Shown here: piece by piece, positions 1 to 64,000 of the stretch | Position numbering within the stretch: the first letter of the stretch is position 1 | How the letters are laid out: every line of letters starts with the position of its first letter | DNA from: an uncultured Clostridia bacterium | Lineage (GTDB): Bacteria > Bacillota > Clostridia > Lachnospirales > CAG-274 | DNA: 64,000 bases | Assembly: GCA_947589665.1 (NCBI GenBank) | Contig: CANQBJ010000003.1 | Coordinates: 1-64,000 of the forward strand | Direction: 5' to 3' | The notes under the pieces: model-generated | What the model was told of the DNA's origin: nothing | The model's input: only the letters and a program-made list of their open reading frames with translations | The model's database searches: none | Translations under genes and position numbers: made by a program

Positions 1-1
1 C

Positions 2-1258
2 GGAACAGAGCTTATGAAAAGCGGAGATATAAGTGTATATAATGAAAAAAATGACGAATATTGTCTTTATGACAGCAACGGAAAACTCATATTTACAAGT
101 AAGGGCTTTATAAGTTATTCTGAGGACGCAGATGTATATGTGGGCTGGGCATATTTCAGCGGTGCCGAAGGTCACTATTATATATACACAAGACAGGGCA
201 AGAAAATAGCCGAGGCAGGTCATTTGAATTATGGCATTATAGGTAATGGACTTTTGTATGTTGTAAATGATAATGCAGGCAGTACGGATATATATGACAA
301 CAAGGGCAATAAGCTGTGGGAAATACCTGAGCGATGTATGAGCGTATATGCGGATAACGGAATTTTATTTGTGACCGATATAGATAACAATTTCATGGCT
401 TATACCTGTATGGGAGATAAGATTATGTCTAACTCTCAGAATACAGACAACAAAGAAAATGAGCCTGTTGAAATAAAAGACTCCGTACCCGAAGAAAATG
501 AAAATGACATAGATACTCCGTATCAGCACAGGTACATAGGCTGTAACGTGTATATATTCAAGACCGAAGACAATATGCTGGGTATAATGGATAATAAGGG
601 AAATATCATAGTAGAGCCTAAATATTTTGACAGTTCTCTTGTCTTTGACAAGACTTATGCCTATAACGATACTATTACGCTTGAGGACGGAAACAGATTT
701 GATATATATGATACAAAGGGTGTTTTAAAAAAGAGCATAGACAGTCCTTTGGGCTATGAGCTGGCTGAGTATTCAAGTGATAAATACCCTGAATGTTATT
801 ATGTTTCGGATATTTCAGGCTCCAATATCGTTGTTAAGGAATATGTAGGAGATATGTCATCAGAAATGTCTCCTAAAGAGGAAAACTTTATAATACGTCT
901 TTACAGCGAGAAAAAGGCAGGAGAAAACTATTATCGCATAACGCCTTTGCCAAACGGCTGCTTTGCGGCTATAGACAGGGAAACGGGCAAGGGTGTTATA
1001 CTCAGTCCCGACGGAGAGCTTAAGCTGGAGCTTAACAGATATTTATCCCCAAACTATTATGACCATATGGTCATAGGTAAATATATGGTAGGCTATTATG
1101 AACATTCATTCAGATATGAGGATCCCTGTGATTTAATTGACGAAGATGGCAATATCGTTTTTGAAAAGATATACCCCGATGATATTTCATGGGAGTACGG
1201 CAGTGAAATATTTAAGGTAGAGAAAGACGGCAAAGAAGCTGTTCTGGAGGTGCGATAA
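2..1258 (+). CDS. WG-repeat/beta-propeller-like protein, 5' end outside window
   Basis: The reading frame is open from base 2, so the gene probably begins upstream; the first ATG inside the window is at 14. The product is rich in short strand-turn units of the type 'DxxGNxI' (for example around residues 190-205 counted from that ATG, with an IMDNKGNIIVEPKY unit), typical of WG/KWG repeat and propeller-like surface proteins. A low-complexity acidic linker (Asn/Glu/Asp) separates an N-terminal repeat block from a second one. No catalytic motif is visible. It is followed after 3 bp by an SLH-domain gene, which suggests an exported or surface-associated role. Function unknown. Confidence 0.6.
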   Translation, partial: GTELMKSGDISVYNEKNDEYCLYDSNGKLIFTSKGFISYSEDADVYVGWAYFSGAEGHYYIYTRQGKKIAEAGHLNYGIIGNGLLYVVNDNAGSTDIYDNKGNKLWEIPERCMSVYADNGILFVTDIDNNFMAYTCMGDKIMSNSQNTDNKENEPVEIKDSVPEENENDIDTPYQHRYIGCNVYIFKTEDNMLGIMDNKGNIIVEPKYFDSSLVFDKTYAYNDTITLEDGNRFDIYDTKGVLKKSIDSPLGYELAEYSSDKYPECYYVSDISGSNIVVKEYVGDMSSEMSPKEENFIIRLYSEKKAGENYYRITPLPNGCFAAIDRETGKGVILSPDGELKLELNRYLSPNYYDHMVIGKYMVGYYEHSFRYEDPCDLIDEDGNIVFEKIYPDDISWEYGSEIFKVEKDGKEAVLEVR

Positions 1259-1261
1259 GCA

Positions 1262-2836
1262 GTGAAAAAAATGCTTTTGTTTTTTATATCCGCATTATTT
1301 TTCAGTACATATGTATATGCTGATAATTCCTACAGCAAATGGGCTGAGGACAGCATTATATCAGCGATTGAGGCAGGAATAGTGCCGGAGGAATTACAGT
1401 CATACTATACCAAAAATATAACAAGGCAGGAATTTTGCCGCCTTGCCATACAGACCTATCTTGTAAAGACTGATAACAAAACAAATATAAGCTTTGAAAC
1501 GCCCTTTGAGGACATAGACGACGATTATATAACGACTGCATATTATCTCAGGATAGTATCGGGAGTAAATGACAATGAATTTGCGCCCTATAACAACATA
1601 ACACGTCAGGAGGCTGCCGTTATGCTTAATAATCTTGCTGATGTGCTGAATGTATATAAGGACAGTCCGAGACAGGAAAAGTATGTGGATGAAGGCTATT
1701 TTGCTCAGTGGGCAAAGGATCAGATATATTCTGTTACGGGTATTAAAAGCGAAGATACCTATGTTATGACAGGCACGTAACCCAATAAATTTTCTCCGTG
1801 GATGAATTATACAAGAGAACAGGCTATTGCCACTATGTGGAGGCTTTATAACTGCGATACGAGGAGCTTTGAGTTTGTTCTGAAAAATGCAGAGTATGAT
1901 GGATATTTATATTTTGACTATGATGATAATGACTGTCAATGTATTGCAAGACTCAATAAAAATGACTCTCGGCTCGAAATACTTGCTAGAGAACATTATA
2001 TTGACATTAAAAAAACAACTGATGAGTATATATATTATTTATGGAGCGATATGGATACAATGTATTTTTCCCGTATGAACAAGGACGGCGCAGACAGTAA
2101 AATATTGCTTGAAGGTATTGGCGCATACAGTGTGGCTATGAGCGATAACAATATATTCTATTGTAGCTCGGATAAGGTCACAATGGCGGATATTGAAGGA
2201 AATACGCTCTCCGAGTTTGATATTCCTGATGAATTCAGCGTCGTATCGGTAAATGCGGCAGACGGAAGCAAGGTATACATTAGCTTAATGCCAAAGGAAA
2301 ACGAAACATCATCCGAGCCTGTGTCATATTCATATAAATATGATTTTGAAACAGGTGAGCTTACCGATATTTTGATCAATGGCGAAAGAGCAAGCTTTCA
2401 TTGTAATGACGCCGGTGTTACAGACGGTAAATCAATTTACTATAAGGTCACTAAAATAATAGGTTGGTCACATCCTATGGAAAGCTATTCTGTTAACAAA
2501 TGCGATATGGACAGGTCGGAGGAGGTCAGCATAGGAGTTTTTAACCTCAACAGTGCTGAAAGGCTGTACCCTTACGGCAATTGTATGTATACCACTGCAT
2601 TTAACGGGGCTGTCGGTATAGTAAGAGTATTTGCCAACGGCGGCATACAGAAAATTACGGATTTTGATCGTTATTACGATAATAATACACTGAGCGATAT
2701 TTCTATATTGGATATACAAGATGGCGTACTCTATTATAAGATTAGTCTGTACGATGCCCTGAGCAATAATAAAAAAGTCCGTATATGCAGCATAAACACA
2801 GACGGTACGGACAACAAAACTATATGTGATCTATAA
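1262..2836 (+). pseudogene. SLH-domain surface protein with DUF5050-like C-terminus, interrupted by one in-frame TAA
   Basis: The GTG start at 1262 follows a GGAGGTG ribosome binding site and opens a signal peptide (about 20 residues, ending VYA). Residues 25-165 hold two S-layer homology repeats (ITRQEFCRLA, ITRQEAAVML). At 1778-1780 a TAA occurs, but the same frame continues without any shift: PNKFSPW, then NYTREQAIATM, which is the third SLH repeat, then a long region of propeller-like strands resembling DUF5050 to a TAA at 2834-2836. An ATG at 1802 has no ribosome binding site and falls inside the SLH motif, so a separate downstream gene is unlikely. Read as a gene with a single nonsense codon (true mutation, phase variant, readthrough or sequence error). 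An intact version would anchor to the cell wall by its SLH repeats. Confidence 0.75.
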
Positions 2837-2843
2837 AACTTAA

Positions 2844-2866
2844 ACGGAGCTGCAAAGCAGCTCCGT
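2844..2866. terminator. hairpin between convergent genes
   Basis: Ten-base perfect arms ACGGAGCTGC / GCAGCTCCGT around an AAA loop, just after the SLH gene and before the end of the convergent P-loop gene. The T-run is weak, so it is probably a shared, partly effective terminator. Confidence 0.6.
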
Positions 2867-2888
2867 AATTTCCGTAAATTCTGTATAT

Positions 2889-3305
2889 TTAAGCCATTAC
2901 CACATCGGCAATTTCCTTCGGCAATTCAGCCGGAAGAGCATTGGCAGAGGCAATAAAGTCAATACCATATTTTTCGCTTATAGACTTTAACTTAGCAACA
3001 AGCTTTATAAAATCCTCGCCGCTTAGCTTAGAAACTATTTTAAATATACCGTCTATATAAATTTTCTCAATATCGCCGTTCTGAGAGTGTATACCGTAAA
3101 TAAATGCCAGAAGCTCTCTGTAATTGACAAGTGGAAATTCACCTATCTCAACAAATCTGATAGAGTGATCAAGATCATAAATATGTCTTGAATCATCATC
3201 TATGTATACTATACATCCGTTTGCTTCCTTTGCGGCATTGTTTGCCATTTCAATCAATTTCTTAGTCTTTCCTTCGCCTTTACCCCCGGCTAATATCTGT
3301 ACCAT
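2889..3305 (-). CDS. small P-loop NTPase of unknown function
   Basis: The start is the ATG at 3305, preceded by AAGGAGGAG; a longer frame exists upstream but lacks a site. The 138-residue product opens with a Walker A motif (GGKGEGKTKK, about residues 6-15) and has a Walker B-like strand (EKIYIDGIF, about residue 85). It resembles the minimal ATP-binding folds of thymidine-kinase or RecA-like proteins but lacks the thymidine kinase lasso cysteines. No membrane segment is seen. It is convergent with the SLH gene and divergent from parE. I do not recognise a named family. Confidence 0.7.
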   Translation of the reverse strand: MVQILAGGKGEGKTKKLIEMANNAAKEANGCIVYIDDDSRHIYDLDHSIRFVEIGEFPLVNYRELLAFIYGIHSQNGDIEKIYIDGIFKIVSKLSGEDFIKLVAKLKSISEKYGIDFIASANALPAELPKEIADVVMA

Positions 3306-3492
3306 AATAATCTCCTCCTTGCTTTTATGCAATTTAGTAAAATATCGGAACATTTGCTCCGACTGTATCTAATATATATATTCTACGCACATATGGGTTA
3401 TCCTTTTTTTATATGAAAAAAATTTTTTTGCTTGCAAAATTTGTCCAAATAGGTTAATCTATTATATAGAGTTATGAAAGGATAGAAGTATT

Positions 3493-5469
3493 ATGAGTAA
3501 TAATAAGCCTACAGAGTACACAAACGAAAGCATAAGCGCCCTCAAGGGAGCAGACAGAGTGCGTCTGCGCCCCAGCGTTATATTTGGTTCAGACGGAATA
3601 GAGGGCTGCGAACATTCCGTATTTGAGATACTTTCCAATGCCATTGACGAGGCAAGAGAGGGATATGGCAATAAAATAGAGATAATATTAGGCAAAGATA
3701 ACGATATTACAGTTATTGACCACGGCAGAGGCATACCTGTGGATTATAATGCAAATGAGGATAAGTTCAACTGGGAGCTTCTCTTTTGTGAGATGTATGC
3801 AGGCGGCAAGTATAACAACAACAGCGGAGATAACTATGAATACAGTCTGGGGCTTAACGGTCTGGGACTTTGCGCAACTCAGTACAGCTCAGAATTTATG
3901 GAAGTCACAATTGTAAGGGACGGCTATAAATATGAGCTTTATTTTGAGAAGGGCGAAAATGTAGGCGGACTTAAAAAGGAGCCTACAGCAAGCAAAAGAA
4001 CAGGCTCCGTTATCCACTGGAAACCGGACAGAGAGGTTTTTACGGATATAAATATTCCCCTTGAATACTATCAGAGCGTACTCAAAAGGCAGTGTATAGT
4101 TAATGCAGGGCTTACTTTTGTACTTACCGATGAAAGCACAAGGGAAAAGTATACCTATTGCTATCCCGAGGGTATACGCGACTATATAAGCGAGATAGCA
4201 GGGGAAAAGGCTTTTACCGAGATACAGTATTATGAAAACGAAACAAAGGGCCGTGACAGAGAGGATAAGGAGGAGTACAAGTTCAAATTTGAGCTTGCGT
4301 TCTGCTTCAACAACGATGTGAATTTACTGGAATACTATCACAATTCAAGCTTTCTCGAGCATGGCGGCTCTCCCGATAAGGCGGTAAGGACAGCCTTTGT
4401 ATATGCTATTGACAATTATTTAAAGAACAATAATCTGTATAACAAGACAGAAAAGAAAATAGTCTTTACTGATGTTGAGGATAGTTTGGTACTCATAATA
4501 AACAGCTTTTCAACTGTTACAAGCTATGAAAATCAGACTAAGAAATCAATTACCAATAAATTTATACGCGAGGCTCTTACCGATTATCTCAAAAAGCAGC
4601 TTGAGGTCTATTTTATTGAAAACAAGGCGGACGCAGACAAGATAGCAAAGCAGGTCCTTGTAAACAAGAGAAGCCGTGAGACCGCTGAAAAGACAAGGGT
4701 AAATATCAAGAAAAAGCTGACAGGCTCTCTTGATATGAATAACAGAGTTGAAAAGTTTGTAAACTGCCGTACCAAGGATGTTTCAAGAAGAGAGCTTTAT
4801 ATAGTAGAGGGTGATTCCGCTCTTGGCTCTGTAGTGCTTGGAAGAGATGCTGAATTCCAGGGCGTTATGCCTGTAAGAGGCAAGATACTCAACTGCCTTA
4901 AGGCAAATTATGACAAGATATTCAAAAGTGAGATCATTACAGACCTCCTTAAGGTGCTGGGCTGCGGTGTGGAAATAAAGAGCAAGCATAATTCAGATCT
5001 TAACAGCTTTGATATAAACCAGCTGAGATGGTCTAAAATAGTAATATGCACAGATGCCGATGTAGACGGCTTTCATATAAGAACTCTTATACTGACTATG
5101 CTCTATAGACTTGTACCTACGCTTATAGAACAGAGAAAGGTATTTATTGCGGAATCTCCTCTTTATGAGATAAATTCAGCTAAGAAAACATATTTTGCCT
5201 ATACGGAAAAGGAAAAGGCGGATATTATAAGTAAGCTGAACGGCAAATACGAGGTCCAGCGTTCCAAGGGTCTGGGAGAAAACGAGCCCGAAATGATGTG
5301 GCAGACTACTATGAATCCCGAAACCAGGAGACTTATACTTGTGCTTCCCGAAGACGCAGAAAAAACCGCAGATATATTTGATATGCTTTTAGGAGACAAT
5401 CTGAAGGGCAGAAAAGAGCATATAGAGGAATTCGGACATATGTACATTGATCTTACAGAAATAAGCTAA
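3493..5469 (+). CDS. parE: DNA topoisomerase IV subunit B (ParE-type)
   Basis: ATPase subunit of a type IIA topoisomerase; with the next gene it would decatenate or relax DNA. The N-terminal GHKL ATPase carries NAIDEA (Asn for Mg), DHGRGIP and GLNGLG motifs in the first 130 residues. The TOPRIM domain shows EGDSA (E439-D441) and DADVDG (D521, D523, D525). At 658 residues it matches the short Gram-positive ParE/GyrB type without the proteobacterial insert. Start ATG at 3493 follows AAAGGA. It is 11 bp upstream of parC and cotranscribed. A second copy (gyrBA) is expected elsewhere; the split from gyrase rests on the gene pairing and ParC sequence. Confidence 0.9.
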   Translation: MSNNKPTEYTNESISALKGADRVRLRPSVIFGSDGIEGCEHSVFEILSNAIDEAREGYGNKIEIILGKDNDITVIDHGRGIPVDYNANEDKFNWELLFCEMYAGGKYNNNSGDNYEYSLGLNGLGLCATQYSSEFMEVTIVRDGYKYELYFEKGENVGGLKKEPTASKRTGSVIHWKPDREVFTDINIPLEYYQSVLKRQCIVNAGLTFVLTDESTREKYTYCYPEGIRDYISEIAGEKAFTEIQYYENETKGRDREDKEEYKFKFELAFCFNNDVNLLEYYHNSSFLEHGGSPDKAVRTAFVYAIDNYLKNNNLYNKTEKKIVFTDVEDSLVLIINSFSTVTSYENQTKKSITNKFIREALTDYLKKQLEVYFIENKADADKIAKQVLVNKRSRETAEKTRVNIKKKLTGSLDMNNRVEKFVNCRTKDVSRRELYIVEGDSALGSVVLGRDAEFQGVMPVRGKILNCLKANYDKIFKSEIITDLLKVLGCGVEIKSKHNSDLNSFDINQLRWSKIVICTDADVDGFHIRTLILTMLYRLVPTLIEQRKVFIAESPLYEINSAKKTYFAYTEKEKADIISKLNGKYEVQRSKGLGENEPEMMWQTTMNPETRRLILVLPEDAEKTADIFDMLLGDNLKGRKEHIEEFGHMYIDLTEIS

Positions 5470-5480
5470 GAGGTAATATT

Positions 5481-7709
5481 ATGGCTAAAAAGAAGGATAA
5501 TAATATGGTTGTGAACAATTTCATAGAGCAGAATATTACAGAAACACTTGAGCTTAACTATATGCCCTATGCCATGAGTGAAATAGTTTCAAGAGCAATT
5601 CCTGAAATAGATGGCTTTAAGCCTGCTCACAGAAAGCTGCTTTATACTATGTATAAAATGGGACTTCTGAACGGCAGCAGGACTAAGTCTACCAATGTAG
5701 TGGGACAGACTATGAAGCTTAATCCTCACGGCGACGCAACTATATATGAAACTATGGTAAGACTTACAAGGGGAAATGACGCTTTGTTGCATCCCTTTGT
5801 AGACAGCAAGGGTAACTTCGGCAAGGTATATTCCAGGGATATGGCGTATGCCGCTTCAAGATATACGGAGGTAAAGCTTGATACCTTCTGCAATGAACTC
5901 TTCAAGGGTATTGATAAAAATACCGTAGACTTTATAGATAACTATGACGGCAAAATGAAGGAGCCTGTGCTATTCCCCACAACATTTCCCAATATTCTTG
6001 TTACGCCTAATCAGGGTATTGCCGTTAGTATGGCAAGCTCCATATGCAGCTTTAATTTAAAAGAGGTATGCGATACCACTATACACTATATCAAGAATAA
6101 GAAAACGGATATTAAGAAATATCTCAAGGCTCCAGACTTTACAACAGGCGGAGAGCTTATATACAACGAAGAGGAAATCGATAAGATATATAAGACGGGA
6201 AGGGGAAGCTTTAAAGTAAGGGGCCGCTACAGATATGACAAAAAGAACAGTCTGATAGAAATATATGAAATTCCCTATTCCACAAATATAGAAAGTATCA
6301 TTGAGAAAATAATATCCCTTGTAAAGCTGAATAAGCTCAAGGAAATAAACGATGTCAGAAACGAGACCGATCTTAAGGGACTTAAGATCACCATAGATGT
6401 CAAGAGAAATACCGATCCCGACAAGCTTATGTCCAAACTCTACTCCATGACTCCCTTAGAGGACAGCTTTAGCTGCAATTTCAATATACTTGTAAACGGC
6501 AGACCCAAGACAATGGGTATAGGCGGTATACTTGATGAATGGCTGGCTTTCAGGACAGAGTGCATAAAAAGGCAGACGGAATATGACTTTGACAAGAAAT
6601 GGGACAGACATCACCTGCTTATAGGACTTCAGGAAATAATACTGGATATAGACAAGGCTATCAGAATAATAAGGGAGACCGAGGATGATTCTATGGTCAT
6701 TCCCAATCTTATGAAGGGCTTTGACATAGATGAACTTCAGGCGGAGTATGTTGCCGAAATAAAGCTGAGAAATTTAAACAAGGACTATCTTTTAAAGCAA
6801 ACCGAGGCTATAAAGGACCTTGAAAAAGAAATGTCTGAATTACAGGATATACTTAACTGCGAAGCCCTTATAAATGATATTATTATAGAAGAGCTTAAGC
6901 AGATATCCAAAAAATACGGCAAGCCCAGAAGGACCGATATCATATACCGCGAGGAAATAGTCACTGTAAGCGATGACGATCTTATAGAGGATTATCCTGT
7001 TACTCTTTTCCTTACAAGAGAAAACTATTTCAAGAAAATAACTCAGGTATCTCTCCAGGCGTCCATGAGAGTGTCTGCGGAGCATAAGCTTAAGGAAAAC
7101 GATGAAATAATACAGGTGCTTGACAGCAATAATAAAAATGAACTTCTTATGTTCTCCGACAAGCAGAATGTGTATAAGGTAAAGGCTTATGATCTGCCTG
7201 AGTGCAAGACAAGCAGTATGGGCGAATATCTAAACAACATACTGGGAATGGATGTTGACGAGAGAATAGTGTTTATGGCAAATGCCAATGACTATAAGGG
7301 CTATATACTCTTTGCCTATGAAAACGGAAAAATAGCAAAGGTAGAAATGTCAGCCTATGCCACTAAGGTAAACAGGAAGAAGCTTATAAATGCATATTCG
7401 GGCAAGTGTCCACTTGTAGGAGCTCTTTATATAGAGAATGAAAAGGATATAGTCCTTGTAAGAGACAGCGATAAAGCAATGCTTATAGATTCTTCATTTA
7501 TACCTCTTAAGCAGACAAAGAATACAGGAGGGGTGCAGATATACACTCTTAAGAAGAACAGCAGGCTTACAAGGATAATGAACAAGGAGGATTTTATATC
7601 CGATGATGTGGAATACTACAGATGTTCAAAGGCTCCTGCCACGGGTCATTTCATTAATGAGGATGACAAGGACAAGAATGATTTGCCAAGACAAATGAAT
7701 TTATTTTAG
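5481..7709 (+). CDS. parC: DNA topoisomerase IV subunit A (ParC-type)
   Basis: Breakage-reunion subunit partnering ParE. The winged-helix/tower region includes the catalytic tyrosine in AASRYTEV (Tyr128) and the conserved RPK-like start DGFKPAHRKLLY. The quinolone-determining loop reads PHGDATIYE, giving Ala86 and Glu90 where E. coli GyrA has Ser83 and Asp87. The C-terminal third (about 500-742) is the propeller region, but no GyrA-box (QRRGGKG-like) is visible, which favours topoisomerase IV over gyrase. Start ATG follows AGAGGTAATATT. It ends with a hairpin terminator. Family assignment is firm; ParC versus an accessory GyrA paralogue is less so. Confidence 0.88.
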   Translation: MAKKKDNNMVVNNFIEQNITETLELNYMPYAMSEIVSRAIPEIDGFKPAHRKLLYTMYKMGLLNGSRTKSTNVVGQTMKLNPHGDATIYETMVRLTRGNDALLHPFVDSKGNFGKVYSRDMAYAASRYTEVKLDTFCNELFKGIDKNTVDFIDNYDGKMKEPVLFPTTFPNILVTPNQGIAVSMASSICSFNLKEVCDTTIHYIKNKKTDIKKYLKAPDFTTGGELIYNEEEIDKIYKTGRGSFKVRGRYRYDKKNSLIEIYEIPYSTNIESIIEKIISLVKLNKLKEINDVRNETDLKGLKITIDVKRNTDPDKLMSKLYSMTPLEDSFSCNFNILVNGRPKTMGIGGILDEWLAFRTECIKRQTEYDFDKKWDRHHLLIGLQEIILDIDKAIRIIRETEDDSMVIPNLMKGFDIDELQAEYVAEIKLRNLNKDYLLKQTEAIKDLEKEMSELQDILNCEALINDIIIEELKQISKKYGKPRRTDIIYREEIVTVSDDDLIEDYPVTLFLTRENYFKKITQVSLQASMRVSAEHKLKENDEIIQVLDSNNKNELLMFSDKQNVYKVKAYDLPECKTSSMGEYLNNILGMDVDERIVFMANANDYKGYILFAYENGKIAKVEMSAYATKVNRKKLINAYSGKCPLVGALYIENEKDIVLVRDSDKAMLIDSSFIPLKQTKNTGGVQIYTLKKNSRLTRIMNKEDFISDDVEYYRCSKAPATGHFINEDDKDKNDLPRQMNLF

Positions 7710-7711
7710 AA

Positions 7712-7749
7712 AAAATGGCTGGTTTTTGAAAAGCAAAATCAGCCATTTT
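7712..7749 (+). terminator. terminator of parE-parC
   Basis: Arms AAAATGGCTG and CAGCCATTTT lie just after the parC stop, with A/T-rich flanks on both sides. Confidence 0.75.
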
Positions 7750-7808
7750 AAAATTTAAACTGACTAAATCAGAAAATAAAAATTTTTAAAATTTTTTAAA
7801 AAAAGGTA

Positions 7809-7864
7809 TTGACAAAATAAAAGATATAGGTTATTATATATATACAAGATAACCTACAGGTTAT
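7809..7864 (+). promoter_or_regulatory. promoter with palindromic operator, no intact gene behind it
   Basis: TTGACA (7809-7814), 17 bp, TATTAT (7832-7837). Around the expected start site is a palindrome ATAACCTACAGGTTAT (7849-7864; 7-bp arms, 2-bp centre), and a third GGTTAT half-site sits at 7829-7834, overlapping the -10. This layout is typical of an autoregulated repressor gene (MarR-like or similar). Strong Shine-Dalgarno-like sequences follow at 7867-7887. Confidence 0.6.
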
Positions 7865-7886
7865 AATAAGGAGAAGGAAGAAAGGA

Positions 7887-8404
7887 GTGAGACCACCAAA
7901 CACAGCAGAATTAGTCATGTAACATAATAGCTGACAACTTTTACAAAAGTATTGAAACCAAAACACTATAAACAAATTTAAAAAATAAAGCCCTTAAGTA
8001 TGAAAAATGAACGCTTGATCTTGACAAAATAAAAATGCCGGATTGAAGTCGATTAAGGTGTAGAAAATAGCATAATAATCACAGCTATATATGTTATAAT
8101 GACCGGGAAAAATTAATATAGATGTAACTGTTGTAAAACAATTAAAATCAAATAATTAAATTTCATAATAAAAGACATTACGAATTTAAGAAATAATATT
8201 AAATATCAAATAAAAGCTCATTTAATAAAACTAAATTGGTAGTTCAAAAAGCTCTGAGTTATCAATAACAACTAAATATATTAAAATTAAAATTATAATT
8301 AAATGACCTTATTAATGAAGAGAAATTCAGGGAATGGAATAAAAAATGAAATTTAATTAAAAACAGAAAAGAAAGTGATTGAAATGATTGACGAATCAAA
8401 GTAA
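7887..8404 (+). pseudogene. decayed small gene or untranslated RNA between promoter and terminator
   Basis: After the ribosome binding site a GTG opens an 11-codon frame (MRPPNTAELVM) ending in TAA. The same frame then reads HNS-stop-QLLQKY-stop-NQNTINKFKK-stop, protein-like text with stop codons. Near the 3' end another frame reads KKVIEMIDESK before a TAA at 8402-8404. The start and end frames differ, so at least one indel is required. The pattern fits a dead gene of about 150 codons, possibly an autoregulated MarR-type regulator given the operator, but the family call is a guess. The alternative is a roughly 600-nt noncoding RNA. The stretch is very A/T rich and has no intact ORF on either strand. 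Confidence 0.3.
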
Positions 8405-8448
8405 CAGGCTGTTATCTGATAAATAGATTAGATAACAGCCTGTTTTTT
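8403..8448 (+). terminator. strong Rho-independent terminator
   Basis: Perfect 15-bp arms (8403-8417 and 8430-8444; AACAGGCTGTTATCT and its complement), 12-nt loop, followed by a T-run. It closes the transcription unit starting at 7809. Confidence 0.85.
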
Positions 8449-8540
8449 GTGTAAAAAATTGATTGCAATATAAATATTTAACAGCTTTTTAATATGATTA
8501 TGCTACACTTTATTTATTACCGGGATAAGGAGTGTAAGTT

Positions 8541-9590
8541 ATGAAGAAATTTATTGCTGTAATTCTAATTTTATTTTTATTTACAGGCTGTTCATACATA
8601 GGTGACAATAATATAAATCACGCAGAAGGATTTGATTATACCGACAGCGAGGAGATATCCGAATTAAGGTATCTGTATTTTGGGAATATGTCGCCCTTAA
8701 GATTTGCTGTATTAAAGGAAATAATACTTAACTCTACTGTTGATTTAAAGAAATATTATAGGTACGAATATAATGGAGGAGAAATAGAAACTGTTTATTT
8801 GGATTATGAAATAGATGAAATAGGGCAGATAATTGAATGTGTTGATAATGAAAATGTAAAGGAGGATATATTCAGAGTTTATGCTCTTTTAAAGTACGCT
8901 GATGAAAATAATTCACAGCCTGCCTTTGATGCTGCCTATGAAATTCTTGAGACCCTTAATGCCTATCTTTTTAATTATCCACTTACTCAGAGTATATTCA
9001 GCGGCTGGGAGCTTTATGTAGATGCCGCAGATATGGATGAATTTTATCCCTATGCTGTGTCTTTTGGCTATGACTATACTACAGATGAAATGGAGCTTGC
9101 CCTTAAAAATACTGATATGCCGAAAGACTATGAGCTTAAAAATAAAATCGAGGCACGAGAAAAAGAAACAGATAAACAGACAATAGACCTAAAGAATAAT
9201 AACACAAGAGTGTTTGAATATATGCATTCAGTAAGTCAGTATGCGGAAAGGCTTAAATTTGCAGCTAATAATTATGTTCAGGACGATATTTATAGTTACC
9301 AAAAAAATGTAAACGAAGCAATAGCGGACCTTGACAGTGAGACCGACAAGCTGCTTAGCTTTCTAAAAGAGGGGGATATAAAGCAGGAATATATTGCTCT
9401 TTCGGAACTTATAAAAACCTTTGAAAATAAATTTAAAGACAACTATACCAACATTGATATATTGTCTGATATAAATGAAATATATTATAAGGCAATAAAA
9501 CCGGAATATCTGTATTGTGGCTTGGATAATAATTGGCTCAACGAAAATATTATACTTGAAGGAATTACAAGAGAATTGGATAATGAATGA
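8541..9590 (+). CDS. lipoprotein of unknown function
   Basis: The ATG at 8541 follows AAGGAGTG. The product has a lipoprotein signal with lipobox LFTGC (Cys17), so it should be anchored to the outer face of the membrane. The mature part (about 330 residues) is acidic and mostly helical, with heptad-like stretches in the last 150 residues, and no recognisable catalytic motif. It stands alone between a terminator and a repeat element. No family recognised. Confidence 0.7.
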   Translation: MKKFIAVILILFLFTGCSYIGDNNINHAEGFDYTDSEEISELRYLYFGNMSPLRFAVLKEIILNSTVDLKKYYRYEYNGGEIETVYLDYEIDEIGQIIECVDNENVKEDIFRVYALLKYADENNSQPAFDAAYEILETLNAYLFNYPLTQSIFSGWELYVDAADMDEFYPYAVSFGYDYTTDEMELALKNTDMPKDYELKNKIEAREKETDKQTIDLKNNNTRVFEYMHSVSQYAERLKFAANNYVQDDIYSYQKNVNEAIADLDSETDKLLSFLKEGDIKQEYIALSELIKTFENKFKDNYTNIDILSDINEIYYKAIKPEYLYCGLDNNWLNENIILEGITRELDNE

Positions 9591-9684
9591 TATAAATTGA
9601 CTACTTTAGATCCGGCTTTTTGACTTTTTGATACAAAATATAGCTGAAAAGAAAATATTTTGGCTAAATAGGGACTGTCGCATA

Positions 9685-9955
9685 AAATTTTTGTTTATAT
9701 GAATAGGTTCGACCTCTCAGTCAGCCCCGTTCACAGCTATTTTTATATAAGCTTTTGCCGCGGCTGACAGCTCCCCTTGCGAAGGGGAGCTTTAGGTTTA
9801 TTCCTTTCAAAGCCGCTTATTTACTTAGAAAAACAACAATTAAGCTGCTGTCACAGCCTTGCGGTAAATAACCTCCCCTAGCGTTAGCGTCGGAGGGGAG
9901 GGGGACCATGCGTAGCATGGTGGAAGGGTCGCTTTACTAACATAAACAAAAATTT
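9685..9955. repeat. MITE-like intergenic element, copy 1
   Basis: 271 bp bounded by the inverted repeat AAATTTTTGTTTA (9685-9697) and TAAACAAAAATTT (9943-9955). Inside: CGACCTCTC near the left end paired with GAAGGGTCG near the right end, GTCAGCC/GGCTGAC, a CTCCCCTT/AAGGGGAG hairpin, a CCTCCCC/GGGGAGG hairpin and a small CCATGC-GTA-GCATGG hairpin. No ORF is present. Copies 2 and 3 are at 23234-23566 and 31453-31713. The 13-mer AGGGACTGTCGCA is found on both sides (9670-9682 and 9969-9981). With its flanks this accounts for the gene-free stretch 9591-10026. Confidence 0.85.
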
Positions 9956-9968
9956 ATCATAATATAAC

Positions 9969-10017
9969 AGGGACTGTCGCAATAGTTTTTTTATATTGCG
10001 ACAGTCCCTATTTTTTT
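9969..10017 (+). terminator. strong Rho-independent terminator
   Basis: 16-bp perfect arms AGGGACTGTCGCAATA and its complement (9969-9984, 9994-10009) with an eight-base T-run on the + strand. It ends transcription of the 8541 lipoprotein gene after readthrough of repeat copy 1. Confidence 0.85.
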
Positions 10018-10026
10018 ATGCAGCGA

Positions 10027-11256
10027 TTATATTGTATAGAACTTTATTTCGCCTTTGTCGATAAGTTTCTGAGTAGATTCCTTGGCAGTTATAACATTAT
10101 TTTTATTATCTGTAAATGTTATTTTGTATTCATCATCAAATACACATTCTGCTACTCCCTCGCTTATTATCTTTGCAGTACCCTTAGTAATAATATCCTT
10201 GCCGTTTGACTCTATGATCTGATAGTCAAATGATGTTGCGGTAAGCTTACTTATTACAAGAGTTTTGGCTGATGAAGAAGAGCCGCTTGAATAGTTACCT
10301 TCCTTAAAGGTAGTAAGAGAGGCTGCCGGAGCGTTTTTATCCTCCTGCTTATATACTGCCTTGCCGCTTGGTATCTGTAAGCCCTTAGCCTCGTTAATAG
10401 TTATTTCATCACCGTCGATATGGAACTTGACTATATCAAGATCGGTAGCATTATATGTAGCATCATTGCCGTTTACAGAGGCATGGCCCTGTGCCTTTAC
10501 GTTTCCCTCTGCATCAGCTAAGCTGAAATCAAAGGCAATATCAGTTGAATTGGAAACAGTAAGTGTAACGGGGTCGTCGGCATTTGATGTTGCCGTAGGC
10601 TGAAGTATGAAATTGCCGTCATACCATGAGTTTACATAAATGCTTGTCTTAACATCAGACGCTTCCTTTAAATAAATAGCCTTGCCGCTTGGCACCTGAA
10701 GTCCCTTTGCCTCGTCTATTGTAACGGTATCACCGCTTAAAGTAAATTTTATTATATCCAGCTCTGTAGCAGAATAGGTAGCCTCGGCTCCGTTTACAGT
10801 TGCCTTGCCGCTTAATTTAGTGGCGCCGTTTGAGTCCAGAAGGCTGAAATCAAAGCTGTCTGCCGCTGCATTAGTTATAACAAGGGTCTTTGGATCCTCG
10901 GCATTTGTAGTATTAGTAGTCTGAAGAGCAAATCTTCCGCTTGTCCATTTTTCCTGAACGGGAGCGGCAGTGTTATTAACAGGTGCTGTTGTAGGCATAC
11001 TTATTGAGGCTGTCTTTGTATTTGCATCATAGTCTACCTTTGCGCCTAGGTTTTCTGTTACTGATCTTAAGGGTACATATGTAGTGCCGTTGTAAAGCAG
11101 TGTTTCAGATGCTGAGGGCTGTCCGTTCACTATAAGCTTTACTCTGTTGAAAAATGCTTCAATATTCTGTCCGCCCTCGGCATAAGAAAGTATAGGAGCG
11201 ACAATAAGCGCCGCTGTTACTGCGCCGGCTATAAAGCTTTTAAATGCTTTTTTCAT
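10027..11256 (-). CDS. secreted stalk-domain (copper amine oxidase N-like) protein with internal repeats
   Basis: The ATG at 11256 is preceded by GAGGAGG; an upstream in-frame ATG lacks a site. Signal peptide of about 26 residues (APILSYA). Residues 37-90 are the 'copper amine oxidase N-terminal' stalk domain (LIVNGQ...YVPLRSVTENLGAKVDYD), which in Clostridia is a wall-associated module, not an enzyme. Then come two clear repeats of about 95 residues, each starting W..G.F.LQ and ending GLQ(V/I)PSGKA(I/V)Y, and a third degenerate repeat to the C-terminus. It follows uxaC by 59 bp but a terminator lies between. Probably a cell-surface or matrix protein; ligand unknown. Confidence 0.75.
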   Translation of the reverse strand: MKKAFKSFIAGAVTAALIVAPILSYAEGGQNIEAFFNRVKLIVNGQPSASETLLYNGTTYVPLRSVTENLGAKVDYDANTKTASISMPTTAPVNNTAAPVQEKWTSGRFALQTTNTTNAEDPKTLVITNAAADSFDFSLLDSNGATKLSGKATVNGAEATYSATELDIIKFTLSGDTVTIDEAKGLQVPSGKAIYLKEASDVKTSIYVNSWYDGNFILQPTATSNADDPVTLTVSNSTDIAFDFSLADAEGNVKAQGHASVNGNDATYNATDLDIVKFHIDGDEITINEAKGLQIPSGKAVYKQEDKNAPAASLTTFKEGNYSSGSSSSAKTLVISKLTATSFDYQIIESNGKDIITKGTAKIISEGVAECVFDDEYKITFTDNKNNVITAKESTQKLIDKGEIKFYTI

Positions 11257-11271
11257 AATTTTCCTCCTCTC

Positions 11272-11301
11272 AAAAAAAGTGGGGCAGAGGATATCTGCCC
11301 C
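11272..11301 (-). terminator. terminator of the uxa operon
   Basis: GGGGCAGA / TCTGCCCC arms (11281-11301) followed on the minus strand by seven T. It lies between uxaC and the stalk-domain gene. Confidence 0.8.
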
Positions 11302-11315
11302 AAAAATATTAATGA

Positions 11316-12713
11316 TCAAAGTCTGAAATATTTAGCTGCATTGTTGTAGCATATATCGGCTACAAGCTTGCCTGCAAATTCTATATCGTTGGCATATTCG
11401 CCGTCCTCTATCCACTGACCGATTATATTGCAGAGTATTCTTCTGAAATATTCGTGTCTTGGATATGAAAGGAAGCTTCTGGAGTCTGTAAGCATACCTA
11501 CGAACTTGCCGAGAACACCTAAGTTACCGAGAGCCTTTATCTGTGCCTCCATACCGTCCTTGTTGTCATTGAACCACCAAGCAGTACCAAACTGTATCTT
11601 GGAAGCGGCCTCTGTGCCCTGGAAACAGCCGAGTATTGTACCGAATACCTGATTGTCGGCAGGATTGCCTGCAAATAACAATGTCTTAGGAAGGGCATTC
11701 TTGTAGTCAAGAGCGTCTAAGAGATTAGTAAGACCTTCAACTGTTGACCAGTCTGAGATACAGTCAAAGCCTGTATCGGGACCCATCTTCTCAAACATTC
11801 TTGTGTTGTTGTCTCTCTTAATGTTCATATGGATCTCCATAGCCCAATCTCTCTTGTGGTATTCCTCGCCTAAGAAGAGCATAAGCGCCGTTCTGTACTT
11901 TTCGCCTTCGTCCTTTGTAGGAGCATTGCCTGAAATAGCCTTAGCAAGTATAGCGTCTATTTCAGATTCGGAAGCCTTGTTGAAAGGTACATAAGTGAAT
12001 GCATGATCAGATGCACGGCAGCCTAATTCCTCAAATAATGCCATTCTCTTCAGAAGGACTTCCTTAAGGTCTGCAAATGTCTTTATTTCCTTGCCGCCGA
12101 CTTCACCGAGAGTCTTAATATACTCTGCAAATGTAGGAGCGTCGATGTTAAGCGCCTTGTCGGGTCTCCAAGCGGGATATACCTTAAATCTTGTTTCTTC
12201 TGCCGCTAATTTCTTATGCCACTCCAGTGAATCCGCAGGATCATCTGTAGTGTTTATAGCGTTTACGTTTGACTTAACAATAAGCTCTCTTACTCTGAAA
12301 TCAGGCTTTGCAAGCATTTCGTTGATCTTATCGTGTATCTCAACTGCATTGTCCTTTGTAAGAGGCTCATATATGCCAAAGTATCTCTGCAGCTCAAGAT
12401 GTGTCCAATGGTATAAAGGATTGCCAATAGCGTACTGTATAGTCTCAGCCCATTTTACAAATTTGTTGAGCTTATCGGCATTCTTGCCTGTAATCTCTTC
12501 CTCTGGAACACCTAATGAACGCATTGCTCTCCACTTATAATGATCGCCGCCAAGCCATACATCTGAAATATCCTCGAAATTCTTGTTTTCATATATTTCC
12601 TGTGGATTAAGGTGGCAGTGGAAGTCATAAATAGGCTCGTCCTTTGCATACTTGTGGAATAATGTTCTTGCGGTTTCTGTCTTTAATAAAAAGTTTTCAT
12701 CAATAAAACCCAT
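11316..12713 (-). CDS. uxaC: uronate isomerase
   Basis: Converts D-galacturonate to D-tagaturonate and D-glucuronate to D-fructuronate in the cytoplasm, first step of hexuronate catabolism. The 465-residue product is full length. It shows the amidohydrolase-type metal motif FHCHLNP near residue 35, the WLGGDHYKWRAMR segment and the C-terminal SYPRHEYFRR element of UxaC. ATG at 12713 follows TTGGAGG; a slightly longer frame exists but is not supported. Third gene of uxaB-uxaA-uxaC on the minus strand, 62 bp after uxaA, with a terminator behind it. Confidence 0.95.
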   Translation of the reverse strand: MGFIDENFLLKTETARTLFHKYAKDEPIYDFHCHLNPQEIYENKNFEDISDVWLGGDHYKWRAMRSLGVPEEEITGKNADKLNKFVKWAETIQYAIGNPLYHWTHLELQRYFGIYEPLTKDNAVEIHDKINEMLAKPDFRVRELIVKSNVNAINTTDDPADSLEWHKKLAAEETRFKVYPAWRPDKALNIDAPTFAEYIKTLGEVGGKEIKTFADLKEVLLKRMALFEELGCRASDHAFTYVPFNKASESEIDAILAKAISGNAPTKDEGEKYRTALMLFLGEEYHKRDWAMEIHMNIKRDNNTRMFEKMGPDTGFDCISDWSTVEGLTNLLDALDYKNALPKTLLFAGNPADNQVFGTILGCFQGTEAASKIQFGTAWWFNDNKDGMEAQIKALGNLGVLGKFVGMLTDSRSFLSYPRHEYFRRILCNIIGQWIEDGEYANDIEFAGKLVADICYNNAAKYFRL

Positions 12714-12775
12714 GTTCAATTCCTCCAATCATTTTTATAATGTTTATTGTAACCGTTATTATTAAGTTTATAACA

Positions 12776-14248
12776 TCAGAGAGTTACACCGTTTTTGAAT
12801 ATAGCTATCTCTCTGTAGTCATTGATCTCGTTTTTGGTCTTTGCTCTGTCTGATGCAACATCGAGTATGAACTTAAAGAATTCCTCGGCATATTCGTCCA
12901 TCTTCTTGTCCTCAATAAGTCTGCCTGCATTCCAGTCTATCCAGTTTTTCTTTCTGTTGGCAAGGTCTGAATTGGTAGCGATCTTTATTGTAGGAACAGG
13001 TGAGCCTACGGGAGTACCTCTTCCCGTTGAGAAGAGTATTACATGACAGCCGCTTGCCATCATACCGCTTATAGCAACTATATCATTGCCGGGGCCCTGT
13101 AAAAGTGAAAGTCCGTCGGCTGTAGCCTTATCTCCGTAAAGGAGTACACCGTTTACATTTGAAGTACCGCCTTTCTGAGTACATCCAAGTGACTTGTCCT
13201 CAAGAGTGGTGATACCGCCTTTTTTATTGCCCGGTGAGGGATTCTCGCCTACAGGCTCGCCGTGGCTTATAAAGTATTCCTTGAAGTTGTTTACAAGGCT
13301 TACGGTCTTTTCAAAGGTTTCCTTGTCCTTGCATCTGTCCATAAGTATGGTTTCTGCGCCAAACATTTCGGGTACCTCTGAAAGCACGGTCTTGCCGCCG
13401 TTAGCAACCATGATATCGGATATCCTGCCTATAAGGGGATTAGCCGTAATGCCTGAAAGACCGTCTGAGCCGCCGCACTTAAGTCCTATAACAAGCTTAC
13501 TTACGGGGACCTCCTCCTGCTTGAACTGAGAAGCATACTCCACAAGCTGACCTATTACCTCAACAGCGTCCTCAACGTCGTTTTCATGCTCCTGACAGAT
13601 GAAGAACTTTACTCTTTCTTCATCATAGTCGCCTAAAATTTTCTTGAACTCGTCAACATTATTGTTTTCGCAGCCAAGACTTAATACAAGCACACCTGCT
13701 GCGTTTGGATGTCTTACCATACCTGCAAGGAGCTTTTGAGTATTTTCGTGATCCTCGCCAAGCTGAGAGCAGCCATAGGGGTGAACGAAATTATAAATGC
13801 CCTCGACCTTATCGCCGTATCTCTTGTTAGCCTCTTTTACAATGGCATTTGAAACACCGTTTACACAGCCTACTGTATTAACTATCCATATTTCGTTCCT
13901 GATACCGACTTCGCCGTTCTTTCTGACATAACCCATGAAGGTATCATGCCTTGTAACGGGGATGTCCTTGTGCTTTGGAGAATAGGTATACTCAAGTGTA
14001 GAGCTAAGGTTAGTCTTTACATTGTGAGAATGTACCCACTCGCCTGCCTTTATATCTCTTGTAGCGTGACCAATAGGGTAGCCGTATTTAATGATATTCT
14101 CATTTTCGGGAATATCTGTTATTGCCATTTTATGACCTCTGTCAATATTTTCAAGGGCAGTGACACCATATATTTCTTCACCCTTTGCAATATTATCTAT
14201 GGCAACAACAACATTGTCGTTATCGTTGATCTTGATATACTTTTCCAT
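12776..14248 (-). CDS. uxaA: altronate dehydratase
   Basis: Dehydrates D-altronate to 2-keto-3-deoxy-D-gluconate. The 490-residue protein contains both halves of the family: an N-terminal SAF domain (about residues 1-100, with the internal GEEIYGVTAL segment) and the large C-terminal dehydratase domain (GLKCGGSDGLSGITANP, CHVILFSTGRGTP with conserved Cys). ATG follows GAGGAGG. It sits 21 bp after uxaB, and its product feeds KdgK/KdgA, which are not in this window. Confidence 0.95.
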   Translation of the reverse strand: MEKYIKINDNDNVVVAIDNIAKGEEIYGVTALENIDRGHKMAITDIPENENIIKYGYPIGHATRDIKAGEWVHSHNVKTNLSSTLEYTYSPKHKDIPVTRHDTFMGYVRKNGEVGIRNEIWIVNTVGCVNGVSNAIVKEANKRYGDKVEGIYNFVHPYGCSQLGEDHENTQKLLAGMVRHPNAAGVLVLSLGCENNNVDEFKKILGDYDEERVKFFICQEHENDVEDAVEVIGQLVEYASQFKQEEVPVSKLVIGLKCGGSDGLSGITANPLIGRISDIMVANGGKTVLSEVPEMFGAETILMDRCKDKETFEKTVSLVNNFKEYFISHGEPVGENPSPGNKKGGITTLEDKSLGCTQKGGTSNVNGVLLYGDKATADGLSLLQGPGNDIVAISGMMASGCHVILFSTGRGTPVGSPVPTIKIATNSDLANRKKNWIDWNAGRLIEDKKMDEYAEEFFKFILDVASDRAKTKNEINDYREIAIFKNGVTL

Positions 14249-14269
14249 AATATCCTCCTCTTATACGGC

Positions 14270-15814
14270 TTAGCCTAAAACAGCCTTGACCTCAGATACA
14301 ACACCGTTGTTGAGAATGTTGTAGAGATGATCTGTTACGACTTCAGGGAAATTACTTAAGCCGCTGTTAAGGTCGGCGCCAAGCCAAAAGTCCTTGTTAG
14401 CGCATACCTTCTTAACTACCTCTGCGATCTGAGCCTTATCGGAGGCATCAACACCTGTCCATACATTCTTGTAGAACTCCAGCACCTCTGGGCTGTCCTT
14501 GACAGGATATTCCTCGCTGCCTCTGTGGCCTATAAGAGCGCCGTCCTTGATCTCGGTTCCCTTGTAGAATGCAAGATATGCCGCAAATGAGAATGTCAAT
14601 ATCTTAGGCAGCTTTCCGTTCTGAGCATAGTATTCCTGAATTGTATGGAGTACTCTTGCCTCAAACTTAGAAGTAGAGTTAAGAGAAATGTCCATAAGCT
14701 TATGCTTGATGAAAGGATTCTGGAATCTGTCAAATACAGCGTCGGCAAAGCCCTTTAAGTCATCGTGAGTAAGTTCGGGACTTTCGATAGCAGGAATGAT
14801 CTCATCATCAAGAGCCTTTACAAGATAATCATAGTACATCTTATCTGCCATCATTTCGCCTACTAAGTTATGACCTGAAAGATAAGCCGCAAGCACTGAA
14901 CAGGTATGTGCGCCGTTGAGTATTCTTACCTTACGCTTCTTATAAGGCTTAACATCGGGAGTAAATATTACCTTTAAGCCGGCTGACGGGAAGGGCAGTT
15001 CCTTCTCAAGCTCAGCAGGACCTTCTATTACCCATGTGTGGAATATCTCGCTTGTATCGATAGCATTGTCCTCATATCCGAATTCCTCGCAAAGCTCCTT
15101 AGCCTCGTCACGAGGATAGCCTGTAACTATTCTGTCTACAAGTGTGCTTGTAAATACGCAGGCATTTTCTATCCAGTCGATGAAGTCTGCGCCTAAGTTC
15201 CAATTCTCTGCGTGCTTAAGAACATATTTCTTCAATGTCTTGCCGTTGTCATCTATAAGCTCACAGGGGATAAATACAAGACCCTTGCTCTTGTCACCGT
15301 CAAATGCCTTAAATCTCTTGTATAAGAAATTAGTTACCTTAGCGGGGAAGGAATCCTGTGGCTCACTGTCTGTCATAGGCTCGTCCTTCCAGGAAATACC
15401 TGCCTCTGTAGTGTTTGATACAACAAATCTTAACTCGGGATTTGATGCACAGGCATTGTATGTGTCAAGGTCAACGTAAGGATTGATACATCTCTTTACG
15501 CAAGTGATAAGTCTTTTGTCTGAAACCTTTTGTCCGTCCTCACGACCTCTTGCTATAAGAGTATAAAGACCCTCCTGCTCGTTAAGTATATTTCTTAAAA
15601 AGTCACCGCCGGGAATAGGCTGAATAAGAGTGATACCGCCCTTGAATAAGCCCTGAGCATTTATTTCGTCAAACATATAGTCAACGAAAGCTCTGAGGAA
15701 ATTGCCTTCGCCAAACTGTATTATTCTCTCGGGAAGCTCCTCTTTTGTGCCGATCTTCAGATCGTCATTGAACTTAAAGCCATTTGTTAAAAGTTTTCTG
15801 CTTAATTTTTCCAT
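14270..15814 (-). CDS. uxaB: tagaturonate reductase (altronate oxidoreductase)
   Basis: NADH-dependent reduction of D-tagaturonate to D-altronate. The N-terminal Rossmann domain starts RIIQFGEGNFLRAFVDY, a mannitol dehydrogenase/UxaB signature; the central KRKVRILNGAHT motif carries the family's catalytic Lys/Asn/His region. 514 residues, slightly longer than E. coli UxaB. ATG at 15814 follows CGGAGG. First gene of the operon, giving the order reductase-dehydratase-isomerase. UxuB-type mannonate enzymes are the main alternative, but pairing with UxaA favours UxaB. Confidence 0.92.
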   Translation of the reverse strand: MEKLSRKLLTNGFKFNDDLKIGTKEELPERIIQFGEGNFLRAFVDYMFDEINAQGLFKGGITLIQPIPGGDFLRNILNEQEGLYTLIARGREDGQKVSDKRLITCVKRCINPYVDLDTYNACASNPELRFVVSNTTEAGISWKDEPMTDSEPQDSFPAKVTNFLYKRFKAFDGDKSKGLVFIPCELIDDNGKTLKKYVLKHAENWNLGADFIDWIENACVFTSTLVDRIVTGYPRDEAKELCEEFGYEDNAIDTSEIFHTWVIEGPAELEKELPFPSAGLKVIFTPDVKPYKKRKVRILNGAHTCSVLAAYLSGHNLVGEMMADKMYYDYLVKALDDEIIPAIESPELTHDDLKGFADAVFDRFQNPFIKHKLMDISLNSTSKFEARVLHTIQEYYAQNGKLPKILTFSFAAYLAFYKGTEIKDGALIGHRGSEEYPVKDSPEVLEFYKNVWTGVDASDKAQIAEVVKKVCANKDFWLGADLNSGLSNFPEVVTDHLYNILNNGVVSEVKAVLG

Positions 15815-15865
15815 GGGAAATACCTCCGTTTTTGTATAATTTATTCAGTATAATTACCTAATAAT

Positions 15866-15894
15866 ATAATACTATAAAATCGGCGGTAAATCAA
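15866..15894 (-). promoter_or_regulatory. likely promoter of the uxaBAC operon
   Basis: On the minus strand TTGATT (15889-15894), 17 bp, TATTAT (15866-15871), about 50 bp before uxaB. No clear operator palindrome was found. Confidence 0.5.
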
Positions 15895-16032
15895 TATTAA
15901 CTTTACATATTTTACAAAAATATTAAAAGCACATTTCAGTAAATGAACATTTTTACCAAAAAAAGATAGCAGGCTTTGGTAAAAGCCGTCGGTTATGAGT
16001 ATGTAGCGGAAGCAGAGTACGAATATCCTTGA

Positions 16033-17655
16033 CTAAAAAATATCGTTTAGGATATTAATAGCGGTATTCTGAGCTGTTATACCGTCAGCACCCTTGCCAG
16101 TCATTTCCAAAGCAAAAAAGAAAGTCCTGTCGGGAAACTCTGCAGCACCTACAAACCAGCCCCGCACATTCTGTCCCCAAACATTTCCCGTACCTGTTTT
16201 GCCATAAACATTATCGGAAAGACGTATGGAATCCAATACAGCCGTTACGTTTTTTTCATCGAATCCAAAGGAATTATTGTACACATTTCTTATAAAATCC
16301 GCCTGTTCCAGCGGCGATATTTCAAGGGAATTTTCAAGCCAATAAGCCTTTTTGCTCCAGCCGGTGTTTTGGTTGCCGTAGCCTGTTTTTGCAAGAAATT
16401 TATGCCTTTCTTCATTGCTTATAAAACTGTCTATCCTTTGAAAATACCAGTTGACGCTGTATTGCATCGCAGAAAACAAATCGTGAGAACGATCCCATTC
16501 CGCAAAAGGATTTTCCACTCCGTCCCATTCAAAAGTGCTGCTGTCGGCAGAAATAACATTGTTTTCAAGCCCGTTAAGAGTAAGGGCTATTTTGTATGTG
16601 GAATCAGGAGAGCTTCGCTTTACCGCTTCGTCGGTGTTGTATATGTAATAATGACTGTAGGAACTGTCAAATAGCACAAAGCAGCCATTCTTATCCCTGA
16701 AATAACTGTCAAGTTCAAGAGTACTGAAGTTATCGGGAAGTGTAATACGGCTGAATACACCGGCATTTGTATTTATTTGTATTCCTGCACAAATTAAAAC
16801 CGCAGACAATATAAATACGGATACTTTAGCCGACACAGAGGTCTTTTTTACAGGCTGTGCTATGGTCTCAAGGCGTTTTCTGAGTTTTTTGAAATCCGAA
16901 AAATGTTCTGCCATCGACATACATCTGCATTCTGCTGAATAAAGCAAAGCCTTGCCGTAACCGTTGCTGTCACCGTTTTTCCTTATTACACACATATCAC
17001 AGTAAAGCTCCATATCAAGCCGAAAAAGATTTGCCATAATGTACACAAGAGGATTGAACCAGTAAAGAGCGGACACTATATTAAGAATAATATTTATAAA
17101 AGCGTCTCTGTGTTTATGATGATAAAGCTCGTGCAGAAATATGAATTCTGATTCCTGATTGCTATATTCTCTTTCGGGAATAATAACTATGCGATTTAAA
17201 ATGCCAAAGGATATGGGTGACTTTATATTAGTCGCTGTATAGAGATGCGCTTTCACATTTAGCTCAGCGCAGAGATTTTCAAACTGTTCATTATATACAG
17301 GCGTTTTTTCCATATGTATCAGCATCAACATGGCAAAAAGAAGCATAATAATTCCTATAAGCACTCCTGCAATCCATATATAATATACAAAATCAAGGCT
17401 GTATGAGGATATATAAAAATCCGTATCAGCTGCAACATTTAATATACCAGAAGCTGCTATGTGACTGTAGTTTGCAGTATATGACAGCACAGATATATTC
17501 ATATCCGGCAGGAAAACCGCTGCCATAAGAATAAGGCACATTATCCATACAATCCTGCTATATCCCGGCGGAATATGGAAAAAATGCCTTATCGCTATAA
17601 TAACCGTTATACATAGTGAAATGACAGCATTTGACATTATAATGTGATATATCAT
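16033..17655 (-). CDS. blaR1: BlaR1-type beta-lactam sensor/signal transducer protease
   Basis: Membrane metalloprotease that senses beta-lactams and triggers removal of BlaI. N-terminal half (1-300) holds transmembrane segments and the gluzincin motif HELYH (His175, Glu176, His179) of peptidase M56. The C-terminal sensor (about 310-540) is a class D beta-lactamase-like domain with all motifs: S-T-Y-K (Ser352-Lys355), S-V-N (400-402), YGN (426-428) and KTG (486-488). It overlaps blaI by one base. The order on the minus strand is beta-lactamase, blaI, blaR1. Confidence 0.93.
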   Translation of the reverse strand: MIYHIIMSNAVISLCITVIIAIRHFFHIPPGYSRIVWIMCLILMAAVFLPDMNISVLSYTANYSHIAASGILNVAADTDFYISSYSLDFVYYIWIAGVLIGIIMLLFAMLMLIHMEKTPVYNEQFENLCAELNVKAHLYTATNIKSPISFGILNRIVIIPEREYSNQESEFIFLHELYHHKHRDAFINIILNIVSALYWFNPLVYIMANLFRLDMELYCDMCVIRKNGDSNGYGKALLYSAECRCMSMAEHFSDFKKLRKRLETIAQPVKKTSVSAKVSVFILSAVLICAGIQINTNAGVFSRITLPDNFSTLELDSYFRDKNGCFVLFDSSYSHYYIYNTDEAVKRSSPDSTYKIALTLNGLENNVISADSSTFEWDGVENPFAEWDRSHDLFSAMQYSVNWYFQRIDSFISNEERHKFLAKTGYGNQNTGWSKKAYWLENSLEISPLEQADFIRNVYNNSFGFDEKNVTAVLDSIRLSDNVYGKTGTGNVWGQNVRGWFVGAAEFPDRTFFFALEMTGKGADGITAQNTAINILNDIF

Positions 17656-18020
17656 TACTTCTCCCTTTCATCAAGCATTTCTCTGAGCTTTGCCATATCT
17701 TCATCGGATATTATATCGGCATCTATAAAGCTCATAACCATTTTGCTTACTGCTCCGTCATAAAAGCGGCGTACAAAGGACCTGCTCTCGGAAACAATAT
17801 AATCCTCCTTTAAGACAAGAGGAGAATATATATAAAGTCGCCCTGTTTTTGTGTGCTTTATGGCTCCTTTTTTTTCAAGCCGTGAAATGAGAGTATGTAC
17901 TGTGCGCATATTCCAGTTTTTTTTGCCGTTCATTTCTTCGACTATTTCGTTTGTACTTATGGGATTTTTTTCCCATATGACCTGCATTATTTCAAATTCT
18001 GCGTCCGTTATCCTTATCAC
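17655..18020 (-). CDS. blaI: BlaI/MecI-family repressor
   Basis: Winged-helix repressor (121 residues, normal for the family) with the BlaI signature ITDAEFEIMQVIWE at the N-terminus and RTVHTLISRLEKKGAI as recognition helix. GTG at 18020 has GAGGTG at proper spacing. A longer TTG-started frame to 18053 would begin inside the operator and is rejected. The repressor should bind the palindromes at 18034-18051 and 18913-18953 and be cleaved on BlaR1 signalling. Confidence 0.93.
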   Translation of the reverse strand: MIRITDAEFEIMQVIWEKNPISTNEIVEEMNGKKNWNMRTVHTLISRLEKKGAIKHTKTGRLYIYSPLVLKEDYIVSESRSFVRRFYDGAVSKMVMSFIDADIISDEDMAKLREMLDEREK

Positions 18021-18033
18021 ATTATTCACCTCT

Positions 18034-18081
18034 GTATTACATTTGTAATACAATTATACAGTTATTGTGATTTGTTGTCAA
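18034..18081 (-). promoter_or_regulatory. blaI-blaR1 promoter with BlaI operator
   Basis: Minus strand TTGACA (18076-18081), 17 bp, TATAAT (18053-18058). Directly downstream is the palindrome GTATTACATTTGTAATAC (18034-18051), with the TACA-N2-TGTA core of Bla/Mec operators and 8-bp perfect arms, covering the expected start site. The -35 lies within the last codons of the upstream beta-lactamase gene. Confidence 0.88.
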
Positions 18082-18886
18082 GCTGTGATGTGCGTTCGCT
18101 TATTATGCCGTATGCGGCTTCCTTTGCATCTGCGCCTGCTGTACTTATATTGCCGCCCTCAATATGAACGGCAAAATATATTTTGCTGCCCTCATATTCA
18201 TAAAAACCCGCATACCATGCAGAGTTATCCCTGCCTGTACCTGTTTTGCCGTAAATACCGTCTTTATCGCTTTGCATAACATTTTTTAGAATTGCAATAT
18301 CTGATTGGTCATAATCGGTTTTTCCTTCAAATATATCGGCTATTATGCGAGTCATTTCAACAGGCGATATTTCAAGAGAAGAGCCAAGCCAAAAGCCGTT
18401 TGTATCAGGCGTAGGAGCCTCTCCGCTGCCTTGCCACATACTTATATCTCTGTTGCCGTAGCCAAGCTTATCAATATCTTTTTGCATATTTTCCTGTCCT
18501 ACCTTGTCTATTACCTGTCTGAAATACCATACGCAGGATTCCCGAAACGCTTCCTCAAGATTCAGATCCTTTTCCCAGCTTTCAAAAGGATATTTTCCTC
18601 CGTTGTAGTGCATATGGGAGTTTTCCGACTCAATTACACCGTATCTGAGACCTTCCAGCACAGCAATAATTTTAAATGTGGAGTTTGGCGAAAATCTTGT
18701 ATTTGCCATTTCGCTGTTATATATCTCCATAGTATTGTCATCGGCATTATAGAATACGGCGCAGCCATTACGACTGCCAAAATATGTACTGTAATCTGCC
18801 TCTTTTATTTGCTCTCCCTTTCCTGCACAGGCTGTGACAAGAGAGAGTAAAACAAGTATTATGAGCATTATTTTTGATTTTTTCAT
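18062..18886 (-). CDS. class D (OXA-like) beta-lactamase, lipoprotein
   Basis: Serine beta-lactamase expected to hydrolyse penicillins, membrane-anchored on the outer face. ATG at 18886 follows AAGGAGTGA. Lipobox VTAC (Cys20). Motifs of class D in order: S-T-F-K (Ser69-Lys72), S-C-V (117-119), Y-G-N (143-145), FWLGSSLEIS (about 165), K-T-G (214-216). At 274 residues it is a normal length. The C-terminal domain of BlaR1 next door is a clear paralogue. Whether it is a true enzyme or a penicillin-binding sensor cannot be settled from sequence; presence of all motifs favours the enzyme. It resembles the clostridial class D group (CDD-like) rather than Gram-negative OXA enzymes. Confidence 0.88.
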   Translation of the reverse strand: MKKSKIMLIILVLLSLVTACAGKGEQIKEADYSTYFGSRNGCAVFYNADDNTMEIYNSEMANTRFSPNSTFKIIAVLEGLRYGVIESENSHMHYNGGKYPFESWEKDLNLEEAFRESCVWYFRQVIDKVGQENMQKDIDKLGYGNRDISMWQGSGEAPTPDTNGFWLGSSLEISPVEMTRIIADIFEGKTDYDQSDIAILKNVMQSDKDGIYGKTGTGRDNSAWYAGFYEYEGSKIYFAVHIEGGNISTAGADAKEAAYGIISERTSQLDNKSQ

Positions 18887-18912
18887 AAAATCACTCCTTA
18901 AAATTGATTTAA

Positions 18913-18964
18913 TATTACAGCTGTAGTACATCTATATATTACAGCTGTAATATTAAATTGTCAA
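18913..18964 (-). promoter_or_regulatory. beta-lactamase promoter with two BlaI operators
   Basis: Minus strand TTGACA (18959-18964), 17 bp, TAATAT (18936-18941). An 18-bp perfect palindrome ATATTACAGCTGTAATAT (18936-18953) covers the -10, and a second, near-perfect copy TATTACAGCTGTAGTA is at 18913-18928, with centres 24 bp apart. The doubled site suggests tighter repression of the enzyme than of blaI-blaR1. The rest of the gene-free stretch 18887-19267 is A/T rich and holds the duplicated promoter block. Confidence 0.88.
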
Positions 18965-19150
18965 TGCTTTTTTTCTTAATAATTTATATAAAAATATCCT
19001 TAGTCCTTTATATACGAAATAATAAAGCTTAGTCCTGAGCTTCAAGTTGAAATAAATATTAAATTTTGATATAATTAACCAAAAATAAATCGGAATTTAT
19101 AGAGGAAATAGTAACAATGGAATGTATTAGATTTGGATTATAATTTATGC

Positions 19151-19254
19151 CCAATTTCAAAGTGAGTAGTTGTTTTTGATATAGAGGTGTTATGTGTTGA
19201 ATAGTAAAAGCTGTTTTTTTATAATTAAAATATAAGCTGAGGTAAATCAATATT
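19151..19254 (+). repeat. duplicated upstream block, copy A
   Basis: About 104 bp closely similar to 19843-19944, both running from CCAATTTCAA through a promoter to AAATCAATA just before a ribosome binding site. Each copy sits in front of a different gene. Confidence 0.75.
19197..19225 (+). promoter_or_regulatory. promoter of the 19268 lipoprotein gene
   Basis: TTGAAT (19197-19202), 17 bp, TATAAT (19220-19225). Confidence 0.75.
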
Positions 19255-19267
19255 TGAGGTGAAAATA

Positions 19268-19720
19268 ATGAATAAAATTATAATATGTTTTATCTGCTTT
19301 TTATTAGTTTTTGGCTTGATCGGCTGTTCTTCAAAAACCGACAATGTTATTTCGACCGATAAAATGGAGATGATCTATGCTGAGACAGTATCTGCAAATA
19401 ATGGATATGCCGAAAAGGAAGAAGATATTGTTAATTATACTGTTGAAATATATCAGGATAAAAATAATAAAATTTTAGTTAATTCCAAATCCAATACGGA
19501 TTTTTTTGAGCCTTTGCAATATGAGGTTGAATGTAATACAAGAATTACAAAATCAGATATTGATATAGAATGGACAACATTAATGGGTAATCCCGAGCCA
19601 ACAGAAGACGATCAGTTATGTATAGCCTATGTATCTGTTTTAGAAAACGGAAAACTGCTGGACAAGAGAAAAATAAGTTTTGTCAATAGAGCTATTGACG
19701 TTATTGAAAATGTATGGTAA
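19268..19720 (+). CDS. small lipoprotein of unknown function
   Basis: ATG at 19268 follows TTGAGGTG. 150-residue product with lipobox LIGC (Cys20) and an acidic mature domain of about 130 residues with predicted strands (YTVEIYQDKNNKILVNSKS). No family recognised. It starts the run of accessory genes and has its own promoter. Confidence 0.7.
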   Translation: MNKIIICFICFLLVFGLIGCSSKTDNVISTDKMEMIYAETVSANNGYAEKEEDIVNYTVEIYQDKNNKILVNSKSNTDFFEPLQYEVECNTRITKSDIDIEWTTLMGNPEPTEDDQLCIAYVSVLENGKLLDKRKISFVNRAIDVIENVW

Positions 19721-19842
19721 CTGCTGTTATTTTGCTCGCAGCTATTATTATAAAACTGATCATACGACATAAATTAAAGTAATGATAACTTCCAGTTTAT
19801 CGCCAAGTTTTACCAAACAAAAAACAACATTAAATTTTATAC

Positions 19843-19944
19843 CCAATTTCAAGTGAGCAGTTGTTATTGAATAGACCTGTTTTGTGTTGAATAATAATGC
19901 CTGTTTTGGTATAATAAAAATGCAAACAGAGATAAATCAATACT
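19843..19944 (+). repeat. duplicated upstream block, copy B
   Basis: Second copy of the 19151-19254 block, with the same promoter spacing, in front of the GNAT gene. Confidence 0.75.
19887..19915 (+). promoter_or_regulatory. promoter of the GNAT gene
   Basis: TTGAAT (19887-19892), 17 bp, TATAAT (19910-19915), identical hexamers and spacing to copy A. Confidence 0.78.
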
Positions 19945-19960
19945 TAGCTAAGGAGTAACA

Positions 19961-20446
19961 ATGACTATTGAATATAGAAAAATTACGGAATTTCCTCGCG
20001 GGACACTTGCTGCTCTTTTGAAAGACAGTTATTCTTTTGAGCCGAGATTTGAACCATATTGGCAAAATCAATGGAAAGAATTTGATGATTTTTTCTATGA
20101 TAATCCCTATATCGCCGATTTCAGCGGCTTTATGACTGTACTGGACGGCGAGCCTATTGGCTTTGTTTCATGGAATCCGACACATCTGCCTGAATTTACG
20201 GAAGTCGGTCATAACTGTATTGCAGCGAAATACAAGGGAAACGGCTATGGAAAAGCACAGATGAGAGAGGCAGTAAAGCGTATTAAAGAACAAGGCACAA
20301 AAAAGATAATCGTTTGGACAAATGAGCGTTTACTGCCCGCTCAACACACCTATGAAAGCGCAGGCTTTCAATTTGTAAAGAAGAGCGAGGAAACGATCTG
20401 TCCCGAAGTTGCGGGTCAGAGGATACATTATGAAATTATTGTTTAA
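19961..20446 (+). CDS. GNAT-family N-acetyltransferase
   Basis: 161-residue cytoplasmic acetyltransferase. The acetyl-CoA loop is AAKYKGNGYGKAQM (about 88-101), followed by the usual helix and the strand KKIIVWTNERLLPAQHTYESAGF, where the conserved Tyr/AGF segment sits. ATG at 19961 follows AAGGAG. Substrate unknown. First of several small, mostly independent genes. Confidence 0.85.
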   Translation: MTIEYRKITEFPRGTLAALLKDSYSFEPRFEPYWQNQWKEFDDFFYDNPYIADFSGFMTVLDGEPIGFVSWNPTHLPEFTEVGHNCIAAKYKGNGYGKAQMREAVKRIKEQGTKKIIVWTNERLLPAQHTYESAGFQFVKKSEETICPEVAGQRIHYEIIV

Positions 20447-20499
20447 CTGATTGTATGTCTCCCGTTTCTATAAGCGGCGAATACAAAGGATTTGAATTT

Positions 20500-21159
20500 A
20501 TGGACAAATATTTAGAAATAAAAAGGAAATTTGAATTAAAAGAAAATAAAGAGCATGCTGTCACTATGTCCAAGTATATGAGAAATTTGTTCGATTTTTA
20601 TGGTATTCCTGCTCCTGAAAGAAAAGAGGTTTACAATGACTTTATAAAAGCAGAGAAGAAGGCAAAAGTAATAGATTGGGATTTTTTGGATAAATGTTAT
20701 GATGACAGACACAGGGAATTTCAATACTTGGTTTATGATTATCTTCTTGCGCTAAAGAAATATGTATCTTTTGAGGATATACCTAAAATAAAATATTACA
20801 TAACTACAAAACCATGGTGGGATACTATAGATTTTTTATGTAAAGTTATCGGAGATATTGGTTTAAGGGATACAAGAGTCAAAGACCTTATGCCGGATTG
20901 GTAAAAAAATGAAAATATATGGCTTAAAAGAACGGCAATAGAACATCAGCTTGGTTTAAAGGATAAAACAGATACAGAATTATTGGAACAGATAATAGTA
21001 AATTGCTTAGGCAGTAATGAGTTTTTTGTAAATAAAGCTATAGGCTGGGCATTGAGAGATTATTCAAAAACTGATCCCGAATTTGTAAAAGGATTTATAA
21101 ATAAATATAAGGACAAAATGGATAGCCTGAGTATAAAGGAAGGAAGTAAGTATATTTAA
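20500..21159 (+). pseudogene. AlkD-like DNA alkylation repair protein, interrupted by one in-frame TAA
   Basis: ATG at 20500 follows AAAGGA. The N-terminal 134 residues (YGIPAPERKEVYNDF, HREFQYLVYDYL, WWDTIDFL) are the HEAT-like repeats of AlkD glycosylases. TAA at 20902-20904 follows MPDW, but the same frame continues: KNENIWLKRTAIEHQL, NEFFVNKAIGWALRDYSKTDP, which are the conserved C-terminal AlkD repeats, to a TAA at 21157-21159. The whole frame is 220 codons, the normal family length. One base change would restore it (TCA or GAA, for example). If not translated through, the gene is dead because the DNA-binding repeats lie beyond the stop. Confidence 0.85.
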
Positions 21160-21208
21160 GAAGGCATAAATTATATAAAGGCAAGTCGGAGTTTAACGGA
21201 GGACTATA

Positions 21209-21526
21209 ATGGACGGAAAGATAACTGTTAAATATTTGCAGAATTATATAAAACAAAAGGACTTTGAACCCAATGTATTAAAAGACTACTTTTTTAAATT
21301 ATCCGAAGAGGTAGGAGAGCTTTCACGCGCAATGCGTAAAGGTTTAAAGGCACAGAACTATGAGAATATCAAAGGAACAATAGATGAGGAATTATGGGAT
21401 GTGATCTATTATGCAATAGCTATTGCCAACCTATATAATATTGATCTGGAACAGACAATTAAGGCTAAGGAGAAATTAAATCAAATCAAATATCAATCAT
21501 CTGTTGTGTTTGAAGAAAACAGATAA
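21209..21526 (+). CDS. MazG-like nucleotide pyrophosphohydrolase
   Basis: 105 residues forming a single MazG-like four-helix unit. Metal-binding pattern SEEVGEL (about 31-37) and DEELWDVIYYAIAIAN (about 58-73) gives the ExxE...ExxD set. Such enzymes hydrolyse (d)NTPs to monophosphates as housecleaning. ATG follows CGGAGG. Overlap with the next frame is only apparent because that gene really starts at 21543. Confidence 0.82.
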   Translation: MDGKITVKYLQNYIKQKDFEPNVLKDYFFKLSEEVGELSRAMRKGLKAQNYENIKGTIDEELWDVIYYAIAIANLYNIDLEQTIKAKEKLNQIKYQSSVVFEENR

Positions 21527-21542
21527 TCCGAGGGGTGATACT

Positions 21543-21953
21543 ATGAAATACGAATGTAAGATAACTGTGCTGGAAACAAAGTGTTTTCCGGAACTTCAAG
21601 AAAAATTTTTAGCTGATCCCAAGTCGGGACCCTGTCCTTTCTTTAAGGCAGGCGATACCTTTGTATTAAAACGTACTCCGCAGCAGGATGATTTTTATCA
21701 CCTTATGAACGGAAAATTCTGCGGCGAGGCATGGGACGCTGTGAGCCGATATGTATATACTGCTCTTCAAGGCGGCTCAATCATGAAAGGCTGGACAAAT
21801 GACGATAGAATGATGATAGCCTGCTGTAATGACGGCACAAGACCTGTGATATTTAAGATAGAAAGAATAGACATCCCCGAAAATGATGAAGAAAGGGAGT
21901 GGCTTGAAAAACAGGATTTCAGCAATTCAGCCGAGGATGCTTATACAGGCTGA
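21543..21953 (+). CDS. TIGR04076 family protein
   Basis: 136-residue soluble protein. YECKITVLETK at the start, CPFFKAGDTFVL (about 30-41) and AWDAVSRYVYTALQGG followed by WTNDDRMMIACCNDGTRPVIFKIER are the TIGR04076 pattern. Conserved Cys residues suggest metal or redox use, but the function is unknown. ATG at 21543 has GAGGGGTG before it; the longer in-frame start at 21504 overlaps the MazG gene and is not used. Confidence 0.8.
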   Translation: MKYECKITVLETKCFPELQEKFLADPKSGPCPFFKAGDTFVLKRTPQQDDFYHLMNGKFCGEAWDAVSRYVYTALQGGSIMKGWTNDDRMMIACCNDGTRPVIFKIERIDIPENDEEREWLEKQDFSNSAEDAYTG

Positions 21954-22077
21954 TTTTATTGAGTTGTTTTGCATTTACATAATTATATGTAAATTTATAT
22001 AAAAAATGCGGATTTGAATTTCTTCCCTATATGGAAATGAAAAAATAGTCTTATAAATTTCTTTTGGAGGTGAAAAT

Positions 22078-22398
22078 ATGGCGTCAAGTAAAGAGTATTT
22101 AGATTATATATTGGAACAGTTGTCTGGGCTTGATGATATTACATACAGAGCCATGATGGGCGAATACATTATATATTACAAAGGAAAGATTGTTGGCGGG
22201 ATATATGATGACAGATTACTTGTAAAGCCTGTAAAATCAGCTATAAGTCATATGCCCACAGCTAAGTATGAATTGCCTTATGAGGGAGCAAAAGAAATGC
22301 TTTTGGTGGATGAAGTTGATAACAAGGAATTTTTGACAGGCTTGTTTAATGCTATGTATGATGAACTGCCGATACCTAAGACTAAAAAGAGAAAATAA
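22078..22398 (+). CDS. TfoX N-terminal domain protein
   Basis: 106 residues equal to one TfoX-N domain (YRAMMGEYIIYYKGKIVGGIYDDRLLVK). In gammaproteobacteria this domain is part of the competence regulator TfoX; stand-alone versions in Firmicutes have no defined role. ATG follows TTGGAGGTG. Confidence 0.82.
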   Translation: MASSKEYLDYILEQLSGLDDITYRAMMGEYIIYYKGKIVGGIYDDRLLVKPVKSAISHMPTAKYELPYEGAKEMLLVDEVDNKEFLTGLFNAMYDELPIPKTKKRK

Positions 22399-22449
22399 TT
22401 TCCCGATGTATAGTGTTAAATATCGGGATATAAGAAACAGGATGCTTGT

Positions 22450-22860
22450 ATGAAGAAGAAACGCTTTTTTATTATTCTAATAATTATATTAACAGTATTG
22501 ATCTTATCTATACTGTCATTTATGATCGGAACAGGCTTTGTTGAAAGAACAGATGTGGTTTTGATCGACTATTCTGTTTCAAAGGACGGCACAAAGTTGA
22601 AAATTAAAACAGCTATTCCTGCATCTATGGGATATATTCGTGGGTTTAAAGACGAAGGTGGCGGTATGGAACCCCATTACCTTACATTTTATTCAACCTT
22701 TGGCGGACTAAATAGCTCATTGGGAGCAAAACAGGAGTTCGAGTTGGATATGAGTGAAGATGAAGGCGGTGAGATATATTTCAATCGCCCACAAAATGGA
22801 TACGAGCTTGTCCTTAAAAAGAACATTGAAAGCGGAGAATGGGAATTGCCGGTCGAATAA
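22450..22860 (+). CDS. small membrane-anchored protein
   Basis: 136 residues: a Lys-rich start, one transmembrane segment (about 5-27), then an extracellular domain of about 105 residues with predicted beta strands and a Gly-rich GFKDEGGGMEP loop. No known domain recognised. Lies 27 bp before the ASCH gene and may be cotranscribed. Confidence 0.65.
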   Translation: MKKKRFFIILIIILTVLILSILSFMIGTGFVERTDVVLIDYSVSKDGTKLKIKTAIPASMGYIRGFKDEGGGMEPHYLTFYSTFGGLNSSLGAKQEFELDMSEDEGGEIYFNRPQNGYELVLKKNIESGEWELPVE

Positions 22861-22887
22861 ATTTTGATCCGGGAGAATGAACAAATT

Positions 22888-23235
22888 ATGAAAAAACATA
22901 TAATGAAACTATCACCCGAACCTCTTAAAAAAATCAAAGCCGGTCTAAAAACAATAGAACTTCGATTATATGATGATAAGCGAAAAAGTATTTCTGTAGG
23001 TGACATTATTATTTTTATCAATACCGAAAATGAAAACGAAACTGTATCGGTTATTGTTAAAAATCTTTTTGTATTTGAAACCTTTGATGAATTGTATAAG
23101 AATTTGCCTTTGCTGAAATGCGGTTACACTGAGGATAATGTTGATAAAGCTTCACCTGATGATATGGAGGCATATTATTCTAAGAAAAAGCAAAGTCAAT
23201 ACGGAGTGGTTGGAATAGAAATAGCTCTTATATAA
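22888..23235 (+). CDS. ASCH domain protein
   Basis: 115-residue protein with the ASCH fold, a PUA-like RNA-binding or base-binding barrel: KIKAGLKTIELRLYDDKRKSISVGDIIIF near the N-terminus is diagnostic. ATG at 22888 follows GGGAG; an upstream TTG is not supported. Its TAA (23233-23235) shares two bases with the left end of repeat copy 2, so the element edge supplies the stop codon. Likely role in RNA or modified-base handling; substrate unknown. Confidence 0.8.
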   Translation: MKKHIMKLSPEPLKKIKAGLKTIELRLYDDKRKSISVGDIIIFINTENENETVSVIVKNLFVFETFDELYKNLPLLKCGYTEDNVDKASPDDMEAYYSKKKQSQYGVVGIEIALI

Positions 23236-23566
23236 ATTTTTGTTTATAGGAATAAGTTCGACCTCTCAGTCAGCCCCGCTCACAGTTATTTTTGTATAAG
23301 CTTTTGCCGCGGCTGACAGCTCCCCTTGCGAAGGGGAGCTTTAGGTATGCGCCTTTCAAAGTCGCTTAAATAGTTTAAAAAGCGATAATTTTGCATATAT
23401 CACAGCCTTGCGGTAAATGACCTCCCCTAGCGTCAGCGTCGGAGGGGAGGGGGACATTGCACCGAAAGATTTATCGGACGACCGTCAGGTCGGCTTTCGG
23501 CAAAGCCGAAAGTGCTGACGCCGAAGGTTGGTGGAAGGGTCGAGTTACTAACATAAACAAAAATTT
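23234..23566. repeat. MITE-like intergenic element, copy 2
   Basis: 333 bp with the same terminal inverted repeat (23234-23246 and 23554-23566) and the same internal blocks as copy 1. It is longer because the small third hairpin is replaced by a larger structured arm (about 23455-23530) including GGCTTTCGG...CCGAAAG. Fills nearly all of the gene-free stretch 23236-23639 together with the hairpin at 23601-23634. Confidence 0.85.
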
Positions 23567-23600
23567 ACCGTTTATAACTATCTCTTTATCAGATATTTAA

Positions 23601-23634
23601 AAAGGATACCGCACTTAAAAAAGCGATATCCTTT
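23601..23634. terminator. hairpin behind dacA and repeat copy 2
   Basis: AAAGGATACCGC pairs with GCGATATCCTTT with one mismatch; A/T-rich on both sides, so it may act in both directions. Confidence 0.65.
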
Positions 23635-23639
23635 AATTT

Positions 23640-25379
23640 TTATTTTCTGTGCTGAGATCTTCTTCTCATGGGAACGCCGTATATATCGTCGTTATAGGTT
23701 CTTGTGGCGTTTGTCTTGCTTTTCGTTCTGCGGTGAAGCTCGTCTGTATTCTGAGGTTCTCTGCGCCCTTCGGGATATTGTCCCGGAGCAGGTCTTTTCT
23801 TTTTAGGCTTGTCGTTATTGCCTGAGGAGCTTTTTCTTTTGTGTTCTGCCGTATTTCCCGAAGAGCTTTTCCTTTTGTGTTCTGCCGTATTTCCCGAAGA
23901 GCTTTTCTTTTTTTGAGGGCCCGTGCCGTTTGCAGGTCTTTTCTTCTTAGGCGGATTTGAACTGCCTGAAGGTCTGTTAGGATTTTTTCTCTTCTTTTTC
24001 TTTTTCTTTTTTCTTTTTTTCTTCTTAGGTCTGAACAGTTTTCTTATAAAGTCAATGAGAAGCACCAATATAACAAGGGCAAACACAACTATGAACAGCT
24101 TGCCTGAAAATATTATAAATCTTCTGGCATTTGTCTTAAGCTCCATGAAACTAAGCTGTTTTTCCGTAAGGGCTTCGACGCTGCCAAGAGGCAATATGTC
24201 TACAGAGCCTAAAAGATTATCATTATAATACGCATTTATTTTGCCTACTGCCGTGCCTGCCTCAATGGGAGGGTTGAGCTTTTCGGCGATATCAGGCTTA
24301 ATTGTTATTTTATCCTGTGTTATAAAATTAGGTACCTTTGCCGTTATGGAATTTGCAGCGGACAGATCGACTGCGCCTACGTTATATTCGTTTCCGTTGT
24401 ATTCTTGTACTACGGGAACATTTTTATGATAGCTGTCGGCATTGAACAGCTCTGCGTCATGGTACAATGTAAATCCGTAATCCATAAGCGTTTTTGTATC
24501 GGAATATGTATATTTTCCGCTGTCATCCTTCATAACAACGGTTATAAGCCCTATACCGTCCTTTTCCGCATAAGTGACAAGAGTGTGTCCCGCGTCGTCG
24601 TGAAATCCTGTTTTGCCGCCTACGGCATACTCGTAGTAATAATCCGATGTGGGGCGGAGCATCTTATCCTTGTGATGCAGATATCTTTCTACATTCTTAT
24701 TGGTGGCAGGTATATTATGGCTTACGGTACCCCATATCTGGTCAAAGTCAGGGTTCTTAATGGCAGCCCTTGTTATAAGGGACATATCATAGCAATTTGT
24801 ATAGTGATTTGGGTCGTGAAAACCGTGGGGATTTGCAAAATGCGTATCCGTGCAGCCAAGCTCCTTTACCTTAGCGTTCATCTTTTCCACAAAGGCAGGT
24901 ATACTTCCGCTCAGATGCTCGGCTATGGCGCCGCATACCTCATTGGCAGATTCCAGCATTACGGCATATATGCCGTCTTCAAAGGATATTTCTTCTCCGG
25001 GTACAAGACCTATATTACTGCCGCCTTCACCCATAGTATCGACTGCATTCTGGGATACTGTAAGAGTGTCGTCAAAGTTGCCTTCCTCACAGGCTATATA
25101 GCCTGTAAGTATTTTTGTGATACTGGCAGGGTAAAGTCTTTCTCTTGAATTTTTTTCATACAATACCACACCTGTTTCGGCATCTACAAGAATACAGGCT
25201 CTTGACCCAATTTCAAGCTGTTTTGAAGGCTCTGCATAGTTATTGATAACGGAGGGCGCCTCTGTAGTTGTTTCGGTCTGAGGCTCCGCCGATACGGGTA
25301 GTGTAAAATTTATTGAAAAAAATATTGTTAAACAAGTCAGAAATGTGATAAAATTATATGCGGAAATCTTATTATTCAT
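23640..25379 (-). CDS. dacA: D-alanyl-D-alanine carboxypeptidase (PBP5 type) with long basic C-terminal tail
   Basis: Trims the terminal D-Ala of peptidoglycan stem peptides outside the membrane. ATG at 25379 follows AGGAGC. Signal peptide of about 31 residues; active-site motifs S-I-T-K (Ser86-Lys89), S-A-N (144-146), K-T-G (256-258). The family's C-terminal beta domain follows, then a transmembrane segment (about 421-448). After it comes a cytoplasmic tail of 130 residues, extremely Lys/Arg rich (a run of 14 basic residues), with a 12-residue tandem repeat KRKSSSGNTAEH. The usual family ends at the membrane anchor, so the tail is an addition. Sporulation-type DacF is an alternative. Confidence 0.9.
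   Translation of the reverse strand: MNNKISAYNFITFLTCLTIFFSINFTLPVSAEPQTETTTEAPSVINNYAEPSKQLEIGSRACILVDAETGVVLYEKNSRERLYPASITKILTGYIACEEGNFDDTLTVSQNAVDTMGEGGSNIGLVPGEEISFEDGIYAVMLESANEVCGAIAEHLSGSIPAFVEKMNAKVKELGCTDTHFANPHGFHDPNHYTNCYDMSLITRAAIKNPDFDQIWGTVSHNIPATNKNVERYLHHKDKMLRPTSDYYYEYAVGGKTGFHDDAGHTLVTYAEKDGIGLITVVMKDDSGKYTYSDTKTLMDYGFTLYHDAELFNADSYHKNVPVVQEYNGNEYNVGAVDLSAANSITAKVPNFITQDKITIKPDIAEKLNPPIEAGTAVGKINAYYNDNLLGSVDILPLGSVEALTEKQLSFMELKTNARRFIIFSGKLFIVVFALVILVLLIDFIRKLFRPKKKKRKKKKKKKRKNPNRPSGSSNPPKKKRPANGTGPQKKKSSSGNTAEHKRKSSSGNTAEHKRKSSSGNNDKPKKKRPAPGQYPEGRREPQNTDELHRRTKSKTNATRTYNDDIYGVPMRRRSQHRK
23835..23906 (-). repeat. 36-bp tandem repeat in dacA tail
   Basis: Two near-identical 36-bp units (23835-23870, 23871-23906) encode KRKSSSGNTAEH twice; a third degenerate unit follows. 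In-frame length, so copy number can change without breaking the gene. Confidence 0.85.
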
Positions 25380-25481
25380 TTGAACTGCTCCTATAAAAAA
25401 TGTCGATTTAAACAATATAATAATAACATATATTCAGGCGCTGTTCAAGTTAAAAATTAAATATGGAGAAATGAGTATTAT

Positions 25482-25850
25482 ATGAAGAGGAAATTATATT
25501 ATATAATAATTCTGACGGCATTTATTGCCTTTGGTGTATGGTATTATGCCAATTACAGCAATATAAAGTCGTTACATAATGAAAATATTTCAAATAATGG
25601 AAAAGATAGTATTGACAAAACACAAATTTCGTCAGAGAATATAGATAGTGAGTATAATGAAAAAATAAATATCAATACCGCAAACGAGGCGGAGCTTTCC
25701 TCCATAGATGGTATCGGTCCCAAACGCGCGGCGGATATTGTGGAATACAGAAAAACAAAGGGTGACTTTAAAAATATCGAGGATATTATGAATGTCAGCG
25801 GTATAGGAGAGGGCACATTTAATACTATAAAAAATCATATTACGGTATAG
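25482..25850 (+). CDS. comEA: ComEA-like helix-hairpin-helix DNA-binding protein
   Basis: 122 residues: a transmembrane anchor (about 5-23), a short linker, and a C-terminal pair of helix-hairpin-helix motifs (INTANEAELSSIDGIGPKRAADIVEYR, then DIMNVSGIGEGTF). This is the DNA receptor part of ComEA; the SLBB domain of the longer form is absent. ATG follows GGAG with long spacing. First gene of a + strand run reaching comEC and holA. Confidence 0.85.
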   Translation: MKRKLYYIIILTAFIAFGVWYYANYSNIKSLHNENISNNGKDSIDKTQISSENIDSEYNEKININTANEAELSSIDGIGPKRAADIVEYRKTKGDFKNIEDIMNVSGIGEGTFNTIKNHITV

Positions 25851-25861
25851 GGGTGTAAAAT

Positions 25862-26551
25862 ATGGCTAACAGGATATTAATAGTTGACGATGAAAAGCTT
25901 ATAGTTAAGGGAATAAAGTTCAGCCTTGAACAGGAAGGTATGGAGGTAGACGCTGCCTATGACGGCGAGGAGGCATATAATCTTGCCAAGTCGGACAGCT
26001 ATTCCCTTATACTGCTTGATGTAATGCTTCCCAAGATCGACGGTCTTGAGGTTTGCCGTATGATAAGGGAATTTTCCGACGTACCTATTATTATGGTAAC
26101 AGCAAAGGGCGAGGATATAGACAAGATAATGGGCCTTGAATACGGCGCAGATGATTATATTACAAAGCCTTTTAATATACTTGAGCTTAAAGCAAGGATA
26201 AAGGCTATACTCAGAAGAAGCGTAAGACCTGCGGCAAAGCAGGAAACAAGGAGCAATATCATAAAGGCAAGGGATATGGAAATAGACCTTGAAAGCAGGC
26301 GCTGTTTTATAAACGGCAAGGAAAAAAATCTTACTGCCAAGGAATTTGATCTTTTGGAGCTTCTTGTCAAGAATCCTGGTAAGGTATACAGCAGGGAAAA
26401 TCTTCTCAACACAATATGGGGCTTTGGTTATCCCGGTGATGCAAGAGCAGTTGATGTACATGTGAGAAGGCTCAGGGAGAAAATAGAAATGACACCAAGC
26501 GATCCTCAGTATATCCATACCAAGTGGGGAGTTGGTTACTATTTCCAGTAA
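25862..26551 (+). CDS. OmpR/PhoB-family response regulator
   Basis: 229 residues. Receiver domain with Asp9/Asp10, phospho-acceptor Asp53 (LLDVMLP) and Lys of TKPF; C-terminal winged helix (about 133-229) with SRENLLNTIWG and VDVHVRRLREKIE. ATG is 11 bp after comEA. Overlaps the kinase start by 20 bp, so the two are translationally coupled. Confidence 0.93.
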   Translation: MANRILIVDDEKLIVKGIKFSLEQEGMEVDAAYDGEEAYNLAKSDSYSLILLDVMLPKIDGLEVCRMIREFSDVPIIMVTAKGEDIDKIMGLEYGADDYITKPFNILELKARIKAILRRSVRPAAKQETRSNIIKARDMEIDLESRRCFINGKEKNLTAKEFDLLELLVKNPGKVYSRENLLNTIWGFGYPGDARAVDVHVRRLREKIEMTPSDPQYIHTKWGVGYYFQ

Positions 26552-27965
26552 ATTAAAAAGTTTGAAAAGCGTTAAGTTCAAAATGCTTGTGACTTATTTT
26601 GTCATAGGCATTATACCTCTTTTGTTCTATTCCTTTAATCTTAGCAAGACTCTTCACAATTATTTTGAAGATACCAATGAAAAAGAGGTATTGTATCAGG
26701 CAAATAAAATAGCGGGCTCCATACAGAAGGCAGATTATCTTACGGATAAGAGCAAGCAGGATATGTTCTGGAGTGAACTCAGTGAAAAAAGCGTTGAAGA
26801 AAATTTCAGAATTATAGTAGTAGACAGCAATGCTGTCGTAGTGGCTGATACCAATAATATGGCGATCGGTCAGATGTATATGGTGCCTGAAATACTTGTT
26901 GCTCTTACTGGAAGAGATGAGGCAAACCTGAGAAATGATGAAGAGGCTATATATGCGTCTGCGTATATAGAGGATGCCAGTTCCAATAAAATAGGCGCAG
27001 TGCTTGTTATATCTTCCTTCAGCGATGTATATCAGCTTATTTCCGATATAAATCAGAAATGGATATTTATGACGGTCATAATAGGCATTATAGTCATTGC
27101 TCTTGTGGTATTTATGTCACAGATAATATTCGATCCTCTTAAGAATATTCTGGCAACTATAAAGGAAATATCTTCGGGACAGTTCCATCAGAGAATAGAG
27201 CTTAAAGGAAATAATGAATTTACAGAGCTTGCCGAGGCTGTCAACACAATGACGCAGCGGCTGGAGGAAGTGGATAAATCCAGGCAGGAATTTGTGTCCA
27301 ATGTGTCCCATGAGCTTAAGACTCCTTTAAGCTCTATAAAGGTACTGAGCGAGGCTATGCTCTTACAGGACAATATTCCGGAGGAGACCTATAAGGAATT
27401 TTTGCAGGATATCAATTCCGAGGTCGACAGAATGACAGAGATAGTAAACGATCTTCTTTCTCTTGCCAGACTTGAAAATAACGAAAACAGACTTAATATA
27501 GGCGAAGTCGATGTAAATAAAATGCTTCGCGATATTATTAAAAGGCTCCAGCCCTTGTCCGAAAATAAGAATATTAATATATCCTTTGAGGCAGCTAAGG
27601 ATGTAACCGTAGAGGCGGATGAAGTAAAGCTCAGCCTTGCCATATCCAATCTTGTGGACAACGGTATCAAATATACTCCTGTAGACGGCAGAGTAAAGGT
27701 ATCTGTAGATGCCGACAATCAGGACTGCTTTATTACGGTGCAGGATTCGGGTATAGGCATAAGCGAACAGGAGCAAAGCAGGATATTCGACAGATTTTAC
27801 AGAGTAGATAAGACCCGTGACAGAGAAACAGGCGGCACAGGTCTTGGACTTGCCATAACCCATTCCATAATTATGCTGCATAACGGCTCTGTCAAGATCA
27901 TAAGCGGCGAGGGTCAGGGCGCAACATTTATAGTACGTCTGCCTCTTAAGAGAAAGCAAAGCTAG
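26532..27965 (+). CDS. HAMP sensor histidine kinase
   Basis: Two transmembrane segments (about 18-35 and 178-198) flank an extracellular sensor domain of about 140 residues. HAMP (199-250), HisKA with phosphorylated His260 in SNVSHELKTPL, and an HATPase domain with N box NLVDNGIKYTP and G boxes DSGIGIS and GGTGLGLAI. The start is uncertain: the TTG at 26532 overlaps the regulator gene and its ribosome site lies too close, so an internal start up to residue 18 is possible. Pairs with the upstream regulator and the downstream GerMN protein. Confidence 0.92.
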   Translation: MVTISSKLKSLKSVKFKMLVTYFVIGIIPLLFYSFNLSKTLHNYFEDTNEKEVLYQANKIAGSIQKADYLTDKSKQDMFWSELSEKSVEENFRIIVVDSNAVVVADTNNMAIGQMYMVPEILVALTGRDEANLRNDEEAIYASAYIEDASSNKIGAVLVISSFSDVYQLISDINQKWIFMTVIIGIIVIALVVFMSQIIFDPLKNILATIKEISSGQFHQRIELKGNNEFTELAEAVNTMTQRLEEVDKSRQEFVSNVSHELKTPLSSIKVLSEAMLLQDNIPEETYKEFLQDINSEVDRMTEIVNDLLSLARLENNENRLNIGEVDVNKMLRDIIKRLQPLSENKNINISFEAAKDVTVEADEVKLSLAISNLVDNGIKYTPVDGRVKVSVDADNQDCFITVQDSGIGISEQEQSRIFDRFYRVDKTRDRETGGTGLGLAITHSIIMLHNGSVKIISGEGQGATFIVRLPLKRKQS

Positions 27966-27979
27966 GGGAGTGAATTATA

Positions 27980-28921
27980 ATGAAGAATATTAAATTAAAA
28001 CTTGCCTATGTTTTTTTTGCCGTCGTGCTTGTCATAACTGTCGTGCTTATTTTTGTATTTACTAAAAATGTAAAAATTGCAGAGGGCACCGTTGCCTATA
28101 ATATGTACTATATCAACGGGAGTACCAATACTCTTGAGGAAGAAAAGCGCGTAGTAAATATGGTGAATGATGATACGCTTATGTTCAATACGGTAGTGGA
28201 TGAATTTGCAAGTGGTCCCAAGAACAGCAATCAGGGACTTATGCTTCCTCCCAAATTCAAGATAACGGATAAAAGACATAAGGACAATACTGCCTATATC
28301 GATCTTGCAGGCAGCTATAATTCCCTTGAACCCAATTTAAAGGTATTATGTACAGGCGCTCTTGTGTATACCCTTACGGATCTTAGCTTTATAGATGATG
28401 TGGTTATAAGCGTTGACGGAGCTCCGCTTAAGGACAGCAGCGGCAATACAAGCATATTCAACAGAAATAACGTAAAGAACAATCCGTCTATTGATCCGGA
28501 TAAGACAGACAGGCAGACAGTAAAGCTGTACTTTGCCGACAATACGGGAACAAAGCTTGTAGCTGAGGAAAGAAGTATAGAGGTAAAGCAGAGCCTTACC
28601 CTTGAAAATCAGATAGTTGAACAGCTTATTGCAGGACCTGAAAGGAACTCTCTTAATCCGACTATACCTTCTTCAACGAGCATTAAGGATATAAAGACGG
28701 AAGAGGGCATATGCTATGTAAATCTTACTCAGGCATTTATACGCAATAATTCACCTTTACCTTCAGAAAGGATAACGATATATTCCATAGTAAATTCTCT
28801 TACGGAATTAGACACTGTAAATAAGGTACAGTTCCTTATAGAAGGTGAGAAAATAAACGAATACAAGGGAGATATTGATTTCAGCAAGCCTTTTGAAAGA
28901 GATGAATCCCTTATAAGATAG
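27980..28921 (+). CDS. membrane-anchored GerMN domain protein
   Basis: 313 residues, with an N-terminal membrane anchor (about 7-28) and two GerMN domains: about 50-155 and 175-300, each with the (V)NLxxxF/(V)DLAGSY strand and an xGP motif (FASGPKN, LIAGPER). GerMN occurs in GerM of Bacillus and in LpqB of actinobacteria; the double-domain, anchored form next to an OmpR/HAMP kinase pair is like LpqB. It lies 14 bp after the kinase gene. Probable role in sensing or tuning the kinase at the wall (inference). Confidence 0.85.
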   Translation: MKNIKLKLAYVFFAVVLVITVVLIFVFTKNVKIAEGTVAYNMYYINGSTNTLEEEKRVVNMVNDDTLMFNTVVDEFASGPKNSNQGLMLPPKFKITDKRHKDNTAYIDLAGSYNSLEPNLKVLCTGALVYTLTDLSFIDDVVISVDGAPLKDSSGNTSIFNRNNVKNNPSIDPDKTDRQTVKLYFADNTGTKLVAEERSIEVKQSLTLENQIVEQLIAGPERNSLNPTIPSSTSIKDIKTEEGICYVNLTQAFIRNNSPLPSERITIYSIVNSLTELDTVNKVQFLIEGEKINEYKGDIDFSKPFERDESLIR

Positions 28922-28925
28922 TATT

Positions 28926-30377
28926 ATGAAAAGACCTATTGTTTTTATTCTTTTGTTTCTCATATATGGCATACTGGCAGGACAGCACCTTTACAGGGTT
29001 TTGGGTGTTGTCCTTTTTATGCTTATTACCTTTGCGGCGGCAGTTGTCATAAGCAAAGTCTATAAAATTGAGGGTGTAAAGCTCCTTATAATAGCTGCTC
29101 TTGCAGGCTTTATACTTGGCTGTAATTCTTTGGACTACAGCAATAAGGAGATAGACGCCCTTGCGGACAGCAATATAAAGCCTTATATGAATTGTACCGT
29201 TATAAGAACAGACAAAAGATACGATGGCTACAGTAAATATACTGTAAGACTTAATTTTCTCAAGGCAGGGGACAGAGTATATAAGGACAAGATAAAATTA
29301 TATCTTTACAGCGCCTCCGATATTGAACCCGGTGATGTAGTTGAAATAAAAACAGGCATAAAACACGGCAGAGATATGAAAAGTATGCGTGAGTATAAGG
29401 AAAAGTATTATATGCTCAGCCGTCACATAGAATACAAAATATCAGGCTATGCCTATAAGACAGGCTATGAGAAAAGCCTTAATACATATATGTATAAGCT
29501 GAGGACAAGTATAGCCGATGTATATGACAATGTTCTGCCTTCGAAAGAATCGGGACTTTTAAAGGCTATTATACTGGGAGACAGACTTGAGCTTGATGAA
29601 GAAATATATGAGCTTTTCAGAAATGCAGGCATAGTACATATAATAGCCGTATCGGGACTGCATATATCCATATTTGCAGCTATACTTATGATACTTTTGG
29701 GTAAATTCAGCAAAAGGTTTGCCGATATACTGTTATTAATAATTCTGTTCCTATATGCCATATTCACAGGCTGTTCACCCTCTGTTGTAAGAGCAGTGAT
29801 AATGATGTATGTATTTATAATAGGAGATATGCTGGGAAGAGATTATGACGTCATAAGCTCCTGCGCCTTTGCCGCTATACTTCTTCTTGTATACAGCCCT
29901 TGTTATATCTACGATATGGGATTTCAGTATTCCTTTACGGCAGTATTCATTATAGGTATGACGGCAGACCTGCTCAGAAAGTATAATATAAGCAGCGGTT
30001 ATCTGGGTACATTTATTGTTTCGGTAGCCGTAGCCTTTGGTGTAAAGCCTATCACACTTTATTACTTCGGTTATATAAATTTTATAGACTTTGCAGTAAA
30101 TATTATTGTAATATGCTTTATGGGTATACTTGTACTCTTTGGCGGTATATGCGGTATAGCGGGGCTTGTTTCCTTAAGAGCGTCTATATTTGCCGCAGGG
30201 CTGCCTTATATAATACTGAAAGGAACGGAATATCTGTCAGAACTCAGTCTGAAAGCGCCTATAGCCCATATTGAGACCCATATATACGGTATTACTGTGC
30301 TTATAGTTTATACAGCATTGACATTTGCATATATGTATTTAATGAAAAATAAAAAATCAGTTGTGAGAGATAAATAA
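28926..30377 (+). CDS. comEC: ComEC/Rec2-type DNA uptake channel, short form without metallo-beta-lactamase domain
   Basis: 483-residue polytopic membrane protein. N-terminal DUF4131-like region with three hydrophobic helices, an OB-like extracellular part, then the competence domain with the signature HIIAVSGLHISIF (about 238-250) and SPSVVRAVIMM. About ten membrane segments in all. Full-length ComEC (about 750-800 residues) ends with a metallo-beta-lactamase domain; here the frame stops after the last helix and holA begins 30 bp later, so the nuclease-like part is missing. Natural truncated ComECs are known. Confidence 0.85.
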   Translation: MKRPIVFILLFLIYGILAGQHLYRVLGVVLFMLITFAAAVVISKVYKIEGVKLLIIAALAGFILGCNSLDYSNKEIDALADSNIKPYMNCTVIRTDKRYDGYSKYTVRLNFLKAGDRVYKDKIKLYLYSASDIEPGDVVEIKTGIKHGRDMKSMREYKEKYYMLSRHIEYKISGYAYKTGYEKSLNTYMYKLRTSIADVYDNVLPSKESGLLKAIILGDRLELDEEIYELFRNAGIVHIIAVSGLHISIFAAILMILLGKFSKRFADILLLIILFLYAIFTGCSPSVVRAVIMMYVFIIGDMLGRDYDVISSCAFAAILLLVYSPCYIYDMGFQYSFTAVFIIGMTADLLRKYNISSGYLGTFIVSVAVAFGVKPITLYYFGYINFIDFAVNIIVICFMGILVLFGGICGIAGLVSLRASIFAAGLPYIILKGTEYLSELSLKAPIAHIETHIYGITVLIVYTALTFAYMYLMKNKKSVVRDK

Positions 30378-30407
30378 TTCTGTTATACTGACGGTGAGGT
30401 GATATCC

Positions 30408-31391
30408 TTGAAGGAACTGGATAATGATATAAAAACAGGAAAATTCAAAAAAGCATATTTACTTTTTGGCGAAGAGAGATATCTTATAAATCAGTATAAG
30501 GACAAGCTCCGCGCAGCTATAGTTGACGAAAGCACCGAGCTTATGAATTTGAATATATACGACGGACAAGGCGTAAATGTAAACGATATCATTTCTGCGG
30601 CGGATACGGCGCCTTTTTTCAGTGACTACAGGCTTTTGCTCATATCCGATACGGGACTTTTCAAGGACGGCAGAAAGGATGATACAACAAAGCTGGCTGA
30701 GGTCATAAAGGAAAGCGGGGAGGGCATTGTGTTTCTTTTCTTCAATGAAAAGGTAGACAAGCGCAATGCTCTTTACAAGGCTGTCAAAAAATATGGCTAT
30801 TGCTGTGAATTGAATGAGCTTAAGGAAAAGGAAATAATAAGCTTTATCACAGATTATTCAAAGGGAAGGCTTAAGGGCAGCAACGCCGCATATTTTGCTA
30901 GGAATATAGGCACAAGTCTTGAAAAAATCACAGGCGAATATGAAAAGCTTATAGCCTATGTTGGCGACGGAGAAATCAAAAAGGAGCATATAGACACCGC
31001 TTGCAGCAAGTCCGATGAAATAAATATATACGATATGGTAGACGCTATAGGCGGCAAAAATACGGAGAAGGCACTGGATATATACAACAATATGCTTTTT
31101 GCCAAGAATGAGCCTGTTGCAATAATGGGTATGATATCCAGGCAGTTCAGACTTATACTTAAATGCAAATATCTACAGATGAGCAAGAAATATAACTACA
31201 GACAGGTTGCGGCAGAGCTTAAAATGAATGAGTTCGTTGCAATGAAGTGCTGTTCGCAAAGCAAGAATTTCAAGCTTTCGACAATTATGTCCGCTATAGA
31301 GGACTGCGCCAAGTGTGACAGCGATTTCAGAAAAGGACTTATAGACATCAAGCTCGGCGTTGAATTGATAATAATAAAATACAGCAGATAA
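30408..31391 (+). CDS. holA: DNA polymerase III delta subunit
   Basis: Clamp-loader subunit that opens the beta clamp. 327 residues with the HolA pattern: KKAYLLFGEERYLINQY at the start, IFLFF-like Walker B-derived strand (EGIVFLFFNEKVDKRNALYK), the central GTSLEKITGEYEKLIAYVG and C-terminal helical domain AIMGMISRQFRLIL. TTG at 30408 has GAGGTG six bases before; a GTG at 30399 lies inside that site and is less likely. Gene order comEA...comEC-holA is common in Firmicutes. Confidence 0.9.
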   Translation: MKELDNDIKTGKFKKAYLLFGEERYLINQYKDKLRAAIVDESTELMNLNIYDGQGVNVNDIISAADTAPFFSDYRLLLISDTGLFKDGRKDDTTKLAEVIKESGEGIVFLFFNEKVDKRNALYKAVKKYGYCCELNELKEKEIISFITDYSKGRLKGSNAAYFARNIGTSLEKITGEYEKLIAYVGDGEIKKEHIDTACSKSDEINIYDMVDAIGGKNTEKALDIYNNMLFAKNEPVAIMGMISRQFRLILKCKYLQMSKKYNYRQVAAELKMNEFVAMKCCSQSKNFKLSTIMSAIEDCAKCDSDFRKGLIDIKLGVELIIIKYSR

Positions 31392-31395
31392 AAAG

Positions 31396-31442
31396 CTGTC
31401 GCAATAAGCATTATAAAAAATAAGTTATTGCGACAGTTTTTT
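31396..31442 (+). terminator. terminator behind holA
   Basis: Arms CTGTCGCAATAA (31396-31407) and TTATTGCGACAG (31425-31436) with six T. The stem core CTGTCGCAATA is the same as in the terminator at 9969-10017. Confidence 0.85.
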
Positions 31443-31452
31443 GATTTTCGGT

Positions 31453-31713
31453 AAATTTTTGTTTAGTAGAATAAGTTCGACCTCTCAGTCAGCCCCGTTT
31501 ACATCTACTTTTATATAAACTGTTGCCGCGGCTGACAGCTCCCCTGATTAGGGGAGCCTTAGGCGGGTGCTTTGCAAAATCCCTTATTTACTTAGAAAAA
31601 GCAATACCAAATCCACTGCCATAGCTTTCCGGTACACAGCCTCCCCTAATCAGGGGAGGGGGACCGCCGTTAGGCGGTGGAGAGGTCTATTTTACTCAGT
31701 TAAACAAAAATTT
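31453..31713. repeat. MITE-like intergenic element, copy 3
   Basis: 261 bp with terminal repeats 31453-31465 and 31701-31713. GACCTCTC near the left end is perfectly paired with GAGAGGTC near the right. The two inner hairpins, GCTCCCCT-GATT-AGGGGAGC (31538-31557) and CCTCCCCT-AATC-AGGGGAGG (31640-31659), have complementary loops, and the third is CCGCC-GTTA-GGCGG. Sits directly between the holA terminator and the end of leuS; with that terminator it fills 31392-31736. Confidence 0.85.
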
Positions 31714-31736
31714 AACACAACAATTCCTTTTATCAT

Positions 31737-34151
31737 CTATGGTCTTACCACAATATTACATATTCTGCCTGGAACATATATTTCCTTTACAATAGTACCG
31801 CTGAGCTTACTGCCTAAAGCATCCTTAGCGGCTGCAAGAACAGTGTCCTTGTCGGCGTCGGCAGCAACATCAATGGTCGCCTTTACCTTGCCGTTTATTT
31901 GAACAGCTAAGTTGATAGTGTCCTCCTTAAGCTTTTCTTCATCATACTTTGGCCATGTTTGTCTGAATACGGATTCGTCATGTCCAAGGGTCTGCCATAT
32001 TTCCTCGGCAATATGAGGAGCAAAGGGACAAAGAAGTATAGCAAGGGCTTCAAGTGAATCCTTGTCAATACCGCCTGCATTCTTTGCGGCAGCTACAAGC
32101 TTATTTGTAAACTCCATAAAGCCTGAGATAACGGTGTTGAGCGTAAGAGCCTCAAGACGGGTCGTTATTTCATATATCATCTTGTGCTTAGCCTGTTCTA
32201 TCTCCTTTGTAGGCTGTTCTATTATCTTGTCCTTGTATTCGTCAACGAACTTCCATACCTTGTTAAGATATCTGTAAACACCGTCGATACCGTTATCGTC
32301 CCACTCTGAGTCGAGCTCAGGAGGTCCTATGAACAGCTCATACATTCTCAAGGAGTCACAGCCGTAGTTTTCCACCATTTCATCGGGAGAAACTACGTTG
32401 CCCTTGTTCTTGCTCATCTTGGCTCCGTCCTTGGTTATCATACCCTGGTTGAAAAGCCTTGTAAAAGGCTCGTCAAAATCAACTACACCGATGTCATATA
32501 AGAACTTTGTATAAAATCTTGCATAGAGCAAATGCAGTACGGCATGCTCGATACCGCCTACATACATATCTACAGGCGCCCACTTCTTAAGAGCCTCCTT
32601 GCTTGCAAGCTCCTTGTCATTGTGATTGTCGCAGTATCTTAAGAAATACCATGAAGAGCCTGCCCACTGAGGCATAGTATTGGTCTCTCTCTTAGCAGGA
32701 CCTCCGCAGCAGGGACAGGTAGTATTTACCCATTCGTCAATAGCGGCAAGAGGTGATTCGCCTGTGTCTGTAGGCTTATAGCTTTCTACATTGGGAAGTA
32801 TAACGGGAAGCTCTTCCTCAGGCACGGGAACTATGCCGCACTTTTCACAATGAATAAGAGGTATAGGCTCGCCCCAGTATCTCTGTCTTGAGAATACCCA
32901 GTCACGGAGCTTGTAGTTTACGGTCTTTTTGCCAAAACCCTTTTCCTCCATATAATCGGGGACCTTAGCCTTGGCATCCTCGGACTTCATACCGTTGAAC
33001 TCTCCAGAATTAATCATTATACCCGGCTCGGTATATGCTTCTGTAAGCTCTTCGTCTTCCTTACCGTCTTTGCTTATTACCTGAATAATAGGCAGATCAA
33101 ATTTCTTTGCAAACTCAAAATCTCTGTCATCATGGGCGGGAACACACATAATAGCGCCTGTACCATAGTCGGCAAGTACATAGTCGGAAACCCATATAGG
33201 AGTTTTGGCGCCGTTAAGCGGATTGATACCGTATGCGCCTGTGAACACACCTGTCTTTTCCTTATCTGTCATTCTGGAAACATTGGATTTGGTGCTGGCA
33301 TCATATATATACTTATCCATTTGCTCCTTGTATTCGGGAGCAGTTATGTCCTTTATAAGCTCATGTTCGGGAGCAAGCACCATAAATGTTGCGCCGTAGA
33401 GAGTGTCAGGCCTTGTGGTATATACCTTTATAGCCTTGTCCGTACCCTCTACAGGGAAGTCTATCTCTGCGCCGTAGCTCTTGCCTATCCAGTCGGACTG
33501 CATTTTCTTTACCTTTTCAGGCCAGTTCAGCTTTTGAAGGTCATTGAGAAGTCTTTCTGCATAATGAGTTATCCTGAGCATCCACTGGCGAAGATTTTTC
33601 TTTGTGACCTGAGAACCGCAGCGGTCACATACACCGTTGGTAGCCTCCTCATTGGCAAGTACGCACTTACAGTTAGGACACCAGTTAAGGGGCATTTCCT
33701 TTTCGTATGCAAGACCGTTTTTGAACATCTGTATAAATATCCACTGCGTCCACTTATAGTATGCGGGGTCTGTAGTATTTATCTCTCTGTCCCAGTCGTA
33801 TATAGCGGCTATTTCATTGACCTGTCTCTTGATATTTCTGATACTGTTCTCTGTAGAAACAGAAGGGTGAGTGCCTGTCTTTATGGCAAAGTTCTCAGCA
33901 GGCAGACCAAAAGCGTCCCAGCCCATGGGATGAAGTATCTCATAGCCCTGTAAAAGCTTGTATCTGCTCACAACGTCTGAAAGCACGTAGCCTCTCCAGT
34001 GACCTACGTGAAGACCGTTGCCTGAGGGATATGGGAACATATCCAGACAGTAGTACTTAGGCTTGTCTGTGTTAGTGGGATTTACGGGATTTTTTTCCCA
34101 TATGGCACGCCATTTTTTTTCAATTTCTTTGTAATTGTATTTAGTGCTCAT
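31737..34151 (-). CDS. leuS: leucyl-tRNA synthetase
   Basis: Class I synthetase of 804 residues, normal length. HIGH motif as PSGNGLHVGHWRGY (about residue 45), zinc-like knuckle CPNCKCVLANEEATNGVCDRCG, CP1 editing domain with TTRPDTLYG, and the KMSKS loop as KMSKN (GAKMSKNKGNVV). ATG at 34151; the GGAGG is 11 bases upstream, and an earlier in-frame ATG overlaps that site. No T-box leader is seen in the 100 bp upstream. Confidence 0.96.
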   Translation of the reverse strand: MSTKYNYKEIEKKWRAIWEKNPVNPTNTDKPKYYCLDMFPYPSGNGLHVGHWRGYVLSDVVSRYKLLQGYEILHPMGWDAFGLPAENFAIKTGTHPSVSTENSIRNIKRQVNEIAAIYDWDREINTTDPAYYKWTQWIFIQMFKNGLAYEKEMPLNWCPNCKCVLANEEATNGVCDRCGSQVTKKNLRQWMLRITHYAERLLNDLQKLNWPEKVKKMQSDWIGKSYGAEIDFPVEGTDKAIKVYTTRPDTLYGATFMVLAPEHELIKDITAPEYKEQMDKYIYDASTKSNVSRMTDKEKTGVFTGAYGINPLNGAKTPIWVSDYVLADYGTGAIMCVPAHDDRDFEFAKKFDLPIIQVISKDGKEDEELTEAYTEPGIMINSGEFNGMKSEDAKAKVPDYMEEKGFGKKTVNYKLRDWVFSRQRYWGEPIPLIHCEKCGIVPVPEEELPVILPNVESYKPTDTGESPLAAIDEWVNTTCPCCGGPAKRETNTMPQWAGSSWYFLRYCDNHNDKELASKEALKKWAPVDMYVGGIEHAVLHLLYARFYTKFLYDIGVVDFDEPFTRLFNQGMITKDGAKMSKNKGNVVSPDEMVENYGCDSLRMYELFIGPPELDSEWDDNGIDGVYRYLNKVWKFVDEYKDKIIEQPTKEIEQAKHKMIYEITTRLEALTLNTVISGFMEFTNKLVAAAKNAGGIDKDSLEALAILLCPFAPHIAEEIWQTLGHDESVFRQTWPKYDEEKLKEDTINLAVQINGKVKATIDVAADADKDTVLAAAKDALGSKLSGTIVKEIYVPGRICNIVVRP

Positions 34152-34222
34152 TTTCAAAAATGCCTCCATAGTAAATTTGATTAAATATTATACACCTTTT
34201 TGGCATAAAATTCAAGCACTAA

Positions 34223-34268
34223 TGTTATTTTTCATAGACTGTAATTGTTATTTTTCATAGACTGTAAT
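34223..34268. repeat. 23-bp perfect tandem duplication at the end of the DUF4179 gene
   Basis: Units 34223-34245 and 34246-34268 are identical; the right one includes the last codons (VYEK) and stop of the DUF4179 gene, the left one is a non-coding copy after the stop. Confidence 0.9.
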
Positions 34269-35606
34269 ACCGTTAATAATTATTTTACTCAATCTGTCAA
34301 TGTCTATATAGGTTTCGGGGTCCAATGTAAATTCACCGTCACCGCTGAAACTTCCGCTTGTAAAACTGCATTCTGTACCATCGTCATATATGAATTTGCT
34401 TTTCATTGTGACCTTACCGTCAGTTGTACCGATAACACTTGTGGGAGTTATTTCAAGACGATATATAGTGTTTTCGCCAAAGGGTATGTTTTCTTTCACT
34501 ATAGGCTCTGTCAGAAATTCATTGCAGTCAAAATACAATATAAAAGGCTCCTCGGACTGATAGGAATAATACTCTATATCAGCGTATATACTACAGTCCT
34601 TAAATTCCTCTTTGTCTATGTCAAATACAAACTGCTCATATTTTCTCATACCTATATACCCATCATCGGAATAAGCGGCTGACTGAGGCATATCGGTTGG
34701 CTTTATGCCCTGTGAATAGGCAGAATATATCCTTTTTTTATTTGAATTTACAGCATACATATTTACGCGGGTACGCTCTGATATAGGCTCGGTATAGGTC
34801 ATATTTATATGAAGCTTGTTGTTTATAAAGCCTGTATTATTATAATATAAAAAATCTATATCATCATTAAGAGCTGTGTCATTGCTGCTTGGCTTGATGC
34901 AGATATTATAACCGTCACCAAAGCTTTGTGTTTTCTCCAGTTCTTCTTGATTGGACGTTACATTTAATCCTGCATCGTCAAATTCCCTATTATCTTTAAG
35001 CAGATCAACTGTTTCATCTGTAATTACTTTATCTGCAGGTATCTCAATGTGCTTATACTTCTTTTTATCGCTTAATATATAGTCTGTTCTCAGTTGAAGC
35101 TGTGATTTTTCTGTCAGAGATTCTGAAATATCAAAGTTTAGTCTGAATATCTTTTTGTTATTTTTTATATCATAGGCGCCCCTGAAACCTGCTCCGGGAG
35201 TATCTATTGAAATTCCGTTAAAATATGGTCTGGAATTAAGCAATAAAGTATCTTCCTTTATCCTTTTGCCTGTTGTATCCTCAACAGAGCCATAAAGTGT
35301 AAGAGTATTCCCTGAATATATTCCACCGTCCAGTTCCATTTTTATTCCATCGTGTATATCTGTACTTATTGCAGGAGTTATCCTTGTATTGTTTTCTTCC
35401 TTAAGTATTTCTGCTATTCTGTCTATATAGCCTCTGTATGCCATAACAGGAAGGGCAATAACAATTATTATAACGGCAATAACAGGTATGAATTTTACTC
35501 TACTTTTTACGGTTGTCTGTTCTTTACATTCTGCTATGATTTTTTCCCTAATTTCCTCATCGGGTGTTATTTTTTCTGCTATTTTCATATATCTGTCCTT
35601 AAACAT
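34248..35606 (-). CDS. DUF4179-type membrane protein, probable anti-sigma factor
   Basis: 452 residues with a cytoplasmic N-terminal segment (about 1-33), one transmembrane helix (about 36-56, FIPVIAVIIIVIALPVMAY) and a large extracellular beta-rich domain. The shape and position, overlapping the end of an ECF-type sigma gene, are those of clostridial DUF4179 anti-sigma proteins. ATG at 35606 has GAGG six bases before and overlaps the sigma gene by 8 bp, which implies translational coupling. Confidence 0.8.
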   Translation of the reverse strand: MFKDRYMKIAEKITPDEEIREKIIAECKEQTTVKSRVKFIPVIAVIIIVIALPVMAYRGYIDRIAEILKEENNTRITPAISTDIHDGIKMELDGGIYSGNTLTLYGSVEDTTGKRIKEDTLLLNSRPYFNGISIDTPGAGFRGAYDIKNNKKIFRLNFDISESLTEKSQLQLRTDYILSDKKKYKHIEIPADKVITDETVDLLKDNREFDDAGLNVTSNQEELEKTQSFGDGYNICIKPSSNDTALNDDIDFLYYNNTGFINNKLHINMTYTEPISERTRVNMYAVNSNKKRIYSAYSQGIKPTDMPQSAAYSDDGYIGMRKYEQFVFDIDKEEFKDCSIYADIEYYSYQSEEPFILYFDCNEFLTEPIVKENIPFGENTIYRLEITPTSVIGTTDGKVTMKSKFIYDDGTECSFTSGSFSGDGEFTLDPETYIDIDRLSKIIINGITVYEK

Positions 35607-36081
35607 TTTCATCCTCCTCAAAATATTCCTTCAAAAGTTTTCTTGCTCTGTGGAGTTGTGTTTTGACTGCTGACTTGCTTTTGTTCAGTGTTTTTGCAAT
35701 TTCCTCAATACTCATATCCTCATAGTAAAAAAGATGTATTACCGTTCGGTATTTTGGCGGCAGCTTTTCAAGCTTGTAATAAAGCTCTTTTTCCTCCTTT
35801 ATTTCTATGGTGTCATATTGCAGTACTTCTCTGTCCGAAAATATTACTTTTTTAAACCATGCGCTTCTGACAAAGCTTTTGGAGTTATTTATCGCCGCTC
35901 TTATTATGTAGGCTCTTTCATGATTTTCATCTTTAAATACGGCTTGCCGCTTGTAAAGCTTTAAGCATACGTTCTGCAGAATATCATCGGCATCATATTT
36001 GTTTTTAGCATAGTAATAGGCTATGTTGTAAATGGTAGTGCCGTATTTTTCAAGTATTCTCTCTATGTCCATTTCAGACAC
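35599..36081 (-). CDS. ECF-type RNA polymerase sigma factor
   Basis: 160 residues with sigma region 2 (ADDILQNVCLKLYK) and region 4 (YYEDMSIEEIAKTLNKSKSAVKTQLHRARKLLKEYF). No region 3 and no extra domain. Start ATG at 36081 follows AAAGAGAGGTG. Partner of the membrane protein encoded right after it. Target promoters and signal unknown. Confidence 0.9.
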   Translation of the reverse strand: MSEMDIERILEKYGTTIYNIAYYYAKNKYDADDILQNVCLKLYKRQAVFKDENHERAYIIRAAINNSKSFVRSAWFKKVIFSDREVLQYDTIEIKEEKELYYKLEKLPPKYRTVIHLFYYEDMSIEEIAKTLNKSKSAVKTQLHRARKLLKEYFEEDENV

Positions 36082-36132
36082 CTCTCTTTTGTTCTCTTAC
36101 CCTATATACGCTTTAAAGTGTGGAAAGGTTAC

Positions 36133-36159
36133 AAAAAAAGAACTGCGTAGAGCAGCTCT
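36133..36159 (-). terminator. terminator of the DUF6062 operon
   Basis: On the minus strand AGAGCTGC-TCTAC-GCAGTTCT (one G-T pair) followed by seven T, directly after the stop of the 36163 gene. Confidence 0.75.
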
Positions 36160-36162
36160 TTT

Positions 36163-36648
36163 TTATTTTATATCGGGATCAAAATTATTATCCTTAAAAT
36201 ACTGTATTACCTTATGAGCATCGGCGCTGTTTTCCGCAGGCGCTATGCATATAAAGTCCTCTGTTTTAAGTATATAGCAGTTTCCTTTTTCCGAATAATC
36301 GAGGAAGCCGTGGCTTAGGTTGTTAGTATTGCCTATGTAGTAGAAAAAGGATATATGTGAGATATCGCCTGTGTCCTCTATCGGTATACTTGACTTATAC
36401 ATAGAATAATCTATATCATCAAATGAAAATAAGGTGTCTTCCTTTGAATATACCTTTATTTCCGGAATAAGATAATCCTGCTTTAAAAGGTAATTATGCC
36501 GTCTTGCATTTATAGAAAATGTGTATTGTCCCTCTTCGTTATACATTACCGCAGGCATATCCGCCTGTATACGATGAGGGATCGGTATAAAATACAAGGC
36601 TATTAATATAATTACTGTAAAAATTATAACGTATTTTATTCTTCCCAT
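36163..36648 (-). CDS. membrane-anchored protein of unknown function
   Basis: 161 residues: a short basic start, one transmembrane helix (about 5-23) and an extracellular domain. ATG follows AAGGAG. Third gene of a minus-strand operon with the two genes upstream (10 bp gap). No domain recognised. Confidence 0.7.
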   Translation of the reverse strand: MGRIKYVIIFTVIILIALYFIPIPHRIQADMPAVMYNEEGQYTFSINARRHNYLLKQDYLIPEIKVYSKEDTLFSFDDIDYSMYKSSIPIEDTGDISHISFFYYIGNTNNLSHGFLDYSEKGNCYILKTEDFICIAPAENSADAHKVIQYFKDNNFDPDIK

Positions 36649-36658
36649 AGTTTTCTCC

Positions 36659-37306
36659 TTATTCGCTCATGAGAATATCAAAGGTCTTTACAGTGCTTTC
36701 CTTATACTCCTCTGGCATTATCACAAATCCGATATAGCTTTCATTATCCTGATAGAGATTATATTTTTTAAGAAATGCCGAATTTGACAGCTTAACGGCA
36801 AGAGGTTCCATTTCGCCTGATTCCGGGTCCTTTGCGTAATAAATAAGGCCCTTTTCATCAAGAGAGCTTATTTCATCTTCGGTAAGATAGTCTGTCAGAT
36901 TTTCATAATAGCCTGAGTTTATGAATATATCGGTATTTTCCTTATCAGCCATTATCAAATGGAACTGTGACGCATACAGATATGTATTGAATTTCTGATT
37001 AAGCTGTGCCTCGACCATTACATCCTTTTCATCCGAAAAAAAGCTTTCTATTTCGACCGTATATTTTCTGGGGTCAAGGGCAAGCAATGTATTCAGCTCC
37101 TCTGTGACTGCATCATCATCCGCCATGGACAAAAACTGTCCGTACATTGCTATACCGCAGTAATTATCGGGGTGGGGCTTTACGAACACTGTATATATTA
37201 TAGAAATTCCTGCTATTATAAGGAAGCATATCATAAATATCCTTAGCTTATAGTATATCCATATATGCTCCAGCTTACCTTTTAAGTCCAATTCACTGAA
37301 TGTCAT
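36659..37306 (-). CDS. membrane protein of unknown function with extracellular domain
   Basis: 215 residues. Cytoplasmic N-terminus (about 25), a transmembrane helix (about 27-46), then an extracellular domain of about 165 residues containing a DIFINSGYYENLTDYLTEDE segment. That stretch resembles the way extracellular solute-binding proteins read, but the fold cannot be assigned. ATG at 37306 follows GGAGG, one base after the stop of the DUF6062 gene, so translation is coupled. Confidence 0.7.
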   Translation of the reverse strand: MTFSELDLKGKLEHIWIYYKLRIFMICFLIIAGISIIYTVFVKPHPDNYCGIAMYGQFLSMADDDAVTEELNTLLALDPRKYTVEIESFFSDEKDVMVEAQLNQKFNTYLYASQFHLIMADKENTDIFINSGYYENLTDYLTEDEISSLDEKGLIYYAKDPESGEMEPLAVKLSNSAFLKKYNLYQDNESYIGFVIMPEEYKESTVKTFDILMSE

Positions 37307-37307
37307 A

Positions 37308-38036
37308 TTATTCCTCCACAAATTCGCCTGAAAGCTTTGTTATTGCTCTTACAAGAGAGTCCTTTGCAGTACCCCACGGGGCATCCTTGTAGTTGTGGTC
37401 AAACTTATTTACAAAGTGATCCACTTCGCCCTCAAGTCTTTTAAGATTTTCAAGCTGTACAGGTATTATAGTATCTATAAACTCGTCATAATCCTTGCCG
37501 CTCAGTCTTTTTTCTGCCTGTTCTATAAGCATTGAAAAGTGTTCAATGCAAAAGCCCTTTGAATTTTTTACCTTGTTTCGTATATCGTTGTCCTTTTTCC
37601 ACATAAAGAAAAAGGTATCAAAATATCTGTCAAAGTTGTTGTGTATTCTGTCACATACATAGCAGGAGCCAATAATTTTATTAAGGTATGGGCTTACCTC
37701 GTTTTCGCTCTTTGAGTTCTTGCCGAATAATCCTCTTTTTCCCTGTGACTTAAGCTTGTCGCAAAGGGCAGGCAGGTCTCTGTTTATTTTCTGCAAATGT
37801 GAGTGTATCATAAGAGCGACACCAAGTCTGTTCTGCTCTTTATACATCATATTAAAATGCTTTGCGCAAAATCCTGTTTTATCGGTTTCCGCTCTTATAT
37901 CGTCCTCCATATATGAGGCGCCAAGCATATAGTCTATAGCGTCTTTTTCAAGAGAGTGATACATATTGCAAAAAGGGCATTCTCCTCCTGCGTCAAAGCC
38001 TTCGTTTACGGGTATTGTATATATCTGTTCCTTCAT
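37308..38036 (-). CDS. DUF6062 family cysteine-rich protein
   Basis: 242 residues, soluble. Two copies of a CxxC...CxxH pattern (Cys20/Cys23 with Cys57/His60, then CYVC with CIEH near residues 120-165), so each half probably binds one metal, most likely zinc. ATG at 38036 follows GAGGTG; the GTG nine bases earlier is inside that site. First gene of a three-gene operon with two membrane proteins, divergent from ogg. Confidence 0.8.
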   Translation of the reverse strand: MKEQIYTIPVNEGFDAGGECPFCNMYHSLEKDAIDYMLGASYMEDDIRAETDKTGFCAKHFNMMYKEQNRLGVALMIHSHLQKINRDLPALCDKLKSQGKRGLFGKNSKSENEVSPYLNKIIGSCYVCDRIHNNFDRYFDTFFFMWKKDNDIRNKVKNSKGFCIEHFSMLIEQAEKRLSGKDYDEFIDTIIPVQLENLKRLEGEVDHFVNKFDHNYKDAPWGTAKDSLVRAITKLSGEFVEE

Positions 38037-38136
38037 TTTTATCACCTCATTAAAATTATATCATAAAATCCTGTTGCAAAAAAGTATATTTTTTGATATA
38101 TTAATTTTTAATGAAATTCAGAAAAGGAAGTTAAAA

Positions 38137-39015
38137 ATGACCTACAGAGAAAATGACAAAACCGTTATACTTGAAAATGTTAAAAATTTCAATATAGAGC
38201 AAATACTGGAGTGTGGACAGTGTTTTCGCTTTGAAAAGCTTAATTCAATGCACTACAGAATAATTGCCTCTGGCAGAGTGCTGTATATAAAGCAGGAAGG
38301 CTCTGCTGTTGCGCTTTATCCCTGTACTGCCGAGGATTATAAAAAAATATGGCATAATTACTTTGACTTGGACAGGGATTACGGTAAAATCATAGACAGA
38401 ATATCCACCGATGATATTATGAAGGCCGCCTGTAAATACGCCGACGGCATAAGGATACTGAACCAGCAGCCCTATGAATGCCTTTTAAGCTTTATCATAT
38501 CGCAGAATAACAACATACCCAGAATAAAAGGCATTATAGCGAGAATGTCGGAAGCTTATGGCACAAATTTGGGAGAGGGCTACGCTTTTCCCGAATTGGA
38601 GCAGCTGAATGCGGCAACGGAGGAGGATCTGTTTGCGCTGAGAATGGGTTTTCGAGCAAGGTACATAAGGGATTGCCTTGACAAGCTTGTAAATAAAGAG
38701 GTTGATCTGGCAAGTATAGATGAGCTTACTACAGATGAGCTTTTAAAGGAGCTGCTTAAAATAAAGGGAGTAGGGCAGAAGGTAGCAGACTGCGCCATGC
38801 TCTTTTCAATGGGCAGAAGAGAGGTATTTCCAACGGATGTGTGGATAAAGAGAGTTATGGAGCATCTGTATTTCAACGGGAATGAAACGGATATAAAGAC
38901 TATACATTCCTTTGCAAAGGAAAAATGGGGAGAATATGCAGGCTACGCGCAGCAGTATTTATTTTACTATGCGCGAACCTTAAAAATAGGTACAGACAAG
39001 GAGAAAGCAAAATGA
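38137..39015 (+). CDS. ogg: 8-oxoguanine DNA glycosylase (OGG1 type)
   Basis: Removes 8-oxoguanine from DNA by a bifunctional glycosylase/lyase reaction. 292 residues: N-terminal OGG-N domain (1-100, with the GQCFRF motif), then the helix-hairpin-helix GPD domain LKIKGVGQKVADC with catalytic Lys215 and activating Asp234 in FPTDVW. ATG at 38137 follows AAAGGAAG; a longer frame upstream overlaps the divergent gene and is not real. It overlaps the next gene by 4 bp (ATGA). Confidence 0.92.
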   Translation: MTYRENDKTVILENVKNFNIEQILECGQCFRFEKLNSMHYRIIASGRVLYIKQEGSAVALYPCTAEDYKKIWHNYFDLDRDYGKIIDRISTDDIMKAACKYADGIRILNQQPYECLLSFIISQNNNIPRIKGIIARMSEAYGTNLGEGYAFPELEQLNAATEEDLFALRMGFRARYIRDCLDKLVNKEVDLASIDELTTDELLKELLKIKGVGQKVADCAMLFSMGRREVFPTDVWIKRVMEHLYFNGNETDIKTIHSFAKEKWGEYAGYAQQYLFYYARTLKIGTDKEKAK

Positions 39016-39713
39016 CAGGTACGATAGTAAACGTAATTGCAATAATAGCTGGTACTATATTGGGACTTATAATAAAGGGACGTTTTGACGAAAAATTACA
39101 GGAGATAACAACTCAGGCAACAGGCTTAGCCGTTATTTTTGTAGGCTTATCGGGAGCCTTACAGAGAATGCTGAACGAGCCCTGCAATTCTGTACTCTTT
39201 GTGATAAGCCTTGTAATAGGCGGACTTGTGGGAACTCTTATAAACATAGAGGGTAAAATGAAAAGCATAGGCGATTGGATAGAAAGCAGATGTAAGGGCG
39301 GCGAGGGCTCAGTATCAAAGAGCTTTGTAGCCGCAAGTATACTTTACTGCACAGGAACTATGGCAATAATAGGCTCTATTGACAGCGGCATATACGGTAA
39401 TTATACGATACTTTTTACCAAAAGCGTGCTGGACGGCGTATATGCCATTATATTTGCCTCTACTATGGGCTATGGTGTTATTTTCTCGGCTATCTCTGTG
39501 TTGATATATCAGGGCGCTATAACCATACTTGCAGGCTTTGTGGAGCCTTATCTCACAGGAGATATTATGAGGGAAATATCTGTAGTAGGCGGCATACTTA
39601 TTACTGCTCTTGGTATTGATATGCTGGGTATGAGGAAATTAAATGTAGCAAACCTGCTGCCCGCAGTTGTAGTACCTGTTATATATTACGGAGTTTATTA
39701 TATAATAAATTAG
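39012..39713 (+). CDS. DUF554 family membrane protein
   Basis: 233 residues, about six or seven membrane helices, Gly-rich. Starts MTGTIVNVIAIIAGTILGLII and includes CTGTMAIIGSIDSGI and LIYQGAI, the DUF554 (YdfK-like) signature. Possibly a transporter, but no substrate is known. Start overlaps the glycosylase stop by 4 bp. Confidence 0.85.
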   Translation: MTGTIVNVIAIIAGTILGLIIKGRFDEKLQEITTQATGLAVIFVGLSGALQRMLNEPCNSVLFVISLVIGGLVGTLINIEGKMKSIGDWIESRCKGGEGSVSKSFVAASILYCTGTMAIIGSIDSGIYGNYTILFTKSVLDGVYAIIFASTMGYGVIFSAISVLIYQGAITILAGFVEPYLTGDIMREISVVGGILITALGIDMLGMRKLNVANLLPAVVVPVIYYGVYYIIN

Positions 39714-39760
39714 GATATACTATTATATGGAAACTTTGTAAAAAATTTTATTAAATTATA

Positions 39761-39827
39761 TTGACAAAGTTTAACTGCTGTGGTATATTATGTTTATGGG
39801 TTAGCACTCAACCAATCAGAGTGCTAA
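39761..39827 (+). promoter_or_regulatory. groESL promoter with CIRCE element
   Basis: TTGACA (39761-39766), 17 bp, TATATT (39784-39789). A perfect CIRCE, TTAGCACTC-N9-GAGTGCTAA, is at 39801-39827, just downstream of the start site. It is the target of the HrcA repressor, so the operon is heat-induced; hrcA itself is not in this window. Confidence 0.97.
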
Positions 39828-39864
39828 CAAGATAAATGTTGTATTTTAAAGGAGGATATGTAAT

Positions 39865-40149
39865 ATGAGTTTAAGACCATTAGGTGACAGAGTTGTTTTA
39901 AAGCAGTTAGAGGCTGAAGAGACTACGGCAGGAGGTATAATACTTACTTCTCAGTCTAAGGAAAAGCCCCAGGAGGCAGAGGTAATTGCTGTCGGTCCAG
40001 GCGCCGTTGTTGACGGAAAGCTTGTTCCCATGGATGTAAAGGCAGGAGATAAGGTCGTATATTCCAAGTATGCAGGCACTGAGGTCAAGAATGACGGAGA
40101 GGAATATATAATAGTAAAGCAGGGCGACATTCTCGCTGTTGTGGAATAA
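39865..40149 (+). CDS. groES: co-chaperonin GroES
   Basis: 94 residues, normal length. LRPLGDRVVLKQLEAEE start, GGIILTSQSKEKPQ mobile loop, GDKVVYSKYAGTEV, and the C-terminal DILAVVE. ATG follows AAAGGAGG. Heptameric lid of GroEL; first gene of the CIRCE-regulated operon. Confidence 0.98.
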   Translation: MSLRPLGDRVVLKQLEAEETTAGGIILTSQSKEKPQEAEVIAVGPGAVVDGKLVPMDVKAGDKVVYSKYAGTEVKNDGEEYIIVKQGDILAVVE

Positions 40150-40172
40150 TAAGAGTTTAACGGAGGTAATGA

Positions 40173-41795
<1,623 letters not shown>

Positions 41796-41816
41796 TCCAT
41801 AAATTAAACAGTATGA

Positions 41817-41841
41817 GGGAGCAGCGTGCTGCTCCCTTTTT
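41817..41841 (+). terminator. terminator of groESL
   Basis: GGGAGCAGC-GT-GCTGCTCCC followed by five T. Confidence 0.9.
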
Positions 41842-41858
41842 ACAATAAGGAGATCAAT

Positions 41859-43070
41859 ATGAAAAATATACTTGAAGAAGCATTACACAATAAGGAAAAA
41901 TTAATTGAATACAGACGCTATCTCCATTCAAATCCCGAGGTGCGTTTTGACCTTAAAAACACAAAGGCTTATGTAAAGGAAAAGCTTAGTGAAATGGGTT
42001 ATGAGCCAAAGGACTGCGGACAATCGGGCGTTGTTGCCTTAGTCGGCAGCAAGGGTAAGACCTTTATGCTCAGGGCAGATATGGACGCTTTGCCTGTAAA
42101 AGAAGAGGCGGATGTAGATTTTAAGTCTACAAACGGCAATATGCACGGCTGTGGACATGATATGCATACCGCTATGCTTTTAGGCGCAGCTAAAATACTT
42201 AAGGAACACGAAAACGAGTTAAAGGGCAGGGTAAAGCTTATGTTTCAGCCTGCTGAAGAAACCTTTGAGGGTTCTGCCGATATGGTAAAGGACGGACTTC
42301 TTGAAGACCCGAAGGTAGACGGTGCGCTTATGATACACGTTATGGCAGGTATGCCCTTTACATCAGGAACTGCTGTAATATCCTCACCGGGAGTAAGCGC
42401 TCCCGCTGCCGATTATTTTGAAATAAGAATACAGGGAAAGGGCTGTCACGGTTCAATGCCCAATATGGGCATAGACCCTGTAAATATAGCCGCTCATATA
42501 ATTTTGGCATTACAGGAAATAAATTCAAGAGAACTGGCGCTTAATGATTCGGCTGCTCTTACAATAGGCAAAATAAACGGAGGCACAGCCTCAAATGTCA
42601 TTCCCGACAGTGTTGTTATGGGAGGTACCATAAGGACCTATGATGAGGGTATAAGAGCGTTTATAAAGAAAAGGATATCCGAAATAGTCGAGGGAACGGC
42701 AAAAAGCTTCAGAGGAAATGCTGAGGTTGAATATACCAGCGGCTGTCCTACCCTTGTAAATGACAAAGCATTGTCAGAGCTTACGGAAAAATACACAAGG
42801 GAGATACTGGGAAATGAAAAGACATTTACCGTTGCGCAGCTTAATGCCATGAGCGGCAACGGTATGAAGGGTACCTCAGGCTCTGAGGATTTTGCCTATA
42901 TAAGCCAGAGAGTACCTTCAATTATGATAGCCTTGGCTGCGGGAGAAGCGGAAAAGGGCTATATATACGGACAGCATCATCCCAAGGTAAGGTTTGATGA
43001 GGATGCTTTGCCTTACGGCAGCGCAATATATGCATATAATGCAATGAGATGGCTTGAAGAAAATCAATAA
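41859..43070 (+). CDS. M20D family amidohydrolase/peptidase
   Basis: 403 residues. Metal motifs MHGCGHDMHTAM (Cys/His ligands) and AEETFEGS (catalytic Glu and ligand), dimerisation domain with GCHGSMPNMGIDPV, and the C-terminal SEDFAYISQRVPS. This is the M20D group (hippurate hydrolase, IAA-amino acid hydrolase, N-acetyl-diaminopimelate deacetylase). Substrate cannot be told from sequence. ATG at 41859 follows AAGGAG; a longer start upstream would overlap the terminator. Ends one base before the convergent amidotransferase gene. Confidence 0.88.
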   Translation: MKNILEEALHNKEKLIEYRRYLHSNPEVRFDLKNTKAYVKEKLSEMGYEPKDCGQSGVVALVGSKGKTFMLRADMDALPVKEEADVDFKSTNGNMHGCGHDMHTAMLLGAAKILKEHENELKGRVKLMFQPAEETFEGSADMVKDGLLEDPKVDGALMIHVMAGMPFTSGTAVISSPGVSAPAADYFEIRIQGKGCHGSMPNMGIDPVNIAAHIILALQEINSRELALNDSAALTIGKINGGTASNVIPDSVVMGGTIRTYDEGIRAFIKKRISEIVEGTAKSFRGNAEVEYTSGCPTLVNDKALSELTEKYTREILGNEKTFTVAQLNAMSGNGMKGTSGSEDFAYISQRVPSIMIALAAGEAEKGYIYGQHHPKVRFDEDALPYGSAIYAYNAMRWLEENQ

Positions 43071-43769
43071 TTATCTGCAGGCGTCCACAAAGGTCTGTAT
43101 TATATGAAGCTGATCCGAATCTGTTCTCCAGGACAATTCGGGATGCCATTGAACTGCCTGTATAAATTTTTTATCGGGACAGTATATTGCCTCAATAAGC
43201 CCGTCATCGGCATATGCCATAGGCTTTACTTTGTCAGAAAGCTTTTTTATGCCTTGATGATGATAGCTGTTTACACCGATATTATCCTTTTTGACAGTAT
43301 GGTATAAGGGAGTATTCTTTAATATCCTTACATTATGCTGTACTCTGTCATAGGGCGGTGTCATTTTATGCTCTAAATCTGTTTTCATCTGCTCCGGTAT
43401 ATGCTGATACAGAGTGCCGCCCAGCACTGCATTTATAAGCTGAATACCCCTGCATATACCGAAAACGGGAATATCGGCATTATATGCCTTTAAGAGCAGT
43501 GCTTTTTCAAGATTGTCCTTTTCGTTGTTAGGAACACCGCAATAGGGCATAGCCTTTTCATTATACATTGCAGGGTCCACATCATGACCTCCCGTAAACA
43601 GAAAGCCGTCGCACAGGGAAGATATTTCATCGGTGCAGCTGCTGTCAAAGGGCAGTATTACAGGCAGAGCATTACAGGCTGTAAGCACGTCCATATATCC
43701 CGGCAGCATCCATATGCTTTCTTTTTCTTCATCGTAAAGGGGAGTTACCCCTATAATTGGTTTTTTCAT
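43071..43769 (-). CDS. class I glutamine amidotransferase, PuuD-like gamma-glutamyl hydrolase
   Basis: 232 residues, single GATase1 domain. Nucleophile Cys106 in FGICRGIQLINAVLGG and the catalytic His/Glu in QWHPEL near the C-terminus. Family of gamma-glutamyl-gamma-aminobutyrate hydrolases (PuuD, peptidase C26). ATG follows AAGGAGG. It ends immediately at the M20 gene stop. In vivo substrate unknown. Confidence 0.87.
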   Translation of the reverse strand: MKKPIIGVTPLYDEEKESIWMLPGYMDVLTACNALPVILPFDSSCTDEISSLCDGFLFTGGHDVDPAMYNEKAMPYCGVPNNEKDNLEKALLLKAYNADIPVFGICRGIQLINAVLGGTLYQHIPEQMKTDLEHKMTPPYDRVQHNVRILKNTPLYHTVKKDNIGVNSYHHQGIKKLSDKVKPMAYADDGLIEAIYCPDKKFIQAVQWHPELSWRTDSDQLHIIQTFVDACR

Positions 43770-43780
43770 ATTTCCTCCTT

Positions 43781-43828
43781 AAAAAAACAGGATATTACAC
43801 CTGAACACGTCCTTGTGTAATATCCTGT
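43781..43828 (-). terminator. terminator of the CBS-ACT gene
   Basis: 14-bp perfect arms (ACAGGATATTACAC and its complement, 43787-43800 and 43815-43828), then seven T on the minus strand, ending against the GATase ribosome site. Confidence 0.88.
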
Positions 43829-43838
43829 AATATGTATA

Positions 43839-44480
43839 TCAATTGATTTTCTTGACGGATTCTACCGTATATCCCTTTGCAATAAGCTCTTCAATAGCCT
43901 TGTCAACATCAAAGGAACGAACCTTTACTATCATTTCAAGAGTACCGTTTTCATTAATATTGCTTATATTTCTTATATCGATATCAAGGTCTGCAAACAC
44001 CTGTGTGATCTCTGCAAATACACCTGTTCTGTCTGCGGCGGAAATAGCGATCCTCGTACCCTTTGATTTAACTCCCATTATGTCTATGAAAGCTCTGAAT
44101 ATATCTGTACGGGTGATTATGCCTACAAGATAATCTCCTTCCACAACGGGAAGAGAACTGATCCTGTTTTCCTTCATTATAAGAGCGGCATCTTCCAGAA
44201 GGGCGTCCTTTTCTATTTTGAATATGCCTGTTTTCATAATGTCTTTAACCTTAGTCTTGCTTAAGAGATAATTTATCTCATAAACGCTTAAGGATGTTGC
44301 GCTTGAGGGATTGACCTCAGCAAGCAGCTTTTCTGTAACAAGGCCAATTAGCTTGTTGTCACTGTCCACTACGGGTATCTGTGAATAACGTCCTTCAGTC
44401 ATTATCTGATATGCCTTTGAAACGGAATAGTCAGGTGAAACCGTAACGGGACGTCTTGTCATTCTCTGATGTACATACAT
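43839..44480 (-). CDS. CBS-pair and ACT domain protein (AcuB-like)
   Basis: 213 residues. Two CBS motifs (about 7-60 and 80-135) followed by a C-terminal ACT domain (GTRIAISAADRTGVFAEITQVFADLDIDIRNI). CBS pairs bind adenosyl nucleotides and ACT binds amino acids, so a regulatory sensor is likely; AcuB is the closest known arrangement. Start chosen at the second ATG (44480) because GGGAGGT touches the first. Confidence 0.85.
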   Translation of the reverse strand: MYVHQRMTRRPVTVSPDYSVSKAYQIMTEGRYSQIPVVDSDNKLIGLVTEKLLAEVNPSSATSLSVYEINYLLSKTKVKDIMKTGIFKIEKDALLEDAALIMKENRISSLPVVEGDYLVGIITRTDIFRAFIDIMGVKSKGTRIAISAADRTGVFAEITQVFADLDIDIRNISNINENGTLEMIVKVRSFDVDKAIEELIAKGYTVESVKKIN

Positions 44481-44608
44481 AAACATACCTCCCTATATTA
44501 TCTTTTTTTTATTTTAGCATATTTATTGCAAAAATTGAAGTATAATAATAAAAAAATTTAAAAAATTTAATAATACTGCACAAATCGTTTTACAGGAAAT
44601 ATGTAATA

Positions 44609-45442
44609 TTAATTTTGTAAAGTCCTTTTTTTGATAGGTATTCCCGTAAGTATATTTATAGTGCTGCTGAAAGCAGTTGCGTATATCTGGAAAATATCGC
44701 CTGAAATATAATATCCCTTTTCGGCAATATAGCCGTGGGCCTTAGAAAGATATTCGTTGAATATCCTGTTCATCTTCATATTACTGTATATGTCCTCCGA
44801 AGATATCTCTACTGCTCCGAAAAGACATTCTACAGAGGGATAATATTCAATATATTTATCTTCGGCTATCATATTTTCCATTCTGAATTTGTTTATGTCA
44901 ATTTCTTTTACAGTCCAGCCCGTATAGGGTATAAAGCTGCCTTTTTTAATATCCTCCAGACGGTATATACTTAAAAGCTGGACTTCGGGCGCCTCGTACA
45001 AGAAGAAATTCAGTGTTTTGAGCCTGTCCTCTTCTTTTAAAAGATTTTCTCCTACACTGTATACAACATATCTCATGGCAGGGCATTTCATAGTCATAAA
45101 GCTGTCTTTAAGTCTATTTACGTTTTCCATAAGCTGTATATTGTCTTTGAGCCAATGACGGAGCCTTGTAAGCCTTTCTATCTGCATATCCATTTCATCA
45201 AGCTTTTTTGTACATATACTCTGTATATCGTCGCTTTTCATCATATTCCTTATTTCATCATGAGAAAAGCCGCATTTCATGTAGAGCCTTACCATAGCCG
45301 CTTTGTTTATGTCGGGATATTCATACCACCTGTAGTTTGAAATATCCCTTTTAGGCTTTAAAAATCCACTTTGTTCATAGCGCCTTATAGTGTTTGTGGT
45401 AACTCCTAAAAGCTTTGCCAGATCATTTGTAAGATATCTCAT
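44609..45442 (-). CDS. MerR-family transcriptional regulator
   Basis: 277 residues. N-terminal MerR winged helix (LAKLLGVTTNTIRRYEQSGFLKPKRD, about 7-32; NKAAMVRLYMKCGFSHDEI), a coiled-coil dimer helix (about 75-110), and a C-terminal GyrI-like effector-binding region of about 150 residues. ATG follows AGGAG. Divergent from the pectinesterase gene 228 bp away and so a candidate regulator of it, though MerR genes often control other targets. Confidence 0.85.
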   Translation of the reverse strand: MRYLTNDLAKLLGVTTNTIRRYEQSGFLKPKRDISNYRWYEYPDINKAAMVRLYMKCGFSHDEIRNMMKSDDIQSICTKKLDEMDMQIERLTRLRHWLKDNIQLMENVNRLKDSFMTMKCPAMRYVVYSVGENLLKEEDRLKTLNFFLYEAPEVQLLSIYRLEDIKKGSFIPYTGWTVKEIDINKFRMENMIAEDKYIEYYPSVECLFGAVEISSEDIYSNMKMNRIFNEYLSKAHGYIAEKGYYISGDIFQIYATAFSSTINILTGIPIKKRTLQN

Positions 45443-45540
45443 AAAAAAACTCCTGTCTTTAAATTCTACAAAATAATTTTAACATATATTATGGAAAAAA
45501 TGTATGTTTTTTTGTAAAAAATATTATTAACCCTGACGCA

Positions 45541-45578
45541 ATGTCATAGTTGACATAAAGCTGTAATAAAGTTAAAAT
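45541..45578 (+). promoter_or_regulatory. pectinesterase promoter with palindrome
   Basis: TTGACA (45550-45555), 17 bp, TAAAAT (45573-45578). ATGTCA-TAGT-TGACAT (45541-45556) is a palindrome over the -35, a possible operator. The leader contains CAACAAG/CTTGTTG and CATACC/GGTATG pairs able to form a hairpin. Confidence 0.55.
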
Positions 45579-45669
45579 ATAATTATAATATAACGGTCAT
45601 ATACAACAAGAACATACCGAATTTATGGGCTTGTTGGTATGAAACAAAAAAATAAAGGAGGAATTTTTT

Positions 45670-48600
45670 ATGAGCAAAAAAATCTCACGCAGACTTACAG
45701 CTATTATTTCAATGCTGTTGTCTGTTATAATGGTGCTTAGTTCAGGCTCGTTTACGTCAGTATTTGCAGAGCCATTGACTCAGGGCAAATGGACCGTTGA
45801 AAATACGGGCAGCGACGGCGTAGCATCATTTGAAGGTCTTGACCTTAAATATTATAGTAAAGGAACGGATATTACAGCAGGCGCCAGCGGCGGTATGGAT
45901 TATGTAAGATCATCCAATTCAAACGGTAAAGCTGCTAACGGTATAGTAACAACAGATGATGCAAAGTGTTCATATGTTGAATTCATACCCACAGTCGATG
46001 GTACGCTCAAGGCATTCATAGGCAATGCGCCCACAAAGCAGGGCTTTGTATCCGTGACTGCTCCCGACGGCACTCAGACTTGTATAAGCGGCACAGCCGG
46101 CTTTTATCCCTGCGGCCCCGATAATATTGATCTTCCGGGCTTCAAGCTTACTCAGGAAGCAAAGTGGGCTACCATAGAGATGGAAGTTTTGGCAGACTAT
46201 AAGTATTACATAACCGTTACGGGCTCCAAGATGCTTTTCTACAGCCCCGAATTTACGCCTTATGTTGATGTTAAGGGCTCTATAAATGATGCTTATAATT
46301 TATCCGAGTATAAGATCAAGTTTACAAACCTCACAACAGGCGAGGCCAAGGAAGCAACTGTAAACGGCAAAAGCTACAGTATCACATTAAAGCCGGGCTA
46401 TGAGTATTCCGCATCTCTTTCAGGCGAAATGGCTATTGAATATTCCATTACGGCAGACACAAGACGTGTAAAGGTAGAGGCAGGCGGCCCCCAGACGGCT
46501 GACCTTACAATAGGCGAAAGCGTTTCCTATGCCATATCAGGTACAATAAGCGGTATGGCAGGAGATATACCGGCGGATACAAAGCTTACCTTTGTACCTA
46601 AGGATACAAGCTTTGAGAATGTTATAGCCGATATAGACAAGGCTGCAAAGACATATTCAGCACGTTTAGCGGCTGATGTGGAATATAGTCTTGTACTTGA
46701 CGGTGCATATGACTACGAGCTTGCAGAGGCAATTACAGTAAATCAGTCAACGGCAGATGCACTTACAAAGAATGTAGTTTTAAAGGCTGTTCCCGTTTAT
46801 AATGTAAGCGGTAAATTCTTAGGACTTACACAGACAAGAGGGGAATATGAAACTCTCAATGTTAATCCTTCTGCTGTCAGCTTTAAAAATATTGATGATG
46901 GATATACATATAACGGTGTTGTTGCCAATGCAGGCTATACCGTTTCATTAAGAGACGGCAGCTATGAGGCATCCATCACATCAGACAGCTATTCTACATC
47001 TACCCATGTTACGGTAAAGGGCGGCGCTGTTACAAGAGACCTTCTCTTAAAGGATGAAAGCCCTAAGTCAGTGCCTTACGCAGATACTTTATATGTAGGC
47101 GCAGATAAGCCTTACAAGACTGTACAGGCTGCTGTAGACGCTGTAACGGCTATGACAAGAACAGCAGGACAGAGAGTAACTATTAAGATCGATCCCGGTA
47201 CCTACAGAGAACAGGTAGTTATAAGCGTACCCGATATCACACTTTCAAGCAACGGCGGAAACAGGGATAATACAAAGATAACATGGTACTATGGTATAGG
47301 CTATAAGTATTATTCTGCTGTCGGAAGTGTATACAGTCCTTATGCAGACTATGATAAGTTTACAAAAGGCGATGTTGTAAGCTACTGGGGAGCAGCTGTA
47401 ATGCCCCAGGCAGGCGCAACAGGATTCAGAGCGGAAAACATCTGTTTTGAGAACTCATTCAACAAGTATATGACTGACGAGGAAATAGCTGACGGTGTCG
47501 AAATAAACGGCAGGGAATCCATTACCGTCATAAGAAATGAGGCTACAGATGTAGGTACAAAGGCAGCTACAGAAAGAGCAGCCGCTCTTGTAAACTATGC
47601 TGACCAAGTAGAATTCAAGGATTGTTCATTCTTAGGAAGTCAGGACACTCTCTATACATCTAATAGATCAGCTTTCAGATTATATTTCAAGAATTGCTAT
47701 ATCGAAGGTCAGACAGACTTCATATGCGGTACAGGCGATGTTATATTTGACGGCTGCGAGCTTAATTTCTGCGGATATAAGAGCGGTGCATCAGCAGGCT
47801 ATCTTACTGCAAATTCATGTGCAGAAAAAGATATGGCAGCTGCAGGCTACATATTCAGAGGTTGTTATGTATCCTACGGCAGCAAAGATGTAACTCCGGG
47901 CTACTTCGGAAGAATGTGGGGCGATTCAGCAAAGGTCGCATTTATAGACACTCAGCTCCAGAAACCTGAAATGATAGTTCCCGCAGGCTGGGGTGAAATG
48001 GGCAACGTTAAGCCTGACAGTCCCGATGTAACACTTGTGGAATATAACACCACATACAACGGTGAAAAGATAGACACCACGGGCAGAGTAAACGGAGTAA
48101 AGGATACTCTTGACAAAAACGCTTATTCCGTAGACAGCGTATTTATAGCAAAGGGCTGGACTCCCGCATATTATACAGCAGCGGCAGCAGATGCTCCCGA
48201 GCTTAAAAGCGGTCCTACATTTACATCAAACGGCGACTTAAATACACCTAATCCCGGCGAGACCGTTACCCTTGTATACGAATTGGGCGACAAGTGGGCA
48301 GCCGATGACGCTTCACTTATATCCTGGTATGCAGTGGATGAGGGCTTTGACGACAGCTCTCTTGACAATCTCTTAAAGAGTGCAACGCTTTTAAAGACTT
48401 CTTCAGCTGTAAGCTCAAGGGAAATACAGATACCTATGGAATGTGCCGGCAAGTACCTTATGGCAGTGATCACACCTATGACTACCGCAGGTATACAGGG
48501 CAAGCCCGCTTTCTATATTGAAAAGACAAAGGCTGTAAGCAATACCTGGTCAGACCCCGACAATCAGGGCAGTATTGCTCCCGGCTCAGGCATAAACATT

Positions 48601-49944
48601 TATCTTGCAGGCGACTCAACAGTTAAGGATTACTCTGCAAAGGGACTTAACAGCGGAGGCAAGATCACAAATTCAGGTTCATGGGGCGAATTTCTGTATA
48701 ACTTCTTTGATGACAGATATGTCACTGTAAACAATTACGCAAACGGCGGCAGAAGTACCCGTTCATTTGTAAACGAGGGCAGTCTTGACAAGATACTTGC
48801 CAATATCAAATCAGGAGATTATCTCTTTATACAGTTTGGTCATAACGACTGCGCAAACGGAAAGGGCTATGATATAGAAAGATTTGTTCCGCTCTACACT
48901 CCCGCAACAAAAGGACAGAGCCCATATCCAACTATTGTACCTGAGGAAAGTATGAAGACACCTACACCCAGCGGTTACAAATATGGCGCTACATATTACG
49001 CATGGGACTGCGGCGCTACATATAAGGGCTTCTTGCAGTACTACATTGACAAGACTCTTGAAAAGGGCGCTATACCTGTTATAGTAACTCCTGTTTCAAG
49101 GCTTTACTATGAAAACGGAAAGATAAAACATCACCATGACGCAGATGCTACGGACAATCCTGCAACAATGGATTACCTTACAAGCGGAGACGCATATGTA
49201 ACAGCCTGCAAGGAAATCTATGAGGCAAATAAGGACAAGGGTGTTCTTTTCCTTGACGCTTTCAACTTAACCAAGAGCCTTTATGAAAAGGCATATGCAG
49301 ACTGCGGCAGCGATGCATACGGCACTGCTATAATGGGCGTCGGCGATAAGACCCACAGCAACAAGACAGGCGGTGTTATTCAGGCAGGTCTTGTAGCTAA
49401 ATGGATACAGGAGGCAGGTATTTCCATTTCAAAGTATGTTGTTCAGCCCGAAACTGCTTATGGCGAAAATGATACACATGAATTTATATTTACTATAAGA
49501 AATAAGAAATTTACTGCAAAGGACAATGACTATAACGAAAACTCATACTGGACAGAGTATGGTCAGCAGCTTTTTGATGAGATCGGAGAAGCAGCAGCCA
49601 ATAATAAGCCGCCTGTAACAACAGATTCTGATATAAAGGTAGAGGCATCAGGCAACAGTCTTACTTTTGTTTCAGGTGTAGACAGTGTAGATTACAAGGA
49701 AGCAGGTTTTATATTTAAGGCAAATGGCAAGGAATATACTCATTCAACCAATATAGTTTACACTTCTATAAAGGGTTCTACAGTAAAGCCTTCAGACATT
49801 GGAAAGACTTATGAATATGCCTTTACAATTAATGATATTCCGGCTGCCGATACTCAGATAGAGGCAACACCTTATGTTGTGACTTTGAGTGGAGAAAAGA
49901 TACTTTCCGATACTAAGACATTCAGTCTCAGTACAGTACAGTAA
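45670..49944 (+). CDS. secreted bifunctional pectin methylesterase / rhamnogalacturonan acetylesterase
   Basis: 1424 residues. Signal peptide of about 33 (ending VFA). Residues 35-200 are a beta-sandwich region, then three carboxypeptidase-regulatory-like repeats (about 200-465). Residues 474-830 form a CE8 pectin methylesterase: LYVGADKPYKTVQAAVDA, catalytic Asp659 in GSQDTLY, Asp683 in GQTDFICG, and FGRMWGD. Residues about 975-1240 form a CE12-like SGNH acetylesterase: Ser983 in AGDSTVKDY, GHND (1057-1060), and Asp1226/His1229 in DKTHSN. A C-terminal beta domain (about 1310-1424) follows. It would remove methyl and acetyl groups from pectin, complementing the uxa operon. ATG follows AAAGGAGG. 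Confidence 0.92.
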   Translation: MSKKISRRLTAIISMLLSVIMVLSSGSFTSVFAEPLTQGKWTVENTGSDGVASFEGLDLKYYSKGTDITAGASGGMDYVRSSNSNGKAANGIVTTDDAKCSYVEFIPTVDGTLKAFIGNAPTKQGFVSVTAPDGTQTCISGTAGFYPCGPDNIDLPGFKLTQEAKWATIEMEVLADYKYYITVTGSKMLFYSPEFTPYVDVKGSINDAYNLSEYKIKFTNLTTGEAKEATVNGKSYSITLKPGYEYSASLSGEMAIEYSITADTRRVKVEAGGPQTADLTIGESVSYAISGTISGMAGDIPADTKLTFVPKDTSFENVIADIDKAAKTYSARLAADVEYSLVLDGAYDYELAEAITVNQSTADALTKNVVLKAVPVYNVSGKFLGLTQTRGEYETLNVNPSAVSFKNIDDGYTYNGVVANAGYTVSLRDGSYEASITSDSYSTSTHVTVKGGAVTRDLLLKDESPKSVPYADTLYVGADKPYKTVQAAVDAVTAMTRTAGQRVTIKIDPGTYREQVVISVPDITLSSNGGNRDNTKITWYYGIGYKYYSAVGSVYSPYADYDKFTKGDVVSYWGAAVMPQAGATGFRAENICFENSFNKYMTDEEIADGVEINGRESITVIRNEATDVGTKAATERAAALVNYADQVEFKDCSFLGSQDTLYTSNRSAFRLYFKNCYIEGQTDFICGTGDVIFDGCELNFCGYKSGASAGYLTANSCAEKDMAAAGYIFRGCYVSYGSKDVTPGYFGRMWGDSAKVAFIDTQLQKPEMIVPAGWGEMGNVKPDSPDVTLVEYNTTYNGEKIDTTGRVNGVKDTLDKNAYSVDSVFIAKGWTPAYYTAAAADAPELKSGPTFTSNGDLNTPNPGETVTLVYELGDKWAADDASLISWYAVDEGFDDSSLDNLLKSATLLKTSSAVSSREIQIPMECAGKYLMAVITPMTTAGIQGKPAFYIEKTKAVSNTWSDPDNQGSIAPGSGINIYLAGDSTVKDYSAKGLNSGGKITNSGSWGEFLYNFFDDRYVTVNNYANGGRSTRSFVNEGSLDKILANIKSGDYLFIQFGHNDCANGKGYDIERFVPLYTPATKGQSPYPTIVPEESMKTPTPSGYKYGATYYAWDCGATYKGFLQYYIDKTLEKGAIPVIVTPVSRLYYENGKIKHHHDADATDNPATMDYLTSGDAYVTACKEIYEANKDKGVLFLDAFNLTKSLYEKAYADCGSDAYGTAIMGVGDKTHSNKTGGVIQAGLVAKWIQEAGISISKYVVQPETAYGENDTHEFIFTIRNKKFTAKDNDYNENSYWTEYGQQLFDEIGEAAANNKPPVTTDSDIKVEASGNSLTFVSGVDSVDYKEAGFIFKANGKEYTHSTNIVYTSIKGSTVKPSDIGKTYEYAFTINDIPAADTQIEATPYVVTLSGEKILSDTKTFSLSTVQ

Positions 49945-49953
49945 GGAGGCGGT

Positions 49954-50109
49954 ATGATGAAGAATTATATTAAACCTGAAATGACAATTTCATTATTCAA
50001 AGTTGAAAATATTATTACTGCAAGCGGTACTGTTCAGAGCCAACTTATCAACAAGGGCGAAAACGGTGAGCCTATGTCAGACAGCTTCAATTCAATGTTT
50101 GGCAATTAG
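49954..50109 (+). CDS. 51-residue peptide of unknown function
   Basis: Short ORF behind the pectinesterase, with an optimal AAGGAGG at 49943-49949 and start ATG at 49954 (or 49957). Sequence pattern: a start of MMKNYIKPEM, then FKVENIITASG in the middle, then a Gly/Asn/Ser-rich tail. It has no signal peptide and no cysteine. It lies 9 bp from the esterase stop and before the shared terminator, so it is expressed with it. Role unknown; small peptides with a similar Y-x-x-P...ITAS pattern are known to me as hypothetical proteins in Clostridia, unverified here. Confidence 0.7.
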   Translation: MMKNYIKPEMTISLFKVENIITASGTVQSQLINKGENGEPMSDSFNSMFGN

Positions 50110-50138
50110 TTTTGTTTTCAAATCTTTGACATAAAAAG

Positions 50139-50170
50139 ACAGCCGACTGTAAAATCAGTCGGCTGTATTT
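50139..50170 (+). terminator. terminator of the pectinesterase-peptide unit
   Basis: 11-bp perfect arms ACAGCCGACTG / CAGTCGGCTGT (50139-50149, 50156-50166) then ATTTTA. Confidence 0.85.
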
Positions 50171-50250
50171 TATGATATATTGATATTTATTACCGAAAGT
50201 GAAATATATCCCTTGATAGGACTAAGTTAGACGAGCAAATATATTTGCTA

Positions 50251-51318
50251 TTACTCAACCTTTGTTGTCCAGCCCATATCGTCCTTTATTTTACCCCACT
50301 GTATACCTGTAAGGGTATCATAAAGTCTCTGAGTTACTTCACCAATTTTGCCGTCGTTTATAACGCATACGTCGTCTTCATAACGAAGCTCACCTACGGG
50401 AGATATAACAGCGGCTGTACCTGTACCAAATACTTCCTCAAGCTTGCCGTCCCTGGATGCTTTGATAATATCAACTATGGCAAGTCTGTCCTCTGATACC
50501 TTATAGCCCCATTTTTTAAGAAGTTCTATACAGGACATTCTTGTAATACCGGGAAGTACTGTTCCGACTGTAGGCGCTGTATATATAGTTCCGTCGATCT
50601 TAAAGAAACAGTTCATTGAACCTACTTCTTCAACATACTTTCTCTCAACGCCGTCAAGCCATAATACCTGCTCATAGCCTAAGTCATGACCCTTGACCTG
50701 TGCGGCAAGTGAAGCGGCATAGTTGCCTCCGCACTTTGTAAAGCCTGTTAAACCAGGAGCGGCTCTTACATATTCGTCCTCTACATATATCTTTACGGGA
50801 TTGATACCTGTTGAATAGTATGCTCCTACAGGTGATGCAATAATAAAGAATGTATAGGTAGCGGAAGGGCGAACACCAAGGTGAGGCTCTGTAGCAATGA
50901 CAAATGGTCTTAAATAAAGAGATGTACCCTCGGCAGACGGTACCCAGTCCTTTTCTACAGAAACAAGAGCCTTACAAGCCTGTACAAAATCCTCAACAGG
51001 TAAAGCGGGAATACACATTCTCTTATTGGTATTCTGCATTCTTGCGGCATTCTTTTCAGGTCTGAAAAGCTGAATATCGCCGTTAGGTGTTCTGTAAGCC
51101 TTTAATCCCTCAAAGGATTCCTGAGCATAGTGTAGCACCATAGCGGCAGGGTCAAGAGAAATAGGTCCATAAGGTACTATTCTGGCATCATGCCAGCCCT
51201 TGCCCTCAGTATAGTCCATAGCAAACATATTATCTGTGTAGTAAATGCCAAAGCCGAGATTATTCTGATCAGGCTTTACCTTTGGGTTCTTTGATAGATC
51301 GTATTTAATATCGAGCAT
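50251..51318 (-). CDS. ilvE: branched-chain amino acid aminotransferase
   Basis: 355 residues, PLP fold type IV, large (eukaryotic-like, type II) form. Conserved GLKAYRTPNG, the PLP lysine in FTKCGGNYAAS, EQVLWLDG, and VEEVGSMNCFF. Transfers amino groups between glutamate and the keto acids of Leu/Ile/Val. The second ATG (51318) is preferred because GAAGG abuts the first. Terminal enzyme of branched-chain synthesis; no other ilv gene is nearby. Confidence 0.95.
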   Translation of the reverse strand: MLDIKYDLSKNPKVKPDQNNLGFGIYYTDNMFAMDYTEGKGWHDARIVPYGPISLDPAAMVLHYAQESFEGLKAYRTPNGDIQLFRPEKNAARMQNTNKRMCIPALPVEDFVQACKALVSVEKDWVPSAEGTSLYLRPFVIATEPHLGVRPSATYTFFIIASPVGAYYSTGINPVKIYVEDEYVRAAPGLTGFTKCGGNYAASLAAQVKGHDLGYEQVLWLDGVERKYVEEVGSMNCFFKIDGTIYTAPTVGTVLPGITRMSCIELLKKWGYKVSEDRLAIVDIIKASRDGKLEEVFGTGTAAVISPVGELRYEDDVCVINDGKIGEVTQRLYDTLTGIQWGKIKDDMGWTTKVE

Positions 51319-51410
51319 TTTCATCCTTCTTTCTTATAGAAAATTGTATAAATTAAGTATAAGTCTTTTTAACTTAAATTTCAATAGCTATTTGTGAATA
51401 TTTATTAAAT

Positions 51411-52850
51411 TTATTCAGAAAGTAGTTCTATTCCCTTATTTATTCTGGCAATAGTGTCTTCTTTCCCCAAAAGCTCTGCAAGCTCACTTGCGCCACAGGG
51501 AGATGTAGGTTCTCCCGAAAGGGCAGTCCTTACAGGCCAGAACATCTGACCGTTCTTTATACCCATTTCCTGTATCACGGTGAGCATAGAGTTGTATATG
51601 GTGTCGTTGTCCCACTGTGTAATATTTTCAAGTACGGGGAGTATTTTTTTGAGATGTTCAAGACACATTTCCTTAGTTGTCTTCATTTTCTTGTGTACAT
51701 AAAGGTCCGTAGAGTATTCCGGAAGTTTATCTATAAAATCGACCATATCTGCTATATCCTTTGAAGTACCTATTCTGGACTGTACATAGCCTGCAACCTT
51801 TTTCAGATCGATATCGTCTCTTTTTATGGCTGATTTAAGCTCAGACTCTGCCCAGGTATAAAAGCTTTCGGCATCCATCTTCTTGATGTATTCGCCGTTC
51901 ATCCATGTCAGCTTGTCTATATCAAATATAGAAGGGGATTTGGAAAGTCCCTTTACATCAAATTCTTTTATAAGCTCATCCATAGTAAATATTTCCTGAT
52001 TGACAGAAGGAGACCAACCGAGAAGGGCAATATAATTTACTATAGCCTCAGGAAGATACCCCTTTGCAATGAGGTCCTGGAAGGATGCATCACCATTTCT
52101 CTTTGAAAGCTTATTGTGTTTGTCCTTCATAACGGCAGGCAGATGTACATAGGTGGGTATCTCCCAGCCAAACGCCTCATAGAGAAGATTGTACTTGGGA
52201 GTGGAAGAAAGATATTCCGCGCCTCTGACAACGTGAGTTATATTCATTTTGTGGTCGTCTATCACATTGGCAAAATTATAGGTGGGAAATCCGTCAGTTT
52301 TAATTAATATCTGATCCTCCATTTCCTCGTTTTCCACTGTGATATCACCGTATACAACATCGTGGAAGGTAGTTGTGCCCTCCTTTATTTTCTGCCTTAT
52401 GACATATGGCACACCATTTCTGAGGTTTTCTTCTATTTCCTCCTTGGAAAGTGAAAGGCAGTGCCTGTCGTACTTGGCTACGGCCTCGTGGCTTGTTTCT
52501 ACCTTAAGGGAATCAAGTCTTTCCTTGGTACAGAAGCAATAGTATGCCTCGCCCTTATCTATAAGCTGCTTTGCATAGTCTATATAATCGTTCTTTCTTT
52601 CGCTCTGTACATATGGGCCATAGGGACCGCCTATGTCGGGACCCTCATCGTGAGGCATATGCGCCATTTCAAGGGTCTTGTATATAACATCAGTGGCGCC
52701 CTCTACATATCTTTCTCTGTCGGTATCTTCAATTCTCAGTATGAATTTGCCGCCCTGTGACTTGGCTATAAGAAATTCATACAGAGCCGTCCTCAGATTT
52801 CCTATATGCATATAGCCTGTGGGACTTGGCGCAAATCTGGTTCTAATCAT
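51411..52850 (-). CDS. gltX: glutamyl-tRNA synthetase
   Basis: 479 residues, class I. HIGH motif as [15 protein letters not shown] (about residue 10), KMSKS loop as [11 protein letters not shown], and the C-terminal helical anticodon-binding domain. ATG follows GGAGG. Whether it is discriminating cannot be told here. Upstream on the same strand are two membrane protein genes. Confidence 0.95.
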
Positions 52851-52871
52851 TGTAATTTCCTCCTGTAACCC

Positions 52872-53291
52872 TTATTCGCTTTTAACTAAGCTTTCCAGCT
52901 TGGAATTTGCTATGGTAAATTTATTCTGTATATCCTGATAAGATTTTTCCGTAACTATACCCTTTACATATTTATTTCCAAGCATATCAGCTGTATCTGT
53001 CAGCATAGCAAGGGAAATATTCACCTTTGTCCTGACATTATCATACTTATCGATGTTTTCGATGTAGTCGTTGAGATATGTCATTTCTTCGTCAGTAGCT
53101 TTTGACAGGGAATATGCCTCCCGACACAGTTCAACAGAATAGTCGATATATTCCGCGATCTCATCATTGTTGCTTGCCAAAGACTCTTTGTTGGCTTTTA
53201 TGTTAATGGCAGCAAATATTAGGGCAACCGCTGTAATAAAGATAAGCACTGCCATAATTATATAAGCCGTAAAGCCATATCTGTTTTTCAT
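52872..53291 (-). CDS. membrane-anchored helical protein of unknown function
   Basis: 139 residues with one transmembrane helix (about 8-30) and an extracellular coiled-coil-prone domain, mostly alpha. ATG follows GGAGAG. It is 12 bp after the SGNH-like gene and 21 bp before gltX, so the three may be one operon. No family recognised. Confidence 0.65.
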   Translation of the reverse strand: MKNRYGFTAYIIMAVLIFITAVALIFAAINIKANKESLASNNDEIAEYIDYSVELCREAYSLSKATDEEMTYLNDYIENIDKYDNVRTKVNISLAMLTDTADMLGNKYVKGIVTEKSYQDIQNKFTIANSKLESLVKSE

Positions 53292-53303
53292 ACCGTATCT
53301 CTC

Positions 53304-54395
53304 CTATTCATTTTCGCTTTCTTCATCAAAATAACCCAGATTATTGAGTTTATCAAATACTTTATTTCCGACTATCTCAGCGCCCTGTTTACTGAAGCCC
53401 TTGCCGTTAAGCACAAAGTTTGCAGGTATATTGCCCTTGGCAATACTTGCTTTATCCTCTTCGTTGATAGTAACCTCATATTCCACAACGGCATCGTTAT
53501 AGAGATAGCTGTAAAGGTCAAGAAATTTAATGCCAAAGGCTGCTGACAGATCGGAATTGATCTTCTTTATCTTTTCCACATTGCCTACTATCGGTCCTAT
53601 AACAAGGAATTTATCGGTGTCTAAAAACTCTGTCATTCTTTTATATATTTCTATTGTTTTTGCATCATCGACAAAATTATTTGTATTTCCTATAAATAAT
53701 ACTGTAATGTCATTTTTTCTCAATTCCATAGCCTTTGTAATAACAGGTGTAGGCTCAAGTATTATATCTTCAAAGCCGCTTGCAAGTCTTGTAAATTTAT
53801 ATGTGCCGTAGAACTGAGAAAGGATGCCCTCAATACCATCTATTTTACAGGGATTAAAGCCTGAGTTTTTATCAAAATCTATTTTCGGTTCATAACCGTA
53901 TGAATTTGATACGGATATTTCCCTGTAGTCAACCTTGGCAGGAATATCAAAGGGAAGCACATAAAGAGGCGCTCCTCCCTGACGAGCGGCAATATCCTCT
54001 ATCGTTCCCTGATTTACTCCCAGATTATAGCATATCCTTACTGCATTTTTGGAGAGGTATGCCACATATGACGGAGTGGAATAGTCTGCAGCTATGGTAT
54101 AGGAATCACCCCAGCATGATATGGGCGTAGGCTCATCAGGGTCTGACGGCGTATTTTCCATATTAGGTGTCCTTACCTCTCCGTACACGTTCTTGCTGAA
54201 ATCACTATCATGGGCAAATTCAGTATAATCATTTGGGGTGATAGCCTCCGGAAGAGGCTCCTTAAATATAAACTTAAATATACAGAGTACTATAACTGCC
54301 GCAAAAAGTATTATAACTATCACAGCTATTATTCTTTCAGGCAAATTTACGGCTTCATTATACTCATTTTTATTATTCTTACCAGATTTAAACAT
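53304..54395 (-). CDS. membrane-anchored SGNH/GDSL-like protein, possibly inactive
   Basis: 363 residues: transmembrane helix (about 19-46), then a domain with SGNH blocks, GDSYT (about 92, catalytic-type Ser), a weak block II at SYGYEP, LFIGNTNNF (block III) and a C-terminal NGKGFSKQGAEIVGNKVF. In active enzymes the last block is D-x-x-H; here it reads N-G-K-G, so the Asp/His pair appears lost. It resembles the acyltransferase/esterase proteins of cell-surface polymer modification. ATG follows AGTGAGG. Exact role unknown. Confidence 0.65.
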   Translation of the reverse strand: MFKSGKNNKNEYNEAVNLPERIIAVIVIILFAAVIVLCIFKFIFKEPLPEAITPNDYTEFAHDSDFSKNVYGEVRTPNMENTPSDPDEPTPISCWGDSYTIAADYSTPSYVAYLSKNAVRICYNLGVNQGTIEDIAARQGGAPLYVLPFDIPAKVDYREISVSNSYGYEPKIDFDKNSGFNPCKIDGIEGILSQFYGTYKFTRLASGFEDIILEPTPVITKAMELRKNDITVLFIGNTNNFVDDAKTIEIYKRMTEFLDTDKFLVIGPIVGNVEKIKKINSDLSAAFGIKFLDLYSYLYNDAVVEYEVTINEEDKASIAKGNIPANFVLNGKGFSKQGAEIVGNKVFDKLNNLGYFDEESENE

Positions 54396-54600
54396 ACAGC
54401 AACCTCACTTTAGTCATAGATATTAAACCGATATGCTTTTACAGGGCTTTTCTCCGCTGTAGAAGAACATATTGTCCATCGGTTAAGTCATTATACATAT
54501 TTTACAACAAATAGCCCTGAATGTCAATTTTATAAAAATATTTACATAAAAAAAATTCTGTGATATACTTAATTAAATATTGTTTATACGGAGGGTAAAT

Positions 54601-55515
54601 ATGACGGATATAAGCAGGATAACAGATGAGATAAGCAAGGTAGTAATAGGCAAAAGGGATATAATAAAAAATGTTGTTTTAGCTATTGTTGCGGGAGGGC
54701 ATATACTCCTTGAGGACATACCCGGTGTCGGCAAAACAACGCTTGCCCTTGCTTTGTCCAAGACACTGGGTCTTGATTACAACAGAATACAGTTTACACC
54801 CGATGTTATGCCAAGCGATGTTATCGGTTTTAATATGTATAATAGGGAAACAGGTCAATTCGAATATATAAAGGGAGGTGCCGTTTGCAATCTTTTACTG
54901 GCGGATGAGATAAACAGGACTTCTTCAAAAACTCAGTCGGCTCTTCTGGAGCTTATGGAGGAGGGCAGATATACTGTAGATGGCGATACAAGGGAGCTTC
55001 CAAAACCATTTATTGTCATAGCTACGCAAAATCCCTTTGGCTCCGCAGGTACTCAGAGGCTGCCACAGTCACAGATAGAGAGGTTTATGATAAGGACCTC
55101 TATAGGCTATCCCGATGCTGAGTCCGAAATTGATATTATGAAGGACGCCAAGGACAACAAATTGGATAAGCTGAATAACATTATTTCAGCCAAAGAGCTT
55201 ATGGACTGCATAAATACAGCCGATAATATATATGTCAAGGATAATATATATAAATTTATCGTAAATATAGTAAATGCCACAAGAAATAATAAATATTTAT
55301 CATTAGGTATAAGTCCCAGAGGAAGTATAGCTATTCTGAAAATGGCTAAGGCCTGCGCATTGTACAACGGCAGAGAATTTGTTTCCGCTGACGATGTAAT
55401 GGATATAATCAAGTGTACTGCCTGTCACAGAATAGAACTGAATAACGATGCCCGCGCTGAGGGAATTAGTGAAGAAAAAATTATAGACAGTATTGTAAAA
55501 GAAATAAGACTTTGA
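54601..55515 (+). CDS. MoxR-family AAA+ ATPase
   Basis: 304 residues. Walker A GVGKTT (Gly42-Thr47), Walker B LLADEIN (Asp102, Glu103), sensor 1 ATQNP, arginine-rich region and the MoxR C-terminal lid. MoxR proteins assist metal insertion or folding with VWA/DUF58 partners. ATG at 54601 follows CGGAGGG; a longer start at 54580 has no site. First of a three-gene operon. Confidence 0.93.
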   Translation: MTDISRITDEISKVVIGKRDIIKNVVLAIVAGGHILLEDIPGVGKTTLALALSKTLGLDYNRIQFTPDVMPSDVIGFNMYNRETGQFEYIKGGAVCNLLLADEINRTSSKTQSALLELMEEGRYTVDGDTRELPKPFIVIATQNPFGSAGTQRLPQSQIERFMIRTSIGYPDAESEIDIMKDAKDNKLDKLNNIISAKELMDCINTADNIYVKDNIYKFIVNIVNATRNNKYLSLGISPRGSIAILKMAKACALYNGREFVSADDVMDIIKCTACHRIELNNDARAEGISEEKIIDSIVKEIRL

Positions 55516-55532
55516 TTATAGGAATGATATAG

Positions 55533-56510
55533 ATGCGTGTATTTAAGGTAACAACTTTTGTTATATTACTTTGTCTGCCGGTTTCTGCCGCAGTATATTT
55601 TAATGTGCCTGTCTTATTTAATATAGCGGCAGCTCTTGTTATACTGTTGGCTGCCGATATTATTTTATTTATGGCTTCAAGGGGATGCAGGGCATATGTA
55701 ATGTCGGATAAGACAGAATACAGCAAGAAAAATAAGGGGATAATGACCCTTGAGGTGGGGAACAGATGCTTTTATCCCGTAAGCAGGGTCAAGGCTGCAG
55801 TTACTATAAAAAACAGATTCTATAAGGGCAAGACCAATTATTACGTTTTCCCTTTAGGTATGTTCTGCCGTAAAAAAATAAGAATTCCATTTACAGCCGT
55901 TTATAGCGGAATTTATGATATTCATATAGATAAGCTGGAATACACGGATATGTTCGGGATATTAAAAAAAAGCTTGGAAAGTGACGTTGCATATTCTTTT
56001 TTTGTGCTGCCGAATAATACAGGTAATAATGATATAGATATATTAGGAGCCATAGATACAGACAGTATACCTTCCGATAATGTTTATTCCGCAAACAGTG
56101 GTGATATCAGTTCTTTCAGAGAATACAGAGAAGGCGACAGGCTGAACAGTATAAACTGGAAGCTTACTGCCCGCATGGAAAATATATACGTGCGTGAATA
56201 CGAGAAGACAAGTATGGATGAGGCTGTTATACTGTTGGATATGTATATTAATACTCTTGATAATGCGCTTGATGAGCTATGGACTATAATGAACGGTAAA
56301 ACAAATTTTTATGTTTTCTGGCTGCCTGCCGGCGCCGAGGAGTTTGAAAACAGATATGTTTCGGATAAAGCGACTGCCGAATATGTATTGACCGATATTT
56401 ATAACTCGGCTCCCGATATGATAAGGGACAGAGGACTGAATGAATATAAAAGACTGTATAAGGGACATGAATTCTTGTATGTGAGCAGCAAAACGGAGTC
56501 GGTTCAATGA
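55533..56510 (+). CDS. DUF58 protein
   Basis: 325 residues. Two N-terminal membrane helices (about 5-45), then the DUF58 motif DISSFREYREGDRLNSINWKLTARMENIYVREYEK (about 190-225) leading into a degenerate von Willebrand A-like fold (ILLDMY). Partner of MoxR in many bacteria. ATG overlaps nothing upstream (17 bp gap); the gene overlaps the next by 4 bp. Confidence 0.9.
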   Translation: MRVFKVTTFVILLCLPVSAAVYFNVPVLFNIAAALVILLAADIILFMASRGCRAYVMSDKTEYSKKNKGIMTLEVGNRCFYPVSRVKAAVTIKNRFYKGKTNYYVFPLGMFCRKKIRIPFTAVYSGIYDIHIDKLEYTDMFGILKKSLESDVAYSFFVLPNNTGNNDIDILGAIDTDSIPSDNVYSANSGDISSFREYREGDRLNSINWKLTARMENIYVREYEKTSMDEAVILLDMYINTLDNALDELWTIMNGKTNFYVFWLPAGAEEFENRYVSDKATAEYVLTDIYNSAPDMIRDRGLNEYKRLYKGHEFLYVSSKTESVQ

Positions 56511-58432
56511 GAAATAAGAATACAGGCGCAGCAGGTATCATATTTAACAAAAAAAGCTATGTTATTTCAGACCTTAATATCATAAGCTTTATAATAAGGT
56601 ATGTTCTTGTTGTTGCATCCTCTTTTTTAATAATTTACATTGGCTTTAACAGCTTTAATATCGATATAGAGATGAAAGCTATGCTTAAGATAGACGCAGT
56701 ACTGGCTTTTATTTTAATGCTTGCCGATATCAATATTTTTACTGCCGTTGCTGTAAACGGCGGATTGCTGTATCTGTTATATAAATATATTAAAACCAAT
56801 TCCGATATACTCAAAAGCGGTATAATGTCTGTAATGAATGAGGCATATGGTGTTATTCGCATTGCGTTTAGTCTGCCCGAGGTAGACGGTTTTGACAAGG
56901 TAATGCAGAACACTACTCTTACGGTAAATATGCTTGCAGGCACTGTAACAGTTGCTGTTGTAATGGTCATTGCCCTTGTAGTGGGACGTTATATGTCCAA
57001 AATATTGTACGGCATCATTGTTATTCTTTTACTTGGGCTTACTGCCTTTGGAGGCGGTACAGTCGGCATAAGACCTGCTGTTGCCGTTGTCACTACATTA
57101 ATTGTAGTATGTATTTTGAATATGTGTTCAGGGAGCAAGCTGACCCTCGGAAATAAATTTAAGCATAAAAAAAACATATACTCTCGCAGGGGAGATAGTA
57201 TATATACAGTGCAGCTTTGTTTTATTGCCTGCATAATAGGTATAGCCGCAGGCTCAGTCAAGGGTGTGCAGAATATATCAAAGGAATATAGCGGCAACTT
57301 AAAAGCAACGGTGAGAGATGTTGCCGTTATGAAGTATGTAGAATACAAGAAGTTCGGCAATCAGGACAGCTTTGATGCGGGACAGGTAGGCTATCAGGCT
57401 TATTTCAGACCTAATATGAAAAAGAAAAAAACAGTTCAGCTAAGTCCTACTGACGGCGAAAGTACACTGCTTAAGGAATTTACAGGGCAAAACTATATCT
57501 ACAGAATGAATATGTGGACAAGCTCCGATACAGAGGATGCGGATCTATATTTGAATATCGATGAAAAAAACAAGGAAATAATAGATAATATATGTAAAGA
57601 ACAAAATTTCAGTAAAAGCAGTGATATTGCAAAGGCTGTATCAGACTATCTCATCAATAATTATACATATTCCATAGATACTGAGCCTTTACCCTATGGC
57701 AGCGACTTTATAAACAGCTTTCTGACGGAGACCAAGAAGGGCAATGCTACCCATTTTGCCTCAGCTGCCGTTCTTATATTCAGAAATTTAGGAATTCCTG
57801 CCAGATATGTAAGCGGATATAAGGTGGACAACGAACAGATATTAACAAGTAAATATAACAGGAAAAGCGGACAATTCAATGTGGATATAACCAATGCAAA
57901 TGCCTACGCTTGGGCTGAGATATATGACAGTAAAAAGGGCTGGACAGCGGTAAATGTATCAGAACCGCCTTCCTTGGAGGAAATGAAAGAGCTTATAGAC
58001 AGTGAAGAAGTAAAAGAAAATCCCTCCACAGATATAGATAACTATTTCAGAACTGTAGACAAGGAAAAATATTCACCTAAGAATATAGGACATTTCATTA
58101 TAAAAACAGTAGTGAGAATTTTAGTGATACTGGCGCTTTTGGCACTATTGCTGATATTGTTTAAATTGTTATGGGTTATTTTGAAAAAAGCCATAAATTA
58201 CGCAAAGGCAGACAATTCTAAAAAGGCGCTTATATTAATAGAAAGCTTTAATAAAAAAGCAGGCATATCCACAAACTCTCTGAAAGAGCTTGCTGTAATA
58301 CTAAAGGAAAGAGGCAAATCATCCGAAAGGGTCGATAATATGATAAAGCTTGCCGAAAAAATAATTTTTTCAAAGAAATCCTATAGTAATGATGTTAAAA
58401 AATTATACCGCATTTTAAAAAGCCTGAAATAA
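56507..58432 (+). CDS. transglutaminase-fold membrane protein with a lost catalytic triad
   Basis: 641 residues: about six membrane helices in the first 240 residues, an extracellular domain, a transglutaminase-like domain (about 360-490), then one more helix (about 535-560) and a cytosolic DUF4129-like tail. The fold matches TgpA/YebA proteins next to MoxR-DUF58. The catalytic Cys/His/Asp positions hold Ala414 (KKGNATHFAS), Tyr467 (NAYAWAEIY) and Asn483 (GWTAVNVS), so this copy cannot use the usual chemistry. GIPARYVSGY is intact, confirming the alignment. Third gene of the operon; hairpin terminator follows. Confidence 0.88.
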   Translation: MRNKNTGAAGIIFNKKSYVISDLNIISFIIRYVLVVASSFLIIYIGFNSFNIDIEMKAMLKIDAVLAFILMLADINIFTAVAVNGGLLYLLYKYIKTNSDILKSGIMSVMNEAYGVIRIAFSLPEVDGFDKVMQNTTLTVNMLAGTVTVAVVMVIALVVGRYMSKILYGIIVILLLGLTAFGGGTVGIRPAVAVVTTLIVVCILNMCSGSKLTLGNKFKHKKNIYSRRGDSIYTVQLCFIACIIGIAAGSVKGVQNISKEYSGNLKATVRDVAVMKYVEYKKFGNQDSFDAGQVGYQAYFRPNMKKKKTVQLSPTDGESTLLKEFTGQNYIYRMNMWTSSDTEDADLYLNIDEKNKEIIDNICKEQNFSKSSDIAKAVSDYLINNYTYSIDTEPLPYGSDFINSFLTETKKGNATHFASAAVLIFRNLGIPARYVSGYKVDNEQILTSKYNRKSGQFNVDITNANAYAWAEIYDSKKGWTAVNVSEPPSLEEMKELIDSEEVKENPSTDIDNYFRTVDKEKYSPKNIGHFIIKTVVRILVILALLALLLILFKLLWVILKKAINYAKADNSKKALILIESFNKKAGISTNSLKELAVILKERGKSSERVDNMIKLAEKIIFSKKSYSNDVKKLYRILKSLK

Positions 58433-58445
58433 AATTCAGGCTTTT
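58418..58445 (+). terminator. terminator of the MoxR operon
   Basis: AAAAGCCTGAA / TTCAGGCTTTT arms overlapping the last codons of the transglutaminase-fold gene. Confidence 0.8.
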
Positions 58446-58482
58446 ATTAGTCTTTATATTAATATTAAGATTTGGTTTTTAA

Positions 58483-59328
58483 TTAGTTTATATATGTAGT
58501 AAGTGTTCCTATATTTTCAATAACACATTCCACAACATCGCCTTTTTTAAGAAATTTAGGCGGACGGAAACCCATACCTACGCCTGCCGGTGTACCCATA
58601 GCAATTATAGTGCCTGCTTTAAGCGTCATTCCCTGTGATAATTCCGCTATAACATGGGGTATATCGAATATTAGAAGGTCTGTTGTGCTGTTTTGTCTTA
58701 ATTCACCGTTTACAAAGGACTTGACAGTAAGTATAGGAGGCCTTGAAAATTCATCCTCCGTCACTATGCACGGTCCCATAGGGGCAAACCCGTCAAGACT
58801 TTTGCCAAAATACCACTGCTTGTGTATTGTCTGAAGATTTCTTGCGCTTATATCGTTCATTATAGTATAGCCAAATACATAGTCAAAAGCCTTCTCCTTT
58901 GTAACATTCTTAGCGTCTTTTCCTATTACGACGGCAAGCTCACATTCATAATCCAGACTGTCAACAATATCTTTATAATCGGGAAGTACACCCTTATCGG
59001 GCAGACATTCATTTACTCTCTTTGAAAAATATACAGCGTAGGGTCTGTCTCCGCCAAATGCCTCCTTCTTATAGCGCGCAGATTCCACAGCATGCTCAAG
59101 AAAATTTATTCCAAGACATATAATATCCTGTCTGGGATGAGGAATAGGCGCAAGTATCTTACTTTCCTGTATAGCTATGGGATTTCCTGCCATAGCTACA
59201 AGCTTTTCGATATTGCTGCCTGAGAGAATAAGCTCGTTCATAGAAGAATAGGGCAGCGGATAAATATATCTGTCTGTAATTGCTCCCACCATGGTTTTCC
59301 CAAGGTGTACAAAAGTAATAAGTTTCAT
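58483..59328 (-). CDS. fumarylacetoacetate hydrolase family protein
   Basis: 281 residues. N-terminal beta region, then the FAH fold with metal ligands in LDYECELAVVIGK (Glu, Glu) and the GYTIMNDISARN segment; ends TPAGVGMGFRPP-x-FLKKGD. The family includes 2-keto-4-pentenoate hydratases, acylpyruvases and 5-oxo-carboxylate decarboxylases. ATG at 59328 follows GGGGGTG; upstream Met codons are not used. Could act on a sugar-acid breakdown product, but nothing here fixes the substrate. Confidence 0.87.
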   Translation of the reverse strand: MKLITFVHLGKTMVGAITDRYIYPLPYSSMNELILSGSNIEKLVAMAGNPIAIQESKILAPIPHPRQDIICLGINFLEHAVESARYKKEAFGGDRPYAVYFSKRVNECLPDKGVLPDYKDIVDSLDYECELAVVIGKDAKNVTKEKAFDYVFGYTIMNDISARNLQTIHKQWYFGKSLDGFAPMGPCIVTEDEFSRPPILTVKSFVNGELRQNSTTDLLIFDIPHVIAELSQGMTLKAGTIIAMGTPAGVGMGFRPPKFLKKGDVVECVIENIGTLTTYIN

Positions 59329-59429
59329 ATAAAACACCCCCTGAATGTATATATATACAAGTAAAGTATAGCATAGGTGCATAAAAAATAAAAGTCAGAA
59401 AAAAAATTCGAAAAATATCGAACAAACAT

Positions 59430-59458
59430 TTGACAAACGAACATATATATGGTATAAT
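59430..59458 (+). promoter_or_regulatory. promoter of the 59534 gene
   Basis: TTGACA (59430-59435), 17 bp, TATAAT (59453-59458). The leader holds a CAAGGAAAT/ATTTCCTTG hairpin before the ribosome site. CGAACAAACATTTG (59419-59432) overlaps the -35 and resembles the SOS box at 12 of 14 positions. Confidence 0.8.
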
Positions 59459-59533
59459 ATGTATAAATCAAGGAAATGATGTAAATATTTCCTTGGGATC
59501 AATCGAACAAATTATTATAGAGGAGGTTTTTAT

Positions 59534-59839
59534 ATGAATATCAGAAAATTATGTATCAGATTATTGACAATTATAACATTATCATGCGTTTTGTTCTGCG
59601 TTAATTTCTTTATAAGCTGGAGCGGAAATGTAGCATTTGAAAGTATGATGAGGGCAACACTCCCGTTTATAGCGCTTGCCTCTGTTTGCTGGCTTGTTTA
59701 CGGCATTGTGGCAGACGGTATTTACAAAGAAAATGTTAAAAAACATAAGGCTATAAAGAGAAGAGCAGCTGTAAAGAAAAATAATGTCATATATCTGGAC
59801 AGCCTTATATCCTTAGGTTATTATAAAAAGGCCTGCTAA
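59534..59839 (+). CDS. small two-helix membrane protein
   Basis: 101 residues: a short basic N-terminus, two hydrophobic helices (about 9-29 and 44-64), then a very basic stretch (KKHKAIKRRAAVKK) and a C-terminal Tyr/Leu-rich helix. ATG follows GAGGAGG. Has its own strong promoter. No family recognised; a membrane regulator or stress protein is possible. Confidence 0.65.
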   Translation: MNIRKLCIRLLTIITLSCVLFCVNFFISWSGNVAFESMMRATLPFIALASVCWLVYGIVADGIYKENVKKHKAIKRRAAVKKNNVIYLDSLISLGYYKKAC

Positions 59840-59863
59840 TTGGCAGGAGGATACACTGTAAAA

Positions 59864-60147
59864 GGGCAGCTTTTTGTAAGCTGTCTCAGCGTGTCGATAA
59901 AATCGACACGCTTGAAAGAAATGCATGCATTTCTTTCAGTCTAATTAAGGTAGGAACCAGCCGTGTTTTCTGTAATTTTGGTGTTAAACACCAAAATTAC
60001 AGAAAAGTTCCTGTCCTCGGAGGAAGTGAATTCCTCCTGCGGATTAAAGTCTGCGACGCTTTTTGCAAGCCGTTCATCTCGCTGATTTCTTTTTGAGTTA
60101 AATTTTTACTTTTTCGACAGTCTGGGGCAGCTTTTTGTAAGCTGTCT
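59864..60147. repeat. hairpin-rich segment between duplicated terminator arms
   Basis: A 23-bp sequence beginning GGGCAGCTTTTTG is repeated at 59864-59886 and 60125-60147. Between the two lie four hairpins: AGCGTGTCGAT-AAA-ATCGACACGCT (59888-59912), a loopless 26-bp palindrome (59913-59938, centre ATGCAT), a 41-bp hairpin with 20-bp arms and a single-base loop (59966-60006), and GGAGGAA/TTCCTCC (60019-60037). It looks like an inserted mobile-type DNA element or a structured RNA; no ORF. It fills the gene-free stretch 59840-60226 with the promoter and terminator. Confidence 0.75.
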
Positions 60148-60154
60148 TTTTTTA
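60126..60154 (+). terminator. terminator, right copy
   Basis: GGCAGCTT-TTTGT-AAGCTGTC (one G-T pair) followed by a seven-T run. Confidence 0.75.
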
Positions 60155-60163
60155 TGGATATAG

Positions 60164-60192
60164 TTGACAAATTCGTTTATTTATTTTATAGT
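60164..60192 (+). promoter_or_regulatory. promoter of the RpiB-family gene
   Basis: TTGACA (60164-60169), 17 bp, TATAGT (60187-60192). Confidence 0.7.
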
Positions 60193-60226
60193 TTATATAT
60201 AATTATTATATGAGAGGTGTAAAATT

Positions 60227-60865
60227 ATGAAAATTGCTTTGATCAATGAAAACAGCCAAGCGGCTAAAAACGAGCTTATATGCTCAGTACTTAAAAGTGT
60301 AGTTGAGCCTAAGGGACATAAGGTATTCAACTATGGAATGTACACTGCCGAGGACAAGGCACAGCTTACCTATGTGCAGTGCGGTATATTGGCGGCAATA
60401 CTTCTTAACTCAGGCGCAGCAGACTTTGTTGTAACAGGCTGCGGTACAGGAGAGGGCGCTACACTTGCCTGCAATTCCTTCCCCGGAGTTTTATGCGGAC
60501 ATATAGTAGACCCATCTGACGGATATATGTTTGCTCAGATAAATGACGGCAACTGCGCTGCATTTCCTTTTGCAAAAGGCTTTGGATGGGGCGCTGAGCT
60601 CAATCTTAAGTATACCTTTGAGCAGCTTTTCTCAGGCGAAAGCGGACAGGGCTATCCTAAGGAAAGGGTAGTGCCTGAGCAGAGGAACAAAAAGATACTT
60701 GACGAGGTAAAAAAGGTTACTCACACAGATATGCTTACAATACTTAATAATATAGATCAGGATTTACTTAAGGGTGCTGTAAGCGGTGAAAAGTTCAGCG
60801 AATATTTCTTTGCAAACTGTAAGGATGATGAAATTGCAGGATATATAAAGGGAATTTTGTCATAA
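60227..60865 (+). CDS. RpiB/LacA/LacB-family sugar isomerase
   Basis: 212 residues. N-terminal RpiB fold with the active-site motif VTGCGTGEGATLACN (about 70-84; RpiB uses CGTGIG) and YTAEDKAQ, then a C-terminal extension of about 60 residues. This longer form in Firmicutes includes isomerases of unsaturated uronate breakdown (DhuI type), which fits the pectin genes here, but ribose-5-phosphate isomerase cannot be excluded. ATG follows GAGAGGTG. Its own promoter and terminator make it a single-gene unit. Confidence 0.82.
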   Translation: MKIALINENSQAAKNELICSVLKSVVEPKGHKVFNYGMYTAEDKAQLTYVQCGILAAILLNSGAADFVVTGCGTGEGATLACNSFPGVLCGHIVDPSDGYMFAQINDGNCAAFPFAKGFGWGAELNLKYTFEQLFSGESGQGYPKERVVPEQRNKKILDEVKKVTHTDMLTILNNIDQDLLKGAVSGEKFSEYFFANCKDDEIAGYIKGILS

Positions 60866-60883
60866 TTAAAAATTTCAAACATT

Positions 60884-60918
60884 AAAAAATGCACACCGTA
60901 TTTTGGTGTGCATTTTTT
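60884..60918 (+). terminator. terminator behind the isomerase gene
   Basis: AAAAAATGCACACC / GGTGTGCATTTTTT arms around an 7-nt loop. Confidence 0.88.
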
Positions 60919-60985
60919 AAAGATATTTGAAAAAGCAAGTAATTAAGCAATTTTCAATAAATTTTTAGGCTAGGGGAAGTCTCGC

Positions 60986-61019
60986 AACTATTCGTAAAAG
61001 GATAGTTTTACGAATAGTT
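60986..61019. other. stable hairpin before polC end
   Basis: Perfect 14-bp arms AACTATTCGTAAAA and complement with a 6-nt loop and no T-run, between the isomerase and polC 3' ends. Role unclear; possibly mRNA 3' stability. Confidence 0.6.
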
Positions 61020-61082
61020 GGGGCTATATTCCGGAACATTTACTTTCATAACTGCCTTTATACCTCTAATGGCTTATTATAC

Positions 61083-64000
61083 TTATGTAAACAAGGTAAG
61101 CTGATCCGTATCTCTTATACCGTCTACTACTCCGTTTACCTTCAACTGCTCAATAAGTTTTTTTCCAAGCTGAGTTCTGTTGAACAGGTCCTCAAGAGTT
61201 TCAAACTCTCCGTCCTTTCTTGCATCTACTACAGACTCTGCCGCAGATACTCCCATACTTTCCACTGTACACAACGGCGGCAGTAATACATCTTCTCCGT
61301 TCTCATTTTTAACTACTTTGAATTTAGTAGCCTCTGAATTATGAATATCTATCTTTGTAAATTTATAGCCTCTGATATACATCTCTATAACAAGCTTTAA
61401 TAATTCCGCTACAGCCTTATCCTTGTCAGATGCCTGTTTACCCATAGCTATTATTTCGTTATATCTGTTTTCAGCCTTTTCAAGTCCGAAGCACATATTA
61501 TTATATTCAAAATTATCATATTTCATTGAGAAATGTCCTGCATAAAAAGCTAACGGATAGTTTATTTTAAAATAACCTATTCTGAATGTATTTGTACAAT
61601 ATGCCACAGCATGTCCTTTTGGGAACATATATTTGATTTTCTTGCAGCTTTTAATATACCAATCGGGAACATTGTGTTCCCTCATAAGAGCTTCCTCATC
61701 GGGTCTCAGTCCACGTCCCTTTCTTACGTTTTCCATAATTGAGAAAGCATCTGCATTAGGTACACCATGGAGCATAAGATATACCATAATATCATCTCTT
61801 GTAGGAATTACCTCATTTAATGTGCATATTCCCTGCTCTATAAGCTCCTGGGCATTGCCGTTCCATACATCAGTTCCGTGAGAAAGTCCCGATATCTTTA
61901 CAAGACCCGAAAATGTCTTGGGCTGGGTTTCAAGGAGCATTCCTATAACGAAGTTTGTACCAAATTCGGGAAGTCCGAGAGTTCCTGTCTTACAGTGTAT
62001 CTGCTCCTCTGTTACTCCAAGTGCCTTGGAAGATGTAAAAAGCGACATTGTAGCCTTATCATTCATGGGTACATCCAAGGGATCAAAGCCTGTAATATCC
62101 TTATACATTTTCAATATTGTAGGTACATCATGACCCAGCATATCCAGTTTTAAAAGACAGGCGTCTATAGAATGATAATCAAAATGTGTTGTTGTTACGC
62201 CTGAGTCCGCCTTATTTGCAGGATGCTGTACAGGACAAAATTCGTGGATATTCGTATAGTCGGGTACTATTACAAGACCACCGGGATGCTGACCCGTAGA
62301 ACGCTTTACACCAACACAGCCCTCTACAAGACGGTTTATCTCACTGGTTTTCATTGTAATGCCCTTTTTCTCGCAATATTTAAGCACATAGCCGTATACG
62401 GTCTTATCCTGCAATGTAGATATTGTACCGGCTTTATACACATTTCCGCTGCCGAACAAAGTTTCGCAATATTTATGCGCCCTTATCTGGTCCTCGCCTG
62501 AAAAGTTAAGGTCTATATCAGGCTCCTTGTCGCCCTTGAAACCCAAAAAGGTTTCAAAGGGTATTGCCTGACCGTCTTTATTCATTTCTGCGCCGCAAAC
62601 AGGACATTTTTTATCAGGCAGATCAAAGCCTGAATTTCCTGCGACCTTCCTTACTTCCTCAGATGTAAAGTCCGAATACTTGCAGTTTGGACATACATAA
62701 TGGGGATCAAGAGGATTTACCTCTGTTATTCCAGCCATAGTAGCGGCAAATGAACTGCCTACAGAACCTCTTGAGCCTACAATATAGCCATGGTCATTGG
62801 AATCCTTTACAAGCTTTTGGGCTATGATATAAAGAACTGCATAGCCGTTGCCTATTATTGAGTCAAGCTCCTTATTAAGTCTTGTTTCAATATTTTCGGG
62901 CAGCGGATCGCCATAAATTTCTTTAGCTCGCTGAGTAGTTATCCTGCGCAGATCATCCTCCGCACCCTCTATTTTAGGCGGACATTTTCTATGAGGTATC
63001 GCTATGATACCGTCATCGATCATATCTGCCACAAGATTTGTATTGGTAACTACTATTTCATAGGCTTTGGCTTCATCGAGATATGAAAATTCATTTAGCA
63101 TCTCTTCTGTAGTTCTGAAATAAAGCGGCGCCTGATTTTCACAGTCCTCAAGCTTAAAGCCCTCGCCTATCTGCACTATTCTTCTAAAATCGGCGCATTC
63201 GGGATCAATGAAATGGACATCGCCTGTAGCCGCCACAGGCTTATTGTATTTATCGCCGAGAGCAACGATTTTTTTGTTGATATCGATCAGATCATTTTCG
63301 CTCCTGACGGATTTACCGCTGCGGCTCGTGTTGTTTATCATAAATCTGTTATTTCCTATGGGCTGTACCTCAAGATAATCATAGAAATCAACTATTTCCC
63401 TGATATCCTCCTCGGGCATATCATTATATACAGCCTCATATAATTCGCCTGCCTCACAGGCAGAACCCAATACAAGATTTTCCCTGTATTTAAGCAATTC
63501 AGACTTAGGTATGCAGGGTCTTGAACTCCTTTTATTGAAATATCTGATATGTGATGCCGATACAAGCTCATACAGATTTTTAAGACCTGCCTGATTTTTG
63601 GCAAAGATTATAATATGATATCTTTTTGATATCTTGGATTTATCTATTGTTTCTGTGCCTACAGCATTTATTTCATTTACATTGGAAATACCTTTTTCCT
63701 TAAGTCTTTTTACAAATTCTATAAAACAAAGGGCTGTAGCCTCTGCGTCATTAACGGCTCTGTGATGATTTTCAAGGGAAACATTAAGCTCATTGCATAC
63801 GGTATCCAGTTTGAAATTATTGAGCTTTGGCAAAAGAGCCCTTGACAGCTCAAGGGTATCTATAACCGTATTATCGATATTACTGCCCTTTTCTCTTGCA
63901 AACCTTCTTATAAAGCCTACATCAAAGCTTGCATTATGGGCTACAAGTATACTCTCGCCTATAAATTCAAGAAATTCGGGAACTATATCCTCCTCTGTGC
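61083..64000 (-). CDS. polC: DNA polymerase III PolC, 5' part outside window
   Basis: Replicative polymerase of low-GC Gram-positives, with proofreading exonuclease. The frame runs off the right edge; the first complete codon is near 63998, inside the exonuclease domain (ILVAHNASFDVGFIRR; NHHRAVNDAEAT with catalytic His/Asp). Then a PHP remainder (ATGDVHFIDPECADFRRI), a four-cysteine zinc module (CPNC...CPVC), catalytic Asps in KEPDIDLNF, the polymerase core (FPKGHAVAY) and the C-terminal clamp-binding motif QLTLF. ATG-like codons inside are not the true start. Complete PolC is about 1450 residues; roughly 970 are present. Confidence 0.96.
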   Translation of the reverse strand, partial: TEEDIVPEFLEFIGESILVAHNASFDVGFIRRFAREKGSNIDNTVIDTLELSRALLPKLNNFKLDTVCNELNVSLENHHRAVNDAEATALCFIEFVKRLKEKGISNVNEINAVGTETIDKSKISKRYHIIIFAKNQAGLKNLYELVSASHIRYFNKRSSRPCIPKSELLKYRENLVLGSACEAGELYEAVYNDMPEEDIREIVDFYDYLEVQPIGNNRFMINNTSRSGKSVRSENDLIDINKKIVALGDKYNKPVAATGDVHFIDPECADFRRIVQIGEGFKLEDCENQAPLYFRTTEEMLNEFSYLDEAKAYEIVVTNTNLVADMIDDGIIAIPHRKCPPKIEGAEDDLRRITTQRAKEIYGDPLPENIETRLNKELDSIIGNGYAVLYIIAQKLVKDSNDHGYIVGSRGSVGSSFAATMAGITEVNPLDPHYVCPNCKYSDFTSEEVRKVAGNSGFDLPDKKCPVCGAEMNKDGQAIPFETFLGFKGDKEPDIDLNFSGEDQIRAHKYCETLFGSGNVYKAGTISTLQDKTVYGYVLKYCEKKGITMKTSEINRLVEGCVGVKRSTGQHPGGLVIVPDYTNIHEFCPVQHPANKADSGVTTTHFDYHSIDACLLKLDMLGHDVPTILKMYKDITGFDPLDVPMNDKATMSLFTSSKALGVTEEQIHCKTGTLGLPEFGTNFVIGMLLETQPKTFSGLVKISGLSHGTDVWNGNAQELIEQGICTLNEVIPTRDDIMVYLMLHGVPNADAFSIMENVRKGRGLRPDEEALMREHNVPDWYIKSCKKIKYMFPKGHAVAYCTNTFRIGYFKINYPLAFYAGHFSMKYDNFEYNNMCFGLEKAENRYNEIIAMGKQASDKDKAVAELLKLVIEMYIRGYKFTKIDIHNSEATKFKVVKNENGEDVLLPPLCTVESMGVSAAESVVDARKDGEFETLEDLFNRTQLGKKLIEQLKVNGVVDGIRDTDQLTLFT

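Follow-up and report, generated by a model that had tools for sequence, protein, structure and literature searches.

A miniature element in uncultured Clostridia that duplicates terminator hairpins, and its likely IS1182-family partner

Layout of the locus

The window, the whole 64,000-nucleotide stretch of uncultured Clostridia DNA analysed here, contains a dense run of hairpins between two neighbouring genes. To the left lies a 101-amino-acid open reading frame (59534–59839) without a Pfam match, which has a similar counterpart at the orthologous locus in congeners; to the right lies an rpiB/LacAB-like sugar isomerase gene. Each neighbour is preceded by a promoter-like site (for the 101-amino-acid frame, a consensus-like 12/12 site at 59430–59458), so that the hairpin segment has a terminator on one side and the next promoter-like site on the other. 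Two identical, direct 23-bp copies of GGGCAGCTTTTTGTAAGCTGTCT flank a 238-bp unit, and by a terminator scan the T-run remains beside the right copy alone. The initial annotation had described hairpins between duplicated terminator arms over 59864–60147. The copies and the hairpins proved real and five hairpins were found, but each supposed arm is a complete terminator hairpin, and the annotated span comprises the inserted unit (59887–60124) together with both duplications. The two palindromes noted earlier, of 26 and 41 bp, are also present, the former as a perfect palindrome (P2) and the latter as the inner near-palindrome of P3. The features are as follows.

59864–59886, + strand: left copy of the target hairpin (23 bp), a target-site duplication; a terminator hairpin without the T-run, identified as an exact direct repeat
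59887–60124, + strand: 238-bp non-autonomous mobile element, bounded by the duplication, the empty site and the alignment of 36 copies
59887–59902, + strand: left terminal inverted repeat CAGCGTGTCGATAAAA, from the sequence and the element end in aligned copies
59888–59912, + strand: hairpin P1, an inverted repeat; two pairs with double-sided change
59913–59938, + strand: hairpin P2, a perfect 26-bp palindrome and inverted repeat; little variation in the alignment
59952–60012, + strand: compound hairpin P3, with an outer 6-bp stem and an inner 41-bp near-palindrome (59966–60006)
60019–60037, + strand: hairpin P4; double-sided change in 6 of 7 pairs
60038–60059, + strand: near-invariant 22-nt core motif TGCGGATTAAAGTCTGCGACGC, followed by TTTTT; contains candidate hairpin P5
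60038–60055, + strand: candidate hairpin P5, terminator-like in the terminator scan
60110–60124, − strand: right terminal inverted repeat, CAGACTGTCGAAAAA on this strand, from the sequence; near-identical to the IS1182 end CAGTCTGTCAAAAAA
60125–60147, + strand: right target-hairpin copy, with the T-run after it; an exact direct repeat, terminator-like in the scan

The 238-bp unit ends in terminal inverted repeats (CAGCGTGTCGATAAA / CAGACTGTCGAAAAA). No open reading frame of at least 60 amino acids occurs within 59887–60124, and the unit therefore carries no transposase gene. Its right-end motif CAGNCTGTCRAAAAA matched 73 times in seven related genomes, compared with a single match for the reversed pattern. 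Judged by these sequence features, 59887–60124 is a miniature transposable element (MITE).

Insertion sites, spread and an IS1182 element with the same ends

The closest orthologous locus, in the congener G001, lacks the element and has one hairpin, GGGCAGCTTTATAAGCTGCC; the loci of three other congeners (G002–G004) are likewise without it, bearing out the earlier suggestion of an insertion. Further empty sites, each with one hairpin, were found for other copies (for example L116 versus L193, L154 versus L012, and L181 versus L168; rows from other repeat families were left uncounted). There is thus strong support for reading the segment as an insertion that duplicated its hairpin, and the target-site duplication and empty sites expected of a MITE are both present.

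For 125 distinct full copies both flanks were available, and a score of at least 10 was counted as a duplication. A flanking duplication was found in 94 copies, compared with 1 of 125 when the right flanks were swapped; the remaining 31 had no recognisable duplication. The 94 duplications were 10–43 bp long (median 24), and their two copies were 98% identical on average. Symmetric positions were paired at a fraction of 0.74, as against 0.40 in shuffles, and the best-palindrome axis was exactly central in 57 duplications and off-centre in 37 by the simple measure used. The duplicated unit is usually a whole palindromic hairpin, as exemplified by palindromes of 39 bp (L092), 29 bp (L095), 33 bp (L106) and 24 bp (L100), and palindromic duplications of 21–35 bp occur in other genera. 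The target hairpins have no evident common sequence. The initial annotation had also raised a possible recombination hot spot; the data support terminator hairpins as insertion targets. None of 31 non-identical pairs of hairpin copies fitted better when one was inverted. We observed no clear bias of element orientation relative to terminator polarity (T-run on the right only in 26, A-run on the left only in 19), which is the outcome anticipated for a target recognised as a symmetric hairpin.

A search elsewhere in the same genome yielded about 17 long matches to the element (E ≤ 1e-35) plus many fragments, and the stretches around matches were taken for analysis. Within the genus all five genomes carried the element; within the taxonomic family 34 of 48 genomes did, with 11 of 11 genera represented. 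A scan of contigs with one exact pattern found it only in uncultured Clostridia metagenome-assembled genomes labelled Lapin, whereas the family-wide search gave this wider spread. Elements in other genera end in inverted repeats resembling CAGGCTGTCGAAAAA / CAGACTGTCAAAAAA. According to the initial annotation, finding these hairpins in distant genera at the orthologous position would speak against an insertion; elements of this kind do occur in such genera, but the examined copies lie at other sites. One viral-collection contig (L363, IMGVR_UViG_3300035512_000922) has the core motif near 782–803, inside a related element, and may be a prophage or host-derived.

A candidate for the mobilising enzyme was first recognised in another genus, where element ends lay beside the start of a DDE transposase, and was then confirmed by protein search. 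Pairing exact end motifs within the genus returned only short pairs of about 200–400 bp, and in other genera, looking for duplications near end motifs turned up short elements only. In G001, contig C1 carries an intact IS1182 element (L317) of 1511 bp with an open frame for a 475-amino-acid transposase. The protein matches NCBIfam NF033551 (IS1182; E = 1e-124, 417 bits against a cut-off of 270), contains the domains DDE_Tnp_1_6, DUF772 and DDE_Tnp_1, and is an IS1182-type DDE transposase. This element ends in CAGTCTGTCAAAAAA / CAGTCTGTCAATAAA and is flanked by 25-bp copies of the hairpin ACCGCCGCATTTATAATGCGGCGGT. A MITE copy adjoins it across the same hairpin, giving three hairpin copies in all, so that an autonomous partner sharing both end motif and hairpin is found in a congener.

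Using one transposase query, we detected relatives in 12 of the 48 family genomes, the MITE's own genome included, compared with the 34 that hold the MITE; other IS1182 versions may have been missed by the query or lost. The IS1182 copies found in the MITE's own genome appear to be damaged: the first carries an in-frame stop, with hairpins that differ between its two ends, and the second has a split reading frame. Comparable behaviour is seen in Enterococcus, where the annotated IS1182 element ISEfa7 encodes a transposase related to the G001 protein (50% identity by tblastn) and has ends, CAGACTGTAGACAAA, that resemble the MITE end CAGACTGTCGAAAAA. At three distinct sites on Enterococcus plasmids, the duplications on either side of ISEfa7 measure 20, 25–27 (two bases of the 27 may belong to the element end) and 22 bp and contain whole terminator hairpins. 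ISEfa7 differs in being an autonomous insertion sequence (IS) of about 1.5 kb, whereas the MITE is gene-less with a structured interior. Overall, the sequence comparison makes the IS1182 link well supported, and an IS1182-family transposase is the likely mobilising enzyme of the MITE.

A structured interior with a 22-nucleotide core

The segment is predicted to fold far more strongly than chance on either strand. On the + strand, the folding energy was −125.4 kcal/mol compared with −79.5 ± 5.6 for shuffles (z = −8.2), and on the − strand z was −9.8. A consensus structure of 57 pairs was paired in 99.7% of cells across 36 aligned copies. Double-sided compensatory changes affected 16 of these pairs, a count equalled in none of 500 shuffles, and slid controls gave 1–3. 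Of the six helices counted, four had such changes (P1, both P3 stems and P4) and P2 and P5 had none. P3 alone contributed eight pairs, spread over both stems, and in other genera its sequence is exchanged wholesale. P5 is invariant in the alignment, which makes covariation uninformative for this hairpin. The pattern of changes indicates that the interior hairpins are maintained as structure. At the gathering threshold, Rfam 15 gave no match in the window, and permissive searches yielded sub-threshold hits to unrelated families only.

Among 295 genomes of the order, 33 contained the core TGCGGATTAAAGTCTGCGACGC with no more than one mismatch; they span 13 genera, almost all in one family, with up to 55 sites per genome. 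A reversed control pattern had no match in the 295 genomes. The core is absent from the IS1182 element, with which the MITE shares only its ends; by this comparison, the interior of the MITE is not IS-derived.

Copies also vary in extent. L032 (G000:C10:10209-12248), L022, L019 and L023 are longer, with extra nested stems between the common hairpins, apparently reflecting modular growth of the interior. At the other extreme, L034 and L035 are minimal, about 90 bp long, with hardly anything left beyond the left hairpin and the right end.

Two accounts of the interior, both compatible with movement by an IS1182-family transposase, can be weighed against these data. A credible one, to which we give somewhat less than an even chance, is that the hairpins act as DNA, for example by assisting extrusion, the pairing of strands or assembly of the transposase, and persist because they improve transposition. 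The main helices are indeed near-perfect DNA palindromes, hairpins are retained in elements of very different interior sequence, and copies without the interior exist, as expected if its parts are helpful rather than essential. However, the three conserved G-T pairs of P5, within the core, would become A-C mismatches on the other DNA strand, and the IS does without the core.

These same G-T pairs, which allow P5 to pair only on the + strand, would suit a + strand RNA. The initial annotation had considered a folded RNA, and the element could primarily be a structured non-coding RNA gene spread as a passenger, its conserved interior working as an RNA in places such as the 3′ ends of host transcripts while mobility only accounts for its distribution. 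The compensatory changes seen in 16 of 57 pairs and a core nearly unchanged over 13 genera yet missing from the IS would agree with such a gene. Common C-A positions in P3, by contrast, correspond to G-T on the − strand and would suit that strand instead; the orientation counts relative to terminator polarity (26 versus 19) show no clear preference, and no Rfam family was matched at threshold. We regard a primary RNA gene as rather doubtful. Taking element and interior together, we put forward only tentatively that a mobile, structured element of RNA or DNA, whose 22-nt core is strictly conserved, has been retained for as long as the bacterial family has existed while riding an IS1182 transposase into terminators, with an interior function selected either for the host or for its own mobility. 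The conserved interior represents an unassigned structured family of gut Clostridia.

A model for hairpin duplication

We consider it highly probable that this segment is a MITE, that an IS1182-family DDE transposase acting in trans moves it, and that the enzyme recognises its targets, DNA hairpins and mostly intrinsic terminators, by their structure. The sequences document the insertion, the empty sites, the matching ends of IS and MITE, the presence of both at the same hairpin and the palindromic duplications of variable length; from these, we infer cruciform extrusion, joining at the 5′ feet and mobilisation in trans. In this model, cruciform extrusion of a palindromic terminator would present two stem-loops; the element's 3′ ends would be attached to their 5′ feet, one to each, and gap repair would then copy the entire hairpin, making the duplication as long as the hairpin.

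Most transposases that generate duplications produce target duplications of fixed or nearly fixed length. Here, length tracks the target hairpin, both across more than 90 copies and in ISEfa7, a second, annotated IS1182 element; this pattern points to an enzyme that recognises DNA structure. Since many relatives within the bacterial family behave alike, the comparison provides evidence for a transposase guided by the shape of DNA and not by its sequence, and the natural, compact substrate makes the question of mechanism directly testable. The insert leaves a terminator intact on its far side; insertions of this kind may therefore do almost no harm, a possible reason for the high copy number.

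Structure-based targeting of hairpins and terminators, with no sequence consensus, has been described for IS1272 and TnSha1 of Staphylococcus, which also belong to the IS1182 family (PMC5678879, PMC4923244). With IS1272, the target stem-loop is lost by deletion or replacement and no duplication results (PMC5678879, PMC4923244), whereas the MITE duplicates the whole hairpin; the flanking duplications in 94 of 125 copies do not agree with stem-loop replacement of the IS1272 type. Duplication of the hairpin was drawn, only as a possibility, as branch b of the IS1272 model by Wan et al. 2017 (PMC5678879). Our data fit this branch and support what had hitherto been hypothetical. The review of Siguier et al. 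2015, as cited in these two papers (PMC5678879, PMC4923244), noted that some IS1182 members target palindromes.

Alternative origins fare poorly compared with IS1182-mediated movement. Cas1-like integrases and Y1 (IS200/IS605) transposases both act at hairpins; the long hairpin-like duplications recall the duplication of CRISPR repeats, and the terminal hairpins recall IS200/IS605. By this analogy, a different enzyme of either type might move the MITE. We judge this very unlikely, because the ends are inverted repeats matching those of an IS1182 element at the same hairpin with the same duplication, and because the related ISEfa7 behaves alike elsewhere. Tandem duplication or recombination of a terminator with DNA growing between the copies, suggested in the initial annotation and compatible with the direct repeats alone, is refuted by the dispersal of the 238 bp, which recur at numerous unrelated sites where the local hairpin has in each case been duplicated, and by the empty orthologous sites; the two hairpins are a target-site duplication.

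The element resembles other bacterial MITEs in being short, gene-less and multicopy, with terminal inverted repeats and target-site duplication. It differs in that the duplication length follows the hairpin rather than being fixed, and in that its interior, with a structure conserved across genera, did not arise by deletion from the IS1182 element found. REP-targeting insertion sequences (PMC1525189) likewise use repeated palindromes as insertion targets; their targets form one class of repeated sequence, whereas the target hairpins of the MITE lack an evident common sequence. Judged by the literature in one open-access library, the duplication variant and the conserved interior are what is new here, and the element class is not; there may be an earlier report elsewhere.

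A further repeat family of about 227 bp, with a GGCTCCCCT...AGGGGAGCTGTCAGCC hairpin, lies at 9685–9911, 23234–23460 and 31453–31679 of the window. The initial annotation had set the hairpin segment apart from this MITE family, and the two are indeed unlike, although the segment is itself a MITE-type element. At two loci in relatives (L201 and L098), the element studied here is apparently inserted in hairpins of repeats similar to the 227-bp family.
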